This document shows positions 1-64,000 of a stretch of 64,000 bases of DNA, piece after piece. The translations under genes were made by a program, and so were the position numbers. The notes beneath the pieces were generated by a model. That model was not told where the DNA came from and searched no databases. It saw only the letters and a program-made list of their open reading frames with translations. Source of the DNA: Thermococcus sp. SY098. Its GTDB lineage: Archaea; Methanobacteriota_B; Thermococci; Thermococcales; Thermococcaceae. Location: the NCBI RefSeq assembly GCF_035621495.1, contig NZ_CP141821.1, forward strand, positions 1,268,760 to 1,332,759, read 5' to 3'. Positions within the stretch are counted from its first letter, which is position 1; each line of letters opens with the position of its first letter.

Positions 1-439
1 AGGGTGCAACGCCCACTGCAAAGGCTTTTCCGAAGTTTCCTCCGAAGTAGAAACCCAGTCTAAGCCAGCCCAAGAGATAGATAACACCAATGCCAGTTAA
101 AGAACCCAGGATATAGCCTTTTAGATTCTCATATCTCTCACTTATCAGACCAACCAAAAATGCGGCTACTGGGAAAGCTATTAAATAACCTCCCGTTGGA
201 CCATAGAGGTAAACAAATCCCCCTTTAAATCCCGCAAAAACAGGGAGTCCTATAGCACCCATCAGGAGGTATATCGCCTGACTTAGGAAACCCAAACGCG
301 CTCCCAAAATCAATCCGCTGAGCAGGACGAAGAGAACCTGCAGAGTTACCGGTACTTCCCCAATTGGAATGCTTATTTGAGCTCCAACTGCAGTTAATGC
401 GGCAAATAAGGCTGAGTATGCAATTTCCTTTGCCTTCAT
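1..439 (-). CDS. bioY: BioY-type biotin transporter substrate-binding subunit (3' end outside window)
   Basis: This is the membrane S-component of an ECF transporter that captures biotin. The reading frame starts at the ATG whose complement lies at 437-439, after a GGAGGATG Shine-Dalgarno, and runs off the left edge after 146 codons. The visible protein starts MKAKEIAYSALFAALTAVGA and contains IPIGEVPVTLQVLFVLLSG and GPTGGYLIAFPVAAF, the conserved BioY features, with several hydrophobic helices. It is transcribed away from the ATPase/EcfT pair at 2148-3697, with a secreted-protein gene between. Family assignment is firm. Biotin as substrate is inferred from the family. Confidence 0.93.
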   Translation of the reverse strand, partial: MKAKEIAYSALFAALTAVGAQISIPIGEVPVTLQVLFVLLSGLILGARLGFLSQAIYLLMGAIGLPVFAGFKGGFVYLYGPTGGYLIAFPVAAFLVGLISERYENLKGYILGSLTGIGVIYLLGWLRLGFYFGGNFGKAFAVGVAP

Positions 440-682
440 TTTAGCATCCTCCAGTGTTTTATTTTGGTTAACTTTTAAAATTTTAACTTCTCTAAAAAAG
501 AACTCAGAAAAGAGATCAATCTTCTCGAATTCTCAAAGAAACTGTTTGCTAATCTAATGAAAGGAATGAGAGAACAGAGATTCTGAGGTTATTATAGCTG
601 AACAGTAACCAAACAAGGTAATCTGACATTACTAAAATAGGTCGAGAGCATAAAGTATACCATACAACTCGGAGGGAAGTTT
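440..682. promoter_or_regulatory. Divergent intergenic region of bioY and the secreted ThuA-like gene
   Basis: No gene is visible in this 243-bp AT-rich stretch. The bioY side (minus strand) has an A/T-rich TATA-like segment around 470-490, where two AAGTTAA direct repeats flank the TATA-like core and could bind a repressor. A GGAGGATG ribosome site lies nearer bioY. On the other side, a CGGAGGGA ribosome site at about 670-677 precedes the ATG at 683. Operator function is only suggested by the repeat position. Confidence 0.4.
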
Positions 683-2059
683 ATGAAAAAAATAGCAAGT
701 TTAGTGATCGTATTCTTATTTCTAGCGAGCAGCATTGGATTTGGTAGTTTTCCAGAAGTTTCTGCTCAAAGTAATTACAGCAACCAACGAGTTTTATTGT
801 TGAAAAATGTTGATGCTTGGGGCTCAAATGCCGTCGAAGAAATGTTAGATGAAATCGGTGTTCCATACGATGTCCTTTCATCTTCTGAGTTCGCGCCTTT
901 AACGGCTTCAGATCTCATAAATAAATACGACGTGATCATCATAGAAAGTGATCAGCCCCAAAATTTCTATGACGAACTTGCCCCAGAAATGGGGGACATT
1001 GAAGAGTTTGTCAAAGCAGGGAAAGTCCTACAGGTACATGCTGCAAACTGGGGATGGCACGGAGGAGTATGGAAAACCCCTCTGCCAGGAGGAGTTGAAA
1101 TAGTGAAGAGCTACTCAAACTATGACTACAACGTCGAAAAAGATTTGTGGTATTACAGCACCTTTGCCAGCCATGGTTACCTTACAAACCTGCCGCAGGA
1201 TGCCAAAATTATAACCGTGCAATCCGATACAAGATACTCCCAAGGAAATCCAGACTACACAAAACCGAGTGCAGTCACATACACATTTGGAAAGGGACTT
1301 GTGTTTGCAACCGGGCTTACTTTGGAATACAGTGCAGAATATAGGGGGGCTATGTGGAAAGAATTCCTTAAGGAAATCATTATCGGCAGCCTTGAGTTTA
1401 AACCAGCTAAAAAAGTTGAATATTTTGACTACGCAATGATGAACTACATATGGTACATGCTCTACAACAGGTATACTGAGAAATTTGATGAGATGTACAA
1501 GGAAACTGAACAATATAACATAACAAACTCAACAATCCCCCAAGTAGCTGAGTACAAATCACTTGCAGAAAAGCACTATGAACTGGGCTGGCAATACGGA
1601 CATCCGATTAAAGGCCACATACAAGCGTTGCCACATATGAGAAGGGCATACATGAACATAAAGAAGGCATACGTTCTGCTCGACTACTCTCTGAAGGGAT
1701 TGAAACATTGGCAAGCACTTGAGAACAACAACTTAACTGCACTGATTCAACAGAACAATGATGCATCGACGCTTTACTGGGTTGGAGGACCACTCAATGG
1801 CACATATAAAGGGATAGAGAATGCAAAAGCGACATGGAGCAGATTCTTGGGTGGCAATAACGTGACTAAAGTAGATGTATACAACATAACACTTGCAAAA
1901 AGTGAAGAGGGTATGACAGGCATACGTGCCGTTGTGATAGTATCAACCAAGGAAGGCAAGAGGATTCCGCTGAGATATGAGATCTACTTCAAAGATGACA
2001 GCATAATTGAGGAGTGGTGGATTATCGATCCTTCAGTCCTTGAAATGGCAAAAGACTGA
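683..2059 (+). CDS. Secreted protein with N-terminal ThuA/GATase-like domain
   Basis: This is a 458-residue exported protein. A classical signal peptide (MKKIASLVIVFLFLASSIGF, probably cut after VSAQ near residue 29) follows a strong GGAGGGA ribosome site. Residues ~35-230 look like a ThuA or glutamine-amidotransferase-like alpha/beta fold: NQRVLLLKNVDAWG, KYDVIIIESDQP, GKVLQVHAANWGWHGG and GKGLVFATGLTLEY resemble successive beta strands with turns. No Cys-His-Glu amidotransferase triad is evident. The C-terminal ~230 residues are helical and then beta-rich, with no recognised family. It sits between bioY and the ECF ATPase, but nothing in the sequence ties it to biotin. Fold call moderate, function unknown. 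Confidence 0.75.
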   Translation: MKKIASLVIVFLFLASSIGFGSFPEVSAQSNYSNQRVLLLKNVDAWGSNAVEEMLDEIGVPYDVLSSSEFAPLTASDLINKYDVIIIESDQPQNFYDELAPEMGDIEEFVKAGKVLQVHAANWGWHGGVWKTPLPGGVEIVKSYSNYDYNVEKDLWYYSTFASHGYLTNLPQDAKIITVQSDTRYSQGNPDYTKPSAVTYTFGKGLVFATGLTLEYSAEYRGAMWKEFLKEIIIGSLEFKPAKKVEYFDYAMMNYIWYMLYNRYTEKFDEMYKETEQYNITNSTIPQVAEYKSLAEKHYELGWQYGHPIKGHIQALPHMRRAYMNIKKAYVLLDYSLKGLKHWQALENNNLTALIQQNNDASTLYWVGGPLNGTYKGIENAKATWSRFLGGNNVTKVDVYNITLAKSEEGMTGIRAVVIVSTKEGKRIPLRYEIYFKDDSIIEEWWIIDPSVLEMAKD

Positions 2060-2147
2060 CTTATCGTCCCATCTTTTCTATTTTATTGTCTAAAGTTGTG
2101 AAAGCAACGGGTCACATTTTTAAAGCATTTTTCTTAACCCAGATACG

Positions 2148-2942
2148 ATGATAGAAGTCAAAAATCTCTGGCACATCTATGAGGGAAAAAGAATTGCTCT
2201 GAAAAATGTTAGTCTGAGCTTTGGAAACGAGATAATTGCATTAGTTGGCCCCAATGGCTCCGGAAAGACCACCTTGGCAAAACACTTCAATGGGCTTTTA
2301 AAGCCCACAAAAGGAGAAGTTTTCATTGACGGCATCAACACCAAAAACGCCAGTGTGGCGGAGCTTTCAAGGATTGTTGGATACGTTTTTCAGAATCCAG
2401 AAAACATGTTTTTTGAAGAAAACGTTTTTAAAGAAGTTGCATTTGGGCCAAAAAATCTTGGACTTAGCGGAGAAGCTCTTGAAAAGAGAGTTAAATGGGC
2501 ACTCAGGATTGTGAATCTAAGTGGATATGAAGACAGAAGCCCATATTCGCTCAGCGGTGGGGAAAAGCAGAGACTGGCAATAGCGTGCATACTTGCAATG
2601 AAACCCAAGTATGTAATCTTAGATGAACCGACCACGGGCCTGGATGAGAAAAGCTCGGAAAGCATAAAAGAGGTTATAAAGAAGCTAAGAAAAGAAGGAC
2701 ATGGGATAATGCTGATAACCCATGACATGGAGCTCGTTTTAGAGCTGGCGGAGCGAGTAGTTCTGCTATATGATGGGATCAAAGTTTTTGATGGCTCTGT
2801 TGATGAATTCTTCCAGCTTGATCTAAGAAATTACGAAATGGAAATACCCGAACTCCTCAGGATCAGTAAATCCCTTGGAATGGATTTTGTAAGGAGTGTT
2901 GATGAGTTCGTAAATCTGCTGTTGAAGAGGGTGGTAACATGA
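2148..2942 (+). CDS. ECF transporter ATP-binding protein (BioM/EcfA type)
   Basis: This 264-residue ABC ATPase should energise vitamin uptake together with EcfT and BioY. Walker A is GPNGSGKTT (about residues 34-42), followed by a Q-loop (VFQNPENMFFEE), the signature LSGGEKQRLAI, Walker B YVILDEPTTGLD and the switch His in LITHDMEL. The QNPENM(F) sequence after the Q-loop is typical of EcfA/CbiO ATPases. Only one ATPase gene is present, so it would act as a homodimer, as in BioMNY systems. The stop overlaps the start of the EcfT gene by four bases (ATGA), which implies translational coupling. Confidence 0.93.
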   Translation: MIEVKNLWHIYEGKRIALKNVSLSFGNEIIALVGPNGSGKTTLAKHFNGLLKPTKGEVFIDGINTKNASVAELSRIVGYVFQNPENMFFEENVFKEVAFGPKNLGLSGEALEKRVKWALRIVNLSGYEDRSPYSLSGGEKQRLAIACILAMKPKYVILDEPTTGLDEKSSESIKEVIKKLRKEGHGIMLITHDMELVLELAERVVLLYDGIKVFDGSVDEFFQLDLRNYEMEIPELLRISKSLGMDFVRSVDEFVNLLLKRVVT

Positions 2943-3697
2943 TGTACACCCTTTACATTGAGCGCGATTCCTTCCTTCATCACTTAGATCCAAGGGTTAA
3001 AATAATTTCCTCCCTCCTTGGAGTTTTAGCCATGATTCTCTTCAACTCTCCCTATCTGCTCTTTGCCCTCTTTGCCATTCTTTCCCTTTCTCTTAGATTC
3101 CTTGGAAAAATTAGTTTTAAGGAGCAGATAAAGGTATTGAAGCCACTAACCCCACTAATACTCATAACAATTGCAATCTGGCCTTTCATTTTAGATCCAA
3201 AGACATTTGGACTGTTCATCGGATTAGGATATGCTTTAAGACTTGCGTCCATGGCTATGATAACTTTTGGTCTTTTAATGACAACAACTCAGAGAGAGCT
3301 AATTTTAGGCTTCATAAAACTCAAAATGCCTTATGAGATTGGACTAACTCTCACAATAGCCCTTAGATACATACCAACCTTATTCGGCTTAGCTCAAACA
3401 ATAATTGACGCCCAAAAATCAAGGGGTCTGGAGCTCGAAAAAGGCAGCTTTTTCTCAAGGATTAAAAAAACGGTACCCATCTTAATTCCACTGATAATTG
3501 CATCCATAAAAACCGCCCATGAGCTTAGTATAGCCTTAGAAAGCAGGGCTTTTGGTGCAAATAGGAAGAGAACGTTCCTTCATACAATCCAAATGGAGAA
3601 AAAAGACTACATAGCACTCATTTTTGTGCTTCTGTTGTTTGGCTTAGCATTATATGCAAGATACCAGCTTGGAATTGGATATGTGAAGCTATACTAA
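2939..3697 (+). CDS. ECF transporter transmembrane protein (BioN/EcfT type)
   Basis: This 252-residue membrane scaffold links the ATPase dimer to the S-component. Several hydrophobic helices span residues ~20-130, with another near the C terminus. The cytoplasmic coupling segments of EcfT are visible: IIDAQKSRGLELEKG and ESRAFGANRKRTF carry the two Ala-Arg-Gly type motifs in variant form. It overlaps the ATPase gene by four bases. An alternative start three bases further on (second ATG) cannot be excluded. Its 3' end overlaps the convergent gene at 3689 by nine bases. Confidence 0.92.
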   Translation: MMYTLYIERDSFLHHLDPRVKIISSLLGVLAMILFNSPYLLFALFAILSLSLRFLGKISFKEQIKVLKPLTPLILITIAIWPFILDPKTFGLFIGLGYALRLASMAMITFGLLMTTTQRELILGFIKLKMPYEIGLTLTIALRYIPTLFGLAQTIIDAQKSRGLELEKGSFFSRIKKTVPILIPLIIASIKTAHELSIALESRAFGANRKRTFLHTIQMEKKDYIALIFVLLLFGLALYARYQLGIGYVKLY

Positions 3698-4339
3698 GAA
3701 CATTTTGGCTTTCTTATCAATGGGAATGCTATGCTCTCCAATATTTTTTACGAATTCCGGTGGAGCTTTGAGAACGCTGATGTTCATACGATAATGCCCC
3801 CTGTATCCGCTCGTCCTCAGAACCAAGAGATGTTCAAACAGTTCGGGAATTACAAACAGCCTCTTAAATTCGGAATTTAAGTCAAGCTCATTTATTTCAA
3901 GGGTATTGTGGGATAAAACTAAAAACAGACCTTTTTCATCAACAACCCTTCTCATTTTAATAAGCTTTTCCCTTGACTGATTTTCAAGAATAGAGAAGTT
4001 TGAAACAAAGATAAGGGAATTATCCTCAACAAGCTCCAAAGCTGAGGAGAGCTCATCCAGAGTATAGACTTTACCCAAAAATAAGTTCTCATTGTTTTCA
4101 GAGAGCTTATTCAAAAGCTTTAGCGAGAATCCATTAGTCGGCTCAAGATAATAAGCGGTCATTCCAGAATTAAGGGCATTTGCAAGAGTTGAATACTGAA
4201 GGATAGTTTGGGATAGAGCATCTGTAGTCACTACAGCCACCATGCTACCTTCTTCTACCTCACCCACCAACGGTGAGAGCTCTTCAATGAGCGGCACTTT
4301 TCTCTTTTCCTCACCAGCTGGTCTGAAGAACATCGGCAT
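3689..4339 (-). CDS. Degenerate RecA/Rad55-like protein without Walker motifs
   Basis: This 216-residue protein has the alternating hydrophobic strand pattern of the RecA/KaiC-like ATPase core: MVAVVTTDALSQTILQY at the P-loop position, TAYYLEPTN, NSLIFVSNFSIL at the Walker B position, and GLFLVLSHNTLEI. The glycine-rich P-loop with Lys and the Walker B acid are absent, so it probably does not hydrolyse ATP. Such Rad55-like paralogues are common in Thermococcales and their roles are unknown. The chosen ATG (4337-4339) lies about 27 bases after a TATA box at 4361-4371 and has no Shine-Dalgarno, so the mRNA is probably leaderless. Alternative starts are TTG 4342 and ATG 4333. Confidence 0.7.
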   Translation of the reverse strand: MPMFFRPAGEEKRKVPLIEELSPLVGEVEEGSMVAVVTTDALSQTILQYSTLANALNSGMTAYYLEPTNGFSLKLLNKLSENNENLFLGKVYTLDELSSALELVEDNSLIFVSNFSILENQSREKLIKMRRVVDEKGLFLVLSHNTLEINELDLNSEFKRLFVIPELFEHLLVLRTSGYRGHYRMNISVLKAPPEFVKNIGEHSIPIDKKAKMFLV

Positions 4340-4360
4340 CAAAAAGTTAATTCCCTGTTC

Positions 4361-4371
4361 AAATATTTATA
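4361..4371 (-). promoter_or_regulatory. TATA box for the RecA-like gene (leaderless)
   Basis: On the minus strand this reads TTATAAATATT. Its centre lies about 26 bases before the ATG at 4339, the distance expected from an archaeal TATA box to the transcription start. Transcription would therefore begin at the start codon itself. Confidence 0.5.
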
Positions 4372-4401
4372 ATTTGCGAAAAATATGAAAGGAAAAGCAC
4401 C

Positions 4402-4508
4402 TCAAAGAACCGCCATGATAGAAAGTCCGACCACAATCATGATAATTACCATTAGAATTATTGCTATCACTATTGCAAAGAGCCATGCTATCACTGCTTT
4501 GCCGTTCT
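4402..4508 (-). pseudogene. 3' part of a small membrane-protein gene split by the TnpB element
   Basis: Just beyond the right end of the tnpB element the minus strand continues as an open frame, NGKAVIAWLFAIVIAI followed by ILMVIIMIVVGLSIMAVL, and then a stop at 4402-4404. This is one strongly hydrophobic helix with no start codon or ribosome site of its own. The matching 5' part (ribosome site, ATG and 16 codons) lies on the other side of the element at about 5928-5974. Joined, the two would give a protein of about 52 residues with a short polar N terminus and one membrane helix. The family is not recognised. Confidence 0.6.
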
Positions 4509-4556
4509 GGTTAGCCGTAACTTTTGTAAAGTTCGTAAATGTCGTTACGGCTAACC
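4509..4556 (-). repeat. Right-end hairpin of the TnpB element, overlapping the tnpB stop
   Basis: GGTTAGCCGTAAC (4509-4521) and its exact reverse complement GTTACGGCTAACC (4544-4556) form a 13-bp perfect stem around a 22-base loop. The hairpin contains the last codons and the stop of tnpB. In characterised TnpB systems the right end supplies the scaffold of the guide (omega/re) RNA, and the guide begins directly after it. By that analogy the guide here would be host DNA just below 4509, read on the minus strand. Confidence 0.75.
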
Positions 4557-5692
4557 TTCCCCACTCCCGTCTTCATTGGAGGGCTTTCGGGAGGAACGGG
4601 AACTCCCCACATCTTCAAGGCTCTCAAGCGAATGTTCCAAGAGCCGACAACATCACGGTCGGCCTCAAAACCACAGTTTGAACACTTCAAAACCCTGTGC
4701 TCATTCGGGCTTAATTTCTCCCCACATATCGGGCACAGGGAGGAAGTAAAAGCCGGATTAACGAAAACAACCCTAACGCCCTTTAATTTCGCCTTGTATT
4801 CGATAATTGACTGGAGTTTCCTAAAACTCCAGCGGTGCAAACGACCATTCATCTCGGCGGAATATCTAATCGAATCCCTAATTTCCGTCAAATCTTCCAG
4901 AGCAAGACCACCGTATTTCTTTGCTAACTCCACGATGTTATTCGCAAGTTTATGATAAAGGTCGTTCAACCTGTTCTTCTCCCTCTCCCCGTACTTCTCA
5001 AGGAGTTCCTTCCTCTTCCTTCCAGCCCTGATTTTCTGCTGTATCATTCTCCTCTTCACGAAGTAACCAGTCCTAATCTCCCGCTCGTGAGTAATGATTT
5101 GGACAAACTCGCCGTTTGGGAGTGAAATTGTTACGTTATTCTCGTTCAAATCCACTCCAACGAAAGTAAATGACCCTCTTATTTCAACCTCCTTGGAGAA
5201 TACTACGTTAATGAATACCCCTTTTGGCGTTCTAACTAACCAAGCTTGTCCGACCTTCCAATTTCTAAACTTCTCGTGATACTTTGCAGGATAAAACTTC
5301 AACTGAATTCTCCCGTTGGGAGTGGAAACCTTCACTACTCCCTCCTCAAGGTCAAGTTTGAAGAGATGGTCATCCAACATTACGACATCCTTCTTGAAAA
5401 CAGGCTTCCCATTAGCTTTCCCTTTCCTTTTCCTCTTCCTGTAGCTCTTGTAAATTGCGACAGCCATTTGACAAGCCGTGTAAAGATAATGACTTGGTAA
5501 TTGCGGGTATTTCTCCCTTAACTCTTTGTAAGTTCCCTTCTTCAGGCGATAAAAGCTTGTTACATTGTTTTCAAAAGCGTGAGTGATGAGAAAGTTCACA
5601 ATTTCCCGATAAGTGAGGAAGAGGTAATCTAATCCTTTGGGTGTTTCCTTGAGTTTAAATTTTGCCGTGAGTTTAATTGTTTCACTCGGCAT
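4511..5692 (-). CDS. tnpB: TnpB RNA-guided endonuclease
   Basis: This 393-residue TnpB appears full-length and intact. RuvC-like motifs are present in order: Asp181 in FVGVDLNENNV, Glu266 in GGLALEDLTEI, and Asp345/Asp347 in FEADRDVVGSWN. A four-cysteine zinc finger (Cys320, Cys323, Cys337, Cys340; SLCPICGEK and LKCSNCGFE) precedes the last acid. The N-terminal ~150 residues are the basic wedge/REC-like part with a KSYRKRKRKGK stretch. The start ATG lies inside the stop region of the upstream ribbon-helix-helix gene, so the two are translationally coupled. Known TnpBs are RNA-guided nucleases that help keep the element at its site. Activity here is inferred from the conserved residues. Confidence 0.95.
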   Translation of the reverse strand: MPSETIKLTAKFKLKETPKGLDYLFLTYREIVNFLITHAFENNVTSFYRLKKGTYKELREKYPQLPSHYLYTACQMAVAIYKSYRKRKRKGKANGKPVFKKDVVMLDDHLFKLDLEEGVVKVSTPNGRIQLKFYPAKYHEKFRNWKVGQAWLVRTPKGVFINVVFSKEVEIRGSFTFVGVDLNENNVTISLPNGEFVQIITHEREIRTGYFVKRRMIQQKIRAGRKRKELLEKYGEREKNRLNDLYHKLANNIVELAKKYGGLALEDLTEIRDSIRYSAEMNGRLHRWSFRKLQSIIEYKAKLKGVRVVFVNPAFTSSLCPICGEKLSPNEHRVLKCSNCGFEADRDVVGSWNIRLRALKMWGVPVPPESPPMKTGVGKVSRNDIYELYKSYG

Positions 5693-5846
5693 TTTCCAGC
5701 TCCTTTTTTGTTTTCTTAATCCAATCTTTCATTGCCTCTTCAATTGCAACACTTAGAACTCCCCTCTTATTCCCATAACGTTTTTTGGCGAGTTTTTTGA
5801 ACTCTTCAAGAGTTTCCTCACTAATGACGAAAGTCGCCTTAGGCAT
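5682..5846 (-). CDS. Small ribbon-helix-helix-like protein overlapping tnpB
   Basis: This 54-residue ORF starts MPKATFVISEETLEEFKKLA and ends KKTKKELENAE. A short beta strand (ATFVIS) followed by two helices (residues ~9-23 and ~29-48) matches the CopG/Arc-type ribbon-helix-helix pattern. A GGTGG ribosome site precedes the ATG, and the last 11 bases overlap the tnpB start, so the two form one transcription unit. It could be an autorepressor limiting tnpB expression, or an antitoxin-like passenger. The coding potential is clear from codon pattern and ribosome site. The fold is inferred from sequence pattern. Confidence 0.75.
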   Translation of the reverse strand: MPKATFVISEETLEEFKKLAKKRYGNKRGVLSVAIEEAMKDWIKKTKKELENAE

Positions 5847-5927
5847 TACAAACCACCATCAAAGAAATACTAAGTTGAGTATTTAAACCTTGTGCTAACA
5901 AAAACCAACAAAAGTTACGAAAGTTAC

Positions 5928-5974
5928 CATTTATGAAACAGCCCGAACACAGCCATTGGCCCAACTGGCGCCAT
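5928..5974 (-). pseudogene. 5' part of the small membrane-protein gene split by the TnpB element
   Basis: A GGTGA ribosome site at 5981-5985 with six-base spacing precedes ATG at 5972-5974, encoding MAPVGPMAVFGLFHKW. The frame then meets a stop at the element boundary. A TATA-like A/T-rich stretch lies upstream at about 6010-6020. The 3' part resumes in a compatible frame at 4508. Joining after TGGT or TGGTA gives Trp-Tyr-Gln-Asn-Gly at the junction. The gene is probably inactivated unless the short peptide has its own role. Confidence 0.6.
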
Positions 5975-6090
5975 TACGGATCACCTTTTTTAAGATAAAC
6001 ACTTAAAGTTTATTAAGTTTTCCTATTCATTGAAGAAAGTTTTTGCGAAAAAGCTTTAAACATTTTTCCTTAGGTGTTGAGGGGATCAAA

Positions 6091-6885
6091 ATGCTTGAAT
6101 CAATAAAGGAATTCTTCTGGATTTACTTCATAAGACCTATGTACACAAGAGAAGGCTACAACCCATACAATACGCTCGTATATGCGTTTCTCCTTGGTTT
6201 GGGCGTCATATATTCCTACAAATACATAATCAAACCCTTAAAGATCAAAGTTGATGAAAAGCTTTTCTGGGCTGTTACCCCCATGGTTGTCTTTGGAGCA
6301 ACTGTCAGAGCGTTAGTTGATGGTGGAGTACTGAAGCCCAACCCTCTGATCTTAACACCCGGAATATTTTTCACAGCATTTTTCCTGATTGTTCCCGCTT
6401 TAATAGCCGATGCAAAGCTGAAAACATACCCAAAAGTTACGATAGCTTGGGGTACGATGTTGGCATTATATGCAAATTACCTTCTTGTAACACACGTTAA
6501 AAGCTTCAAACCTTATGAGCTCACGATTTTCTGGACGGTAATTTTTATACTCCCGGTTCTGATTTTCTACAGGTTTAAGCCTTTCGAGAAGCTCTATTTA
6601 TATCCCGTTTTGGCACATCTATTCGACATAGGCTCAACGGTTGTAGCAATACACTATTACGGCTACAGAGAAGTCCACTGGCTTGAAAACATCCTCGTTA
6701 CAAAATTTGGGGCATTCATTTACTACCCATGGATACTGTTCATACTCATAGTGGTTTATTACGGCCTAAAATACCTGGTGCCAGACGAAGAAGAGAGAAG
6801 ATACTGGTATCTGGCAATTTACATTCTCGGCTTGGGTCCAGCGATAAGGGATCCAGCGCAGATGATTTTACAGCTTGCTGGTTAG
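6091..6885 (+). CDS. DUF63 family integral membrane protein
   Basis: This 264-residue polytopic membrane protein of the archaeal DUF63 family has no known function. The family N terminus, FIRPMYTREGYNPYNTLVYA, is present, followed by about seven hydrophobic segments and a conserved LAHLFDIGSTVVAIHYYG near residue 170. ATG 6091 was chosen because a GAGGGGATC ribosome site lies eight bases before it, whereas the upstream in-frame extension starts before any ribosome site. A TATA-like AAGCTTTAAAC at about 6050-6060 fits a short leader. The stop overlaps the convergent helicase gene by four bases. Confidence 0.9.
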   Translation: MLESIKEFFWIYFIRPMYTREGYNPYNTLVYAFLLGLGVIYSYKYIIKPLKIKVDEKLFWAVTPMVVFGATVRALVDGGVLKPNPLILTPGIFFTAFFLIVPALIADAKLKTYPKVTIAWGTMLALYANYLLVTHVKSFKPYELTIFWTVIFILPVLIFYRFKPFEKLYLYPVLAHLFDIGSTVVAIHYYGYREVHWLENILVTKFGAFIYYPWILFILIVVYYGLKYLVPDEEERRYWYLAIYILGLGPAIRDPAQMILQLAG

Positions 6886-9386
6886 TCTCGCCTTAACTTT
6901 CTCCCTTCTTCGAGCTCTCTTCTCAAAGTCCTTGCCTCAAACTCTGCATCCTTAACCCTAAACACCTTTGCAATCCTCTCAACTGCCTCAAGCTTTCTAA
7001 TTATGCCGTCAAGCCATGTAAATATGTCCCCGGGATAAAGAATTAAGCCGTACATCTTTCTGAAATACTCGCTTATCTGGGTTGGATGCTTCCCCTCCCT
7101 CCTCAGCTCCATGATGCGGTCGCTTATTCTGTGCATCGCATACTCAGTGCACTCTTTTTCTTCACACATAAAGAAATCCTGATAAATCGTGAAGAGCCTC
7201 TCTTGAGCATTTGGGCTGAGCTCTGGGATAACTTTTTCAAGTTCCTCTAAGATGGAAGCAAAGCTTGGAGAAAAGATGTTAGCACTCAGCCTTCCCCTAA
7301 CAGCCCCTTCCAGCTCCCTCTGCAAAGTTCCGCTGAGATAAACATTTTCAAAAGGTAAAAGCGTGATTGCAATCTCTCTTGGACTTTTCTTTGTGAGGTT
7401 TTCTCGTATGAACTGAGCTTCACTTGGCAGCAAAAAGCTCATGCTGACGGCTCTTCCGTAAGGAGTAACATTCACGAGCTTGCCTTTGAGTTTAATGAAA
7501 TCATATTCCTCAAGCTTCTCCAAAACCTTTTCAGCACTTTGATTTGCGCCTAAACATTTACTCTGAACTTCTTCTATATCGTCCAAGTATGAGAACACAC
7601 ATGCATGAGCCAAAACCTGATCCTGCTCCATCTCATCGCTCCACTCAAGATAAACGGGTTCAATAGGTGCTGTTAACAGCCTAAATGCAACTTCATCTTC
7701 GCTTTGCTCCATTTGAGCTGAGTACTTCTTTCCAGGTTCAATTATGAGGTAAACCTTTCCTTTTTCATGATAGAGAGGTCTCCCAGCTCTTCCAAGCATT
7801 TGATGAAACTCCCTAACGCTCAGCCACTTATTTCCCATTGCCAGGCTTTCAAAAATTACCTGACTCGCTGGAAAATCAACTCCCGCCCCTAAAGCAGCCG
7901 TAGTTACAACAACATCAAGCATCTGAGCTTGAAACTCCATCTCTGTGAGCTTTCTTTGATGATAAGGCAAGCCAGAGTGATAGGGCTTTGCCTTCAATCC
8001 TCTGCTTGTTAAAAACGCAGCCAGCTCATGACATCTCTTCCTTGAAAAGGTGAAAACTATGGTCTGACCTTTATAGCCTTGCTTCGATTTTCTCATGGCC
8101 TCAGCTTTAGCTAATTGAGCTATGTAGCGCCATTTCTCACTCTCGTTTCTTGCCAAAATGACATGCCTCTCCAGAGCCACTGGTCTTTCGTCATAGACAA
8201 CCAACCTAAGCCCAAGCTCTTCTGCAAGCTCTTCGGGATTTCCAATTGTAGCACTCAGCCCAATGAACTGAGCTTTTGGATAGAGCTCCCTTAATCTCGC
8301 TATTAAACCATCTAATCTTGCCCCTCTCTCCTCGTCATCAATCATGTGAATTTCATCAATGACAATAGTTCCAACTCTTCCAATTTTTCTGCCAGCCCTT
8401 AACAAGTAGTCGATTCCCTCATAAGTTCCTACAATTATGTCGGCATCAATTCCAGTATCCACAACGACGAGCTCGTCTTTGGTCTTAATTCTGCTCATAC
8501 CAACTCTTATGGCAACTCTTAAGCCAAGCCTGGAATATCTTCTCTTAAAGTCTTCATATTTTTGATTTGCCAAAGCCACAAGGGGGACCAAAAAAAGCAT
8601 TTTCTCCCCTTTTAGTGCCTTAGGGACTCCAGCCAATTCCCCTATGAGGGTTTTTCCGCTCGCTGTGGCTGAAACAATGAGAAGATTTTTTCCTTTTAAC
8701 AGACCATGCTGAATAGCCAAGCTCTGAACCGGTAAAAGCTCCCTTATGCCCTCACTCTTTAACACATCTTTGAACTCTTCTGGAATTTCAAGCTCGTCAA
8801 TATTCAGTTTTTTGACTTTAATCTTCTTCGGCTTAAGCTCGTCCCATTTTGTAACTTCAGGATTCTTGGTCGGATCAAATCTTGGATCAAAAACCATTAG
8901 AACCTTATCTAAATCTCTAAATCGCTGCAAAAGCTTCTTTGCCTGGTCAAACATTCCCAAACTCCTGAAGCGATACCTTAACTCGTTTTTGAGCTCTTCC
9001 TCCGCACATCTCTCACAAATATACTCATTATGGAATTTTACCCTATTTCCTTCAGTTAAGACGGTTATCTCCCCATTGAGGAGACAAAAACGGCAGAGAT
9101 GGGCTTTTTCAACCCTCTTGTTTTGAAGTCTCACTTTAAAATAATTTTCCCATTCATCTGCATCTACCAAAACAACCCTCGCCTGTCTCAAAAGTTTCTC
9201 AATCTCTTTGGGATTTCTGTACTGACTACCTTCAAGAACTTTAAACAAACGGTTGTCTCTCATAATCAATCGATAAATTTTATCAGCCTTCAAATTCTGC
9301 ATCTGAGAAAGTTTTTCAGGTTCCTTCTCAATGTAGTATGCTTCAAGCTCATTCTTTTTTCTGCCTTTCCTGATTACAAACAGCAT
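6882..9386 (-). CDS. Ski2-like superfamily 2 helicase with N-terminal zinc finger (ASH-Ski2 type)
   Basis: This 834-residue DEAD/DEAH helicase carries a four-cysteine finger at residues ~100-135 (CRFC and CERC). The helicase motifs follow: ATASGKTL (Walker A), DEIHMIDD (motif II), LSATIGN (III), VFTFSRKRCHEL (IV) and QMLGRAGRP (VI), then a Ski2-like C-terminal region. Archaeal Ski2-like helicases with an N-terminal finger (ASH-Ski2) are reported to work with the aRNase J exonuclease and the exosome in RNA decay; this protein fits that layout. ATG 9386 follows GGTGAT with correct spacing. It is five bases after the Lrp gene, so both are probably co-transcribed. Confidence 0.88.
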   Translation of the reverse strand: MLFVIRKGRKKNELEAYYIEKEPEKLSQMQNLKADKIYRLIMRDNRLFKVLEGSQYRNPKEIEKLLRQARVVLVDADEWENYFKVRLQNKRVEKAHLCRFCLLNGEITVLTEGNRVKFHNEYICERCAEEELKNELRYRFRSLGMFDQAKKLLQRFRDLDKVLMVFDPRFDPTKNPEVTKWDELKPKKIKVKKLNIDELEIPEEFKDVLKSEGIRELLPVQSLAIQHGLLKGKNLLIVSATASGKTLIGELAGVPKALKGEKMLFLVPLVALANQKYEDFKRRYSRLGLRVAIRVGMSRIKTKDELVVVDTGIDADIIVGTYEGIDYLLRAGRKIGRVGTIVIDEIHMIDDEERGARLDGLIARLRELYPKAQFIGLSATIGNPEELAEELGLRLVVYDERPVALERHVILARNESEKWRYIAQLAKAEAMRKSKQGYKGQTIVFTFSRKRCHELAAFLTSRGLKAKPYHSGLPYHQRKLTEMEFQAQMLDVVVTTAALGAGVDFPASQVIFESLAMGNKWLSVREFHQMLGRAGRPLYHEKGKVYLIIEPGKKYSAQMEQSEDEVAFRLLTAPIEPVYLEWSDEMEQDQVLAHACVFSYLDDIEEVQSKCLGANQSAEKVLEKLEEYDFIKLKGKLVNVTPYGRAVSMSFLLPSEAQFIRENLTKKSPREIAITLLPFENVYLSGTLQRELEGAVRGRLSANIFSPSFASILEELEKVIPELSPNAQERLFTIYQDFFMCEEKECTEYAMHRISDRIMELRREGKHPTQISEYFRKMYGLILYPGDIFTWLDGIIRKLEAVERIAKVFRVKDAEFEARTLRRELEEGRKLRRD

Positions 9387-9391
9387 TGAAA

Positions 9392-9892
9392 TCACCTTAG
9401 CTGTCTTCTCCGCCTTCTTGTTTTTCTCTCCTGCATTATTACACCGCCTTCCTTGAAGGTATCCATAATAACCGAAACCTTCGCTCTTTTCATGTTCTTT
9501 CCAAGATACTTTACTGAGAGACTTTTTACGAATTCCTTAAGCTGAGGGACATCCTTAAAGTTTGCCCGTATCAAAATCTGAAATTCTCCAGTTTTTCTGT
9601 AAACTCCAATGACATTGTCAAGCCTGCTTATGTTATAGAGCATTCTATCAACAGCTTCATTGTCAACAAGGAGCTCGACTTCAATTATTGCCTGAATAAA
9701 CTCATTTAGAAAGGTTGGATCAACTATTGCAGAGTATCCTTTGATGGCACCCAAGCTTTCAAGCTTTTCAATTCTGTTCTTTATGCTTGCAGGTGAAAGT
9801 CCAATTTTTCTTCCCAACTCGGTCAGAGTAGCCCTACCGTTTTTCCTGAGCTCTTTGAGAATCTCCTCATCTTTTTTATCAACGCTTGCCAT
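9392..9892 (-). CDS. Lrp/AsnC family transcriptional regulator
   Basis: The protein has an N-terminal winged helix-turn-helix (ILKELRKNGRATLTELGRKI, then SPASIKNRIEKLESLG) and a C-terminal RAM-type ligand/oligomerisation domain, about 166 residues from ATG 9892. An in-frame GTG at 9898 adds two residues and cannot be ruled out. The basic tail RKTRRRRRQLR is unusual and could contact DNA or RNA. It is the first gene of a unit with the Ski2-like helicase and follows upp on the same strand after about 35 bases. Confidence 0.88.
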   Translation of the reverse strand: MASVDKKDEEILKELRKNGRATLTELGRKIGLSPASIKNRIEKLESLGAIKGYSAIVDPTFLNEFIQAIIEVELLVDNEAVDRMLYNISRLDNVIGVYRKTGEFQILIRANFKDVPQLKEFVKSLSVKYLGKNMKRAKVSVIMDTFKEGGVIMQERKTRRRRRQLR

Positions 9893-9927
9893 TTTCACTC
9901 AAAGGAAAATAGTAGGGGGAAAGGTTA

Positions 9928-10605
9928 TTATTTTTTCGCTGTTTTAATTGGTGCACCAAAAGCCCTATCTCCGGCATCCCCAAGTCCTGGAAGGATGTAA
10001 CCGTGGTCGTTAAGTTCCCGGTCAATCTTTGTCACAAATACCTCAACTTCTGGATATGCTCCTTTAATTCTGCTTATCCCCTCTGGCGCTGCTAAAACTC
10101 CAAGAACAATCAAGCGCTTTGGAGTTCCGTATTTCCTGACTTCCTCAATCACTTTCAGCAACGTTGAACCAGTCGCTATCATGGGGTCCGCAATTATTAC
10201 GGTGTCCTCAGGCTTAATCTCTGGGATCTTAATGTAATTCATTTCTATCTCAAACTTTGGCGCTTTGCCTCTTGATGCTGAAACTATGCCGACTCTTGCA
10301 TGCTCGAAAACCTTTATCAGACCCTCCATAAGAGGAATTGCTGCTCTGAGAACAGTCACAATCACAACATTCTTTCTGTCTTTAGCTATTATTCCTTCTG
10401 TCTTTTCTAATGGGGTCTCAATTTCGACTTTTTCAAACTCCATAGTTTTTGTCAGCTCATAGCCCATATATCTGCCAAGCTTTACTAAGCCCTTTCTGAA
10501 CTCTATTGCACCCGTATGCTTATTCCTGAGCTCTGTAAGAATTTCCATTAAAAATGGTGAGTCTTCAAACGAATAAACACCTTTCCATCTCTTGTCAGCT
10601 ATCAT
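9928..10605 (-). CDS. upp: Uracil phosphoribosyltransferase
   Basis: This pyrimidine-salvage enzyme makes UMP from uracil and PRPP in the cytoplasm. The 225-residue length is typical. The PRPP-binding motif is [20 protein letters not shown] (about residues 135-154), and the uracil-binding C-terminal loop [14 protein letters not shown] is intact. A TATA-like TTTTTAAAC lies about 35-40 bases before the ATG on the minus strand. Confidence 0.95.
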
Positions 10606-10680
10606 TAAAAGCCCGCCTCGAGTTTGAAAAAATCTGTTTAAAAATGTTGCGGAAGGAAGGAGAAAATTTAAACAAATCTG

Positions 10681-11052
10681 TCAATCCCCTTTTTCCTCGG
10701 GAGGAATGCTCTTCTCGGTTACAGGAATTATGCAGAGGAACTCAAAGGTTTCCGAATCTGGGTTCTCATAACCATGAGGTTCATTTGGCGGAATGTATAA
10801 AAAGCTGCCCGGAACAACCTTTACAGTCTTTCTACCGTTTGTTATGTATCCCTCTCCTTTGATCACAAATATTTCATGCTCCCAAGGATGCTGATGCGTA
10901 GGAATTTTCCCTCCCTTTTTAATTACAAAGTACCTCATTGCAAAGTTCTTTGCCCCAATTTTTGGAGAAATGAGCCATCTAATTGTTGTTTTCTCAACTC
11001 CTTCTATCGTAACTTCCTTTTCCTCAACATCAAGATAATGCCCAACGAACAC
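10681..11052 (-). CDS. Cupin-domain protein
   Basis: This is a single-domain cupin. The metal-binding motif 1 is IPTHQHPWEHEIFVIKGEG (two His, Glu, His) and motif 2 is PGSFLYIPPNEPHGYEN. The ligand set (H-H-E-H) is complete, so a divalent metal is likely. The substrate is unknown. GTG 11052 is preferred because GGGTGG stands five bases before it, giving 123 residues; a GTG at 11061 and a TTG at 11082 are possible but lack a ribosome site. Confidence 0.85.
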   Translation of the reverse strand: MFVGHYLDVEEKEVTIEGVEKTTIRWLISPKIGAKNFAMRYFVIKKGGKIPTHQHPWEHEIFVIKGEGYITNGRKTVKVVPGSFLYIPPNEPHGYENPDSETFEFLCIIPVTEKSIPPEEKGD

Positions 11053-11120
11053 TTTTGCCACCCAAAGAATCTTAAACCTCAAGATACTTAAGGATTTTTA
11101 AAATCAAAGGGGGCTCCACT

Positions 11121-12776
11121 ATGGAAATGAAAAAACTCATGGTGCTGATTCTGATAGGATTTGTAGTTCTCTCAATGGGATGCACGCAGAAAGGAACAAC
11201 TCCAACAGAAAGTCAAGAAAAGCCGAGCGGAACTCAAATAACAACTTCCACGCCAGCACAGACTCAAGCTCAGGGAATTAACTTCAAAGAGTACAAGCGT
11301 GGGGAAATAATCGGAAATTGGTGGAAGCTTTTTGATACAAGTGTAGTTTATGTCAGCAAGGGATATGAGGACTTAGCGAAGCACTATTTCCCAAATGCTC
11401 AGATAAAACCCGCAAATGAATTTAAGAGCGGAATTGCAATTTTAAGCCCAAAAGATGCAAGAGAGCTTTTGAGAGGAAAGCCAATGCTGATAACCATCAA
11501 CGATTATTTCGGCTATGTGGTTTACAAAGTTGGTTACAAGTTCGTTGGGCAAGATATTGGCATGATAGTGGCATACAAAGAGGACAACAGAGACAGGCTG
11601 ATCTTTACAGGTAACGGAAAAGCCGGAGCTGGGGCTGCATTGAAATATGCCTTAGAAATTAAAGAGGGAAAAAGAAAACCGAAAACAACATACATCTTAA
11701 GAAGAGGGGACTTTGAGGGCGTTGTGCTGAAGGAAATTGGGGACAACAACTGGAACGGAATTCCAGAAAATGGCGAATACTGGACAATTGGGGAAATTTA
11801 CTTTAAGGAGCCATTTATTTACAACTGGCGTATTGTAAATGGAGAGAACATAACGGTCAGTGGAGGATTCATCAGATACGTAAACGGCTCAAGGGTTTAT
11901 ATCTATGCTTTGGGCTTTAATGTGAGCGTTGAAGTTAAAAACGGAAACGGAGCTAAGATAACATACATTGTTGAAAACGTTAATCCAAGCATTATGAGAA
12001 TCCCAGAAAATGCAGAAACAGGGGACACATGGATTAAGTTCACGACAAGTGAAGATCATTTTGCAGTTCAGGCAAAAGATCTTGAAAACTTCACTTTCTT
12101 AGCCTTTGGTGATCATAGACCTGGAAGTGGGAAAAAAGTTCCGGAAATGTTTCTGAAAGTTAGAGACGCCATGAATAAAGACAACGGGGTTTTCATAATT
12201 GACGGCGGGGACTTAGTGTATTCAGGAAAGGTTGATGAATGGGGAGAGCTGTTCAAAGCCTGGAAGTTCAACAAGCCCGTTTTCATAGCCGTGGGCAACC
12301 ACGAATATCAGGGAGAAGGTATCAATGTATACCACAAATACTTCGGACCAACCGACTATTCCTTTGTCCTTGGGAACTACTACTTCATCTTCATGAACAA
12401 TGTCGAAAAGGGATACTCTTTAAGTGCCTCACAGTGGAAATGGCTCAAAAATGAGCTTGAAAAAGCAAAGAAACTCAACAAAAAGCCAATAATCGTCATG
12501 CATGCTCCACCAATAGACCCCAGACCCGGTGGGAATCACTCAATGAAGGAAAGTGAAGGGAAAAAGCTTCTTGAACTCATGAAAGAGTACAATGCATTTG
12601 GAATTTTCAGCCACATCCACATCTACTGGTACGGAGAAAAGGATGGAGTCAGCTATGTGGTTACAGGGGGAGGTGGAGCTCCGTTATATGCAAAAGAAGG
12701 CGAGGGTGGATTCTACCACTATGTAAGAATTTCTGTAAATGGAGGAATCCATGTTGAGCCTATAAAAGTCAGTTGA
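11121..12776 (+). CDS. Membrane-anchored lipoprotein with calcineurin-like phosphoesterase domain
   Basis: This 551-residue extracellular protein begins with a signal sequence ending in the lipobox LSMGC, followed by a Ser/Thr/Gln-rich linker. Residues ~50-310 form an N-terminal beta-rich region without a recognised family. Residues ~320-540 are a metallophosphoesterase: GDHR, DGGDLVYSG, AVGNHEYQG, VMHAPPID and IFSHIHIYW supply the two-metal ligands. It probably cleaves a phosphate ester outside the cell and may provide phosphate for the PiT transporter encoded downstream (inference from position only). An AAGGGGG ribosome site precedes the ATG. T-rich DNA follows the stop. Confidence 0.88.
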   Translation: MEMKKLMVLILIGFVVLSMGCTQKGTTPTESQEKPSGTQITTSTPAQTQAQGINFKEYKRGEIIGNWWKLFDTSVVYVSKGYEDLAKHYFPNAQIKPANEFKSGIAILSPKDARELLRGKPMLITINDYFGYVVYKVGYKFVGQDIGMIVAYKEDNRDRLIFTGNGKAGAGAALKYALEIKEGKRKPKTTYILRRGDFEGVVLKEIGDNNWNGIPENGEYWTIGEIYFKEPFIYNWRIVNGENITVSGGFIRYVNGSRVYIYALGFNVSVEVKNGNGAKITYIVENVNPSIMRIPENAETGDTWIKFTTSEDHFAVQAKDLENFTFLAFGDHRPGSGKKVPEMFLKVRDAMNKDNGVFIIDGGDLVYSGKVDEWGELFKAWKFNKPVFIAVGNHEYQGEGINVYHKYFGPTDYSFVLGNYYFIFMNNVEKGYSLSASQWKWLKNELEKAKKLNKKPIIVMHAPPIDPRPGGNHSMKESEGKKLLELMKEYNAFGIFSHIHIYWYGEKDGVSYVVTGGGGAPLYAKEGEGGFYHYVRISVNGGIHVEPIKVS

Positions 12777-12780
12777 CCTG

Positions 12781-12796
12781 TTTTCTTTTCTTTTAT
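12781..12796 (+). terminator. T-rich terminator candidate after the phosphoesterase gene
   Basis: A TTTTCTTTTCTTTTAT run starts four bases after the phosphoesterase stop. Archaeal transcription often terminates at such T tracts without a hairpin. Confidence 0.4.
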
Positions 12797-12848
12797 TAAC
12801 GAAAAGTTCTTAAAGTTATGATGCAGAAAGACAGTAGGGGGTGAGAAC

Positions 12849-13013
12849 ATGCAACCTCCCAAGAAAAAGAAAGTTGAAGAGATAGAAGAGGAAGAGTTCT
12901 TTGAGGAAGAAGAGTTCGAAGAATGGGAGGAGGATTGGGAGGAAGAATGGGAAGAAGAATCATGGGAGGAAGATTGGGAAGAGGAAGAGGAGTGGGAAGA
13001 AGAGGAGTGGTGA
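12849..13013 (+). CDS. Very acidic Glu/Trp-rich 54-residue protein
   Basis: A small ORF starts MQPPKKKKVEEIEEEEFFEE. It then consists almost only of Glu with regularly placed Trp (and Phe early on), ending in WEEEEEWEEEEW. I count 31 Glu, 2 Asp and 7 Trp in 54 residues, after a short basic head with four Lys. A strong GGGGGTGA ribosome site sits at proper spacing and the stop is followed by a T-rich tract, so translation is likely. Trp recurs every 4-6 residues in the distal part, suggesting an amphipathic or extended acidic tail that binds a basic or metal partner. No family is recognised. It lies between the phosphoesterase and phosphate permease genes. Confidence 0.75.
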   Translation: MQPPKKKKVEEIEEEEFFEEEEFEEWEEDWEEEWEEESWEEDWEEEEEWEEEEW

Positions 13014-13015
13014 GC

Positions 13016-13035
13016 TTTTTATTTTTACGCTTTTT
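13016..13035 (+). terminator. T-rich terminator candidate after the Glu/Trp protein
   Basis: Three T runs (TTTTTATTTTTACGCTTTTT) begin two bases after the stop codon, with no hairpin. This resembles an archaeal intrinsic terminator and would separate the gene from the phosphate transporter. Confidence 0.45.
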
Positions 13036-13089
13036 CTATATAGTCTATATAGACATCTGTGCTTAGATATATTCTATTTCGACAAACTA

Positions 13090-13098
13090 TTTATATCC
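13090..13098 (+). promoter_or_regulatory. TATA box for the phosphate permease operon
   Basis: TTTATATCC lies about 34 bases before the GTG start of the permease gene. A transcription start about 25 bases downstream would leave a very short leader containing the GGTGGTGG ribosome site. Confidence 0.45.
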
Positions 13099-13127
13099 GC
13101 CAAGCAACGCTCTTCTGGTGGTGGCAA

Positions 13128-14351
13128 GTGATTGAATCGCTCACGGATCCATGGCTTTTCATAACCATTGCTGTTGGTCTTTTTATGGCATGGACAATAG
13201 GAGCAAATGATGCCGCAAATTCAATGAGCACGGCAGTTGGTGCTGGGGCAATAACTCCAAAGCAAGCTGTTATAATTGCAGGAGTTTTAGAGTTCACTGG
13301 GGCCTATTTCTTTGGAAAGAGCGTCACAGAGACAATAAGAAAAGGCATAATTGATCCCTCCAAAATAACCGAGCCATCTGTTCTGATCTACGGTTCGATA
13401 GCAGCTCTGCTTGCAGCAGCTTTGTGGCTTCTCATGGCTACAAAATTTGGACTGCCGGTGTCAACAACGCACTCCATCATAGGCGGAATAGTAGGATATG
13501 GAATTGTGTATGCAGGTATTGATGTAGTTAACTGGGGAAAGATGGCTCAAGTGATAGCAAGCTGGATCCTTTCACCAATTTTTGGAGCAATAATGGCATT
13601 TATGGTCTTTAAAGCAATTTCCAGGACAATCCTGCAGAGTGAAAATCCAGTGAAGAGCGCCAAAAACTACTCACCGGTGTGGATTGGGTTAGCGTTTGTT
13701 GTTATAGGGTCGATGTTCTACATAAAAGTACTTCACGGAAAATCACTGCTGATAGCAGTAATAAAGTTTGGAATTCCAGCAGGTTTTGCCGCATTTCTCG
13801 TGAGTTTTATGCTTCTGAGAAGGAATTTCAAAACAGCAGATCCCTATCTCGGTGCAGAATCCATCTTTAAGAAAGTTCAGGTTCTAACATCGGCTTATGT
13901 TGCTCTATCCCATGGAGCCAATGACGTTGCCAACGCAATCGGCCCGGTGGCAGCTGTTTATGCTGTTGCCACAATGGGACTTGCTGGAATGAAGGTTCCA
14001 GTGCCGAGATGGATCCTGGCAATGGGTGGTTTGGGGATTGCAGTTGGTGTAGCCACATACGGCTACAAGGTTATGGAAACCGTTGGAAAGAAAATCACGG
14101 AGCTGACGAACACAAGAGGCTTCAGCATTGATTTTTCAGCCGCAACTGTCGTTTTGATAGCTTCATGGCTTGGACTCCCAATTTCAACTACACATACAGT
14201 GGTTGGAGCGGTAATTGGCGTGGGATTGGCAAGGGGAGTAAAGGCAATAAACAAAGACATTGTTAAAAATATAGTAATTTCATGGTTTGTTACCGTACCC
14301 ATAGCCGCTATTATCAGCGGAATAATATTCAAGATATTGATGGTGGTGTGA
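13128..14351 (+). CDS. PiT family inorganic phosphate permease
   Basis: This 407-residue membrane transporter takes up phosphate with a cation. The internal duplication of the family is visible: TIGANDAANSMSTAVGAG near the N terminus is mirrored by SHGANDVANAIGPVAAVY in the second half, and VSTTHSIIGG is mirrored by ISTTHTVVGA. About ten helices are predicted. GTG 13128 follows GGTGGTGG with the right spacing, so the longer upstream reading (including the promoter region) is rejected. A PhoU-like gene follows after one base, as is usual for archaeal PiT operons. Confidence 0.95.
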   Translation: MIESLTDPWLFITIAVGLFMAWTIGANDAANSMSTAVGAGAITPKQAVIIAGVLEFTGAYFFGKSVTETIRKGIIDPSKITEPSVLIYGSIAALLAAALWLLMATKFGLPVSTTHSIIGGIVGYGIVYAGIDVVNWGKMAQVIASWILSPIFGAIMAFMVFKAISRTILQSENPVKSAKNYSPVWIGLAFVVIGSMFYIKVLHGKSLLIAVIKFGIPAGFAAFLVSFMLLRRNFKTADPYLGAESIFKKVQVLTSAYVALSHGANDVANAIGPVAAVYAVATMGLAGMKVPVPRWILAMGGLGIAVGVATYGYKVMETVGKKITELTNTRGFSIDFSAATVVLIASWLGLPISTTHTVVGAVIGVGLARGVKAINKDIVKNIVISWFVTVPIAAIISGIIFKILMVV

Positions 14352-14352
14352 A

Positions 14353-15027
14353 ATGCAGGTTTGGACTAAGCTCTTTGCAAAAAGTCCGTTTAAGTCCTTA
14401 ATAAAGCATGCCGAAGTTGTACTGGAAACTGTTGAAACCCTCGAGAGAGCCCTTGAGCTGTGGCATGAAGGAAAATACCAAGAGATGGAAAAGGTTGCCG
14501 TTGAAGTTGATAACTTGGAGGATATCGCCGACAGGATTAAAGAAGAAATTAGAGACAGTCTAACGACAAAGCTCTTCATGCCTGTAAACAGAAATGATAT
14601 CTTAGAGTACCTCCACATGCAGGATAAAATAGCGGATGCTGCTGAAGACACTGCAAAATGGCTCCTCATAAAGAGACCCAAAGAAATTCCGGAAGAGATT
14701 AAAGGGATAATCTTAAAAATGGGAAAGGAAAGCATTAAAGCTGCGAAGCTTGTTCACAATGCAATACTCCAGATGGACACTGTGATCGAGAGCGGCTTCA
14801 GTGAGAAGGAGATTGAAAGGGAATATGAGCTAATAAAAGAGATAGAGAGTGTTGAGAACAAGATAGATGGACTCGACACGAAGCTCATGAAACTCGTTTT
14901 CGAAAATGAAGACAAGCTCAGCTGGGGGGATGGAATTTACATTTTAAACATAGCAAGAACGCTCAGCAACATATCAGACAAGGCTAAGGACTCAGCAGAG
15001 AGAATAAGGCTTATGATGAACAAATGA
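14353..15027 (+). CDS. PhoU-like DUF47 regulator of PiT transport
   Basis: This 224-residue all-helical protein belongs to the DUF47/PhoU-like family that accompanies PiT permeases. The pattern of acidic metal-binding clusters (EVDNLEDIADRIKEEIRD and a corresponding EIESVENKIDGLDTKL) suggests a PhoU-type metal-binding helical bundle. It starts one base after the permease stop, so the two are co-transcribed and translationally coupled. Likely role: controlling permease activity at the membrane. Confidence 0.92.
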   Translation: MQVWTKLFAKSPFKSLIKHAEVVLETVETLERALELWHEGKYQEMEKVAVEVDNLEDIADRIKEEIRDSLTTKLFMPVNRNDILEYLHMQDKIADAAEDTAKWLLIKRPKEIPEEIKGIILKMGKESIKAAKLVHNAILQMDTVIESGFSEKEIEREYELIKEIESVENKIDGLDTKLMKLVFENEDKLSWGDGIYILNIARTLSNISDKAKDSAERIRLMMNK

Positions 15028-15039
15028 AGAAAGAAAACT

Positions 15040-15267
15040 TCAGATTGCAATCATCGTTGATGTCATCTGTATTTCAGGCATTTTTCTTATTTTTTCCGTT
15101 ATGAACTGGTCTAAGTCCTTGAGCGTGTCTGTCTCAACTTTAACAATTAGATCGTACTCTCCGTAAACAACGTAAGCTTCCTTAACTTCAGGCATTGCCA
15201 AAAGCTTCTCCATGACTTCTCTTTCCTTTCCAGCGGCTGTCACCATCAAAATAAATGCTGTCACCAT
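15040..15267 (-). CDS. Stand-alone RAM (Lrp ligand-binding) domain protein
   Basis: A 75-residue protein consists only of the Lrp/AsnC C-terminal domain: MVTAFILMVTAAGKEREVME, a VKEAYVVYGEYDLIVKVE core, then a helix and a final strand. There is no DNA-binding domain. Such proteins form oligomers that bind amino acids or partner with full Lrp proteins. ATG 15267 has an ideal GGTGGT ribosome site four bases upstream; the longer reading frame lacks one. A close paralogue is encoded at 52472-52699. Confidence 0.88.
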   Translation of the reverse strand: MVTAFILMVTAAGKEREVMEKLLAMPEVKEAYVVYGEYDLIVKVETDTLKDLDQFITEKIRKMPEIQMTSTMIAI

Positions 15268-15351
15268 GCTTACCACCAGTTTATAGTTTGTTTCAGAGAT
15301 ATTTAAGACTATCGGAAAAGTGAATACAGATTTATGAATCAGGCTAAAACC

Positions 15352-15379
15352 TTGCCAAACAGAGACTAACAAGTGGCAA
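15352..15379. promoter_or_regulatory. Inverted repeat in a divergent promoter region (possible operator)
   Basis: TTGCCA (15352-15357) and TGGCAA (15374-15379) form an inverted repeat with a 16-base spacer in the 162-bp region between the RAM-domain gene (minus) and the kinase gene (plus). The half-site spacing of about two helical turns suits a dimeric regulator. No binding protein is known from the sequence. Confidence 0.35.
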
Positions 15380-15429
15380 TCCAAAAAATATATCAAAAGC
15401 ATGCTGGCATTTAAAACTTGGGAAGGCTC

Positions 15430-16080
15430 ATGATTGAACATTTGATCAGCAGAAATGAGCTGAGACAGTTCAAAGAGTTCATGAAAAGAAAAGGTGTAGA
15501 GAATTTGACATTTTATTCAAAAGGGACAACAAGCCTGATTTTTATTGGAAGATATCGGGAAAAGAGGGTTATTGTAAAACTTGAGAGAAAAGACACCCCC
15601 CGCAAAAATTTCAAAAGAGAGGCAGAGATTTTAAAACTGCTTGAGGGACATGACATAACTCCAGAACTTATAGACTACGGGAGTTTTGAGGGGAAAGAGT
15701 ACTTGGTGAGAGAGTTTGCTGAGGGGAAACCTCTGCTGTATGCAGATGTCAAAAAGCATCACTTAATCGAAATTGCAAAAAAGACTCATAAACTCGATGT
15801 TCTTGGTATAGATCACGGACAGATTCAGGGCGGAAAGCACATTATAATAGGAAAATCCATATGGATAATTGACTTTGAAAAAGCAAGCACGAGAAGAAAG
15901 CCAAAGAACTTAACGTCCGCTATGGCAATGTTGTTTTTGAGTGAAAACGCTATATCGAAGAGAATCCGAGAGAAATTTGAGATAAACACAGAATTCCTCT
16001 CAGAATTAAGAAAAGCATTAAAGGAGTACAAAGAAAACAGGGACATTGAAAGAATCCTATCACTTCTTAGAAGCCTTTAA
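15430..16080 (+). CDS. Small archaeal Ser/Thr protein kinase-like protein
   Basis: A 216-residue minimal kinase fold. The ATP-binding lysine is in RVIVKLERK, the helix-C acid probably in FKREAEIL, a hinge follows (YLVREFAEG), the catalytic-loop equivalent is HGQIQGGKHI, and the DFG equivalent is WIIDFEKAS. It resembles the predicted archaeal kinases related to RIO/Bud32-type enzymes. Substrate unknown. ATG 15430 follows GGGAAGG. The 3' end overlaps the convergent membrane-protein gene by 21 bases. Confidence 0.8.
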   Translation: MIEHLISRNELRQFKEFMKRKGVENLTFYSKGTTSLIFIGRYREKRVIVKLERKDTPRKNFKREAEILKLLEGHDITPELIDYGSFEGKEYLVREFAEGKPLLYADVKKHHLIEIAKKTHKLDVLGIDHGQIQGGKHIIIGKSIWIIDFEKASTRRKPKNLTSAMAMLFLSENAISKRIREKFEINTEFLSELRKALKEYKENRDIERILSLLRSL

Positions 16081-16374
16081 CCTATCCATCCAGTATATCA
16101 CAAGGGGAATCACGATTGCCATCACAATCAATCCCAGCCTTGGATCCGCAAAATACTCAAAAGCCAGTATCACAAGAACCGTTAACCCCATCATTAAGAA
16201 CAAATCCCTGTCAAACAGCCTCGACTTGGCCAAAATGTTCTGTTCTCTTGCAGTATATGCAAGATAAAATGGTATTCCAAGGGCAGCAATGAGAATTCCG
16301 GCATAACTTCTTAGAATGACCGAAGCTATAAGACCTATGAGGAGAATTAAGCCGATCCTATACTCCACCTTCAT
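16060..16374 (-). CDS. Small integral membrane protein
   Basis: A 104-residue protein with four hydrophobic segments (YRIGLILLIGLIASVIL, IAALGIPFYLAYTA, FLMMGLTVLVILAFEYF, LGLIVMAIVIPLVIYWM) and a basic C terminus. I recognise no family. An AGGTGA ribosome site precedes the ATG, so it is very likely expressed. It is convergent with, and overlaps, the kinase-like gene. Confidence 0.7.
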   Translation of the reverse strand: MKVEYRIGLILLIGLIASVILRSYAGILIAALGIPFYLAYTAREQNILAKSRLFDRDLFLMMGLTVLVILAFEYFADPRLGLIVMAIVIPLVIYWMDRLKASKK

Positions 16375-16446
16375 GTTTTTTCACCTGTAAAAGATGGTTA
16401 AATTTTAAATACTTTTAAAGATTCTCTAAAAATTGGTGGTAACGTT

Positions 16447-18348
16447 ATGAGCAAAATCGAATGGAATGAAAAAACCTTCGCTAAATTTTCCTATTTGAGC
16501 GATGTGAGAATTTCTAATGATGGAAAACAGATAGCCTATGTTCTGACAAAAGCAAACCTCAAAGACAACAAATATGAAAACACAATCGTCATTGAAGAGC
16601 TTGAAAATGAAGTTAGAAAGTTTATAGAAAATGCCTCAATGCCCCGCTTCTCCCCAAGCGGAACAAAGATGAGCTTTGTAAGACCTAATGAGGAGAAAAA
16701 GACAAGCGAGCTATGGCTTATTGATTTAAGGTCAATGAGCGCCAAAAAGCTTATGGAGACTAAGAACATCCTCAATATGAGCTGGAGCAGTGATGATAGG
16801 CGTTTACTAATTACCGGCTTCAAGAGAAGAGAGGATGAAGACTTTATATTTGAGGACGATGTTCCGGTGTGGTTTGACAGCAAAGGTTTCTTTGATGGCG
16901 AAAAAACAACCTTCTGGATTTATGACACTGAAGGAGAGGAGATTTTAGACGAGTTTACAGCCGATAAGTTTTCATCTGGAATTTGGCATGGTGAGGAGAT
17001 AATCTACAACGTTCCCCACAGGGAAGACAACAAACCTCAGTTCTTCAAGTTCTACGACATCTACCGCTATAAAGATGGAGAGAGCGAGAGAATATTTGAA
17101 AAAGTATCATTTACAGCGATTGACTCCAATGGAAAAGAAGTTCTGCTCATAGGGAAGCCAAAAAAGGAGAAAATAAGCGAGCATGACTACCTATACCTTT
17201 GGGATGGCAGAGAAGTTAAGTCACTGACAGAACGCTTTGTTTACAACAACTGGGATGGAAAGCTCGATGCTGAAGGAAACCTATACTTCATAATGGCAAA
17301 AGAGGGGAGATTTTCACTGTATAAGCTCAGTGAAGATGAGCTGATTCCAATAGTTGATGAGAACGCTTGGGTCATGGGATTTGATGTGAGCGACGATGGA
17401 AAAGTTGTCCTCCTAAAGCAGACAGACACAAAGCTCAGCGAAGTGTTCCTCTGGGATGGAGAGCTCAAGCAGATAACTGATTACAACGGCCCAATTTTAG
17501 CGAAGCTCAAAACGAGGCCAATAAAGCACTTCCGCTTCAAGAGCCTTGATTTGGAGCTTGACGGCTGGTACATCAAGCCAGACATCAAAGAGGGCGAAAA
17601 AGCTCCCGTTATAGTCTTCGTCCATGGCGGTCCAAAGGGGATGTACGGCTATTACTTCAAATATGAAATGCAGCTAATGGCTGACAAAGGATACTACATA
17701 GTTTTCGTCAACCCAAGAGGAAGCAACGGGTATAATGAAGACTTTGCCTTGAGAGTTCTTGAGAGAACGGGCTTAGAAGACTTTCAAGACATAATGAACG
17801 GAATTGAAGAATTCTTCAAACTTGAGCCTCAAGCCGATCGCGAAAGAGTGGGAATCACGGGAATAAGCTACGGCGGCTTTATGACGAACTGGGCATTGAC
17901 ACAGAGTGATTTATTCAAAGCTGGAATTAGTGAGAATGGCATAAGCTACTGGTTGACAAGCTATGCCTTCTCAGACATAGGCTTATGGTTCGACAAGGAA
18001 GTTATCGGCGACAATCCACTTGAGAACGAGAACTACAAAAAGCTCAGTCCATTGTTCTATGCAGAGAACGTTAAAGCACCGATACTAATCATCCACAGCC
18101 TTGAAGATTACCGCTGTCCGCTTGACCAGAGCGTTATGTTCTACCACGTGCTCAAAGACTTAGGAAAAGAAGCCTACATCGCAATCTTCAGGAAAGGAGC
18201 ACACGGACACAGCATAAGGGGTTCACCAAGACACAGGGCAAAGAGGTACAAGCTTTTCATGGAGTTCTTCGAGAGAAAGCTGAAGAGATATGAGGAGGGC
18301 TTTGATGTCGAGAAGATTTTAAAGGAGGAGAAGAAAGAGCAGTACTAA
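16447..18348 (+). CDS. S9 family acylaminoacyl-peptidase/prolyl oligopeptidase-type peptidase
   Basis: A 633-residue cytoplasmic serine peptidase. The N-terminal ~370 residues form a beta-propeller of repeated strands with 'SSDDRRLLITG' type blades. The C-terminal alpha/beta hydrolase carries the nucleophile in GISYGGFMTNW, the acid in HSLEDYRCP and the histidine in KGAHGHSIRG. It probably removes acylated N-terminal residues or small peptides. GGTGGT four bases before the ATG fixes the start. No signal peptide is present. Confidence 0.93.
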   Translation: MSKIEWNEKTFAKFSYLSDVRISNDGKQIAYVLTKANLKDNKYENTIVIEELENEVRKFIENASMPRFSPSGTKMSFVRPNEEKKTSELWLIDLRSMSAKKLMETKNILNMSWSSDDRRLLITGFKRREDEDFIFEDDVPVWFDSKGFFDGEKTTFWIYDTEGEEILDEFTADKFSSGIWHGEEIIYNVPHREDNKPQFFKFYDIYRYKDGESERIFEKVSFTAIDSNGKEVLLIGKPKKEKISEHDYLYLWDGREVKSLTERFVYNNWDGKLDAEGNLYFIMAKEGRFSLYKLSEDELIPIVDENAWVMGFDVSDDGKVVLLKQTDTKLSEVFLWDGELKQITDYNGPILAKLKTRPIKHFRFKSLDLELDGWYIKPDIKEGEKAPVIVFVHGGPKGMYGYYFKYEMQLMADKGYYIVFVNPRGSNGYNEDFALRVLERTGLEDFQDIMNGIEEFFKLEPQADRERVGITGISYGGFMTNWALTQSDLFKAGISENGISYWLTSYAFSDIGLWFDKEVIGDNPLENENYKKLSPLFYAENVKAPILIIHSLEDYRCPLDQSVMFYHVLKDLGKEAYIAIFRKGAHGHSIRGSPRHRAKRYKLFMEFFERKLKRYEEGFDVEKILKEEKKEQY

Positions 18349-18361
18349 TCTAAATTGTTAA

Positions 18362-21300
18362 TTAAGAAACAGCCCTCCAGATTTCCATTTCTATGATTTT
18401 CCTTTCTTCTTCACTCAGTCCATACAGCTCATAGATTATTTCATTTAATTTGTCCTCAAGGTCTGCTATTCTTCTTAGTCTCTTGTTCCTTTCATCTTCT
18501 TTGAGGATGGCCATTCTATCCACTGCCTCTTTTATGTTCTCAGGAACAGGGATTTTTGTTAATTCTTCTCTTCTAAGTTCGCTTTTTCCTTCCTTTTTGA
18601 GCCACAGGAGATAAAGGAACACGTATTCTCTTAGAATGTCGTCTTTTATCCTAATACTGCCTCCGTTGAATTTTATTTCATCATCTTTTATTCCAAGTAA
18701 ATCCAACCTAACTTTATCCTTGATATGAAATTGAACCCCCGGCTTTCTGAGGAGGGGAATCCCCTGCGTGATGGCTTCAAAATCTGGATTGAGGCTTTCC
18801 ACAAGTTTCATCAATTTGAGAACTATCTTTGCTATTGCCCTGATAGTTCTTTTATCCGCTTTCCTGAGCGGAAGCCTGCTCAGATATTCGTTTGTGTAGC
18901 GGTAGTACTTGCCGGAGGCATAGGGGCTTATCTGTTTCAGGTAGAACTCAAGAACCCGGGAGTTCAGGAGGGCGAGGAGGTAAGGATAGGGGAACTCCTT
19001 GAGGGCTTTTTTCTTGAGCTTTATGCCGTAGCTGTCGTGGTCGAGGAAGACCCCATCGGTGTCGAGGGCGAATCTGCTCTCCTTTGAGAGGTTCGGGGTT
19101 ATGAGCTTTGGGGGTTCAAACATTTTGGAACTTCTCGGGTTCCATAGTTCGTACCAGTATTTTCTCTGCCCCTTTTTGATGGCGTTCATCATATATTCTC
19201 TCTTCTTTAGCTTTGCCTCATGCTCCTTGAGGTATCTGTAAACGTTCGTGTCCCTGAACCTTTTCTCGCCGATGAGTTCATCTTCCCCTATTGGACTTCC
19301 GTCATCGTGGTGGGGGTAGATTACATATCTGCTCACTTTGAAGCCCCATCTTTTGATCTCCGCACCTTTGGGAACTGGCTTCAGCAGTTCTTCCTCAAGA
19401 TTCAGTTCTTTAGCCTTTTCTTTTGTAATCAGATAAACATCGTTGGCTCCACTAATGAAGCCTTCATACATTGTTTCAATGATATCCCCAAGTTTTACAC
19501 TATCCTTCTCGATTTTCCTCATGATGTCCCTAACCCTGTCCGGCACAAGGCTCCACGGCTCTCTTGAAAGGGTGTCCTGCCTCTGCAGGAAAACCCTGAA
19601 GAACCCTTCCGGGTCTTCATAAAGGCTATCACCGAGGTGAGCTTTTACCTCTTCAAGGAACCTTCTCCTGCTTCCGAATTTCGCCTCTATTTCCTTCCTC
19701 CCCTTAAAGACCTCCCCAGCCATAATCTCCCAGTTCTCAGAGGGGGGCGATTTCTCCACGATTATAATTGCCGGATAGTTAGTTGCATCCTCAAACACTT
19801 TCGAGTCCCCGAAGTCCAGTATGTGAACTATCCTAAAGTTCAGCAGATATTCCCTTATCCCCGCTCCGTATTGGCGCGTCATGAACGTGTTGGGTACTAT
19901 GTAGCCCAGCTTTCCATTATCTTTAAGCCACCTCAAGCCCCTCTCAATGAATGGGATGTATATATCGAACTTGCCTGAGACTGTTTTATATGCTCTTCTC
20001 AGGAACTCTCTCGTATCTTCGTCAAGGTTTTGAACCCTGACATAGGGTGGGTTTCCAACCACAAAATCGAACTTCATCTTCTTTATGTTATCCACCCGTT
20101 TCTTCTCGTCAAGAAATGAGTATTTGCCAATGAACGCTGTTAGGTCTCCCTCTTTGGGTGTCCTCAGAGAATCTGTCATGTATATGTTAAAACGCCTGAG
20201 CCTATAGCTTTCATATTTTTCGCGGGCTTTCTGATAGAGGTCTATAACCTGGAAGAGCATGTTCATCTCCGCTATGTGGCAGGCAAAGGGGTTTATATCC
20301 AGCCCGTAGACGTTCTCCCTGACAGCTTCGAGGATTTCTTTGGCTTCTTCCGGTGACAACCTGTTAATAAGGAACTTCCACTCAACTTTTTCTAACTCCT
20401 CCTCGGTGGCCTTTCCAAGCTTCACGAGAAACCTCGCGATTAACCTCCTTGTCGCCCTGACGAGGAAACCTCCGGAACCACACGCAGGATCGAGGATTTT
20501 CTTGTCTTCTATATCCTCCCCCACCTTATACCCCACACCGTCGAGAATGTAGTCTATGATTTCCACTGGAGTGTAGAACTCGCCGAGTCTCTTCCTTTCT
20601 TTTGGATCCAAATACTTCTCGTAGAGGTTTCCGAGGATGTCCCTGTCAACCTTTGAAAAGTCGAACCTATTGAGTATCCAAAGGACTCTGTTTAACCTTC
20701 TGTTGAGGTCACCGTCTCCGCTTGAGAGCCAGTCGAGTATGCCCGTTTCGTAGAAATGGGAGTAAAGGTACTTCGCGTTTTCAAATGCCCAGCTCATTAT
20801 TTGATTGTAGGCAGAGTTTGGATCGGCAACATGTTTCCTGAGTTCTTCTATGCCACCGTTGGATATGTTCTTGGGAAGCAAACCTTTATCCTCGCATATC
20901 CTGATGAAGAGAAGCTTATTCAAAAGAACGTATATGCTTTCCCTTATGAAAACATCCTTCAGCTCTTCGTTTTCTTCTTCCTTCCCAAGATGCTTTTTCC
21001 ATAGTTCATACCCAGAGAACAGTTTATAGCGTTCGTATTCAGCTTCTAACTTCATCAGGTCGTTGATGGCTTCGGGATTGTGTTTTAGGGCTTTCTCCAG
21101 TTCCTCTCTCTTCTTCTTATATTCCCTGAACTTTTCCCGGTATTCTTCAAAGGCATTTGCCGCGTATGGATACAGTATTTCATTAACGATGAACTTGAGC
21201 TTCTCTATCAGCTCATTAAAGCCCTCCTCCGTACTGATGTCTATCTTTGCATAATCCTTGGAGAAGGCAATGTACTTCTCGGGACTGAATATAACGTCCT

Positions 21301-21778
21301 TTTTTAGCTCGGCTAGTTTGTACAGATCAATTTTCTCTTTTGAAGTTAGCAGGGTTTCTTCAAACGTCTTGTGCTTCTCCCTTTCGAAGACGTTACCAAA
21401 GTCAAAATCAAGCACAAGCCTTTTTCCCACCGAGACATCCCATAAGAGCAGTCTCTCTATGTTCGTCAGAATAATGTACCGCGTCCCGGGTTCTCTGTAT
21501 TTAAGGGCCTGCTCCATATCATTTTGTCTCAAGCGGTGTCCAATTCTTTTAGTCTCAATCTTGATGACAGGGAATCTGTTTTCATCAAACACCGTAAGAT
21601 CCGCTTTCTTCTTTTCCCATTCGATATCCTTCTCAGAATAGCCGAGTAAATCTTCAAGAAAATATCTCTTAAGAAGATCTCTCGTATGAAACTCGGATTT
21701 CCCAATGCTCTTTGTATAAATCTTTTTGAAAACATTAAACACCATGTCCGGAAACTCGTTCTTTACTTTGGGTGACAT
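18362..21778 (-). CDS. Type IIG restriction-modification enzyme (nuclease and N6-adenine methyltransferase in one chain)
   Basis: This 1138-residue fusion begins with a PD-(D/E)xK-like nuclease region (Asp60 in KADLTVF and Glu75-x-Lys77 in IKIETKR). A helical linker follows. The adenine methyltransferase core contains FYTP (401-404), DPACGSGGF (about 430-438) and GNPPYV (575-580). The C-terminal ~450 residues should hold the target-recognition domain. It would cut and methylate the same site without separate subunits. It stands alone: no partner methylase or specificity gene adjoins. The central part is visibly richer in G+C than neighbouring genes, suggesting horizontal acquisition. GGTGGGAG precedes the ATG. 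Confidence 0.9.
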   Translation of the reverse strand: MSPKVKNEFPDMVFNVFKKIYTKSIGKSEFHTRDLLKRYFLEDLLGYSEKDIEWEKKKADLTVFDENRFPVIKIETKRIGHRLRQNDMEQALKYREPGTRYIILTNIERLLLWDVSVGKRLVLDFDFGNVFEREKHKTFEETLLTSKEKIDLYKLAELKKDVIFSPEKYIAFSKDYAKIDISTEEGFNELIEKLKFIVNEILYPYAANAFEEYREKFREYKKKREELEKALKHNPEAINDLMKLEAEYERYKLFSGYELWKKHLGKEEENEELKDVFIRESIYVLLNKLLFIRICEDKGLLPKNISNGGIEELRKHVADPNSAYNQIMSWAFENAKYLYSHFYETGILDWLSSGDGDLNRRLNRVLWILNRFDFSKVDRDILGNLYEKYLDPKERKRLGEFYTPVEIIDYILDGVGYKVGEDIEDKKILDPACGSGGFLVRATRRLIARFLVKLGKATEEELEKVEWKFLINRLSPEEAKEILEAVRENVYGLDINPFACHIAEMNMLFQVIDLYQKAREKYESYRLRRFNIYMTDSLRTPKEGDLTAFIGKYSFLDEKKRVDNIKKMKFDFVVGNPPYVRVQNLDEDTREFLRRAYKTVSGKFDIYIPFIERGLRWLKDNGKLGYIVPNTFMTRQYGAGIREYLLNFRIVHILDFGDSKVFEDATNYPAIIIVEKSPPSENWEIMAGEVFKGRKEIEAKFGSRRRFLEEVKAHLGDSLYEDPEGFFRVFLQRQDTLSREPWSLVPDRVRDIMRKIEKDSVKLGDIIETMYEGFISGANDVYLITKEKAKELNLEEELLKPVPKGAEIKRWGFKVSRYVIYPHHDDGSPIGEDELIGEKRFRDTNVYRYLKEHEAKLKKREYMMNAIKKGQRKYWYELWNPRSSKMFEPPKLITPNLSKESRFALDTDGVFLDHDSYGIKLKKKALKEFPYPYLLALLNSRVLEFYLKQISPYASGKYYRYTNEYLSRLPLRKADKRTIRAIAKIVLKLMKLVESLNPDFEAITQGIPLLRKPGVQFHIKDKVRLDLLGIKDDEIKFNGGSIRIKDDILREYVFLYLLWLKKEGKSELRREELTKIPVPENIKEAVDRMAILKEDERNKRLRRIADLEDKLNEIIYELYGLSEEERKIIEMEIWRAVS

Positions 21779-21813
21779 TATTCTCCCACCACTTTATCAT
21801 TCAAGCCAGCTGA

Positions 21814-22686
21814 TTAAATTCCTTTTGGTTCTCCGAGATATTCCTTTTCTGACTTTCTCCCCACAACGCCCAAAGCTTCCTTTATCCTTTTCACATTTTT
21901 GAATCCAACTTTTCTCAACCTTTCCATAACCCCTCTTTGCAGGTCTTTTCTCCTAAATTTCTTTCCAGGGTTGCCTACATAGTGGAAGATCCTCCCTCCA
22001 GGCTTAAGGACTCTGAAGAGTTCAGCATAAAACTCCTCGCTGTAAAGCTCACCAGCCAGTGAAAACCTTGGAGGATCGTGGATAATTACATCAAAGGTTT
22101 CATCCCTAAACTTCCTGATAACATCAAAAACGTCCCCTTGAATTACTTGAATGTTTTGGGAGTGAAAAACCTCATAGCTCCAGGGATTCAGCTTAGCAAG
22201 CTCAATAACGTTTGGGTCTTTTTCTACAGTTATTACATAAGCTCCCCTCTTTGCGCTCTCTATTGCTGTGTAGCCCAATCCCATGCAGGTGTCAAGGACA
22301 AATTCGCCTTCCTTCGGCTCAACGGCTTTAATCTTAGCTCTCGTGTCCCAGAGAGGATTCGTATCCTTAGTTCGGTGCATCCTTATTCCGTTAATCTCTA
22401 TCGTTGGCGGGATCGTTGGAACAAGCTTGTAGAAGTGCTCGCCAGCAATAGCAGCTTTAAAAACATGGCCATTCTTCACGAAATAAACTGTGCCATCATC
22501 TTTTGCTATCTTCTCGATGATTTTCTTCTCAACTTCACTCCCATCAGGAAAAATTATCTTATCCTCCTCGACTTTTATTACAAAAGTTCTGTTTGTTTTC
22601 CTTAAATCGAGGTTTAACCTAATCTCGCCCTTTGAGAGCAGAATCCTACGTGCCTCTCTGAAAGTTAGAAAATACGCAGACTTCAA
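21814..22686 (-). CDS. Class I SAM-dependent methyltransferase (archaeal COG2521 type)
   Basis: The C-terminal two thirds form a Rossmann-type methyltransferase: VLDTCMGLGYTAIE (SAM-binding motif I), VITVEKDPNV (motif II) and IIHDPPRFSLAG (catalytic DPPR-type motif IV). The N-terminal ~100 residues are a small beta-rich domain. Archaeal members are predicted RNA or protein methylases with unknown substrate. A TTG start at 22686 is favoured because GGTGAT lies just before it, at the end of the toxin gene, giving 290 residues; ATG 22716 would overlap the toxin gene by 29 bases. Confidence 0.82.
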   Translation of the reverse strand: MKSAYFLTFREARRILLSKGEIRLNLDLRKTNRTFVIKVEEDKIIFPDGSEVEKKIIEKIAKDDGTVYFVKNGHVFKAAIAGEHFYKLVPTIPPTIEINGIRMHRTKDTNPLWDTRAKIKAVEPKEGEFVLDTCMGLGYTAIESAKRGAYVITVEKDPNVIELAKLNPWSYEVFHSQNIQVIQGDVFDVIRKFRDETFDVIIHDPPRFSLAGELYSEEFYAELFRVLKPGGRIFHYVGNPGKKFRRKDLQRGVMERLRKVGFKNVKRIKEALGVVGRKSEKEYLGEPKGI

Positions 22687-22687
22687 G

Positions 22688-23167
22688 TTAATCACCGAAT
22701 AAGCCTTTAATGTCATCTATCGTCAATTCTCTGATTAAATATGACTTAACGCCCACACCCATTGCTTTAATGTGCATACCTTTGTCATCGGTGAATAAAG
22801 GCAAATTTAGCAGATTAGCAAGAGCAATAAAATATGAGTCAAATCCACTGGCACCAGTAGATAATGAAATTTCAAGGGCTTTTTCAATTAGCTCCACATC
22901 ATAATGTAAGTTGTAGTTTTCAGAAATTGTTATCGCTGCTAATAATGCTTTATCAGCATCTCCAGTTACTCTTTTTATAACCCCTGCAACTTCAACTTTA
23001 GCGACTGCTGGAATGTGAACTTCAATATTCCTTTCCTCAATAAGTCTCATCAAATATTTACATTTTTCATGTGTTTGTTTTTCTCTGTTGTACACTTTCT
23101 CCGGGAGGTTTCGTGGTGGTGAAAGAAGTGCCTTTAAAATAACAGAGGAATCAAGAATCACTCCCAT
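22688..23167 (-). CDS. PIN-domain protein, VapC-type toxin
   Basis: A 159-residue PIN nuclease. The conserved acids are visible: Asp in GVILDSSVIL, Glu in AKVEVAGVI, Asp in SGFDSYFIALA and Asp in PLFTDDKGM. This set suggests a metal-dependent RNase. It overlaps the 3' end of the small upstream gene by ten bases, the usual arrangement in a toxin-antitoxin operon. A methyltransferase gene follows directly and may be translationally coupled. Confidence 0.88.
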   Translation of the reverse strand: MGVILDSSVILKALLSPPRNLPEKVYNREKQTHEKCKYLMRLIEERNIEVHIPAVAKVEVAGVIKRVTGDADKALLAAITISENYNLHYDVELIEKALEISLSTGASGFDSYFIALANLLNLPLFTDDKGMHIKAMGVGVKSYLIRELTIDDIKGLFGD

Positions 23168-23358
23168 ATTTTTCTCTCCCTGCCTTCCTTTAGAGCTCTT
23201 TCAACATCTTCTTTGACTTCAACATTCTCAAATGCTTTTAAAAGCTCCTTAATTGAAGGCTTTATAATTAGCTCTACTTCCATTCCTTCTGGAAGATTAA
23301 GTTTTTTCTTCGGCTTTAACACTCCATTCTCATAAACGGCTACAATTTTTGTGACCAC
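23158..23358 (-). CDS. DUF104 (AF2212-like) antitoxin
   Basis: The 66-residue protein starts (V/M)VTKIVAVYENGVLKPKKK and continues LNLPEGMEVELII. This is the hallmark beta-rich N terminus of the archaeal AF2212-like antitoxin family. The C-terminal half is a charged helix (KELLKAFENVEVKEDVERA) likely to wrap around the toxin. GTG 23358 has GGTGA five bases upstream; an ATG at 23370 would overlap that ribosome site. It forms a pair with the PIN toxin gene. Confidence 0.85.
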   Translation of the reverse strand: MVTKIVAVYENGVLKPKKKLNLPEGMEVELIIKPSIKELLKAFENVEVKEDVERALKEGRERKIWE

Positions 23359-23406
23359 TAAGCTCACCATATTAAACTTAAAGAGGGGAAGTTTAAAAAT
23401 CCACCC

Positions 23407-24342
23407 CTAACCAACGACCCTTTCAAAAACCCTCTCGAAGTTCTTGAAAGCTATTGCTTCAACTTCCTTTTTGCTGAACCTCTCATTTAGCTTTTCTAAA
23501 AGTGCTGGGATTTTACTCTCATCCTCAAATCCTTCAACGCTCTCTCCTTTCCAGCCTTTCAGATAATATACAAAGTCAAAACCTAAACCCACGTGCTGAT
23601 AGCCAGCTAAATCAGCCATGTAAGCAATGTGATCAAGGTATTTATCAAGCGTCGGCTTTTCTTTGTCAACAAAGCTTGGAATCGCCACAGCTCCTATGAC
23701 TCCGTCCCTTTCAGCTATCGCTTTAATCTGCTCATCTGTTAAATTCCTCTTATTGTCACAGAGAGCTTTTGCATTTGAATGCGAAGCTATAACCGGAAAG
23801 GCTGTGGTTTCAAGGACATCCCAGAAGCCTCTCTCGTTTATGTGGCTTAAGTCAACTAATATTCCAAGCTCCTCAGCTTTTCCAAGAACTTCAACTCCAA
23901 AATTGGTCAAGCCGCCATTGGTTCTCTCAAAGACACCATCTCCTATCGCATTCCTTAAGCTCCATGTTAATGTTAGAACCCTCAATCCAAGCTCATAAAA
24001 CACTTCAAGCAGGTCCAGGCTGTCCTCTATTGGCTCCCCACCCTCCAAGCCAAGCCATAGAGCAACCCTACCGTTTTTTATGGCATTTCTCATCTCCTCA
24101 ACACTTGTTACAATGGCAAACTTCTCGCTTTCAAGAACATCTTTGTAGAGCTGATTCGTAACCTCAAGCCCATACCTCAAAGCTTGAGCCCTTTTGTCCT
24201 GTCTCGTCCAAACTGCCATGACACGAGCCCTTATGTAACCTCCAAAGAACCTTTCAAATTCACTGTCGAGAACTCTATTCTTTCCTTCTTTCCGCATATC
24301 ATAGACGTAAGTGGGCAAATCAGAATGGGCATCAAAGATCAT
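23407..24342 (-). CDS. Membrane dipeptidase family (M19) metalloenzyme
   Basis: A 311-residue enzyme of the renal-dipeptidase family that hydrolyses dipeptides using two zinc ions. The first metal ligands are in FDAHSDLPT (HxD), the bridging Glu in GLEGGEPIED, and the His ligands in VDLSHINERGFWD and VIASHSNAKALC. No signal peptide is seen, so it is cytoplasmic in this archaeon. GGTGAT precedes the ATG. Confidence 0.92.
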   Translation of the reverse strand: MIFDAHSDLPTYVYDMRKEGKNRVLDSEFERFFGGYIRARVMAVWTRQDKRAQALRYGLEVTNQLYKDVLESEKFAIVTSVEEMRNAIKNGRVALWLGLEGGEPIEDSLDLLEVFYELGLRVLTLTWSLRNAIGDGVFERTNGGLTNFGVEVLGKAEELGILVDLSHINERGFWDVLETTAFPVIASHSNAKALCDNKRNLTDEQIKAIAERDGVIGAVAIPSFVDKEKPTLDKYLDHIAYMADLAGYQHVGLGFDFVYYLKGWKGESVEGFEDESKIPALLEKLNERFSKKEVEAIAFKNFERVFERVVG

Positions 24343-24383
24343 ATCATCACCAAAAATAAGAGCAAGCTTAAGGTATTTAATCC

Positions 24384-25463
24384 TTACAGTGTTGCTTCAA
24401 TTTCAACGATCTCCTCAAGAGCCTTCTTTTTGATTTCATTATCTGGAATTATCTCAATTATTTTATATGCGTCTTTCAGTTCTTTCTCTCTGGCGAGTTC
24501 AAGGGCAATTGCTTTCAATGCCTCACTTTTCTTTTCAACATCCTCAATCTTATTTGCAAATACAAGAGCCTCTTTGATGCTTCCCAGCTCTGTGAGTAGA
24601 GTTGCAATATACGCCACACCTTCCTGCGAATAACTGAAGGCATCTATCTGTTCCAAAATCTCCCTAACGATCTTTTTATACTCAAAAACATCAAGCTTTT
24701 TCATCCAGAGCGCTATCTCCAAACGTCCGATTGCTATTTTTTCTCCTTTTAATAAATTTTTCACCTCAGCGACAGCATGCCCATACCTACCTTCTAAGAG
24801 TGCACTTCGGATCTCAGGGTTGCCACAAACCTTAAGGGTTTTTGCAAGCAGTATCTTTTTCTCAAGAATTGCGGCTTTAAAATTCACATGGAGTTTGTCA
24901 AAGAGATCATACGCCCTCTCATAAAAGGGCAAAGCATCAGTTGAATTAAGGGAGTCACCAGTTTCCTCAAGGATTTCACCAAGTTTTATTAGATAATCCG
25001 TTTTTTGAGTGTAATCAATCTTAGACCTGATTACTGTGTCAAAAGCGACCTCAAAGGTCTCCAACGCACTGTCTATAAGCCCAGATATACCCATATGGTA
25101 GGATATCTTCCCAAGAGCAATAGCCCGTTCTCCGCTGTTTTCTATGTGCAATGCCTCATCGAGAGCCTTTTCAAAAAGCTTGACTCCTTTTTTTCTGTTC
25201 CCAATTATCAAATAAGCAGAAGCAACGTTGCTCAGGGCTATCGATTTTTTGAACGGATCTTTAATCTTTTTTGCAATATACTCAGCATCTTCCATGATAT
25301 CTAAAGCAAGATTAACGTCTGAGAACTTTTCATATATATCAAGAGCAATCAAACTAACCGCATGAACTTTATCCAAATTATCTTCCAACTCATCAACCTT
25401 AAGCAGGGCATCTTCATATAACCCGCCTTTTACAAGAAGTAAAATATCCTCTATTGTTGTCAT
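24384..25463 (-). CDS. Tetratricopeptide-repeat-like helical protein
   Basis: About 359 residues, almost entirely alpha-helical, made of TPR-like helix pairs such as KSIALSNVASAYLIIGNRKK, RAIALGKISYHMG and KTDYLIKLGEILEETGD. The spacing of small residues (A, G) at helix contacts fits TPR units. No enzymatic motif is visible, so it is probably a protein-protein scaffold. Starts at ATG 25463 or TTG 25472 are both possible; a GGGGAG lies close to the TTG. Confidence 0.75.
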   Translation of the reverse strand: MTTIEDILLLVKGGLYEDALLKVDELEDNLDKVHAVSLIALDIYEKFSDVNLALDIMEDAEYIAKKIKDPFKKSIALSNVASAYLIIGNRKKGVKLFEKALDEALHIENSGERAIALGKISYHMGISGLIDSALETFEVAFDTVIRSKIDYTQKTDYLIKLGEILEETGDSLNSTDALPFYERAYDLFDKLHVNFKAAILEKKILLAKTLKVCGNPEIRSALLEGRYGHAVAEVKNLLKGEKIAIGRLEIALWMKKLDVFEYKKIVREILEQIDAFSYSQEGVAYIATLLTELGSIKEALVFANKIEDVEKKSEALKAIALELAREKELKDAYKIIEIIPDNEIKKKALEEIVEIEATL

Positions 25464-25546
25464 ACATTTCAAATTCTCCCCAAATCCTTATAAAGCCTTT
25501 GTTTAATAGCCTTATTTGGTGCCTAATGGCGTAAACGGTGATAAGA

Positions 25547-26089
25547 ATGCTTACTTTGGCATTATATAATTCATATGACCCAAAAAAAGTTCATGAAGCC
25601 CACTTAAGGGCAATCGCAAGGGCTGCTCCTATTTGTTATGCATTCGATTTCCACTTGGCTCTAATTGGATTCCCATTTAATGAGAAACCTCTCGATTTGG
25701 CAGAGAAAATATCTGAAAACACAACAATTGGAGAAGGCGGGAAATACCTCCTCGAACTTGCCAAGAAAAACAAGTTCCATCTGTTGGAATTTCCAAAGAG
25801 GGGATTTCCACCCCAGTTTGGAACCATAATAGCAACAACCAGAAAGCCTGATGAACATAAGGAAATAAGTGCCATAGAAGTCGCTAAAAGGGCTTTGAAG
25901 GGAGAAAGCTTTATGTTGATTGTTGGCTTGGGAAGACATGGCCTTCCAGAGGAAATCTTTAAGTTAGCTGAGTACCACTTGGACATAACGGATGGCAAAA
26001 GGATAAGCTTAGAAACATGTACCGCTATAGGATCAATACCAACTAAGATTAGAACTTTAATGGAGGCACTAAAATGGAAGAAAAGATAA
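25547..26089 (+). CDS. DUF531 family SPOUT-like protein
   Basis: A 180-residue archaeal protein starting MLTLALYNSYDPKKVHEAHL, the DUF531 N terminus. The C-terminal half has the knotted SPOUT-methyltransferase look: FMLIVGLGRHGLPEE, YHLDITDGKRISLETCTAIG. It probably binds S-adenosylmethionine and modifies RNA, though the substrate is unknown. GGTGAT lies four bases before the ATG. Its 3' end overlaps the signal peptidase gene by 16 bases. Confidence 0.82.
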   Translation: MLTLALYNSYDPKKVHEAHLRAIARAAPICYAFDFHLALIGFPFNEKPLDLAEKISENTTIGEGGKYLLELAKKNKFHLLEFPKRGFPPQFGTIIATTRKPDEHKEISAIEVAKRALKGESFMLIVGLGRHGLPEEIFKLAEYHLDITDGKRISLETCTAIGSIPTKIRTLMEALKWKKR

Positions 26090-26547
26090 AAAGCTGGAAA
26101 AATGACCTTGTGTTCATTGTAATCTCCCTAATTGTCGTATTTGCAATACACAACGGGTTAAAAATAGCCCTGCACACCGATTCCCCCCTCGTCATTGTTG
26201 TAAGCGGTTCAATGGAGCCTGTGTTTTATAGAGGTGATGTCGTGCTCCTCAAAGGTGTCAAGCCAGAGGACATAAAAATAGGCGATGTGGTTGTCTACAA
26301 AAGACCATACACCAAATATCCGATAATTCACAGAGTTAGGGAAATTGAGAAAATTGTTTTAAACGGAAAGGAAGAGCTCTGCTTTGTAACATGGGGAGAC
26401 AACAATCCTGCACCTGATCCATATCCCTATGATGGGGAAATCCTACCGTGTGTTCCCCAGGAAGCTGTTGAGGCAAAAGCATTGCTTGTCTTTCCGAAAA
26501 TTGGCTTAATTCCACTGGAAATAAGGGAAAGACTCGGCTTAACCTGA
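26074..26547 (+). CDS. Signal peptidase I (archaeal/ER type)
   Basis: A 157-residue membrane serine protease that removes signal peptides of secreted proteins. One N-terminal membrane helix (LVFIVISLIVVFAIHNGL) is followed by the catalytic Ser in VVSGSMEPVFYRGD and the His that replaces bacterial Lys in YPIIHRVREI. The box GDNNPAPDP is also conserved. The gene overlaps the preceding DUF531 gene by 16 bases. Immediately after its stop a box C/D RNA candidate begins. Confidence 0.93.
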   Translation: MEEKIKSWKNDLVFIVISLIVVFAIHNGLKIALHTDSPLVIVVSGSMEPVFYRGDVVLLKGVKPEDIKIGDVVVYKRPYTKYPIIHRVREIEKIVLNGKEELCFVTWGDNNPAPDPYPYDGEILPCVPQEAVEAKALLVFPKIGLIPLEIRERLGLT

Positions 26548-26603
26548 GGGATGATGTAAGGGTAGGTAGCTGAGCTGTGATGATCTAATCGGCCCCTGAC
26601 CCC
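26548..26603 (+). ncRNA. Box C/D small guide RNA candidate (plus strand)
   Basis: The boxes are ordered and spaced exactly as in archaeal dual-guide C/D RNAs: C (ATGATGT, 26551-26557), a 12-base guide, D' (CTGA, 26570-26573), a 3-base spacer, C' (GTGATGA, 26577-26583), a 12-base guide (26584-26595) and D (CTGA, 26596-26599). GGG before C and CCC after D can form the terminal stem. It starts directly behind the signal peptidase stop codon and is probably processed from that transcript. By the D+5 rule both guides would direct 2'-O-methylation of a C. The target RNA was not determined. Confidence 0.75.
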
Positions 26604-26740
26604 ACGAAAGACAAGAAGGCGTGTGAAGCCTCCCGAAGTGAGATGAGAATTCCCTTTCAAAGGGCAGTTCAGAAGTGTACGCCATAGTTTTAAGTTCAAG
26701 TTGGAAGAGAAAAACTTTGATCAAGCTTTGCTTGTGCAAA
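26604..26740. other. Structured intergenic tract with hairpins between two C/D RNA candidates
   Basis: This ~140-bp stretch has no convincing gene but several inverted repeats: GGCGT (about 26624) with ACGCC (about 26680), CCCTTT with AAAGGG (around 26653-26666), and a perfect 10-bp stem CAAGCTTTGC/GCAAAGCTTG with a TTGT loop (26722-26745) that runs into the minus-strand RNA candidate. It could be part of a longer structured RNA, an H/ACA-like RNA or a transposon end remnant. I could not decide between these. Confidence 0.4.
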
Positions 26741-26742
26741 GC

Positions 26743-26800
26743 TTGCTCAGTGGTGACCGCTTTCATCACCCTTCAGGAGGGCTTAGGCATCATCATTGCA
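26743..26800 (-). ncRNA. Box C/D small guide RNA candidate (minus strand)
   Basis: Read on the minus strand: C (ATGATGA, 26796-26790), a 13-base guide, D' (CTGA, 26776-26773), a 3-base spacer, C' (GTGATGA, 26769-26763), a 12-base guide (26762-26751) and D (CTGA, 26750-26747). All four boxes match the archaeal consensus. TGC before C and GCA after D can pair as a short terminal stem. A TATA-like ATTAAAAAGG on the minus strand around 26823-26833 is suitably placed. It is convergent with the plus-strand C/D RNA 150 bases away. Targets were not determined. Confidence 0.72.
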
Positions 26801-26844
26801 CACCTTTTTAAGCTCTAACTCCTTTTTAATCTTTGGTGGATATC

Positions 26845-27594
26845 ATGAGGTTTATCCCGCTGATCATTGCCCGTCCTGAAGTTCAGATGGCAATTGACGA
26901 AGCAATCTTAAAAGCGAGAATTGAGGGCAAAGTCGAAGACACAGTTAGATTGTATGTCTTCAAGCCAAGCTCGATAACCATTGGAAGGTTTCAAAGTATT
27001 GAACATGACGTCAACTTGAGGAAATGCCAAGAGCTCAACATCCCAGTTGTGAGAAGGATAACAGGTGGAGGAAGTGTTTTCCATGACGCCTACGGGGAGA
27101 TAACTTACAGCGTTGTTCTCGGAGAAGAGTTCCATCCGGATTTAAAGGATATACACAAAAGCTACCGCCTGATTGCTTTCCCCTTAGTTGAAGCTTTGAA
27201 AGAACTTGATATCAGGGCTGAATTCTCTGGACTAAATGACATCATAGCAAATGGAAAGAAGATCAGCGGTTCCGCTCAAACGAGAAGAAAGGGGATAATT
27301 CTACAGCATGGAACCTTCATGTATGCAACAAGGCTTGATATATTGGCATCTGTGCTGAAGGTCTCAAAGAAAAAGCTCGCCGATAAAGGGGTGAAGAGCA
27401 TCTGGGAGAGGGTTACAACACTTGAGAGAGAAGGGATAAAGCTCAGCAGAAACGATGCATATGAACTGTTGAGAGAGAAGTTTTTCGAAGAGTTTTCACT
27501 TGAAGAAGGCGAGCTTACAGATTACGAGCTTGAACTGGCTGAAAAGCTCATTGAAAAGCGTTATGGAAGAGACGAGTGGAACTTTATGAAATAA
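26845..27594 (+). CDS. lplA: Lipoate-protein ligase A family protein
   Basis: A 249-residue biotin/lipoate ligase-fold protein. The lipoate-binding signature is VVRRITGGGSVFHDAYGEI, and the catalytic Lys is in NDIIANGKKISGSAQTRRKG. It should activate lipoate or octanoate and transfer it to a carrier lysine (for example GcvH, not encoded here). ATG 26845 follows GGTGGAT. A radical-SAM gene begins 13 bases downstream, so the pair may form a unit for lipoyl-group supply. Confidence 0.9.
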   Translation: MRFIPLIIARPEVQMAIDEAILKARIEGKVEDTVRLYVFKPSSITIGRFQSIEHDVNLRKCQELNIPVVRRITGGGSVFHDAYGEITYSVVLGEEFHPDLKDIHKSYRLIAFPLVEALKELDIRAEFSGLNDIIANGKKISGSAQTRRKGIILQHGTFMYATRLDILASVLKVSKKKLADKGVKSIWERVTTLEREGIKLSRNDAYELLREKFFEEFSLEEGELTDYELELAEKLIEKRYGRDEWNFMK

Positions 27595-27607
27595 AGAGGT
27601 ATGCTGT

Positions 27608-28435
27608 ATGAAAAAGCTTAAAATTTATATTCCCGGCATTAAATTTCCCTCAATTTCACTCACCGGAAACTATTGCTCATTGAACTGTGCTCACTGCGGA
27701 AAACATTACTTGGAGGGAATGCTGAAGGTTACCCGCTCATCTTTAGTTGAATACTGCAAAAGCCTTGAAAGGGAAGGCTATGTGGGCTGTCTTCTCAGCG
27801 GAGGACTTGACAATCGGTTAAAAGTTCCGCTTGACAAGTTTGCTGAAGAAATAAAAGCCATTAGGAGAGAAACTAAGCTGAAGCTCAATGCTCACGTTGG
27901 TTTCATTGATGAAAAAGATTTAGGGTGGATTAAATACGTTGATGCAGTGTCTCTAGATTTCGTCGGTGCTGATGAAGTAATAAAAAGGGTATACAAAATT
28001 GACAAAACTGTCAAAGATTATCTCAAAATTTTAGACATCTTAACAGAAAACGGCGTTAGAGTTGCACCGCATATAACCATCGGGCTCGACTTCGGAAAAA
28101 TTTGGTGGGAGTATAAAGCAATAGACATGCTCGTTGAGTATCCAATAGATGTCCTCGTTTTGGACGTGCTGATTCCAACAAAGGGAAGCGAAATGGAAAA
28201 TGTTGAAAAACCAAGCGTTAAGGAAAGCTTAGAAATCGTCAGATACGCAAGAGAAAGGTTTGACGGAGAGCTGAGCATTGGATGCATGCGCCCTCTTGGG
28301 AAATGGCGCTTAGAATTTGACAGAGGTGCAATTTTGGCTGGCGTGGATAGGATAACGAATCCCCCGAGAAAAGTTATTGAATGGGCAAAAACCGTAAGAA
28401 AAGTCGAGATAATCTACGAATGCTGTGTGATGTAG
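27608..28435 (+). CDS. Radical SAM protein, biotin-synthase homologue (LipS2-like candidate)
   Basis: A 275-residue radical-SAM enzyme. The cluster motif CxxxCxxC is present as YCSLNCAHCGKH (about residues 20-31), followed by a GGLDN-like SAM-binding glycine motif (CLLSGGLDNR). It matches the archaeal group of uncharacterised biotin-synthase homologues (COG1856). In Thermococcus a two-protein lipoyl synthase (LipS1/LipS2) from such families has been described; the adjacency to lplA suggests this is one of those subunits, but the partner is not in the window. Extra cysteines (IGCMRPLG, YECCVM) could bind an auxiliary cluster. The two-subunit role is inferred. Confidence 0.82.
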   Translation: MKKLKIYIPGIKFPSISLTGNYCSLNCAHCGKHYLEGMLKVTRSSLVEYCKSLEREGYVGCLLSGGLDNRLKVPLDKFAEEIKAIRRETKLKLNAHVGFIDEKDLGWIKYVDAVSLDFVGADEVIKRVYKIDKTVKDYLKILDILTENGVRVAPHITIGLDFGKIWWEYKAIDMLVEYPIDVLVLDVLIPTKGSEMENVEKPSVKESLEIVRYARERFDGELSIGCMRPLGKWRLEFDRGAILAGVDRITNPPRKVIEWAKTVRKVEIIYECCVM

Positions 28436-28446
28436 GAGGTGGAAGA

Positions 28447-29079
28447 ATGCCATATCTAATCATCGAGCACCTTGAGGAGATAAGCGAGTGGCTCTGGCTT
28501 GAATACAAGCACGTAAGCGAGTGGTGGAAGGACAAGCTGATTTTCACAAATGTTAGAGAAGATGAAAGGGAAAAGCTCGCAAAATTGGGAAGTGTTCTAA
28601 CGGAGAGCGTCACAAAGTTTCCCTTTGAGAGGTCAAAGATAATAGTCCTTGACCTGCAGGCTGAGGAAGAGCTCAAGCCCGAAGATATAGAGGAGGATAC
28701 AATAATCGTTGTCGGAGGAATTTTAGGAGATGCAGTGCCGAGGGGAAGGACAAAGGAGTTCATAACTTCGAAGATGGAAGGTGTAAAAGTCAGGCACATC
28801 GGAAAGCCGCAGTACTCTATAGACGGTGCAGCGATAGTTGCAAAGCTGATTGCTGACGGCAAACGCTTGGAGGAAATAGAGTACGAAGAAAATCCGACGA
28901 TAAAGCTCGACGATTTCAGTGAAATCACTCTGCATTACGCTGTTCCAAAGCTGAATGGAAAGCTTTTGCTCACACCGGGGTTGATAGAGCTGCAGAAGAA
29001 GGAACTTGGATATTTTGAGGAAGAAGAAATTAGCGATGAAGAGCTTGAGGAGTTCTTTAAAGGGAAGAGAGAGCTTTAA
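28447..29079 (+). CDS. SFM1-like (DUF431) SPOUT methyltransferase
   Basis: A 210-residue protein beginning MPYLIIEHLEEISEWLWLEY, the N-terminal signature of the SFM1/DUF431 SPOUT family. A SAM-binding knot region is suggested by TIIVVGGILGDAVPRGRTKE and QYSIDGAAIVAKLI. The yeast member methylates an arginine of ribosomal protein uS3; the archaeal substrate is unknown. ATG 28447 has GGAGGTGGAAG before it, so the longer reading is rejected. It is 11 bases after the radical-SAM gene. Confidence 0.85.
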   Translation: MPYLIIEHLEEISEWLWLEYKHVSEWWKDKLIFTNVREDEREKLAKLGSVLTESVTKFPFERSKIIVLDLQAEEELKPEDIEEDTIIVVGGILGDAVPRGRTKEFITSKMEGVKVRHIGKPQYSIDGAAIVAKLIADGKRLEEIEYEENPTIKLDDFSEITLHYAVPKLNGKLLLTPGLIELQKKELGYFEEEEISDEELEEFFKGKREL

Positions 29080-29369
29080 GATTTCTTCCACTTCTCACTA
29101 ATCTTCTCTATCTCTCCCCTAACCCGCCCCCTGTCAGTTTTATCAACAACCAAGAAGATTTCCTGAACACTGCCGTCACTCTTCGCCAAAAGCTTTAATC
29201 CCGTCAGCGTTTCTCTGACAACCTTGATCTCAAAACCTCGAGAATCACTGGCATAAATCCTCCCCGGAATTACTTTCTTAACTCCCTCTACCTCCGCAAT
29301 CTCTTCAAGAGCTGGCAGAATTCCTTTAAGGAGATGATGCTCAAGCTTTACCTTGGATTTTCTTTTCAT
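29076..29369 (-). CDS. DUF2103 family small protein
   Basis: A 97-residue basic protein starting MKRKSKVKLEHHLLKGILP and containing GVKKVIPGRIYASDSRGFE, consistent with DUF2103 (archaeal predicted metal-binding proteins). Function unknown. ATG 29369 has a GGTGGGG ribosome site. It overlaps the stop of the SFM1-like gene by four bases and is transcribed towards it. Confidence 0.75.
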   Translation of the reverse strand: MKRKSKVKLEHHLLKGILPALEEIAEVEGVKKVIPGRIYASDSRGFEIKVVRETLTGLKLLAKSDGSVQEIFLVVDKTDRGRVRGEIEKISEKWKKS

Positions 29370-29465
29370 TTTCCCCACCTTCGGGTAGTAAATATAATTC
29401 AAATTGATTTGAAACCAGCGACACTTTTATAAATTATAAAGCGAACTCATCTTATGGTGGTCTAA

Positions 29466-30743
29466 ATGTTCCGAAAAGAGCATGTGTTTACAGCATTAAT
29501 AATGTTTCTGCTCACAATATCTGCATTTTCCAGTGTAAGTGCCTTCGGTAATGAGAACATAGTGCTCCAGATAGACTCCAGACCAAGTAATGCAACCATT
29601 ATCATTGAGGGCATTAACAAAACGTTTAAAACTCCAGCATTAATTGAGCTGCCTGCAAAAAACTGGATTATAAGAATTTCCAGCGGCAACTATACCGTTC
29701 TATACAATTTAGTTCCACCCGAGAATGAAAGGTTTGTTAAAATAGCTGTTTACTTTGGAAGGATAGATTTGGCAGTGAAAGGTCCTTTTAAGAATATAAC
29801 CGTAGAATACGGCTTCAATTCAACTGTACCGACAAAGGAAGACGAGTATGTACCCCCAATTGCCGCTCCCTTCTGGGATGAGGAAGTGTGCGGCGGAATA
29901 ATAATGTTCGGACCAAAGAATCCTCCAATGGTCATCTACAAATACGACGATAAAGATCCTTACTACCAGCTCTTCCTCAACAGTACGCCTTCAGTCGAGG
30001 AATATAGAGGAAGAAAAGGCTGCAAAATGATGGAAATGATATTCTACTTCGACAATGATAGCGCAATGGCAAGGGGCTTCCCCTACCGCAAGGCAAGCTT
30101 CATAGTCTCCCACTCCCTTCTCTCCATAGATAGTCAACCTGAAAATGCCACTGTCTACATCTTCGACTTTCACCGGTTTGGAGAATGGTTTACTCCTTTT
30201 GATGTTTTAGTTCCTGTGGTAATGGAACCACAGCGAAATGTTAGCATAGTCCACTATGACTTTGAACTCGGAAATCTCACTACCACAGTAATCCCCTATA
30301 TCCCAGAACTCCATGCCTACAAGGTTTCCATGGGTCACAATGGCTATCCCTTCCTTGAGGGATGGCTGGAGCTAAAACCCAACCAGAGCTACAGCATAAG
30401 GGTAAACTTCAATATTCTCAGGTCCGCCTTAACCGTGAATGGGGAGGAAGTAAAGGTACAAGTTCCAAAAACAAAGAAAATCAACTATTATCTTCCAAAC
30501 ACTACCCTGCTGATTATCAATTCCACCATTGCATTGGACGTGTATATTGACGGAAGCTACGTTGGGAGAACACCATTTAAAGATGAAGTCCCCAGCGGAG
30601 AGCACGACATCCTTCTGAAATTTGGAAGCTATGTGGTATATCACAAGAAACTTGATATCGGCTATGGAGGACGGTTCAGGCTCACTGTAATTCCAGTTAA
30701 ATTGCTAAAAATCCTCAATGTTCCCAAGATAAGAAGCGTGTAA
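29466..30743 (+). CDS. Secreted protein with PEGA-like repeats
   Basis: A 425-residue exported protein: a signal peptide (VFTALIMFLLTISAFSSVSA) with GGTGGT before the ATG, then three or more PEGA-type modules. Visible module starts are IDSRPSNATIIIEGINKTF, LSIDSQPENATVYIFDF and IINSTIALDVYIDGSYVGRT followed by PSGEHDILLKFG. These beta-sandwich modules are typical of archaeal surface proteins. Many Asn-x-Ser/Thr sites suggest N-glycosylation. No C-terminal anchor is seen, so it is probably released or held by partners. Confidence 0.8.
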   Translation: MFRKEHVFTALIMFLLTISAFSSVSAFGNENIVLQIDSRPSNATIIIEGINKTFKTPALIELPAKNWIIRISSGNYTVLYNLVPPENERFVKIAVYFGRIDLAVKGPFKNITVEYGFNSTVPTKEDEYVPPIAAPFWDEEVCGGIIMFGPKNPPMVIYKYDDKDPYYQLFLNSTPSVEEYRGRKGCKMMEMIFYFDNDSAMARGFPYRKASFIVSHSLLSIDSQPENATVYIFDFHRFGEWFTPFDVLVPVVMEPQRNVSIVHYDFELGNLTTTVIPYIPELHAYKVSMGHNGYPFLEGWLELKPNQSYSIRVNFNILRSALTVNGEEVKVQVPKTKKINYYLPNTTLLIINSTIALDVYIDGSYVGRTPFKDEVPSGEHDILLKFGSYVVYHKKLDIGYGGRFRLTVIPVKLLKILNVPKIRSV

Positions 30744-30770
30744 ATCCTTAGCTCAATCTTTTAATTTATT

Positions 30771-32480
30771 TTAAGCCCTCTTCTTAACTTTCACGGCAAC
30801 TCCACGCTTAGCTTTAACCATCTCTTCCCCGCTTAGGAGGGCTTTTCCAACGGCAACAACCTGTTCATCTCTCACAACGGCAACCAAATCCTCCGGTCTT
30901 ATTTTGCTATCGGCATCATTCACACCCACAGCAAATACGTCTCCCCTCAAATCGAAGTCAATCCTAACGTAATAGCTCTTTGTTGCCTCATAAATGCGCT
31001 GCATTCCGTAAGGAGTTACGCTTATCACACCATCTTGGAAAGTTCCGGTTTGCTTGCCATCAACAAAAATCCTCAGCATCCTTGAGCCCTTAATTCTGGC
31101 ATCATCTGGGAGAACAGCATGCCCAGCTCCAATACCGAAGTAGAAGTCAAAGATTTTCCTGATGTTCTCATAGAAGCGATAAGTTCTGTCCTCTTTTCCA
31201 GCCTTTAAATCTAAGCCGAGTTCTTCAAGGGTTTTCTTCAAAGCAGCTATGCTTTCTCTTGACGTTGTGCCATTTTTAACGGGGACAAAGATTATTTCCT
31301 TTCCGCTCATTTCGCTTGCTCTTTTTGCAATTTCAACATAAGCCTCATCAAGGTGGGCAACTATTGGGATATCTGGATACTTCTCAAGGGTTTTCGCTAA
31401 AAGCTCTGCTGCCGAACTTATCTCCTCCTCACTCCAGTGCCCAGTTACAACTATGTCGTACTTAGCCAGCCACTCCCACTCCCTTGGAACAACACCAAAA
31501 GGAGATGTTAAGATGAGCTCGTGAGCCTTATAAATCCCAGAGCCCAAAGCTTCCTGCAGAGCTTTTCTGTAGAGGATGTGGCTCCTTGATCTCGAATAAG
31601 GCTTTTTAGCCGAGCATGGAAACAAAAGCAGAAGCTCGGCTTTTGGTGGAACAAACCTTTCTATTACTCTCTGGTGCCACCTTTTAACTTCGGATCTGTT
31701 TTGGGAAGCATCACTGATGAAATAGACAGTATCTTTCTGAATTGGCGTGTACTTTTCAAGATAGTCGCCATGCTCCTTATCAGCTATCCTCAAGATTCCC
31801 GCATGGCTCTGGGTGTAGAAGAAGTTCTCAACTAAATACCTCAGCTTGCCCTCTTCAAGGGCTTTTCTCACGAGGGAGACAACTTTTTCAGCAAACTCCA
31901 GAGAGTTCCCTCCCTCATCCCAGAGAAGAGGTGAATACATGGTGAAAGCTTTTTTGTGAAAATCATACAGCTTTAGAGAGCGAGTATCAAATGCATCAAC
32001 GCCAAGATAAACGGCCAAAGGATAAAAGAAAGGCTCCAGATCGGTGATTATCATTAAATTGGGGTCTTTTTCCCTAATCATCCTCAAGGTCTGCACAAAC
32101 CTGCGGTAGTCTTTAACCAAGACCTTTGAATTGCCAAGATAGAGGGCGTCAAAGCTGTTGTTAGATAGAATTTTATCCAAAAACCTCTCAAGTCTTCCAA
32201 CATCTCTAATCGCTGGGAGATAAAAAGCGTTGAAGTTTGAGTAGTCAACTCCAATTAGTCGAGAAAACGCTTTTTCCACAATTTCGCTCGGCGTGTAGAA
32301 GCTTATCGGTATGGAAGGGGCCAAATTAAAATCATACTCAGAAAAATCCTTTGGATAGAAGTAGGAATTGAAGGGAGATAGGGTAAAGTCTACATTCACC
32401 AAAGCGGGTGTTCTAAAAGATTTATCCTTTAACCTAACTAACCCCAGTCTTCCAGGGCCTTCGTGTTTGAGTATCTCCAT
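30771..32480 (-). CDS. arcS: Archaeosine synthase (ArcS/TgtA2)
   Basis: A 569-residue tRNA-modification enzyme that converts preQ0 at position 15 of archaeal tRNA towards archaeosine. It has a TGT-like N-terminal half without the catalytic TGT residues, then the ArcS-specific segment LLFPCSAKKPYSRSRSH, and a C-terminal PUA domain (residues ~490-569) for tRNA binding. In Thermococcales ArcS works with a radical-SAM partner (RaSEA), which is not in this window. It lies four bases downstream of the coiled-coil gene on the same strand. Confidence 0.93.
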   Translation of the reverse strand: MEILKHEGPGRLGLVRLKDKSFRTPALVNVDFTLSPFNSYFYPKDFSEYDFNLAPSIPISFYTPSEIVEKAFSRLIGVDYSNFNAFYLPAIRDVGRLERFLDKILSNNSFDALYLGNSKVLVKDYRRFVQTLRMIREKDPNLMIITDLEPFFYPLAVYLGVDAFDTRSLKLYDFHKKAFTMYSPLLWDEGGNSLEFAEKVVSLVRKALEEGKLRYLVENFFYTQSHAGILRIADKEHGDYLEKYTPIQKDTVYFISDASQNRSEVKRWHQRVIERFVPPKAELLLLFPCSAKKPYSRSRSHILYRKALQEALGSGIYKAHELILTSPFGVVPREWEWLAKYDIVVTGHWSEEEISSAAELLAKTLEKYPDIPIVAHLDEAYVEIAKRASEMSGKEIIFVPVKNGTTSRESIAALKKTLEELGLDLKAGKEDRTYRFYENIRKIFDFYFGIGAGHAVLPDDARIKGSRMLRIFVDGKQTGTFQDGVISVTPYGMQRIYEATKSYYVRIDFDLRGDVFAVGVNDADSKIRPEDLVAVVRDEQVVAVGKALLSGEEMVKAKRGVAVKVKKRA

Positions 32481-32483
32481 GAA

Positions 32484-33425
32484 TCACACCAAGTTGTATC
32501 TCTGCAACAGCAGAATTTCATCAAGCGTAAGCTTCTCACCGCGCTTGAACTTCTCCAATGCTTCAACGGCTTTTTCAAATGTTGCGTCCCTCTTTGCCCT
32601 CATCCTTGCAACGAGTTTGTAAGCAATTAACTCCTTGTGCTTTTCATCATATTCCATTATCTTCCTCTCAATCTCACGGAGCTGTCTCCTTACTTCCCTA
32701 ATCTTCTCCCTAAGCTCAACGACTTTCTGGTGATATTCATCGGCCTCCTTCTTTATCTCGTCTGCCTGCTGGTATGCTTTGATCATCTGCTCATGGAACT
32801 GCTGGCTCTGGTTTGCGAGCTTTTGGATTTCCAAACTTATAGCTCTTCTTGCCTTCTTCAAACTTTCAACTTTTTTCCTGGTTTCTTGGAGCTTCTGATG
32901 GAATCTTTCAGCCTGCTGGATTATCTCAAGCTCCGTCGCCAAAACCTGAATCTGATCAACAATCTGCTTCTCTCTCTCGGGAGTTATGTTGGGATTGGTC
33001 TGCAACTCCCATTCAAGCTTGTCAATTCTCTCCTCAATCTTTTCTTTAGGCATCCTAAGCCTTCTCAGCTGATTATATTCATCTCTCTTGGTTCTATATT
33101 CAAGGATCTCTTGATAGAGAAGGTCAAGCTTTGCATTGATGTCTTCCCTATTCTTTTTGAGCTCCTGTATTTGTTTATTCACCTCATCTCTTTTCTGCTT
33201 ATATTCTCTTGCTTTTTGTCTGAGTTGCTTAACCTCATTGTTCTTCTCATCTCTCTTCTGTATCCAGATATTCAACTCCTTCTGAAGCTCCTCAAGCTTA
33301 GCTTGAATTTCTCCTTTCTCCTTTTCAAGAGCTTCAATCTCTGCTTTTATCCTCTTAATTTCTTCTGGGTCTACTTTTACTTGCATGGTATCTTCCCCTT
33401 CCCCAATTTTAGAATAGTTACTCAT
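32484..33425 (-). CDS. Long coiled-coil protein (COG1340 type)
   Basis: About 313 residues, almost wholly coiled coil: heptad-patterned Glu/Lys-rich helices run from residue ~20 to ~290 with a few breaks (such as TNPNITPEREKQ). There is no membrane helix. It matches the archaeal conserved coiled-coil family COG1340, whose function is unknown. ATG 33425 is preceded by GGGTGAGAG; a second ATG 39 bases downstream (starting MQVKVDPEE) also has a GGGGAAG. It probably shares a transcript with arcS. Confidence 0.82.
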   Translation of the reverse strand: MSNYSKIGEGEDTMQVKVDPEEIKRIKAEIEALEKEKGEIQAKLEELQKELNIWIQKRDEKNNEVKQLRQKAREYKQKRDEVNKQIQELKKNREDINAKLDLLYQEILEYRTKRDEYNQLRRLRMPKEKIEERIDKLEWELQTNPNITPEREKQIVDQIQVLATELEIIQQAERFHQKLQETRKKVESLKKARRAISLEIQKLANQSQQFHEQMIKAYQQADEIKKEADEYHQKVVELREKIREVRRQLREIERKIMEYDEKHKELIAYKLVARMRAKRDATFEKAVEALEKFKRGEKLTLDEILLLQRYNLV

Positions 33426-33626
33426 TCTCTCACCCTTATTTAAGCCTCGCTATGTGAAAAAGTAAGAAGTAAATAAAAACTTTTTGGCTCTAAATAAGGA
33501 GCTCATAAATTTGAGTTAATTCAAAACTGCCAGAGTAATGTTTGTTTTACATTATTTATTCTGAGCTTTCTATTGTCAAAAGATGGGCAGAAATAGTGTT
33601 CTAAAAAGTTAAAAACTCCAAAGAGA

Positions 33627-34577
33627 TCACATTTTGATTACTTGGGTTCCAGTTTTGCCTTCCAGTGCCTTAACAGCTCTATCAAGTGCAGCAATGACCG
33701 CTCTCTCCCCACCCCATTCCACAAATCTTATCGCTGCTAAGACCTTAGGCCCCATGCTGCCTTTCTTAAAGTGCCCCTCTTCATAATACTTTTTGAGCTC
33801 ATCCACAGTAACTTTGTGAAGCCACCTTTCATTCGGCTTTCCATAATTTATTGCAGCTCCATTTACATCAGTGAGAATCATGAAGATGTCAGCATTAACA
33901 ACCTCAGCCAGCTTTTCTCCAGCCAGATCCTTATCAATGACAGCCTCAACGCCTTTAAGCTGCCCATTTTCCTCTATAACCGGAATCCCCCCACCACCCG
34001 ACGCTATGACAATGAAGCCCTTCTCAACTAAATCCCTGATTATGTCCTTCTCAATTATATCCTTTGGGTCGGGGGATGGAACAACTCTACGCCATCCTCT
34101 GCCAGCGTCTTCCACAACAACCCACCCTTTCTCTTTGGCGAGCCTTTTTGCTGTTTCCTCATCGTAGAATGGTCCAACTGGCTTAGAGGGGTTTTGGAAA
34201 GCCGGATCGTTTTTATCAACCAAAACCTGGGTTACAACTGTTGCAACAGGCTTGTAAATCCCTCTCCGCTTAAGCTCGTTGGTTATAGCCTGTTGTATCA
34301 TATAACCTATCTGCCCCTGAGTCATTGCCCCAGCAACATCCATTGGCTGAGCCGGAATTCCATACAGTTGTTGCCCAGCATCCATGTGGAGAAGCAAAGC
34401 CCCAACCTGAGGACCGTTTCCATGAGTGATTACAACCTCATAATTGTTGTCAAGAATTATATCAACAATCTGCTTTGCAGTTTTTCTTACATTTTCCATT
34501 TGTTCTTCATAAGTTCCCTTTTGACCCCTCTGAAGAATAGCGTTTCCGCCCAAGGCAATGACAACCCTCTTCCTCAT
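33627..34577 (-). CDS. arcC: Carbamate kinase
   Basis: A 316-residue amino acid kinase-fold enzyme. Signature segments are [43 protein letters not shown] and [10 protein letters not shown]. In Thermococcales/Pyrococcus the enzyme is thought to make or use carbamoyl phosphate with ATP. GAGGTGAGG precedes the ATG. No arginine deiminase or ornithine carbamoyltransferase genes adjoin it. Confidence 0.95.
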
Positions 34578-34698
34578 GTTCCCTCACCTCTGAATTGACT
34601 TTCACAAATATTTGATAAAAGGCTTTCTTAGTAATAAAATGTTTTATTCAGAAAAAAGTTCGGAAAATCCGCAGAAAGCTTTACAAAGGTAAGAAAGC

Positions 34699-35958
34699 TC
34701 AGAGGTACCACTCATCAAACCTCCCAACTCCAAGCTCCTGAAGAACTTTCATAACTCCAAGGGCAATTCCTTCGACCTCTATTCCACCCTCCCCCTTGTT
34801 GGCGTCTCCAACAATGTAAACGTTCTCCATCGGAAAGTCCAAATGCTGTCCTGAGGCTACTCTGTTGACGGGGTTTCCGTCAAGATAGGTCTGTATGAGC
34901 AGAATCTCTCCATTTTTATCAAGTTCAGGGAACAGGTAATATAAGTCTTCAACGCCCAATCTCTGCTCCTTCTTTATGTTTCTGCTCCTCAGCGCTTGAT
35001 GTGCCATAATCAGGGTGTAGCCTTCCTTAGCTAATTCCGGACTCAAGGCTGAAGGCTCGTTGTAGCCGTTAATTCTCTTTGTGTCAAGGGTGAACACCAC
35101 TGTATTTCCGATTCTTGGCTTTCCTTTTAGCGCAATGTTAATTTTGATTCCCTCAGCAGGTATTAAAGAATCGAGTTTTTTGAGATATTCCTTATCAAAG
35201 TTCTCTCTTCCAAAGAGCTCAACAGTCTCTTTAATCCCAATGTTCGAAATTAAGATGTCATAAGAGTACTCTTCACCATCTGCTGTGAAAACTTTTCCCT
35301 CTTCAGCCTCAACAACCTTTTTTCTCGTTATTATTTCTCCGCCGTTTTCTCTAACAATCCTCGCTAACTCATCTGTCACAGCTTTGCATCCACCCTTTAT
35401 TAGTCCTGGCCCTCCCCACTTAAGCGTAGCTTTAATTTCCCTGGCAAATTCGATGGCTGGAATTTCCTCAGGGGTCAAGCTCACAGCCCAGCCGAGAAAG
35501 CTCTTTATGAAGAGATAAGCAAATTCATTTTCCCCAATTTTATCGGTCAGCCATTCCCAAGCATTCATCTGGGCATCTTCACCTTTTGGCAGACGGTTTG
35601 CTTTTATTTCTGCCAAAAGCTTCATTGCCCTGGCTTTCTCCTTAAAGCTGAGATACTTCCATCCTTCTCTGTAGTGATAGAGCGTTCCATCAATGAAGAA
35701 TTTCCCTTTTGGGTTTGAGTTAACTATCTTCACATTGGCATTGAGGAGCTTGAGGAGATGAGCTAACGGTCCGTCTTCACCGTGAGGAATCATGTGCAGA
35801 GCGCCAGTTGAGAGCTGAAAATCCTTGTATCTCAAATTCGTGAATCTGCCCCCAATAAAAGATGCCTTCTCCAGAACTACTACTTCATGACCAGCCTTTG
35901 CCAAAAATGCTGAGGTCAATAAACCTCCGAGACCAGCACCAACTGTTACAACTCTCAT
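34699..35958 (-). CDS. FAD-dependent oxidoreductase, phytoene-desaturase-like
   Basis: A 419-residue flavoprotein. The FAD Rossmann motif GAGLGGLLTSAFLAKAGHEV lies at the N terminus, followed by VLEKASFIGGRF, the usual amine oxidase/desaturase arrangement. The C-terminal FAD-closing segment is VYIVGDANKGEGGIEVEGIA. Homologues include phytoene desaturase-like and geranylgeranyl-modifying enzymes. The substrate here is unknown. ATG 35958 follows GAGGTGAT. It lies four bases after coaD. Confidence 0.85.
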   Translation of the reverse strand: MRVVTVGAGLGGLLTSAFLAKAGHEVVVLEKASFIGGRFTNLRYKDFQLSTGALHMIPHGEDGPLAHLLKLLNANVKIVNSNPKGKFFIDGTLYHYREGWKYLSFKEKARAMKLLAEIKANRLPKGEDAQMNAWEWLTDKIGENEFAYLFIKSFLGWAVSLTPEEIPAIEFAREIKATLKWGGPGLIKGGCKAVTDELARIVRENGGEIITRKKVVEAEEGKVFTADGEEYSYDILISNIGIKETVELFGRENFDKEYLKKLDSLIPAEGIKINIALKGKPRIGNTVVFTLDTKRINGYNEPSALSPELAKEGYTLIMAHQALRSRNIKKEQRLGVEDLYYLFPELDKNGEILLIQTYLDGNPVNRVASGQHLDFPMENVYIVGDANKGEGGIEVEGIALGVMKVLQELGVGRFDEWYL

Positions 35959-35962
35959 TTTA

Positions 35963-36430
35963 TCACCTCTTGGGGTTCCCAAATGGATCTATGAGACCAG
36001 CTCTTATTAGAGATGAGCTTATTTTACACCCCAATTTACTCTTAATTATCCCTATTTTTACAATTTTCAAGGGTTTTAGACCTTTTTCCTCTCTCGCTTT
36101 ATTAACTATCAGGGCGCCTTTATATGTTTCTTCACTGACAACGATAGCCTCCAAGCCCTTTAATCTATCAGCAAAACCTATTGCATTGTGAATTTTTATT
36201 ATGCGATAATTCTTATATCCATTAACTTCAAAAAATTTAATTAAATCCTTCAGCCGAAGCTCATAGGGAAGAATTTTTTCGGCATAGGGCTTGTTTTTAA
36301 TCATTTCATCAGATGTCAAACCAATGTAGACATATTTTCCAACTTCAAAGGCTTTCCTAAGTAAAGCTTTATGCCCCAAATGCAGTCTATCGAAAGTCCC
36401 ACCGACTACAACTTTCTTGTACTTCCTCAT
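35963..36430 (-). CDS. coaD: Archaeal phosphopantetheine adenylyltransferase
   Basis: A 155-residue nucleotidyltransferase of coenzyme A synthesis that joins 4'-phosphopantetheine to AMP from ATP. The nucleotide-binding motif VVVGGTFDRLHLGHKALLRK and the second motif CKISSSLIRAG (ISSTxxR type) are present. ATG 36430 is preferred because a GTGATG-type ribosome site is close upstream; ATG 36436 and GTG 36439 are alternatives. The FAD oxidoreductase gene begins four bases after the stop. Confidence 0.92.
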   Translation of the reverse strand: MRKYKKVVVGGTFDRLHLGHKALLRKAFEVGKYVYIGLTSDEMIKNKPYAEKILPYELRLKDLIKFFEVNGYKNYRIIKIHNAIGFADRLKGLEAIVVSEETYKGALIVNKAREEKGLKPLKIVKIGIIKSKLGCKISSSLIRAGLIDPFGNPKR

Positions 36431-36500
36431 GCTCATCACTTCAACACTTGCACCAATAAATTTTTGTATCCACTTACAAAAAGTTTAGGGAGGTGAGAAA

Positions 36501-37607
36501 ATGAGTGAGAGAATCAAAGCAGGTGCCATATTGTTGATATTCTTCTTTTCATTAGGTCTAATAAATCAGGCAGTTGCATATCCGCCTCAGCAAATCTTTG
36601 ACATTCAAATTTTTATGACAATTACTGAAAGTGGAACTGCTTCTGTCAAGATGACAGCTAAGCTTATAGATCCGTATCTGCTTTCTTATCTGAACAATCT
36701 TCAGAAGAATGATCCTCAAAAAGCCCAAAAAGAGTTTCATGATATGGTATTCTCTTTGATATTCCTAAATCTTCAGGAATTCATACAGTCACAGACAAAC
36801 AAAACAGTCATCATAACCCCCCAAACAGGATTTATTGAGCTTCATCCAAATTGGACTACTACACTGAACTTTAAAATATACAACTATCTAACTTTAAAAA
36901 ACGGAACCCTAAAAAGCGCTGTTTATGGCCCAATGAGGTTCATTTTTAAAAATAAAGTTCTTTCATATCACTGGAAGAGGCTCACAATAATATTCCCGAA
37001 AAATGCTTACATCATTAACCTTGCCCCAGTACCAAAGGAGATGACCGAGAATGTCGCAGTTTGGGAGAATGGCGACTATCTCCCCATAATTGCGCTCACA
37101 TTTAACGAAACAGTGTTCCAAAAAGAGAGAGCAAAGAAAACCAAAATAATACCGTTTAAGGAGTTTTTAGACAACAGCACCAAAGTCATAAATCTGAGAT
37201 ATGATCCCTTTGCTGGAACTGTGACATTTAATGGGAGCATTACTGGGATGAAGCCGGAGCAATATCACATTGCAAAGCTCATTGATGAGTTTAACATGAG
37301 CATGGACTTAATCAAATTCGATATAAAAAGCACGGAAAACGGTGTAACATTTTCAGGAGAAGCAAAGCCAATGCTCCAGTATAAGGAGACCCTCACAAAG
37401 AAGGTGTGGAACATCACAATTAGGTTGCCATTCAGATTTGATAAAGTGAACATTAAAGCCCCCAAAGACCAGGGCGTTCAGATGATTTACGGAAAAACAG
37501 ACAACACAATTGTAAATATGGTGTTTGAAGAAAAGAAGATCTGCGGTCCAGGAGTTATCGTGGGATTGACACTATTTCCGCTGCTTCTGAGAAAACGCAG
37601 GAGGTGA
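36501..37607 (+). CDS. Secreted CGP-CTERM surface protein
   Basis: A 368-residue exported protein with an N-terminal signal peptide (IKAGAILLIFFFSLGLINQAVAY) and a C-terminal sorting signal CGPGVIVGLTLFPLLLRKRRR-like: Cys-Gly-Pro, a hydrophobic helix and a basic tail. This is the CGP-CTERM anchor found in Thermococcaceae, predicted to be cut and lipid-linked at the Cys. The body (residues ~30-340) is beta-rich with several N-glycosylation sites and is otherwise unrecognised. Confidence 0.85.
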   Translation: MSERIKAGAILLIFFFSLGLINQAVAYPPQQIFDIQIFMTITESGTASVKMTAKLIDPYLLSYLNNLQKNDPQKAQKEFHDMVFSLIFLNLQEFIQSQTNKTVIITPQTGFIELHPNWTTTLNFKIYNYLTLKNGTLKSAVYGPMRFIFKNKVLSYHWKRLTIIFPKNAYIINLAPVPKEMTENVAVWENGDYLPIIALTFNETVFQKERAKKTKIIPFKEFLDNSTKVINLRYDPFAGTVTFNGSITGMKPEQYHIAKLIDEFNMSMDLIKFDIKSTENGVTFSGEAKPMLQYKETLTKKVWNITIRLPFRFDKVNIKAPKDQGVQMIYGKTDNTIVNMVFEEKKICGPGVIVGLTLFPLLLRKRRR

Positions 37608-37611
37608 ATTA

Positions 37612-40143
<2,532 letters not shown>

Positions 40144-40154
40144 GAGCTCCACCC

Positions 40155-40826
40155 TTAAAACTCGACCACCTTTCCTTTGAAATCCGGGATAATAGTCTTC
40201 AAGATTTTCACATGATGTGGATCGACAACTTCTCCTATGAAGAGAACTGCCTCTTCAAAGTATTCTGGAACATAGGGCTTGAGATGCTTCCAGAGGTCAG
40301 TGTTTATACAGATTATGTCCCTGATGTCAAAAGGTTTTGTCGTGAGGTATCTCACTAAGTCGTGTATCTGGAGGAGCCTCTCCCTCTCATCGAGTAACAT
40401 CAGGAACTTGTCGAACCCAAAGGTTATCTTTACAACAAACTCTCTATCTTGAAAATCTTTCATGAGTGCGTCGATCTTTTCCCTAAACTTCTCCCTGTGG
40501 ATCAGATAGGAAGTGCTTATTTTGAGCCTCTCTTTCACGTTGCTAATATCTATCGAGCCGCCAATTTTTAAAACTGCTACATCGTTTAAGAGCTCCTCGA
40601 AGTCTATACCAAATGCCTCAGCCTGGTATCGGATTATGCTCAGATTATCAAGTGTGTCAACTATAATTATCCCAATTCTGTCCCCATACTGCTCCCTTAA
40701 GCTTTTCACAAAGCTGCAGAAAATGATTCCAGGATGTGAATAGCTCGAATATTTAATCAAAATGGTATCCCTTGGAATCATCATCTCAAGTACATTCTTA
40801 ATGTCTATTGTACTGACCTTCTCCAT
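40155..40826 (-). CDS. DUF257 family protein (RecA/KaiC-like, intact paralogue)
   Basis: A 223-residue Thermococcales-specific DUF257-type protein. Strand-loop patterns (TILIKYSSYSHPGIIFCSFV, RIGIIIVDTLDNLSIIRYQ) suggest a RecA-like fold without a Walker A motif. It is the first gene of a tandem pair with the frameshifted copy 11 bases downstream; the two are homologous over their length. Role unknown. Confidence 0.8.
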   Translation of the reverse strand: MEKVSTIDIKNVLEMMIPRDTILIKYSSYSHPGIIFCSFVKSLREQYGDRIGIIIVDTLDNLSIIRYQAEAFGIDFEELLNDVAVLKIGGSIDISNVKERLKISTSYLIHREKFREKIDALMKDFQDREFVVKITFGFDKFLMLLDERERLLQIHDLVRYLTTKPFDIRDIICINTDLWKHLKPYVPEYFEEAVLFIGEVVDPHHVKILKTIIPDFKGKVVEF

Positions 40827-40883
40827 ATCATCTCACCACTCCTAAGACATTACTCACAGCTTAATAATTACCAGGTCATATAA

Positions 40884-42721
<1,838 letters not shown>

Positions 42722-42727
42722 AGATCC

Positions 42728-43564
42728 TCAAAACTTTTTCTTAATTTTGAGAGTGTATTTTGGATAAATCTCTTCAGAAAATCGTATAAATTTTGTCTTC
42801 CTTGGGGATTTTTTTATTGTTATTTCAATATCTGGAGTGAGATATGTGTAAAACTGACCGTCTATTGCCAGTATCACGCTTCTTGTCAAAGTTAAGATTC
42901 TTACATCAATCTTAGATGTTGCGGGAACAACCATCGGACGAGAGCTCAGAGCTATGGGGGCAAGAGGTGCTATAACAACACCATCAATTCTTGGATCTAA
43001 GAAAGGACCACCTGCAGACATAGCATACCCCGTTGAGCCCGTGGGAGTTGAAATTATGAGACCATCAGAACGAACCTCATCAGCCAATCCCTCATCAACG
43101 TAATACTTCAAATGCACTATTTTACCAGGGACTCCTGTTAAAATAGCCACTTCATTCAGAGCATCGGGGACCGTATTTTCTCCATTTAGATACGTCCTCA
43201 GCTTTATTCTCTCGTCAATGTGGTAATCCCCCTCAATGAGCTTATTAATTGCAAAAAATGCCTCATTGGGCTCAACTTCCGTTAAGAATCCCAGTGTCCC
43301 CATATTGATCCCAAGGATTGGGATGTCCTTCTTGGTGCGGTGTTCAATTCTCAGTATCGTTCCATCCCCTCCAATTGCAATTATAAAATCCACGTCCATG
43401 TCCTCAAGTTTTACGACGTCTTCTACATTAAAGTGAGGAAAATGCTGATATGTCTCCTCATCAACGAAGACTTCAAATCCGCTAACCTTAAGAAAATCAT
43501 AAACTCTATACGCAAGCTTCAGAGCAGCTTCCTTATCTCTTCTCGCCACTACACCAAACTTCAT
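42728..43564 (-). CDS. nadK: NAD kinase (ATP/polyphosphate-NAD kinase)
   Basis: A 278-residue NAD kinase that makes NADP. The catalytic and nucleotide-binding motif is [12 protein letters not shown], followed by [35 protein letters not shown] and [12 protein letters not shown]. Length and motifs are typical of archaeal enzymes. GGTGAG lies five bases before ATG 43564. It overlaps the Trm112-like gene by 32 bases and probably shares its transcript. Confidence 0.94.
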
Positions 43565-43685
43565 CAACACTCACCACAAGTTGGGGAATACCATCAATGA
43601 CAGGGTATTTTAAATTACAGCGCTTACAGAATAAATAGTTTTCCTTAAGCTCCAGACCATCTTTGCAGCGGGGGCAAGCTAACAC
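43533..43685 (-). CDS. Trm112-like zinc-binding protein
   Basis: A 50-residue protein with two Cys pairs: [12 protein letters not shown] and [11 protein letters not shown], then DGIPQLV, the usual Trm112-type sequence. Trm112 activates RNA and protein methyltransferases by binding zinc and the methylase. GTG 43685 follows the flippase gene stop by one base. A longer reading from 43721 would overlap that gene by 35 bases. In this region an NSUN6-type methyltransferase is encoded three genes upstream, but no pairing can be claimed. Confidence 0.82.
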
Positions 43686-43686
43686 A

Positions 43687-44712
43687 TCAATATTTTTCCT
43701 TAATCCCTCCACTTTTAACACCCAGATAAACGCTCAAAGCTCCCCCCACTATACTTGGAAGCCAGAAGGAAACAAACCTATCTATGACCGTTGCTGTAAC
43801 AGCTAAGCTCTTGTCTATGCTCAAGCTTAAATAGAGTGCCGAATTTACGGCTTCCGTTATGCCGATACCTCCGGGAAGGATGCTCACCATTCCCAGCGCT
43901 ATCCCAGCCATCTGAACCATCAGAATCTTGTAAAGCTCAAGGGGATAATCTATGCTTCTAAATACAAAATATGTCCTGAGAAGCATAAATACCCACAGGG
44001 CAAATGAATAAAACAGCGTTTTCATTAGAACTGATTTATCCGTTGACAGTTCTTTTAACGTTTTCCTGAATTCAAATATTGATTTTTTAAGTTTCTCCTC
44101 AAGCTTTTCCTCAATTCCCTCAAACTTCTTAGGAAAAACCCTTTTCAAAAGCATTATAATTGCTTTGAGAAATCTCATTGCAAGCCTTTCATTAAATGAT
44201 AGAAGTATAGAGATCACCAAAATTGATACCAATGCCACTGTTGATACAGAAAGAACCAAAAGCAGGATGTGTATCTTCAAGATTAAGGCATACTTAAAAG
44301 CGATAAACGTAAACACCATAACAGGGATGACATCAAGAATTCTATCTGCCATTATGGTTGCAAAAACCTGCCCATAGGTGCTTTTTGATCGAGAGGTTTT
44401 GCTTACGACGACCATTCTTGCAGGTTCTCCACCAGCTCTCGCTCCCGGGGTTATGTTGTTAAAAAACACCCCTATGAAGGTCGCCACCATTATGCTCCAG
44501 AATCCTATCTTAACTCCAGCCCTCTTTAGAAAAACTTGCCATCTAAGTGCCCAAGCAAGCGTTGCAAACAGCTGCATTGTTAATGCCAAGAGAAGATAGT
44601 TAATTTTAGCACTCGCTATAATTTCCATTGTCTCATCTATCCCTGCCCACCAGATGAGAGCAAATATCAGCAGAACTCCAATGATTATCATTGGAATTCT
44701 TTTTTTCTTCAT
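43687..44712 (-). CDS. Flippase-like integral membrane protein (UPF0104/LPG synthase TM family)
   Basis: A 341-residue membrane protein with eight or more helices. The family hallmarks NNITPGARAGGEPARM and SILPGGIGITEAVNSALYL are present. Members (related to the membrane part of lysylphosphatidylglycerol synthase and to GtrA/flippase-like proteins) may move lipid-linked molecules across the membrane. Substrate unknown. It overlaps the NSUN6-type gene by four bases. Confidence 0.86.
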   Translation of the reverse strand: MKKKRIPMIIIGVLLIFALIWWAGIDETMEIIASAKINYLLLALTMQLFATLAWALRWQVFLKRAGVKIGFWSIMVATFIGVFFNNITPGARAGGEPARMVVVSKTSRSKSTYGQVFATIMADRILDVIPVMVFTFIAFKYALILKIHILLLVLSVSTVALVSILVISILLSFNERLAMRFLKAIIMLLKRVFPKKFEGIEEKLEEKLKKSIFEFRKTLKELSTDKSVLMKTLFYSFALWVFMLLRTYFVFRSIDYPLELYKILMVQMAGIALGMVSILPGGIGITEAVNSALYLSLSIDKSLAVTATVIDRFVSFWLPSIVGGALSVYLGVKSGGIKEKY

Positions 44713-45863
44713 TCTCTCACCTTCCTCAGCTTTGCTATAAAGAAGCCCTGCGTCAGGTGTTTGTGGGGATAAAATCGCTGCACTTCTTTAAGCCCTATTC
44801 CCGGAGAACCTATGAAGAACGATTGTTTTTCAAGCCTCAACCCCTTTTTGATCATGTATTTAACATTTCCCTCATTTTCTTCATAGCTGAGTGTGCATGT
44901 TGAGTACACCAAAATCCCACCCTTCCTCAAGCTCTTTATTGCAGCATTTATAAAGTGCCTCTGATAGCGGGCTGTTGCGATGATGTCCTTCGGCGTTCTG
45001 CTCTCCCAAAGCTTAGGTCGAACTCCCAAAGCTGTGCACGGAGCATCGAGCAGAATCTTGTCCGCTTTTATGCCAAGCTCCGGCAGATTCCTTGAGTCCA
45101 TATGAGCTAATTTAACATTTTTAACCCCCAATCGCTTTAAGGTTTCCTCCATTTTCTTGAGTCTGTTTTTGGACTTATCAATTGCTATTATCTCCCCCCT
45201 GTTCTGCATGAGCTGAGCTAAGTGAGTAGTTTTGCCCCCAGGAGCAGCTGCCATATCAATGATTAAATCCTCCTCATTAGGTTCAAGAATTCTCGCAGTT
45301 ACCATAGAAGGCAGGCTTTGAGGGTAAAAGTAACCTTTCTCAAAGCTTTTAAGCTCACTCAGGCTTGGAAGCTTGAACTTCGGCAGAGTGACTTCAACGG
45401 CAATCCCTCTTGTGGCTTTTATCATTTCCTTTGCACTCATCTTTGCTGTTCCAATTCCAACCAAAAGGCCCTTCGGGTCCCTTATTTGGACTTCATCACC
45501 TTCTTTAATACTCTTATCTGCCTTGAGAACACCGGGAGCGTAGAGCATGGCACCTTGATACACACTTTCAGCTGCATATTTGTTCGCAACAACAGTGGGA
45601 AGCTTGGGATTGTAATCATCAGGAAAATTTGGACCCTCTCTGTCAAAATAAATGCCCTCATCAAGGTATGGGCTTCTCTTAGGCTTAAGACCTTCTCTTT
45701 TAAGCTCATCAATCAATTTGTCTCTGCTGATCTTAACGGTATTAACCCTTATGTAGTATTTTTCGACAGGTTCTCTCAGCTTCTGCATTATTATCTCAGC
45801 TTCTTCCCCAAAGAGCTTTCTGTAGTACTCCTGGAGTTCCTCTGGAAATGCTTCAAGATACAT
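44709..45863 (-). CDS. tRNA/rRNA cytosine-C5 methyltransferase with PUA domain (NSUN6-like)
   Basis: A 384-residue RNA m5C methyltransferase. An N-terminal part is followed by a PUA domain (residues ~90-170, IKEGDEVQIRDPKGLLVGIG) and the Rossmann core: DMAAAPGGKTTHLAQL (motif I), IAIDKSKNRL, the first catalytic Cys in LLDAPCTALGVRP and the second in VYSTCTLSYEENE. The PUA-in-the-middle layout is that of archaeal NSUN6-type enzymes that methylate C72 of tRNA. The position in tRNA is inferred from that similarity. Confidence 0.92.
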   Translation of the reverse strand: MYLEAFPEELQEYYRKLFGEEAEIIMQKLREPVEKYYIRVNTVKISRDKLIDELKREGLKPKRSPYLDEGIYFDREGPNFPDDYNPKLPTVVANKYAAESVYQGAMLYAPGVLKADKSIKEGDEVQIRDPKGLLVGIGTAKMSAKEMIKATRGIAVEVTLPKFKLPSLSELKSFEKGYFYPQSLPSMVTARILEPNEEDLIIDMAAAPGGKTTHLAQLMQNRGEIIAIDKSKNRLKKMEETLKRLGVKNVKLAHMDSRNLPELGIKADKILLDAPCTALGVRPKLWESRTPKDIIATARYQRHFINAAIKSLRKGGILVYSTCTLSYEENEGNVKYMIKKGLRLEKQSFFIGSPGIGLKEVQRFYPHKHLTQGFFIAKLRKVRE

Positions 45864-45872
45864 GATATCACC

Positions 45873-46385
45873 TTAAAGGTCAAAGAGGCTGTATTTTTTG
45901 ATAAGTTCGATAAAATCAAAGAGATGCCTTTCCAGTTCTTCAACGGTCAGCTCACCAACTTCAAAGTTTATAATCTTCTCTTCGCTCTCCTTTATTTCCT
46001 TAAACACTTCATTTGGTTCTTTCGGGTGTTGGTAGTTGTAAAAATCCTCAAGAAAATTCTCGCTTCCATAGATGTAGGATTTTCTGAATTTTTCAATAAA
46101 TTCCTTTACAAACTCCTCGCTTATTTTCTCCTTAAGAATGCCAAACACAAAATAAAATCCCTGCAGAGTGGCTCCAACCTCTCCACCAGGCTTAATCTCA
46201 AACGCTGGATGAGGGTAAAGCATCTCTCTCCATTCTCCGTCAAGATATATATAAGCGTTGAAAACCTCCTCAACAGGCTCAACCTTAAACCCGAGAGGCT
46301 TAAGCTTCTCTCTGAGCTCTTCATTAAGTCTGAAAGTCTCGCCCCAGATGAAGTTGAGTAAGTTGTGAACATCAAGTAGATTCAT
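45873..46385 (-). CDS. Conserved-looking hypothetical protein
   Basis: A 170-residue acidic cytoplasmic protein beginning MNLLDVHNLLNFIWGETFRL. It has a mixed alpha/beta N-terminal half with a conserved-looking stretch VFNAYIYLDGEWREMLYPHP and a helical, Glu-rich C-terminal half. I recognise no family with confidence (it is reminiscent of small Thermococcales DUF proteins such as DUF3201). GAGGTGAGG precedes the ATG. It is nine bases upstream of the NSUN6-type gene. Confidence 0.7.
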   Translation of the reverse strand: MNLLDVHNLLNFIWGETFRLNEELREKLKPLGFKVEPVEEVFNAYIYLDGEWREMLYPHPAFEIKPGGEVGATLQGFYFVFGILKEKISEEFVKEFIEKFRKSYIYGSENFLEDFYNYQHPKEPNEVFKEIKESEEKIINFEVGELTVEELERHLFDFIELIKKYSLFDL

Positions 46386-46428
46386 AACCTCACCTCCAGA
46401 GAAAGAAAAGAGGGAGAAAATTTAAAGT

Positions 46429-47322
46429 TTAGGTTTTAAGCTCAAGCATTGAATTTATCTGTTCAATTATATTGGTTTTAATTTTCTTCTCAATATCGGC
46501 AACCTTGATCCTAAACTCCTTATTAAGGACGTTGGCTTTCAGGTAAATAACTACTGAAACATCGCTTTCTTCGCCGCGCTTTATGTGTTCTGCCCATACC
46601 TTTGGCAGAACGGACGTATCAAGGAGCGTTTTAACCTTAACAACCCCATATCCATTTGCCGGAAGTACTGTATTCTCAACCAAGGTGCCCGTAGCAACAG
46701 GATAATTATCTATGTTGACATTAAATTCCACTCCAGATACTGGAATCGGAAAGCTGTTGGGGTTGTATAGCTTAACATCACTGTATACTGTAATGTACTT
46801 ATCACCAACTGGCCCCCATCTCGAAGAAATTCCCTCCACAGCGGGCGTTTTAATTAAATCTCCCGTGCTTTCGGTCTTTATATTAAACTGGGACAGTATA
46901 TCTGTCTTAACTTGCTGAGTAAATTCCTTTTTAAATACTGATATTCCGAAAATAGAAACTCCCAGAGTTATTTTTACATAGCTTTTCTCTCCGTCCCTAA
47001 TGTGGTTCTTCAGAGCTTCAACAGCCTTGTAATTGTCCAGAATTAAAACACCGTCAACCTTATCTTGCATAAAGCCAAGCTTCAGATTTTCAACCTTTCC
47101 AATCTTTACCCCTGCCCACTCAATTGTAACATTATCAACCCTGAGGGATATCGGTAGCTTTTTTCCCAAGTCTATGTGAAGCCAAAGTTCAGTTGTTTTA
47201 TCATCAACGTATCCCCATTCTGCCGTAATTTTTGGCTTCAAGTTCAAAGCAGCGTAGCCCAGATAACCAAGCCAGAGTATAAAAATAAGAAACAAGACTG
47301 CTATTATTTTAACGATCCTCAT
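46429..47322 (-). CDS. Membrane-anchored LEA14/WHy-like beta-sandwich protein
   Basis: A 297-residue protein with one N-terminal membrane helix (IAVLFLIFILWLGYLGYAAL) and an extracellular body resembling two LEA type 2/WHy domains: YITVYSDVKLYNPNSFPIPVSGVEFN is the characteristic 'NPNxxPIPV' segment. Such domains are thought to help desiccation or membrane stability but function in archaea is unclear. ATG 47322 has GGGGTGG upstream. A similar-sized LEA-like protein lies at 61749-62642. Confidence 0.8.
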   Translation of the reverse strand: MRIVKIIAVLFLIFILWLGYLGYAALNLKPKITAEWGYVDDKTTELWLHIDLGKKLPISLRVDNVTIEWAGVKIGKVENLKLGFMQDKVDGVLILDNYKAVEALKNHIRDGEKSYVKITLGVSIFGISVFKKEFTQQVKTDILSQFNIKTESTGDLIKTPAVEGISSRWGPVGDKYITVYSDVKLYNPNSFPIPVSGVEFNVNIDNYPVATGTLVENTVLPANGYGVVKVKTLLDTSVLPKVWAEHIKRGEESDVSVVIYLKANVLNKEFRIKVADIEKKIKTNIIEQINSMLELKT

Positions 47323-47391
47323 TGTTCCCACCCCATCAAATATAATGATCTTCAAAACCGTTTAAAGTTTTCTGAAAAAGAAAAAGAGAAA

Positions 47392-50142
47392 TTATCTGCG
47401 TCTTTTCATGTAAGTAGCAAGAATTGCCAAAACAACTAAAAAACCAAGCCCTATTCCAGCATACTTCAGGGTGTGTGCCTGCTTTATGTTTTCCTCAACT
47501 GGTATTTTTATGCTGTCCTCAAAAACGTAAACATTATCGTCTCCACTTTCTTTATCCCCAACTGCTCTCATCCTTATCTGGATGACATAAGTCTTCGGCA
47601 CTGCATCTTTATCTATGCTGAGCTCTACAACTCCCTCTCCACTCTGTCCAGGTTTTAGATTTCCAATGTAGTCAGTCCTCTTTGTTAATGTGAAAGGCTG
47701 GGAAGACTTCACGATGCCTTCAATCATCACACTGCTTGCTTTCTCTCCACCAACGTTTTTCACAGTGATGTAAACTTTTATTTCTTCACCTTGCATTGGA
47801 GTTTTGTCAAAGCGAACATTTTCAACAACAAGCTTTGGCTTTTCGTGGAGTATTATTGGAACATTCAGTACGATTTTCTGAGTGTTTCCAAGAGAGTCTT
47901 TATACTGAATCTCCACGGGAAGCCTATAGCTCCCTCCTTTTGCATCCTCATTAACGTTGATCCTAAAGACAGCATTTGCTGAATCTCCTTGCCTCAGCGT
48001 TCCAAGGTTTATTATCTGCTCGCTTGTGTCGCTAAGCTCAAAGGGGCTTTGGGGCTTCGGAATAAGAAGCACATACTTAGCCTCCCCACTTCCAATGTTC
48101 TCAACGCTTAAGCTTACCTCAACGTTGTGCATTCCTGGGTAAACTCTGCTCGGTGAAGTTGAGACCTTTGAAATTATGAGCTGCTCCTTTCCGAGAACAC
48201 TGATGCCAATTAAGCGCTCATCACTAATCTTTGAATCGTCTGGAGATGAAAGGTATTCAATGCCTATCCTCAATGGATAAATTCCATTTTCAAGTCTATT
48301 GTTTGCCTTTAAATGGAATGTCAACGTTACCTCTTGATTTGGAGCAATCTCTGGAACATACTTCACATTATCTTCTCCAATAGGCAAGAATGCATCAACA
48401 TTTCTCTTTGCAAGCTCTTTTAATATTTGGTTTAATGCCTCCTGAAGGTTCTCACTTATGGCTTGACTCCCTTGAATCGGCAGGTTTTGAAGCGATGAAA
48501 GGTCAACTTTTTTAATTTCTCCCTGAACTGGAACTTGAGTGGGAATTATTTTCAGTGCAAATGCCCTTGCATTTTCTTCTCCAACGTTTCTGAGCTTTAT
48601 CGTAAGAGTGAACTCATCTCCTGGGTCAACTTTCTTTGGCTCCATATCAATGCTTTCAATTTCTATGAATGCTTCCCTTTTTCTAAGCACCTGAACCGAG
48701 AACTCAAAGCTTTGGCTCTTTGAGTCCTTTGAATCCCCACTGTAGTAGGTGAGCTTTAGGGTTACAGGATAGCTTCCAGTCTCTGCATCTTCGCTCACAT
48801 GAAGTCTAAAAGTAAGTTCAACCTCATCATTTGGCTCAACAATCGCCCTATAGTATTGGTCAGTCCTATTGGCTACAAGAATTGGCGTTTTTGCTTCCAT
48901 TGGCAGATTGCTTTGAGGTAGCTGGGCATTCTGAATCTTCTGCTCTTCGATATTTAAAGAGCCTTTGGGTTCAATGGTTGCTAAAAAGTCTTTGGCAGTA
49001 TCTCCTCCCATGTTTTTAAGTTTTATTTTAACTTCAAAGTCTTCACCGGGATGAACTATTCTTGGCTTCTCAATGCTCTCAATTACGAACGATGCATCGT
49101 TATCCCTTGCTACAGTGATTCCAACAAAGTTGAAGCTCCGCATCTGCTGGATATTTTGCCCCACACTGAAGAAATAGATTACAGTTACATACAATGGATA
49201 AACACCAGGCTGGGCATTCTCATTAGCTTTGAACTTGAACTCCAGTGTTGCACTCTCCTTTCCATCAAGAAATTCGACATACTTTATTGAGGTATTTACC
49301 GACATTAAAGCAGACTGCACAACCCCGCTTTGGCTTAAAGCCTGAGCTAAAGCTTGTCCCGCTGAACTCTGATTTTCCCCACTTCCAACGTTCAGCATAA
49401 CCGGAGAGACCATGACGGTTATATATTTTGCTTTCAGCGCACCTTCATTCTTCAGATGAACCTTTACGGTAAATTCCTGCCCCGGATTCACACTTTTAGG
49501 AGCTTCTATGCTCGTGGTTATGAGTGCGGGTATCAGCGAAGCTTTCCACTCATATGGACCGCTTATGCTTATCCTTGCTCCGTTTGGGTATATCTCAAGC
49601 GCAGTTATGGTAACCTTTTGCCCATCAATGTTAAGCTCAATGGTCTCATTCTCGCCAATGTACGTAAATTGAGGAACTCTCATTGGCATTAGAATGTCTT
49701 CTTTGTTTATACCCAACTCAGGATGCTCATTAATTGTCTTAAAAACAGCATCTGCAATTTCTTCAGGAGAAGCTGTAGCAAGCCAAGCCAAAAACTGGGC
49801 GTAGGAGAGTGGATTCGTGGCATTGTAGCCGAGAGTTTCCGCCATCGCTCTCAGGAACTGTGGATCCTCCAGCAGGGACTGTATCTTACTGGGGTTTGGC
49901 ACATAGATCACGGTGTAGTTGGCATTGATTATTTTTCCATCTTTTATTATCACAAACATTGCCTTGTACTGATTCGTAAGATAGTCCTTCTGAACATCGT
50001 TCAGCGTGATTACGAGGGGACCAACTAAGATTGCATCCCCTTTATTTAAATATCCCTCAAAAAGCACAGTGTCCTGAGCCAAAGCCATGTTAAAAGTGGC
50101 CACGATAATCATTACACCTAATAACATTCCAAATTTTTTCAT
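47392..50142 (-). CDS. Large secreted CARDB/NEW3-repeat surface protein with C-terminal membrane anchor
   Basis: A 916-residue exported protein: signal peptide (MKKFGMLLGVMIIVATFNMALA), an N-terminal domain of about 200 residues, then five CARDB/NEW3-like immunoglobulin-type repeats. Their starts are recognisable as APKSVNPGQEFTVKVHLKNEG, KPRIVHPGEDFEVKIKLKNM, EPKKVDPGDEFTLTIKLRNV, SPSRVYPGMHNVEVSLSVEN and DKTPMQGEEIKVYITVKNVGG. The C terminus is one membrane helix and a KRRR tail. It overlaps the RND exporter gene by four bases (ATGA), so both are translated together and may form one surface complex. Confidence 0.86.
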   Translation of the reverse strand: MKKFGMLLGVMIIVATFNMALAQDTVLFEGYLNKGDAILVGPLVITLNDVQKDYLTNQYKAMFVIIKDGKIINANYTVIYVPNPSKIQSLLEDPQFLRAMAETLGYNATNPLSYAQFLAWLATASPEEIADAVFKTINEHPELGINKEDILMPMRVPQFTYIGENETIELNIDGQKVTITALEIYPNGARISISGPYEWKASLIPALITTSIEAPKSVNPGQEFTVKVHLKNEGALKAKYITVMVSPVMLNVGSGENQSSAGQALAQALSQSGVVQSALMSVNTSIKYVEFLDGKESATLEFKFKANENAQPGVYPLYVTVIYFFSVGQNIQQMRSFNFVGITVARDNDASFVIESIEKPRIVHPGEDFEVKIKLKNMGGDTAKDFLATIEPKGSLNIEEQKIQNAQLPQSNLPMEAKTPILVANRTDQYYRAIVEPNDEVELTFRLHVSEDAETGSYPVTLKLTYYSGDSKDSKSQSFEFSVQVLRKREAFIEIESIDMEPKKVDPGDEFTLTIKLRNVGEENARAFALKIIPTQVPVQGEIKKVDLSSLQNLPIQGSQAISENLQEALNQILKELAKRNVDAFLPIGEDNVKYVPEIAPNQEVTLTFHLKANNRLENGIYPLRIGIEYLSSPDDSKISDERLIGISVLGKEQLIISKVSTSPSRVYPGMHNVEVSLSVENIGSGEAKYVLLIPKPQSPFELSDTSEQIINLGTLRQGDSANAVFRINVNEDAKGGSYRLPVEIQYKDSLGNTQKIVLNVPIILHEKPKLVVENVRFDKTPMQGEEIKVYITVKNVGGEKASSVMIEGIVKSSQPFTLTKRTDYIGNLKPGQSGEGVVELSIDKDAVPKTYVIQIRMRAVGDKESGDDNVYVFEDSIKIPVEENIKQAHTLKYAGIGLGFLVVLAILATYMKRRR

Positions 50143-52397
50143 TTCTCTTCACCTCTTTTCTTTATTTGTTTACCGTAAAATATCTGAAGCAAAGCAGGGG
50201 TAACAAGATATGACGCCAGCATTGATGCAAATATTCCAAATGCAAGGGTTTTTCCAAAATCGTGCATAGGTGTGAGCTCACCAAAGAGTAAAGCCAAAAA
50301 TCCTCCAGCGGTTGTTAATGCACCGATGAAAATGCCAGGACCTACACTTTTAACAGCCGTAACAATCGGATAAGGATTGCCCTCTTCAAGCTCCTCCATA
50401 AATCTGTGGGTGAGATGCATCCCATAATCAACACCCAAACCAACAATCATTGAAATGGTCCCAGCCAGAACTTGGCTGAAAGGTATTCCAGCCCAGCCCA
50501 TAAAGCCAATTGTCCATAAAGCTCCAAGGAACATGGGAGTTGCCATTGCAATTGAAAGCTTCGCACTTCTAAAGAGCAGTATCACTATAAGCACTACGAG
50601 GAGAGTTCCATAGGTAGAGATTCTTTGAAGTTCAGTGTTTGTAAGCTTATCAAGTGCATAGTTAAGGTATGTATCTCCAGCCAATGAGACCTCAACCCCC
50701 GGAGGGAATTCTGAATTCTGGATTTCCTCTTCAAAAGCTCGTATGATTTTCCTGAACTCGTCCTGACTAACCCCCATGAAGTTTCCCTTGAAGCGAATTA
50801 GAGTCATGGAGTAATCAGAGCTAACGAGAGGTGTTCCTTGATATCCTTCAAGAGCTTGCTGTACCTTTTCCTTATCCTCTGGAATGTAGCCATATTTCTT
50901 GATCACAATATCAGCTATGCTATCAGCCTCTACGGCATTATTATAATAGGAATCCGAGAGAACACTTTGCTCAAAAATATAGATTGCTTTTACGACATTC
51001 GGATCCCTAACATCATCAGCCTTTACGAGGACATCAAGCTCGTCTTCACCTCCAAATTCATACCTAACATCGTTCATGACTTGGATTTCAGGGATGTTCT
51101 GGGGTATCATTTTTTCAAATCTCACTTCTGTTGTTACCATTGTGAGACCATAACCAAAGAACAGTGTTATAACAAAAACCAAAGCCAAAAATTTCCATGG
51201 ATTGTCTCTAACTGTTTTCCCCATCAATTCAAAGACCTTTGCTATGAATCCAGAGTGGGATCTTGTTTCTGGTATTTCATAGTGTCCAGTAATGAGTTTT
51301 CTCAAGTCCTCCTCAAGGATTATGATTGCCGGAGTTATAACAACAGCATTAAGTGCCGCAAGTCCAAGACCCATGATAAGGGCCAAGCTGAGTCTCCTAA
51401 GTCCAGGAAGAACTGAAATGCTGAGAGCAGAGAAACCGGCTATTGTTGTAAGTGCCGCCCCAAGTAGGGCTTTACCGGTCTCAGCTATAGACTCTTCCGC
51501 AGCTTCCTCTATACTCCTCCCTTTTTTCCTTTCTTCATAATACCTGTTTGTTACATGAACCCCATAATCGATACCCATACCAACCAGCATTGCCCCGACA
51601 GTTGTGGTTTCAATATCAAGGGGGATCCTCAAAATTCCCATGAATCCAAGGGTCATTATAACCCCAAATATCAGGGGTATTAACGGAATAACTGCTTTTA
51701 TTGGAGAACGGTAGAAATAAAGGAGTAAGGAAGCAACAAAGAGAAATGCTATCGCCATAGTCAAATACATGTCATGCTGCATGAATAGGAGAAATTTATA
51801 CAGTATCCCAACCGTCCCAGTCTGGACAACCTCAACATTCTGGGGAAATTTAACACTATCAATATCATTTTGGATTTCATTGTAAACCCTAACCAAAGCT
51901 TGAGTATTCTTCTCTCTGTTCATTGTGGCGATTATCAGAGTAGTGGTGTAGTCCGAGCTTATAAACTGATTTCTAACTCCTTCAGGGAGCATATTAAGAA
52001 CGAATTTGGATTCTTCCATATTCTTCGGCAACCTTCCAAGAACATTTATGTAAACATCAGCAATGCTCATTGTGTTGGTTATATACTCATGCCGCCTCAA
52101 TTTTTGCTCAAGGTCATAGATTCCTTGAATAACCTGTGGATCCCTAATATCATAAACTCCCCCTTCTTTAATATCCTTAATCTTGACAACAACTATCAAA
52201 ACCTCATTACTTTGAAACTCATTCTGAACAGTGAAGTAATCCTGAACAGCCGGCAAATTTTCTGGAAGCTGATTTGCCAGATTGGTTTCAAATTTAAGCT
52301 GAGTTATGCCATAGAAGGAGACAACTAAGAGGAACACCGCCACCAATCCAAAGGCAATTCTGTATTCCACTATTATTTTTGCAAGTTTCTTGAGCAT
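50139..52397 (-). CDS. RND/MMPL superfamily transporter
   Basis: A 752-residue membrane protein with twelve predicted helices and two large extracellular loops, the duplicated MMPL/SSD layout. Each half has the conserved sequence GMGIDYGVHVTNRYYEERKK or GLGVDYGMHLTHRFMEELEE, corresponding to the proton-relay region. It is likely a lipid or hydrophobe exporter or hopanoid/SecDF-like transporter. ATG 52397 follows GGTGAGAG. A 24-bp palindrome overlaps its promoter and leader, implying repression. It is coupled to the CARDB protein gene. Confidence 0.9.
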   Translation of the reverse strand: MLKKLAKIIVEYRIAFGLVAVFLLVVSFYGITQLKFETNLANQLPENLPAVQDYFTVQNEFQSNEVLIVVVKIKDIKEGGVYDIRDPQVIQGIYDLEQKLRRHEYITNTMSIADVYINVLGRLPKNMEESKFVLNMLPEGVRNQFISSDYTTTLIIATMNREKNTQALVRVYNEIQNDIDSVKFPQNVEVVQTGTVGILYKFLLFMQHDMYLTMAIAFLFVASLLLYFYRSPIKAVIPLIPLIFGVIMTLGFMGILRIPLDIETTTVGAMLVGMGIDYGVHVTNRYYEERKKGRSIEEAAEESIAETGKALLGAALTTIAGFSALSISVLPGLRRLSLALIMGLGLAALNAVVITPAIIILEEDLRKLITGHYEIPETRSHSGFIAKVFELMGKTVRDNPWKFLALVFVITLFFGYGLTMVTTEVRFEKMIPQNIPEIQVMNDVRYEFGGEDELDVLVKADDVRDPNVVKAIYIFEQSVLSDSYYNNAVEADSIADIVIKKYGYIPEDKEKVQQALEGYQGTPLVSSDYSMTLIRFKGNFMGVSQDEFRKIIRAFEEEIQNSEFPPGVEVSLAGDTYLNYALDKLTNTELQRISTYGTLLVVLIVILLFRSAKLSIAMATPMFLGALWTIGFMGWAGIPFSQVLAGTISMIVGLGVDYGMHLTHRFMEELEEGNPYPIVTAVKSVGPGIFIGALTTAGGFLALLFGELTPMHDFGKTLAFGIFASMLASYLVTPALLQIFYGKQIKKRGEEK

Positions 52398-52407
52398 ATC
52401 TCTCACC

Positions 52408-52431
52408 AACTTTCGGAAATTTCCGAAAGTT
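52408..52431. promoter_or_regulatory. Perfect 24-bp palindrome (operator) at the RND operon promoter
   Basis: AACTTTCGGAAATTTCCGAAAGTT equals its own reverse complement. It lies directly downstream of a TATA box (52431-52438, minus strand) and ends next to the ribosome site of the RND gene, so a dimer bound here would block transcription of the exporter operon. The divergent operon on the other side encodes a GbsR-like regulator, an obvious candidate repressor. Confidence 0.75.
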
Positions 52432-52438
52432 TTATATG
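52431..52438 (-). promoter_or_regulatory. TATA box of the RND exporter operon
   Basis: On the minus strand this reads ATATAAAA, directly abutting the 24-bp palindrome. The start codon is 34 bases downstream, which fits a very short leader. Confidence 0.55.
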
Positions 52439-52471
52439 TATGAAAATTTAAAAATCTTTTGGTGATCATTG

Positions 52472-52699
52472 ATGATTGCCTTTATCTTAATTACAACTAA
52501 AACCGGAAAGGAGAATGAAGTTGCAAAGAATCTCAAGAAAATTCCGGAGGTTAAAGAGGTGTACACTCTTTATGGGAACTACGACGTCATCGCCAAAGTG
52601 GAAGTTGAAAATCTGCAAAGATTAAACGAGCTTGGAAACGAAATCTTAAAAGAGAATAAAGGAATTTTATATACCGAAACTCTAATCTGTGCGAGGTGA
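52472..52699 (+). CDS. Stand-alone RAM (Lrp ligand-binding) domain protein
   Basis: A 75-residue RAM-only protein, MIAFILITTKTGKENEVAKN, VKEVYTLYGNYDVIAKVEVE, without a DNA-binding part. It is a clear paralogue of the protein at 15040-15267. GGTGATC precedes ATG 52472. The GbsR-like gene starts five bases downstream of its stop, so the two are co-transcribed, away from the RND exporter. Confidence 0.87.
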   Translation: MIAFILITTKTGKENEVAKNLKKIPEVKEVYTLYGNYDVIAKVEVENLQRLNELGNEILKENKGILYTETLICAR

Positions 52700-52704
52700 T
52701 CCTG

Positions 52705-53232
52705 TTGGGGATTGAGGAGGCAAGAAGGATTATGATGAATCACTTTGCAAACGCCGCAAGAAGGTTTGGACTAAGCGAGCTCTATGGGTACATCTATGGG
52801 GTTTTGTTCTTTGCAGATGAACCGCTAAGCTTAGGAGAAATTGCGGAAAAGACAGGATACTCTATTTCTCATGTAAGTTCCGCCTTAAAGCTCCTTGAAA
52901 GTGTTGGCTTAGTTACAAGGATTAAAAAGCCAGGAGACAAAAAAGCATACTTCACAGCAATAAAGAATCTGAAAGAATGGAGAAAAGCTGCATATTACAA
53001 CAAGCTTCTTGAAGATGTACGACAAACAAGGGTAAACGTCCAAAAAGCTCTTGAAGAAATTAAAGAAGACAGAAGTGAAGAAGCCGAGAAAATAAGAGAA
53101 AAGCTGAAATTTATGCTTAAAAGAAATGAGATAACAGAGAAAATTATAAAATTGCTCGTAAGGAGTGATGAAGAGAGGCTCCTCGAAAAATTAATCCTCT
53201 GCCTGCATGAACTTGAGAATGAAAGAGCTTAA
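52705..53232 (+). CDS. GbsR/MarR-like transcriptional regulator
   Basis: About 175 residues with a winged helix-turn-helix near the N terminus: EPLSLGEIAEKTGYSISHVSSALKLLESVGLV is the helix-turn-helix, followed by the wing RIKKPGDKKAYFTA. The C-terminal half is a long coiled-coil-like helical dimerisation region. This matches GbsR-type MarR-superfamily regulators. TTG 52705 is chosen because GAGGTGATC lies five bases before it. It is the likely protein binding the palindrome 52408-52431 and so the regulator of the RND operon. Confidence 0.82.
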   Translation: MGIEEARRIMMNHFANAARRFGLSELYGYIYGVLFFADEPLSLGEIAEKTGYSISHVSSALKLLESVGLVTRIKKPGDKKAYFTAIKNLKEWRKAAYYNKLLEDVRQTRVNVQKALEEIKEDRSEEAEKIREKLKFMLKRNEITEKIIKLLVRSDEERLLEKLILCLHELENERA

Positions 53233-53265
53233 AAAGGAAAGCGAGAAAACCATGCAGGTGATTAA

Positions 53266-53772
53266 ATGAATCCACTGTTTGAGGCACTTTGGTACATTCT
53301 CCCAGCATATTTCGCAAATGCATCCCCTGTGATATTTAAAGGGAAGACTCCAATGGACTTTGGTAAGAAGTTCATTGATGGAAAGCGTCTATTAGGGGAT
53401 GGAAAAACCTGGAGAGGGTTCTTCGGAGGACTATTCACAGGTATTTTTATAAGCATTATCCAATATCACATAACCCCAAGCTTCTATGGCTCCTTTGTTG
53501 TGGCATTAAAACTAGGATTTGCCCTTTCTTTAGGAGCCCTTGTTGGTGATTTAATTGGAAGTTTTGTGAAGAGAAGAGTAGGAATGGAGAGAGGTTATCC
53601 CGCTGTGGGATTGGACCAGTGGGGGTTTTTAATCACAGCCCTAATTTTTGCATATCCTATAAAGACACTCTCAACTGGGCAAGTTTTGTTTTTACTGGCA
53701 GTTACGCCTTTTATTCACTGGTTTGCCAACGTATTTGCATATAAAATGGGATGGAAAAGTGTTCCCTGGTAG
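53266..53772 (+). CDS. carS: CDP-archaeol synthase (CarS)
   Basis: A 168-residue membrane enzyme that makes CDP-archaeol from CTP and the unsaturated archaetidic acid precursor, the activated intermediate of archaeal phospholipids. The family sequence YILPAYFANASPVIFKGK and GKRLLGDGKTWRGFFGG is present, with several helices and the C-terminal HWFANVFAYKMG. AGGTGATT-type ribosome site precedes the ATG. Confidence 0.94.
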   Translation: MNPLFEALWYILPAYFANASPVIFKGKTPMDFGKKFIDGKRLLGDGKTWRGFFGGLFTGIFISIIQYHITPSFYGSFVVALKLGFALSLGALVGDLIGSFVKRRVGMERGYPAVGLDQWGFLITALIFAYPIKTLSTGQVLFLLAVTPFIHWFANVFAYKMGWKSVPW

Positions 53773-53822
53773 TGCCATAAATCTTTTTATAAAAAGAAAT
53801 TATTAAATTTCTTGGTGATAGC

Positions 53823-54086
53823 ATGAAGGTTAAAGTAAAATATTTTGCTCGCTTCAGAGAGCTTGCTGGAGTTAGCGAGGAAATTGTAGAGCTCCCTGAC
53901 GGGGCTAAAGTTAAAGATCTCATTAAAATCATAAAAGGGAGACATCCAAAGTTCAAAGATGAGGTTTTTGAACAAAGTGAGGATGCTGACGTTAACGTGT
54001 CAAGAAACGGGAGCTACGTGAACTTTGACGAAGAATTAAAAGATGGAGATGTTGTTGCTCTCTTCCCGCCAGCGAGCGGTGGTTGA
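53823..54086 (+). CDS. MoaD/ThiS-type sulfur carrier (ubiquitin-like)
   Basis: An 87-residue beta-grasp protein ending in the Gly-Gly tail PPASGG that is activated by adenylation. Sequence MKVKVKYFARFRELAGVSEE is typical of the MoaD family. It should be charged by the E1-like protein encoded one base downstream, and deliver sulfur to molybdopterin synthase (MoaE is encoded at 58840-59274) or act as a SAMP-type protein modifier. Confidence 0.9.
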   Translation: MKVKVKYFARFRELAGVSEEIVELPDGAKVKDLIKIIKGRHPKFKDEVFEQSEDADVNVSRNGSYVNFDEELKDGDVVALFPPASGG

Positions 54087-54087
54087 G

Positions 54088-54786
54088 ATGCTAACCGAAA
54101 GAGAACTTGAGAGGTATGATAGACAAATCAGGATTTTTGGAGTGGAAAGTCAAGAAAAGCTCAAAAAGGCTAAAGTAGCTGTTGTTGGTGTTGGAGGGCT
54201 TGGAAGTCCAGTTGCCTATTATTTAGCTGCAGCGGGTGTTGGGACTTTACTCTTAATTGATGAGCAAACACCAGAGCTGAGCAACTTAAACAGACAGATA
54301 CTCCACTGGGAGGAGGACATAGATAAAAATCCCAAGCCCCTCTCAGCTAAATGGAAGCTTGAAAGGTTCAATTCAGACATAAAAGTTGAAACATTTGTAG
54401 GAAAGCTTACAAGAGAGAATATTGAAGGAGTTCTGGATGATGTAGACGTTATAGTTGATTGTTTGGATAATTTTGAAACAAGGTACCTTTTGGATGAGTT
54501 TGCCCATAAGAGAGGAATTCCGTTGGTTCATGGGGCAGTTGAAGGAATGTTCGGACAAGTTACAACCATAATCCCTGGAAAGACAAAATGTCTGAGGGAA
54601 ATATTCCCAAAGCCGCCAAAGAAAAAAGAAAAGTTCCCAATTTTAGGGGCAACTGCTGGAGTTGTTGGAACCATCCAAGCAGCTGAAGTCATTAAGCTGA
54701 TTACAGGCTATGGGGAGCCATTAGCAAACAAGTTATTGATAGTTGATTTGGCACATGGAAGCTTTGAAGTTCTCAACTTAGATTAA
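54088..54786 (+). CDS. MoeB/ThiF/UbaA-type E1-like adenylyltransferase
   Basis: A 232-residue adenylating enzyme for the Gly-Gly tail of a sulfur carrier. ATP-binding motif VAVVGVGGLGSPVAYYLAAAG, ERYDRQIRIFG at the N terminus and DCLDNFETRYLLDE are the family signatures. Only two cysteines are visible (VDCLDNF and KTKCLREI), and the CxxC pairs that usually bind zinc are absent. ATG 54088 follows GGTGGTTGAG and is one base after the MoaD-like gene stop, so the two form a couple. Confidence 0.88.
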   Translation: MLTERELERYDRQIRIFGVESQEKLKKAKVAVVGVGGLGSPVAYYLAAAGVGTLLLIDEQTPELSNLNRQILHWEEDIDKNPKPLSAKWKLERFNSDIKVETFVGKLTRENIEGVLDDVDVIVDCLDNFETRYLLDEFAHKRGIPLVHGAVEGMFGQVTTIIPGKTKCLREIFPKPPKKKEKFPILGATAGVVGTIQAAEVIKLITGYGEPLANKLLIVDLAHGSFEVLNLD

Positions 54787-55721
54787 GCCCTATAGGATAC
54801 AGGCTTTTTCACATTCTTTTTCACGTTAATATCTTTAACGACGAATTCTTCATACTCCCTACCAGTTTCAAAAACTTCAACTGTTCTTCCCTGAGGGTCT
54901 TTCGTTAAGATTTTAATTTCCATATTGTATGCTACTCTCCCACCAATGAGATTTCCATTTCTAAATTTAACCTCCAGAATCCCCTTGCTGACGTTAAATG
55001 TTACGTTTGTATCTTTAAAGCCAATGAAAAACCTCGCCAGTTGAGTTAAGTCCTCTGTTGTTACGTTGTAGTAAAAAATCTGAGTGCCGTTCTCAATGGT
55101 TTTATTAAATGGCTCTTTTTGAAGGTATTTTTCGACAAAGCTAACAACATTATATCCCCAGGTTAAGTTTAGGACAGCCTTGGGGGGAAGTATAAAACTC
55201 TCATTTGTGAGCTTTTTCCATACACCGTTTGAGTACAAATAAACCTCTCCATCCTTAATGATCTCCCTTGTAAATGTCGTTGCACCGCTGGGAAAAGTTG
55301 TTGTAGTCGTGTTTATGTCAGCTTCCTTATTTATCAAATCCACATAACCTACTTTCTTTGAAGTTATACTGACCTCACCAGCGTTAAAAGTAAGGTTTCC
55401 TTGCTTAATCTTGACGTCAAGAGTTACGCTTACGTTTTCAAGATACGTAAACTGTTTAATTTTCCTTAAGTTATTCAACAGCTCTTCACGAGAATAAATC
55501 CTCGGTTGTATTTGTGTTTTAGTTTGGGTTATTGTTTCTGAGGGAGATGAAGTTGTGGTTGTTGGTATATTTGTTATACTCGTCGAAGATGTCATTGTCT
55601 GAGGCTGAGTTGTTGAAGTTTGGGCAGTTGTTGAGGTTGTAGAGGTGGATTTACCACCAATACAGCCAGCAACTAAACCAACCGCAAGTATTCCGACCAA
55701 CAAAATTCCCAGCTTTTTCAT
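54783..55721 (-). CDS. Secreted lipoprotein with a Ser/Thr-rich linker
   Basis: A 312-residue lipoprotein: signal peptide MKKLGILLVGILAVGLVAGC with lipobox Cys20, then a Ser/Thr/Pro-rich stalk (~residues 22-70) probably glycosylated, and a beta-rich globular domain of about 240 residues with many Asn-x-Ser/Thr sites. The globular part is not recognised; it resembles outer-membrane lipoprotein-like beta barrels with strand patterns such as NVSVTLDVKIKQGNLTF. It overlaps the convergent E1-like gene by four bases. Confidence 0.78.
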   Translation of the reverse strand: MKKLGILLVGILAVGLVAGCIGGKSTSTTSTTAQTSTTQPQTMTSSTSITNIPTTTTSSPSETITQTKTQIQPRIYSREELLNNLRKIKQFTYLENVSVTLDVKIKQGNLTFNAGEVSITSKKVGYVDLINKEADINTTTTTFPSGATTFTREIIKDGEVYLYSNGVWKKLTNESFILPPKAVLNLTWGYNVVSFVEKYLQKEPFNKTIENGTQIFYYNVTTEDLTQLARFFIGFKDTNVTFNVSKGILEVKFRNGNLIGGRVAYNMEIKILTKDPQGRTVEVFETGREYEEFVVKDINVKKNVKKPVSYRA

Positions 55722-55974
55722 TCCTTTGCCCCCAAATATTTTTTAGTTTGTTCTTTACAATGGAAGGAATAAGCTATTGGAGCTTTATATTATTTTCCAG
55801 ATACTCTCAACTTCATAAATGGGCAAAAGATAAATCACAATTAGTCTTAACAATTTAGGAAAATCCAAGCCAAAAGGATATATACCCCATATCCAGACTG
55901 GAATGACTGATGCTTTGTAATTAGGGATTAACTTTTTAGGGGATGATCTCAAATTAATCATTAAGGTGGAATTA

Positions 55975-57141
55975 TTGAAGGTCATCGTGGTTGGTGCCGG
56001 AAGAACAGGATTTTTAATCGCAAAGTGGCTCTCAATGAAGCATGAAGTAACTGTTGTCGATAGAAATCCGCGAATTCTTGATGAAATATCATATGGTCTC
56101 GATGTGTTTGCCATACCTGGAGATGCAACCCTTCCAGAGACCTTGAAAAGGGCGGAAGTTGAAAATGCCGATTACGTAATTGCAACAACCGACAATGATC
56201 AAACAAACATAATTGTGTGTTCTCTTTCAAAAACCCTGGGAAGCCCTTTCACAATAGCAAGAGTGAAAAGGATAGAGTATCTAAAAGTCTGGGGCCATGG
56301 GAGAAGAACTCTTGGTGTGGACTTAATGGTCTGTGCTGCCCCCCTTGTAGCCGAAGGTATAGTCCGAGTCATGGAGTATCCCCAATTAGTGTTCTTTAGA
56401 AAACTGTATGGGGACATCTATGTAGGGATAAGCTCATCAGATATCAAAATCCCCTGGTCATTTAAAATTGACGATAGAAACGTTATTATAGCGACGAAGG
56501 ATATGATAGAGAGGTCATTTAAAAAATCAAAAACCAAAAAAGTTTTAATACTTGGAGCGGGGGAAACCGGAAGAATCGTGGCAAAAATGCTCTCAGCAAA
56601 GGGAAAAGAAGTTAAACTTGTAGAGGACAATTTCAAAAAAGCAAATGAAATTGCAGATGAGCTCGATGGAGTTACAGTTATTGCCGGAAACCCTTTCAGC
56701 GACTTTTTGTGGTCTGAAGAGAATCTCAGTGAAGCTGACATTGCAGTCGTGGCGTTTGATCAAGACTATAAGTGTTTCTTTGCATCAGCACTTGCAAAAG
56801 AAAAAGGCATAGATAGGGTTTTTTCAATGGTTCACCGGAGCTCACATATCTCCTTGTTCGAAAAGATTGGTGCTATTTCTTTCAGCCCGGAGCTCGAAAC
56901 TGCAGGGAAAATAACAGCAGCAGTTAGAGGAAAAGCTGTCCTTGGAGTTGTAACAAGACCCGAGTTCCAAGTGTATGCTCTCAGCGGAGAGTTCCTTGAG
57001 GGAACTCCCTTAGAGAACCTTTCCGGAATACCTGGACCTCTCTTCAGAGATGGAAGACTCGTACTCCCTACACCAAAAATGAAGATCAGAAAAGGTGATA
57101 TTGTCACTGTAATTACCGAAGGAGGAGGCATGATCCTGTGA
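55975..57141 (+). CDS. trkA: TrkA-type potassium uptake regulatory protein (two Rossmann domains)
   Basis: A 388-residue cytoplasmic gating protein for the Trk potassium channel, with two NAD-binding TrkA-N domains (VIVVGAGRTGFLIAKWL and VLILGAGETGRIVAKML) and a C-terminal TrkA-C domain (ALSGEFLEGTPLENLSG). TTG 55975 is favoured with AGGTGGA upstream; GTG 55966 is an alternative. It overlaps the TrkH gene by four bases. Confidence 0.93.
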   Translation: MKVIVVGAGRTGFLIAKWLSMKHEVTVVDRNPRILDEISYGLDVFAIPGDATLPETLKRAEVENADYVIATTDNDQTNIIVCSLSKTLGSPFTIARVKRIEYLKVWGHGRRTLGVDLMVCAAPLVAEGIVRVMEYPQLVFFRKLYGDIYVGISSSDIKIPWSFKIDDRNVIIATKDMIERSFKKSKTKKVLILGAGETGRIVAKMLSAKGKEVKLVEDNFKKANEIADELDGVTVIAGNPFSDFLWSEENLSEADIAVVAFDQDYKCFFASALAKEKGIDRVFSMVHRSSHISLFEKIGAISFSPELETAGKITAAVRGKAVLGVVTRPEFQVYALSGEFLEGTPLENLSGIPGPLFRDGRLVLPTPKMKIRKGDIVTVITEGGGMIL

Positions 57142-58607
57142 AGCTAAAGGAAACACTGGCACTTCTCGGGGAGATAATGCTCCTCTTTAGCATCTCATTT
57201 CTTGCACCTTTAACAGTTGCTCTTTATTATAAAACACCCATCTCATCATTTTTGATTCCAATGATAATGAGTCTGATTATTGGAGGCTTTCTTCGCTCCC
57301 TTGGAACCGGAGAGGAAATAGGAATTCGAGAGGCATTCTTTCTTGTTTCCTTGGCATGGCTTAGTATAGCGGTGTTGGGAGCTTTACCATACATCATTGC
57401 TGGAGAAGGTTCAATTGCCAATCCTCTCAATGCCCTTTTCGAAAGTATGAGTGGTTTCACAACAACCGGGGCAACAGTTATGGCGGATTTTTCCATCCAT
57501 TCAAAGGCAATTCTGTTCTGGCGCCAGCTAACACAGTGGCTCGGCGGAATGGGAATAGTGGTTCTGGCGATAGCAATACTTCCGAGGCTGAGTGTTGGTG
57601 GTTCAGAGCTTATGAGCCTTGAAGCACCAGGGCCGCAGCTTGAAAAACTAACGCCCCATATAAAAAACACTGCAAGGATATTCTGGGGAATATACGTTGG
57701 ACTAACTGCCATGGAAACCCTAATCTTAAGTACCCTACACTATATAGGCATCGCGCCAAAAATGACACCATATATGGCTCTTGTTCACTCCTTCACTACC
57801 ATGAGCACAGGTGGATTTTCGCCTCTTTCCCAGTCCATCAAGGCATTTTCTCCAGCTGTTCAGTGGATTATAACAATCTTCATGATACTTGCGGGAGCAA
57901 ATTTTGCCCTTTTCTGGTATCTCATGAGAAAAGACTGCAGAATAATCAGAAATGAGGAGTTCAGATGGTATATTTTTGCTATCCTTGGCCTTTCACTCCT
58001 AACTGTCCCGTATCTGGAACATCAGTTTAACCTTAATTTCACTACAGCCTTCAGGTATTCTATCTTCCAGGTAGCATCAATTGTAACAACAACGGGGTAT
58101 GCAACGATGAATTTTTACAAGTGGGTTTTCCCTGCTCAATTTATTCTTTTCTTTGCCATGTTTCTTGGAGGGTCAAGCGGCTCAACAGCAGGCTCCATAA
58201 AAATAGTCCGATGGGTTATAGCCCTAAAAGCCATAAAAAGAGAACTTTCCTTATCATTCCATCCAAAATCCTTGATGAACGTGAAGCTTGGAGGGATTGT
58301 TGTCGGAGAAAGATCTATAAGGAGTGCTCTTGCATTCATAGCACTTTATTTTATCATATTCTCTGTATCATCCCTTTTTGTAATCCTTAATGGAGCCTCT
58401 GTTAACCTAAATCCCACAGATGCCATGAGTGCAGTTGCCGCGACACTTGGAAACATTGGACCAGGAATTGGAAAAATAGGCCCCATGGCAAACTATCTTA
58501 TATTTCCCCCCCAGACAAGGGCTCTAATGATAGTTCTCATGTGGTTCGGCAGGCTGGAAATATTGACTGTTCTTGTGCTTTTCACGCGCTCATACTGGAG
58601 ATGGTGA
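57138..58607 (+). CDS. trkH: TrkH-type potassium channel subunit
   Basis: A 489-residue membrane protein of the Trk/Ktr/HKT family. The four pore-like repeats show filter segments SMSGFTTTGATVM, TTMSTGGFSPLSQ, SIVTTTGYATMNF and ATLGNIGPGIGKI. About twelve helices are predicted. It works with the adjacent TrkA protein in potassium uptake, important for osmotic and thermal balance. GTG start inside the end of trkA (overlap GTGA). Confidence 0.95.
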   Translation: MKLKETLALLGEIMLLFSISFLAPLTVALYYKTPISSFLIPMIMSLIIGGFLRSLGTGEEIGIREAFFLVSLAWLSIAVLGALPYIIAGEGSIANPLNALFESMSGFTTTGATVMADFSIHSKAILFWRQLTQWLGGMGIVVLAIAILPRLSVGGSELMSLEAPGPQLEKLTPHIKNTARIFWGIYVGLTAMETLILSTLHYIGIAPKMTPYMALVHSFTTMSTGGFSPLSQSIKAFSPAVQWIITIFMILAGANFALFWYLMRKDCRIIRNEEFRWYIFAILGLSLLTVPYLEHQFNLNFTTAFRYSIFQVASIVTTTGYATMNFYKWVFPAQFILFFAMFLGGSSGSTAGSIKIVRWVIALKAIKRELSLSFHPKSLMNVKLGGIVVGERSIRSALAFIALYFIIFSVSSLFVILNGASVNLNPTDAMSAVAATLGNIGPGIGKIGPMANYLIFPPQTRALMIVLMWFGRLEILTVLVLFTRSYWRW

Positions 58608-58613
58608 TCAGCT

Positions 58614-58733
58614 TTAGCTTTCCAGCATCTTTATCAGTTCACCTTTGACTGGATTTTTGACAATCCCGATTTCAAAAGCATGATTGAGTAAATATTCTGG
58701 GAATTCTGAATCTTCAAAGAATGCTCCAACTTT
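58614..58733 (-). pseudogene. Gene remnant (39 codons and stop) downstream of trkH
   Basis: The minus strand of this intergenic stretch reads KVGAFFEDSEFPEYLLNHAF and continues EIGIVKNPVKGELIKMLES before a stop at 58614. It has natural-protein composition (a surface-charged helix with a clean C terminus), but is preceded by a stop and has no start or ribosome site. It looks like the C-terminal end of a decayed gene. No family recognised. Confidence 0.45.
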
Positions 58734-58839
58734 TCAAGATAGTTTTATAGGTTTCTTTCAAAAGAACAAAAATTGATAAGTACAAAAACTCAAAATTCGT
58801 TAAGATATATTTCTCAAAAATTCCGTAAGGTGGGTAAAG

Positions 58840-59274
58840 ATGCTCGCAAAACTATTCAAAAAGCCAGAAGATTTTGATGTTAATAAAGCCATTGAGCTGG
58901 TTTCTTCAAGAAAAGCTGGAGGTATTGCAATCTTCTTAGGTAAAGTTAGAGAGGAAAGTCATGGACGAAAAGTGAAAAAGCTGATTTATGAAGCCTACAA
59001 GGAGATGGCACTTAAGGAGATGGAGAAGATAAGAAAAGAAGCAAAAGAGAAGTTTCCAATTGAAGAAATCCTGATATGGCATCGTTACGGAGAACTTGAA
59101 GTCGGGGAGAATACAATATTGATCGTCGCAGCAGGAAAGCACAGAAGAGAAGCATTTGAAGCCTGTATGTGGGCAGTTAATGAAGTTAAGAAGAGAGTTC
59201 CAATATGGAAGAGAGAAGTGACTGATGAGGGTGAATTTTGGATAGAGGGAGACAAGATTATACCCGCAGGATAG
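58840..59274 (+). CDS. moaE: Molybdopterin synthase catalytic subunit (MoaE)
   Basis: A 144-residue MoaE that with the MoaD-like carrier inserts sulfur into precursor Z to form molybdopterin. Signatures include GGIAIFLGKVRE, KLIYEAYKEMALKEM and the catalytic C-terminal region IWKREVTDEGEFWIEG with the essential Lys, plus IWHRYGELEVGENTILIVAAGKHR. GGTGGGT precedes the ATG. The MoaD/E1 pair lies 4 kb upstream. Confidence 0.95.
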   Translation: MLAKLFKKPEDFDVNKAIELVSSRKAGGIAIFLGKVREESHGRKVKKLIYEAYKEMALKEMEKIRKEAKEKFPIEEILIWHRYGELEVGENTILIVAAGKHRREAFEACMWAVNEVKKRVPIWKREVTDEGEFWIEGDKIIPAG

Positions 59275-59347
59275 TTGTTGTACACTTCTGTACTCTCCAT
59301 TTTTTGCAGACTAATATAAGTAGTAAGAAAAATCCGAATAGGAAAAG

Positions 59348-59355
59348 TATATATA
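59348..59355 (+). promoter_or_regulatory. TATA box for the SPASM protein gene
   Basis: TATATATA about 33-40 bases before the ATG 59388. It implies a start near 59378, so the leader is only about ten bases and carries the GGTGAAG ribosome site. Confidence 0.5.
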
Positions 59356-59387
59356 GTCCCTTTTTGAACTATTTTTCGGTGAAGCTG

Positions 59388-60320
59388 ATGGAAAAAATAG
59401 CCAGTGCAAACATCTCTCAACCCGAGATACAGAGATCATGGAACATTGCAACCATTGCAAAACCGCCATGGGCAAACTACTCTCACTCAGGAAAATTAGA
59501 ACGGCTTATCTTACAGCTTGGACAAGGAAAAGGAAAATTTTCCGAAATTACCGGTATTCCGAGATCTATTGGATGTATTGGAAATAACGAATTCATACTA
59601 AGGCGAGAACCACTGAGTGTTGAGAGGATAAAAGAGATAATTCGGGAATTTTACTTCGCCAATGGAAGGGAGCTATACCTTACAAATTACGACAGCGTCG
59701 AATATCTCATCAGCGTTGCAAGGCATGCAGCTGCAATTGGCATTAAAGAGGTATACGCAGTCGTAAGAATCGAAGATATTGAAAAAATAATTCCAGAAGA
59801 TGATGTTAGAATAATAGTAGAGCTTGAATACTCCAAAGAAAACTTGAAAAAACTGAAGGAGTTAAAGTGGGTGCATGGAGCATTAATAATGATGGAACCA
59901 GAACAATATGCAGAATTCATCAAAAGCAGACCAGAATTTGATGGGGAAGTTTATGTGGATCTTCTCTACCCCGGATCATTAAGGCACCTCAACTTCAATG
60001 TAATAGAGGTGAAGAGAGTACATTCTGCAACTGCGAACATGTACCATGACTGTCTTGCTGGAACGCTCGCAATAACGGCCGATGGTTATGCTCTGCCTTG
60101 TCCCCTCTTAAGGAACTTCATAGTTGGAGATGCAAAAAAGGAAACAGTTAAACAGCTCCGGAGAAAGAAGAGACTGAAAAACTTCTGGAAACTCACAAAA
60201 GATGGAATTGAAGAATGTAAAATGTGTCCATTTAAGTATCTCTGCCATGACTGCAGAGCTCTTGAGTATCAAGCAAGCGGAGACATCTTTGGCATTGAAT
60301 ACTGCAATTTAGAATTCTAA
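59388..60320 (+). CDS. SPASM-domain protein without the radical-SAM cluster motif
   Basis: A 310-residue protein built like a peptide-modifying radical-SAM enzyme: a TIM-barrel-like region (residues ~70-215, PLSVERIKEIIREFYFANGRE, YLTNYDSVEYLI) and a C-terminal SPASM cluster (Cys222, Cys238, Cys277, Cys280, Cys286, Cys289, Cys306). The N-terminal CxxxCxxC of radical-SAM enzymes is missing; the equivalent stretch holds a single Cys63. It may have lost catalysis and serve as an electron or peptide carrier, or do other iron-sulfur work. GGTGAAG precedes ATG 59388. Its 3' end overlaps the convergent regulator by 12 bases. Confidence 0.78.
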   Translation: MEKIASANISQPEIQRSWNIATIAKPPWANYSHSGKLERLILQLGQGKGKFSEITGIPRSIGCIGNNEFILRREPLSVERIKEIIREFYFANGRELYLTNYDSVEYLISVARHAAAIGIKEVYAVVRIEDIEKIIPEDDVRIIVELEYSKENLKKLKELKWVHGALIMMEPEQYAEFIKSRPEFDGEVYVDLLYPGSLRHLNFNVIEVKRVHSATANMYHDCLAGTLAITADGYALPCPLLRNFIVGDAKKETVKQLRRKKRLKNFWKLTKDGIEECKMCPFKYLCHDCRALEYQASGDIFGIEYCNLEF

Positions 60321-61211
60321 AATCGATCTATATCCACTTCCATCCTTTTTTACTCTTTCTGCAAACTTATAACTTGGTTCAATTCCTTCCAATAAATCAA
60401 AATAATAGATTGCAAACTTTTTAACATATCTGCTGAATTCAAATATTTTAGCTCCAATATCCTCTTTTGATGAAAAATACCATTCAACAAGATACCCCCG
60501 AGGTTTTAAAACACCGATGAGAATCTCATAGTTTTTAAACTTTTCAAGAAGCTTTTCAGAAAGTTCATCAGCTATCCCACAAAAACCCCTATCGTATGCA
60601 GTCATGTCAACCAAGGCAGAATATCTTCGGATTATCCCTGTTTCTTCAAGTCTCTTAATCATATATCTTATTGTAGGTCTGGACTTTCCAAGAATTTCTG
60701 ACATCCTTGTTGGGCTCGTTCTGGCGTCATATTTCAATATATCCATCAGAATAGCATAGTCATAACTTAGATTCCACTCGCCGAACTCCTTGGGCTTTTC
60801 AGGATAAGCTCGCACTTCATAGTACTCATAGTCATCTGAATATCTTGAAAGCAACTCATCGATTAATCCCGTTTGGTCTTTTGGTATATGAAGAACTGCA
60901 GAAATTCCATTCTTGAATCCAAATATCGCAGCAATCGATGGTATAAATGGATTTTTTGACATCTCTGAGGCAACTCTTCTTAGCTCCTCTCGCGGAACTG
61001 ACAAGAATGCGACATAGCTTTTTAATCCAAGCTTTGCGATATCATAGATAGCAGAAACATGAACGTATTTGCCGTAATACTTGTTATAGAGCCTTTTAAG
61101 TTTATAATAATCTATTCCTTCCCTCTTTGCTATCTTCAGGAGGCTTTCTCTTGGAGACTTCTCCAAGATCTCAGCAAGATACTCAACTTCCTCGATCTTT
61201 ACCTCACTCAT
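60309..61211 (-). CDS. Lrp-like regulator with two helix-turn-helix regions
   Basis: A 300-residue protein. The N terminus has one HTH-like region (SPRESLLKIAKREGIDYYKL), and a second Lrp-type HTH sits at residues ~155-195 (ILKYDARTSPTRMSEILGKS, TIRYMIKRLEETGII). Between and after are RAM-like alpha/beta parts. It is convergent with, and overlaps, the SPASM gene. It could regulate that gene or the adenosine-specific kinase gene divergently encoded at 61271. Effector unknown. Confidence 0.78.
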   Translation of the reverse strand: MSEVKIEEVEYLAEILEKSPRESLLKIAKREGIDYYKLKRLYNKYYGKYVHVSAIYDIAKLGLKSYVAFLSVPREELRRVASEMSKNPFIPSIAAIFGFKNGISAVLHIPKDQTGLIDELLSRYSDDYEYYEVRAYPEKPKEFGEWNLSYDYAILMDILKYDARTSPTRMSEILGKSRPTIRYMIKRLEETGIIRRYSALVDMTAYDRGFCGIADELSEKLLEKFKNYEILIGVLKPRGYLVEWYFSSKEDIGAKIFEFSRYVKKFAIYYFDLLEGIEPSYKFAERVKKDGSGYRSILEF

Positions 61212-61270
61212 CTGACCCCACTAAGAAAAAGTTTTATGCCCTCGGAATTAAATTATTTTTGGTGATGGTT

Positions 61271-61759
61271 ATGGTTAAGATTGAGGTTGTTGACATCGAA
61301 AAACCAGAAGGTGTTGAATGTATAATCGGACAAGGCAACTTCTCAATATTCACAGTTGATGATTTAGCGAGAGCATTATTAACAACCGTTCCCGGGATTA
61401 AATTTGGAATAGCCATGAACGAAGCAAAGCCACAGCTGACAAGATATACCGGAAATGACAGGCAACTTGAAGAGCTTGCTGCGAAGAATGCTGTAAAAAT
61501 TGGAGCTGGACACGTCTTTGTAATTTTAATGAAAAATGCATTTCCAATAAATGTCCTCAACACTGTTAAGAGCCATCCTGCAGTTGCCATGGTCTATGGA
61601 GCAAGCGAAAATCCAATGCAAGTTATTGTTGCAGAAACAGAACTGGGAAGAGCTGTGCTAGGAATCGTTGATGGTAAAGCGGCAAACAAAATTGAAACAG
61701 AGGAACAAAAGAAAGAGAGAAGAGAACTCGTAGAAAAAATAGGATACACTATCGACTGA
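61271..61759 (+). CDS. Adenosine-specific kinase family protein (DUF355)
   Basis: A 162-residue archaeal protein of the DUF355 family. Its N terminus reads MVKIEVVDIEKPEGVECIIG, followed by GQGNFSIFTVDDLARAL and TTVPGIKFGIAMNEAKPQLT. A structure-based study named it adenosine-specific kinase, but the physiological role is uncertain. GGTGATGGTT lies before ATG 61271. The stop overlaps the convergent LEA-like gene by 11 bases. Confidence 0.85.
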   Translation: MVKIEVVDIEKPEGVECIIGQGNFSIFTVDDLARALLTTVPGIKFGIAMNEAKPQLTRYTGNDRQLEELAAKNAVKIGAGHVFVILMKNAFPINVLNTVKSHPAVAMVYGASENPMQVIVAETELGRAVLGIVDGKAANKIETEEQKKERRELVEKIGYTID

Positions 61760-62642
61760 AAATATCTGTCCTGTATGTAAATTTTATGTCAAATATTTTC
61801 CCTCTTTTTGTTATCCCAAGATACTTTATCGCCCCCTCCATTGATATTTCAAACACTGTTGTTTCTCCATTCGCAAAATGTAAAAACAAGAACTTTTCAA
61901 TATTTTGGGTATCCATAACCACTTCACTTTCAACTGTGCTCTTACCGGGAATTAGAATTGAATCAGTAACAGTTGTTCCGAGGGTTATGCTATTTGCCCT
62001 AAATTCATAAGTTGGAAATTGGACTAAAATAGGAGACGTGGAATTGTTGATGTATGTGAGTTTCATTCTGAGCGTTCTCCCATCCCACGTAACTCCTGAG
62101 AACTTTACCAAAGGATACTGAAGCCTATAATACCCAACATTTTCTTCTCTTCCCAAAAACTCTCTATTGATGATTTCAGCAAATGGATTTGAAGACACTT
62201 CTTTGATCTTTGAATGAACGTAGATAGGAGCCTTTACTGGTCCAAATTGAACAACAATTCTCCCTTTTATATAGAGTTCGGAACGCCATCCACGGGCTGC
62301 ATGATAGTAAAACCATTGTTTTAATGCTTCCATAGGAATCTTCCCTTCATATATAATTGTATTTTTAGAACCCCCAGCCAATACTCCAGAAGATGTATTG
62401 ACAACAGCCAAGAGATGGTCATCATAGTATAAACCGAGATTATGGGAAGCATATTTGACATCCAGAGTTATGGGATTAGGAACAATTACAGCAACCGTAA
62501 AAACAAGGGAATCATCAGAGACTTCAATAAGATTTAACTTAGCTCCTAAAACATAAGCTGACCCTATGTACTCCCCGACTTTGTGGTATATTCCAAAGGA
62601 CATCACCAGCAAAAAGATAAGCACCATCGCTACCTTCTTCAT
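61749..62642 (-). CDS. Membrane-anchored LEA14-like beta-sandwich protein
   Basis: A 297-residue protein with one N-terminal helix (VAMVLIFLLVMSFGIYHKVG) and an extracellular beta-rich body (FTVAVIVPNPITLDVKYASH, RMKLTYINNSTSPILVQFPT), resembling two LEA14-type domains. It has the same length and layout as the protein at 46429-47322. ATG 62642 is chosen over 62654 because the former encodes the usual Met-Lys-Lys head of a membrane anchor; no strong ribosome site exists for either. Confidence 0.72.
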   Translation of the reverse strand: MKKVAMVLIFLLVMSFGIYHKVGEYIGSAYVLGAKLNLIEVSDDSLVFTVAVIVPNPITLDVKYASHNLGLYYDDHLLAVVNTSSGVLAGGSKNTIIYEGKIPMEALKQWFYYHAARGWRSELYIKGRIVVQFGPVKAPIYVHSKIKEVSSNPFAEIINREFLGREENVGYYRLQYPLVKFSGVTWDGRTLRMKLTYINNSTSPILVQFPTYEFRANSITLGTTVTDSILIPGKSTVESEVVMDTQNIEKFLFLHFANGETTVFEISMEGAIKYLGITKRGKIFDIKFTYRTDIFSR

Positions 62643-62700
62643 TTTAATACCCAAACTTTTATTTTGGAATTAGGATATTTAATCGTTATTGGTGGTAGGG

Positions 62701-63255
62701 GTGGAGATAATATTCATAACATCAAACAGCGGAAAACTCAAGGAGGCCCAAGGATATTTTGCTCCTATGGGAGTTAAAATTATCCAGCAAAAAATTGGGT
62801 ATCCAGAAATTCAGGCAAAAGAGCTGGAAGAAGTCGTCAAATTTGCCATTGAATGGCTCAAAGACAAGATTGACAAACCCTTCTTCATAGATGACTCGGG
62901 GCTATTTATTGAAGCATTGAACGGATTTCCAGGAGTTTACTCCGCGTATGTCTTCAAAACTCTCGGAAATGAGGGTATTTTAAAGCTTATGGCGGGAGTT
63001 AAAAACAGAAAAGCGTACTTTAAAAGTGTTATCGGATATTATGATGGGGAGATACACATTTTTAAGGGAGTAGTAAACGGGAGAATTGGATATACAAAAA
63101 GAGGAAATCTCGGTTTTGGATTTGACCCAATATTTATTCCCGAAGGATTCACTAAAACTTTTGCCGAAATGACAACAGAAGAAAAAAATAAAATATCCCA
63201 CAGGGGCAGAGCATTAGAGGCATTTTCAAAATGGCTAAAGGAAAACCTTATATAA
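62701..63255 (+). CDS. XTP/dITP diphosphatase (Ham1/RdgB)
   Basis: A 184-residue house-cleaning pyrophosphatase that removes deaminated purine nucleotides. Signatures include [16 protein letters not shown] at the N terminus, [19 protein letters not shown] (catalytic acid) and [14 protein letters not shown], then [11 protein letters not shown] 62701 has GGTGGTAGGG four to five bases upstream, so the upstream reading is less likely. Confidence 0.94.
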
Positions 63256-63318
63256 TGGTTAAACGACAAATGGAATAGCTCATGAGTTGAAGAAATGACA
63301 ATACTGCGAGGGGTTAGG

Positions 63319-63771
63319 ATGGGGGAGGTTTTGGACAAAATAGATTTGAAACTTTTGGAAGAATTAAAAAAGAACGCAAGAGAAAACATAGCGGCACTGA
63401 GTAAAAAGCTTGGAATACCCAGAACAACTGTCCACTATCGCATAAAGAAACTCGTTGAAGAAGGAGTTATAGAGAAGTTCACTATAAAACCAAATTACAA
63501 AAAGCTTAACTTAGGAACAACAGCTTTCATTCTGGCACGCTATGATCCAGATTCTGGACTCACCCAGCGAGAGGTAGCTGAAAGAGTTGCAACCATTAAT
63601 GGAGTTTATGAAGTCCATATAATTGCCGGAGAGTGGGATCTATTAATAAAGGTTAGAGCGGCATCAGCTGAAGACATCGGAAAAATAGTAATCGACAAAT
63701 TGCGGGAGATAAAGGGGATAGATCAAACAGTTACAATGGTTTCATTCGTTACAGTAAAAGAAGATGTATGA
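63319..63771 (+). CDS. Lrp/AsnC family transcriptional regulator
   Basis: A 150-residue full-length Lrp protein. HTH: ENIAALSKKLGIPRTTVHYR IKKL region near residues 18-45. RAM domain: VYEVHIIAGEWDLLIKVR and the terminal strand. ATG 63319 follows GAGGGGTTAGG. A box C/D RNA candidate starts directly after its stop, and the tRNA-Trp gene is encoded downstream on the other strand. Confidence 0.9.
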   Translation: MGEVLDKIDLKLLEELKKNARENIAALSKKLGIPRTTVHYRIKKLVEEGVIEKFTIKPNYKKLNLGTTAFILARYDPDSGLTQREVAERVATINGVYEVHIIAGEWDLLIKVRAASAEDIGKIVIDKLREIKGIDQTVTMVSFVTVKEDV

Positions 63772-63832
63772 GGGCGATGATTAGCGTTCTCCTTTCTGAT
63801 TTTATGATGATGCGAGGAATTGTATGAGCCCT
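63772..63832 (+). ncRNA. Box C/D small guide RNA candidate
   Basis: Boxes in order: C (ATGATTA, 63777-63783, one mismatch), a 12-base guide, D' (CTGA, 63796-63799), a four-base spacer, C' (ATGATGA, 63804-63810), a 13-base guide and a variant D (ATGA, 63824-63827). GGGC (63772-63775) and GCCC (63828-63831) form a four-base terminal stem. It begins right after the Lrp stop, like the candidate at 26548 behind the signal peptidase. The variant C and D boxes lower confidence. Confidence 0.55.
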
Positions 63833-63898
63833 ATACAAACTTGGTTAACAAACTCATAAAAGCGTGTAACTTTGTCAGTAAAGCTTCTATTAAAATTG

Positions 63899-64000
63899 TG
63901 GTGGGGGCGCGGGGATTTGAACCCCGGTCCGCGGGTTTCTCCGGGTCAGAGCTCCAAAGGCTCATCCCCAATCAGCAAACCCGCCTGTCTTCACACCTCT
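63899..64000 (-). tRNA. tRNA-Trp(CCA): 3' exon and box C/D guide intron (5' end outside window)
   Basis: On the minus strand the 3' part of a tRNA is visible: AAACCCGC (anticodon-stem 3' side), a short variable loop, CGGGG-TTCAAAT-CCCCG (T arm), the acceptor strand CGCCCCC, A73 and an encoded CCA ending at 63899. The D arm, anticodon and 5' acceptor lie beyond the window. Between them is an intron of at least 60 bases carrying D' (CTGA, 63972-63975), a weak C', a 12-base guide and D (CTGA, 63946-63949). Its D guide would pair over CCAAA and point at C34, its D' guide at C39 of the 3' exon. Such an intron is the mark of archaeal tRNA-Trp. Confidence 0.82.

What the first reader, a model, noticed from the sequence alone, without database searches (positions are those of the whole stretch)
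4402..5974. TnpB element splits a small membrane-protein gene
The two halves of one small gene sit on either side of a TnpB-only element. A ribosome site, ATG and 16 codons lie at 5974-5928; the compatible frame resumes at 4508 with a membrane helix and a stop at 4402. The empty site can be reconstructed to within a few bases, which is rare information about where such elements insert and shows the insertion may be recent.
Basis: partly seen in the sequence, partly recalled or inferred. Interest (0 to 1): 0.7.

Follow-up and report, generated by a model that had tools for sequence, protein, structure and literature searches.

The report
Transposon replaces middle of membrane gene
In a heat-loving archaeon, a mobile element carrying an RNA-guided nuclease but no transposase has replaced the middle 241 bases of a small membrane-protein gene, exactly between the gene's only two GGGG sites, so the gene is broken and the original site cannot be rebuilt just by joining the two halves.

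Summary
The two gene halves are real, but the reading needs correction. Sister species carry the gene intact. It encodes a 124-residue, hydrophobic protein, not a 52-residue one. The window keeps only codons 1-10 and the last 33; 241 bp between them are gone, so the empty site cannot be rebuilt by joining flanks. The insert (5942-4504, 1439 bp) is IS607-derived: tnpB plus a small ribbon-helix-helix-like (RHH) gene in the slot where sister elements carry the serine transposase tnpA. Both forms share identical ends (GG|GCTGTTT...CAGAAC|GG). For 18 other copies I found empty sites: all were clean insertions, 15 with exactly four bases (GGGG or one mismatch), the rest 3-5. The window copy is the only one with a deletion, and both its junctions are the only two GGGG sites of the intact gene. 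That points to element-linked recombination between GGGG sites rather than random decay; which of three routes produced it is not decided. RHH and tnpA act as interchangeable front modules: their distribution on the tnpB tree is no better than random, and linkage ends about 20 nt into tnpB. New variant of a known kind; interest 0.5.

The parts
5945..5974 (-). 5' remnant of the interrupted membrane-protein gene (ATG ... TTC, codons 1-10, MAPVGPMAVF); Shine-Dalgarno-like GGTGA at 5985-5981
   Evidence: alignment to intact alleles L004/L005 ends at TTC-GGG
5943..5944 (-). left GG of the split GG^GG target, from the first GGGG site of the intact gene
   Evidence: empty-site rule from 18 other copies; L005 reads TTC GGGG CTC here
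4504..5942 (-). IS607-derived element, 1439 bp, GCTGTTTCATAAATGG ... GGCTAACCAGAAC
   Evidence: same ends in ~27 copies with unrelated flanks in 94 Thermococcaceae genomes
5682..5846 (-). 54-codon ribbon-helix-helix-like ORF in the position where sister elements carry tnpA; overlaps the tnpB start
   Evidence: sub-threshold Pfam matches, all to RHH families among the recurrent hits; close copies (at least 85% identity) in 12 other genomes; two-helix AlphaFold model, pLDDT 92
4511..5692 (-). tnpB, 393 codons, intact; RNA-guided endonuclease TnpB family
   Evidence: NCBIfam guided_TnpB 171.8 bits against cut-off 100; Cas12f1-like_TNB above cut-off; PDB TnpB/Cas12f relatives
4502..4671 (-). predicted 3' part of the omega/re-RNA scaffold; terminal 13-bp hairpin 4556-4544 with 4521-4509, closing stem 4599-4594 with 4507-4502 (GAACGG, includes both flanking G)
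   Evidence: 8 of 13 hairpin pairs show two-sided changes over 28 copies, 95.9% of cells paired against 13-42% when slid
4502..4503 (-). right GG of the split GG^GG target, from the second GGGG site of the intact gene
   Evidence: L004/L005 read GACT GGGG CAAAGC here
4482..4501 (-). predicted 20-nt guide, CAAAGCAGTGATAGCATGGC; identical sequence follows GGGG in the intact alleles of G087 and G092
4402..4503 (-). 3' remnant of the interrupted gene (last 33 codons GKAVIAWLF...SIMAVL and TGA)
   Evidence: BLASTN/tblastn to intact alleles

Best explanation
A transposase-less relative of an IS607-family element (RHH gene + tnpB + omega RNA) inserted into a GG^GG site of a single-copy membrane-protein gene, presumably moved in trans by an IS607 TnpA that reads the same ends. 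The window allele joins the left junction expected at the gene's first GGGG to the right junction expected at its second GGGG, and the 241 bp between them are gone. I think it most likely that the element first sat at one GGGG and one of its ends then recombined with the other GGGG (serine-recombinase exchange at GG, or an equivalent element-linked event), deleting the DNA between. The gene is dead. The nuclease and RNA look intact, and their guide now matches the intact allele at its second GGGG, so cleavage and repair could copy the element together with the deletion. Shown: anatomy, ends, target rule, deletion and its GGGG endpoints, absence of TnpA today. Inferred: trans-mobilisation, order of events, nuclease activity, homing.
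For: Both forms share LE GGGCTGTTT and RE CAGAACGG. Their TnpA is IS607 by NCBIfam (243 bits, cut-off 110). 18 copies have clean empty sites: 15 have exactly 4 bases (GGGG or one mismatch) between the flanks, the others 3-5. The window has 245 (L004, L005, L006, L008). The intact gene of L005 has exactly two GGGG on the coding strand, at positions 30 and 271, and none on the other; these are the two junctions, so a random flank deletion would end there with p about 0.003-0.01 (own estimate). Published IS607 insertions use (G)GG with no duplication and exchange at GG (PMC6188088), and an IS607 TnpB uses a GGG TAM with the flanking G in its scaffold (PMC10711439). Own genome has no IS607 TnpA and no second copy of the gene. 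Guide 20/20 identical to the intact allele.
Against: None of the 18 other resolved copies shows a flank deletion, so this outcome is rare (1 of 19). No paper in the library describes IS607 adjacent deletions. The two GGGG sites also form 5-bp direct repeats (GGGGC), so an earlier spontaneous deletion is possible. No other isolate of this species is held, so intermediates cannot be seen.
Confidence: 0.6

Rival explanations
1. Deletion first: slippage or recombination between the 5-bp GGGGC repeats removed 241 bp (a frameshift that already killed the gene), leaving one GGGG, and the element then inserted cleanly into that GGGG.
For: GGGGC occurs at both sites in L005; the product TTC-GGGG-CAAAGC plus a clean insertion gives exactly the window sequence.
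Against: The insertion must fall by coincidence on the scar of an unrelated deletion, although GGGG is common (about 5.6 per kb over both strands of the window). L004, L006 and L008 read GGAG at the left site, so the 5-bp repeat may not have existed in the ancestor.
Confidence: 0.2
2. Two insertions of the element in the same orientation, one at each GGGG (in one chromosome or in two recombining ones), followed by homologous recombination between the 1.44-kb copies, which leaves one copy and loses the DNA between.
For: Predicts one intact element, left flank of one target and right flank of the other, as seen; classical behaviour of insertion sequences; other genomes carry ten or more matches to this TnpB.
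Against: Needs two independent insertions 241 bp apart; the window genome now holds a single copy of this lineage.
Confidence: 0.15
3. Ordinary decay: a clean insertion followed by a random flanking deletion.
For: Deletions next to insertion sequences are common in general (general knowledge).
Against: The deletion stops exactly at an intact element end and at the only other GGGG of the gene; a random endpoint would do so with p about 0.003-0.01.
Confidence: 0.05

Closest known systems
IS607 family (TnpA serine recombinase + TnpB), e.g. IS607, IS1535, ISC1904
   Same: Ends, GG-type target without target duplication, and tnpB are shared with sister elements whose tnpA scores as an IS607 transposase (PMC6188088).
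   Different: The window copy has no tnpA; an RHH-like gene sits in its place. The target looks like four G rather than (G)GG. Its TnpB does not reach the curated IS607_TnpB model (40 against 350 bits).
ISXfa1 IS607 TnpB with reRNA (PMC10711439)
   Same: A predicted stem takes the flanking G into the RNA scaffold; G-rich motif next to the guide target.
   Different: Archaeal, and activity not tested; the closing stem is invariant, so covariation neither supports nor opposes it.
TnpB elements without tnpA in haloarchaea (35 of 38 tnpB in Natronomonas, most in Haloquadratum; PMC3119063)
   Same: tnpB without a linked tnpA.
   Different: Those are IS605/IS1341 type; here the ends are IS607 type and the tnpA slot is filled by an RHH-like gene.
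Pyrococcus abyssi ncRNAs sRk48/sRk52 (PMC3124441)
   Same: Expressed small RNAs similar to the 3' ends of partial OrfB-like IS607 genes of P. furiosus and T. sibiricus, as expected for omega RNAs of such elements.
   Different: Not compared base by base here.

Membership tests
IS607 insertion-sequence family | encodes an IS607-type serine transposase (TnpA) in the element | tested here: not met
   no TnpA in the element nor anywhere in the own genome at E<=1e-5; so it is a derivative, not an autonomous member
IS607 insertion-sequence family | ends shared with TnpA-bearing IS607 elements | tested here: met
   GGGCTGTTT / CAGAACGG in both forms; the TnpA scores 243 bits on NF033518 transpos_IS607
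IS607 insertion-sequence family | insertion at GG without target duplication | tested here: met
   18 copies of the lineage: flanks separated by 3-5 nt, 15 of them exactly 4, GGGG or one mismatch; for the window copy both junctions fit but host DNA is lost between them
TnpB RNA-guided endonucleases | RuvC/zinc-ribbon TnpB protein above curated cut-offs | tested here: met
   NF040570 171.8 against 100; PF07282 81.4 against 26.3
TnpB RNA-guided endonucleases | 3'-end omega/reRNA with conserved structure | tested here: met
   8 of 13 hairpin pairs with two-sided change, no shuffle as high in covariation score; related copies may inflate the shuffle test, slid controls do not pair
TnpB RNA-guided endonucleases | RNA-guided cleavage at TAM plus guide | not testable with these tools
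   needs biochemistry
IS200/IS605 family | Y1 TnpA, and a variable base to the right of the right end | tested here: not met
   sister elements carry a serine recombinase, and the right-flanking bases are fixed GG (criterion from PMC10711439)
Ribbon-helix-helix (CopG/Arc) proteins, for the 54-codon ORF | curated family match or solved-structure match | tested here: inconclusive
   RHH_6 E 0.0028, below cut-off; RHH models hit 7, 5 and 4 of 12 relatives; phrog Arc-like repressor E 0.0023; PDB sequence and fold searches gave nothing significant

The most novel reading that the evidence does not exclude
The lineage is a modular system in which a regulatory RHH gene and the transposase tnpA are interchangeable front modules on a shared TnpB/omega-RNA chassis, and transposase-less copies spread by RNA-guided cleavage plus repair (homing), carrying adjacent GGGG-to-GGGG deletions that reprogram the guide or enlarge the converted tract.
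Probability: 0.15. Interest if true: 0.75.

Novelty: new variant of a known kind. Interest (0 to 1): 0.5.

Why it matters
It fixes, from 18 empty sites, the exact ends and GG^GG target of an archaeal IS607/TnpB lineage, so its target motif and guide can be predicted and tested. It shows a natural GGGG-to-GGGG deletion abutting an intact IS607-type element, a product not found described in the papers searched. It also shows that transposase and RHH gene swap freely in front of tnpB. How transposase-less TnpB elements persist and spread is an open question; this lineage offers matched pairs with and without tnpA that share their ends.

Tried and rejected
Rfam scan of the element: only two sub-threshold chance hits. 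RHH identity by PDB sequence profile and by Foldseek: nothing significant, the 54-residue monomer is too small. Pfam and NCBIfam for the 124-aa membrane protein: no family. Naming the organism through genome contigs: the window's own record was not returned; it is only known to lie in a Thermococcaceae-type genome of 2.03 Mb. A microhomology join at GGGCT was considered for the left junction, but with the L005 allele that would leave four G where the window has three. Flanks of L037, L039, L051, L056 and L058 found no usable full empty site, and L041 was not measured, so they are not counted. Literature: no paper in the library holds TnpB, ribbon-helix-helix and IS607 together; three hold the first two and were not read; none holds 'IS607' with 'adjacent deletion'. 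Subscription papers are not covered.

Full report
What is there. On the minus strand a Shine-Dalgarno-like GGTGA, an ATG at 5974 and 16 codons lie upstream of a 54-codon ORF (5846-5682) that overlaps the start of a 393-codon tnpB (5692-4511). After the tnpB stop a hydrophobic frame runs to a stop at 4402. The window lies in a 2.03-Mb one-contig genome whose relatives, by the record titles of the closest named hits, are Thermococcus.

The host gene. A search of the 94 genomes of the family with the joined 52-residue peptide found intact genes with longer open frames. Read out, sister species G087 (L005) and G092 (L004) encode a 124-residue, strongly hydrophobic protein MAPVGPMAVFGALGAMAVVMFLV...FNTDWGKAVIAWLF...MAVL between the same neighbouring DNA. 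BLASTN of the window flanks onto L005 matches up to TTCGGG and resumes at GGCAAAGC, with 240 bases of L005 absent in that numbering. Measured with the empty-site rule below, the loss is 241 bp. No second copy of the gene exists in the own genome, so it is probably null here. It has no Pfam or NCBIfam family.

Element ends. A family-wide search found related TnpB genes in 57 of 94 genomes. Aligning 29 loci shows two forms with the same ends: ~1.85-kb elements with a serine-recombinase TnpA plus TnpB, and ~1.44-kb elements with a small RHH-like ORF plus TnpB. Nearly all begin GGG-CTGTT (one GGGATGTT) and end CAGAAC-GG, where the flanks diverge. The TnpA is IS607 by NCBIfam (243 bits, cut-off 110) and has Pfam Resolvase plus HTH_17 domains. 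The window copy is of the RHH form.

Target rule. I joined the flanks of 24 copies in three long queries and searched the family, then measured the bases between the flanks in the matching empty sites. For 18 copies (5 RHH form, 13 TnpA form) the site is clean: 15 have exactly four bases, mostly GGGG with single mismatches in some relatives, and the remaining three have 3 or 5. So the element GCTG...AAC goes into the middle of GG^GG without host loss. This agrees with published IS607 insertions at (G)GG without duplication (PMC6188088). In the window the same measurement gives 245 bases in L004, L005, L006 and L008. It is the only measured copy with a deletion.

The deletion. The intact L005 gene has exactly two GGGG on its coding strand, at positions 30 and 271 (0-based), and none on the other strand. 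The window's left junction is what an insertion at the first would give, and its right junction what an insertion at the second would give. A random deletion endpoint would meet the only other GGGG (or one of four other GGRG) in about 370 positions with p about 0.003 to 0.01. This is my own estimate, made after the fact. Three routes give the same sequence: an element end recombining with the second GGGG; two insertions followed by recombination between copies; or an earlier deletion between the GGGGC repeats followed by a clean insertion. I favour the first because it needs neither two insertions nor a coincidence, but nothing here separates them decisively.

RNA and guide. Over 28 copies the last 170 bases form a terminal 13-bp hairpin in which 8 pairs change on both sides; 95.9% of cells pair, against at most 42% when slid. 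RNAalifold also pairs the terminal GAACGG, including both flanking G, with an upstream CCGUUC. That echoes the finding that the flanking G belongs to the scaffold of an IS607 TnpB with a GGG TAM (PMC10711439); being nearly invariant, this stem carries no covariation evidence. The predicted guide CAAAGCAGTGATAGCATGGC is 20/20 identical after GGGG in the intact alleles of G087 and G092. If the nuclease is active it should cut the intact allele there, and repair from an element-bearing chromosome would carry the deletion along. That is inference.

No transposase at home. The own genome has no IS607 TnpA at E<=1e-5, and neither do G034, G014 and G021, which also hold one close RHH copy each. The four genomes with several RHH copies (G043, G015, G077, G078) all have a close TnpA, against 4 of 10 with one copy. 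The direction fits trans-mobilisation but is not significant (one-sided p about 0.07, my calculation).

Front-module exchange. On a maximum-likelihood tree of 30 TnpB proteins the RHH and TnpA labels need 8 changes, as many as shuffled labels (mean 8.0), and well-supported branches alone force 4. The RHH front (left end to tnpB start) is 88-95% identical among seven copies whose tnpB genes are 78-87% identical. Association of tnpB sequence with the front module is strong only in its first 20 bases. The two fronts therefore seem to swap by recombination near the tnpB start. A related RHH gene also precedes a second, distant TnpB lineage in many of these genomes, including the own genome, so an RHH gene is a recurrent partner of tnpB here. 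Its role is not shown; an autorepressor or end-binding protein is the simplest guess.

Recency. The event post-dates the split from sister species 96-99% identical at the locus, and tnpB, the RHH gene and both ends are intact. The nearest tnpB copies found are only 86% identical in protein, so the donor is not among the genomes searched.

Limits. One genome per species is held, so no intermediate can be seen, and reads are not available to exclude an assembly error. RHH identity rests on sub-threshold but consistent matches and a two-helix model. Nuclease activity and mobility are untested.

Noticed in passing
L002:1408-2855 (own genome, G000:C1 about 1153.4-1154.9 kb): A second RHH-like ORF overlaps a 431-codon TnpB of a distant lineage (29% identity to the window TnpB). 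The same pairing recurs in at least eight other thermococcal loci (L107, L109-L111, L113, L117, L119, L120).
   Followed up: partly
tnpB front ends, e.g. window:5692-5670 against L036: The RHH and tnpA front modules look freely exchanged between tnpB backbones, with linkage ending about 20 nt into tnpB.
   Followed up: yes
L156, L157, L164: TnpA-form elements with the same right end (L156 also the left end) occur in contigs labelled Thermoproteota and Desulfurococcales, and a remnant in Methanothermococcus: transfer between archaeal phyla or binning contamination.
   Followed up: no
Alignment A1, columns 119-166 (window 4556-4509): Different sequence classes of the terminal hairpin are shared across RHH and TnpA elements, so the RNA end may be exchanged as a further module.
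   Followed up: no
L048 flanks (G038): Around this copy, about ten relatives hold extra DNA (for example 0.7 kb in G040) between the flanks, starting about 15 nt from the insertion site, while G016, G023 and G029 do not: a variable region next to the target.
   Followed up: no
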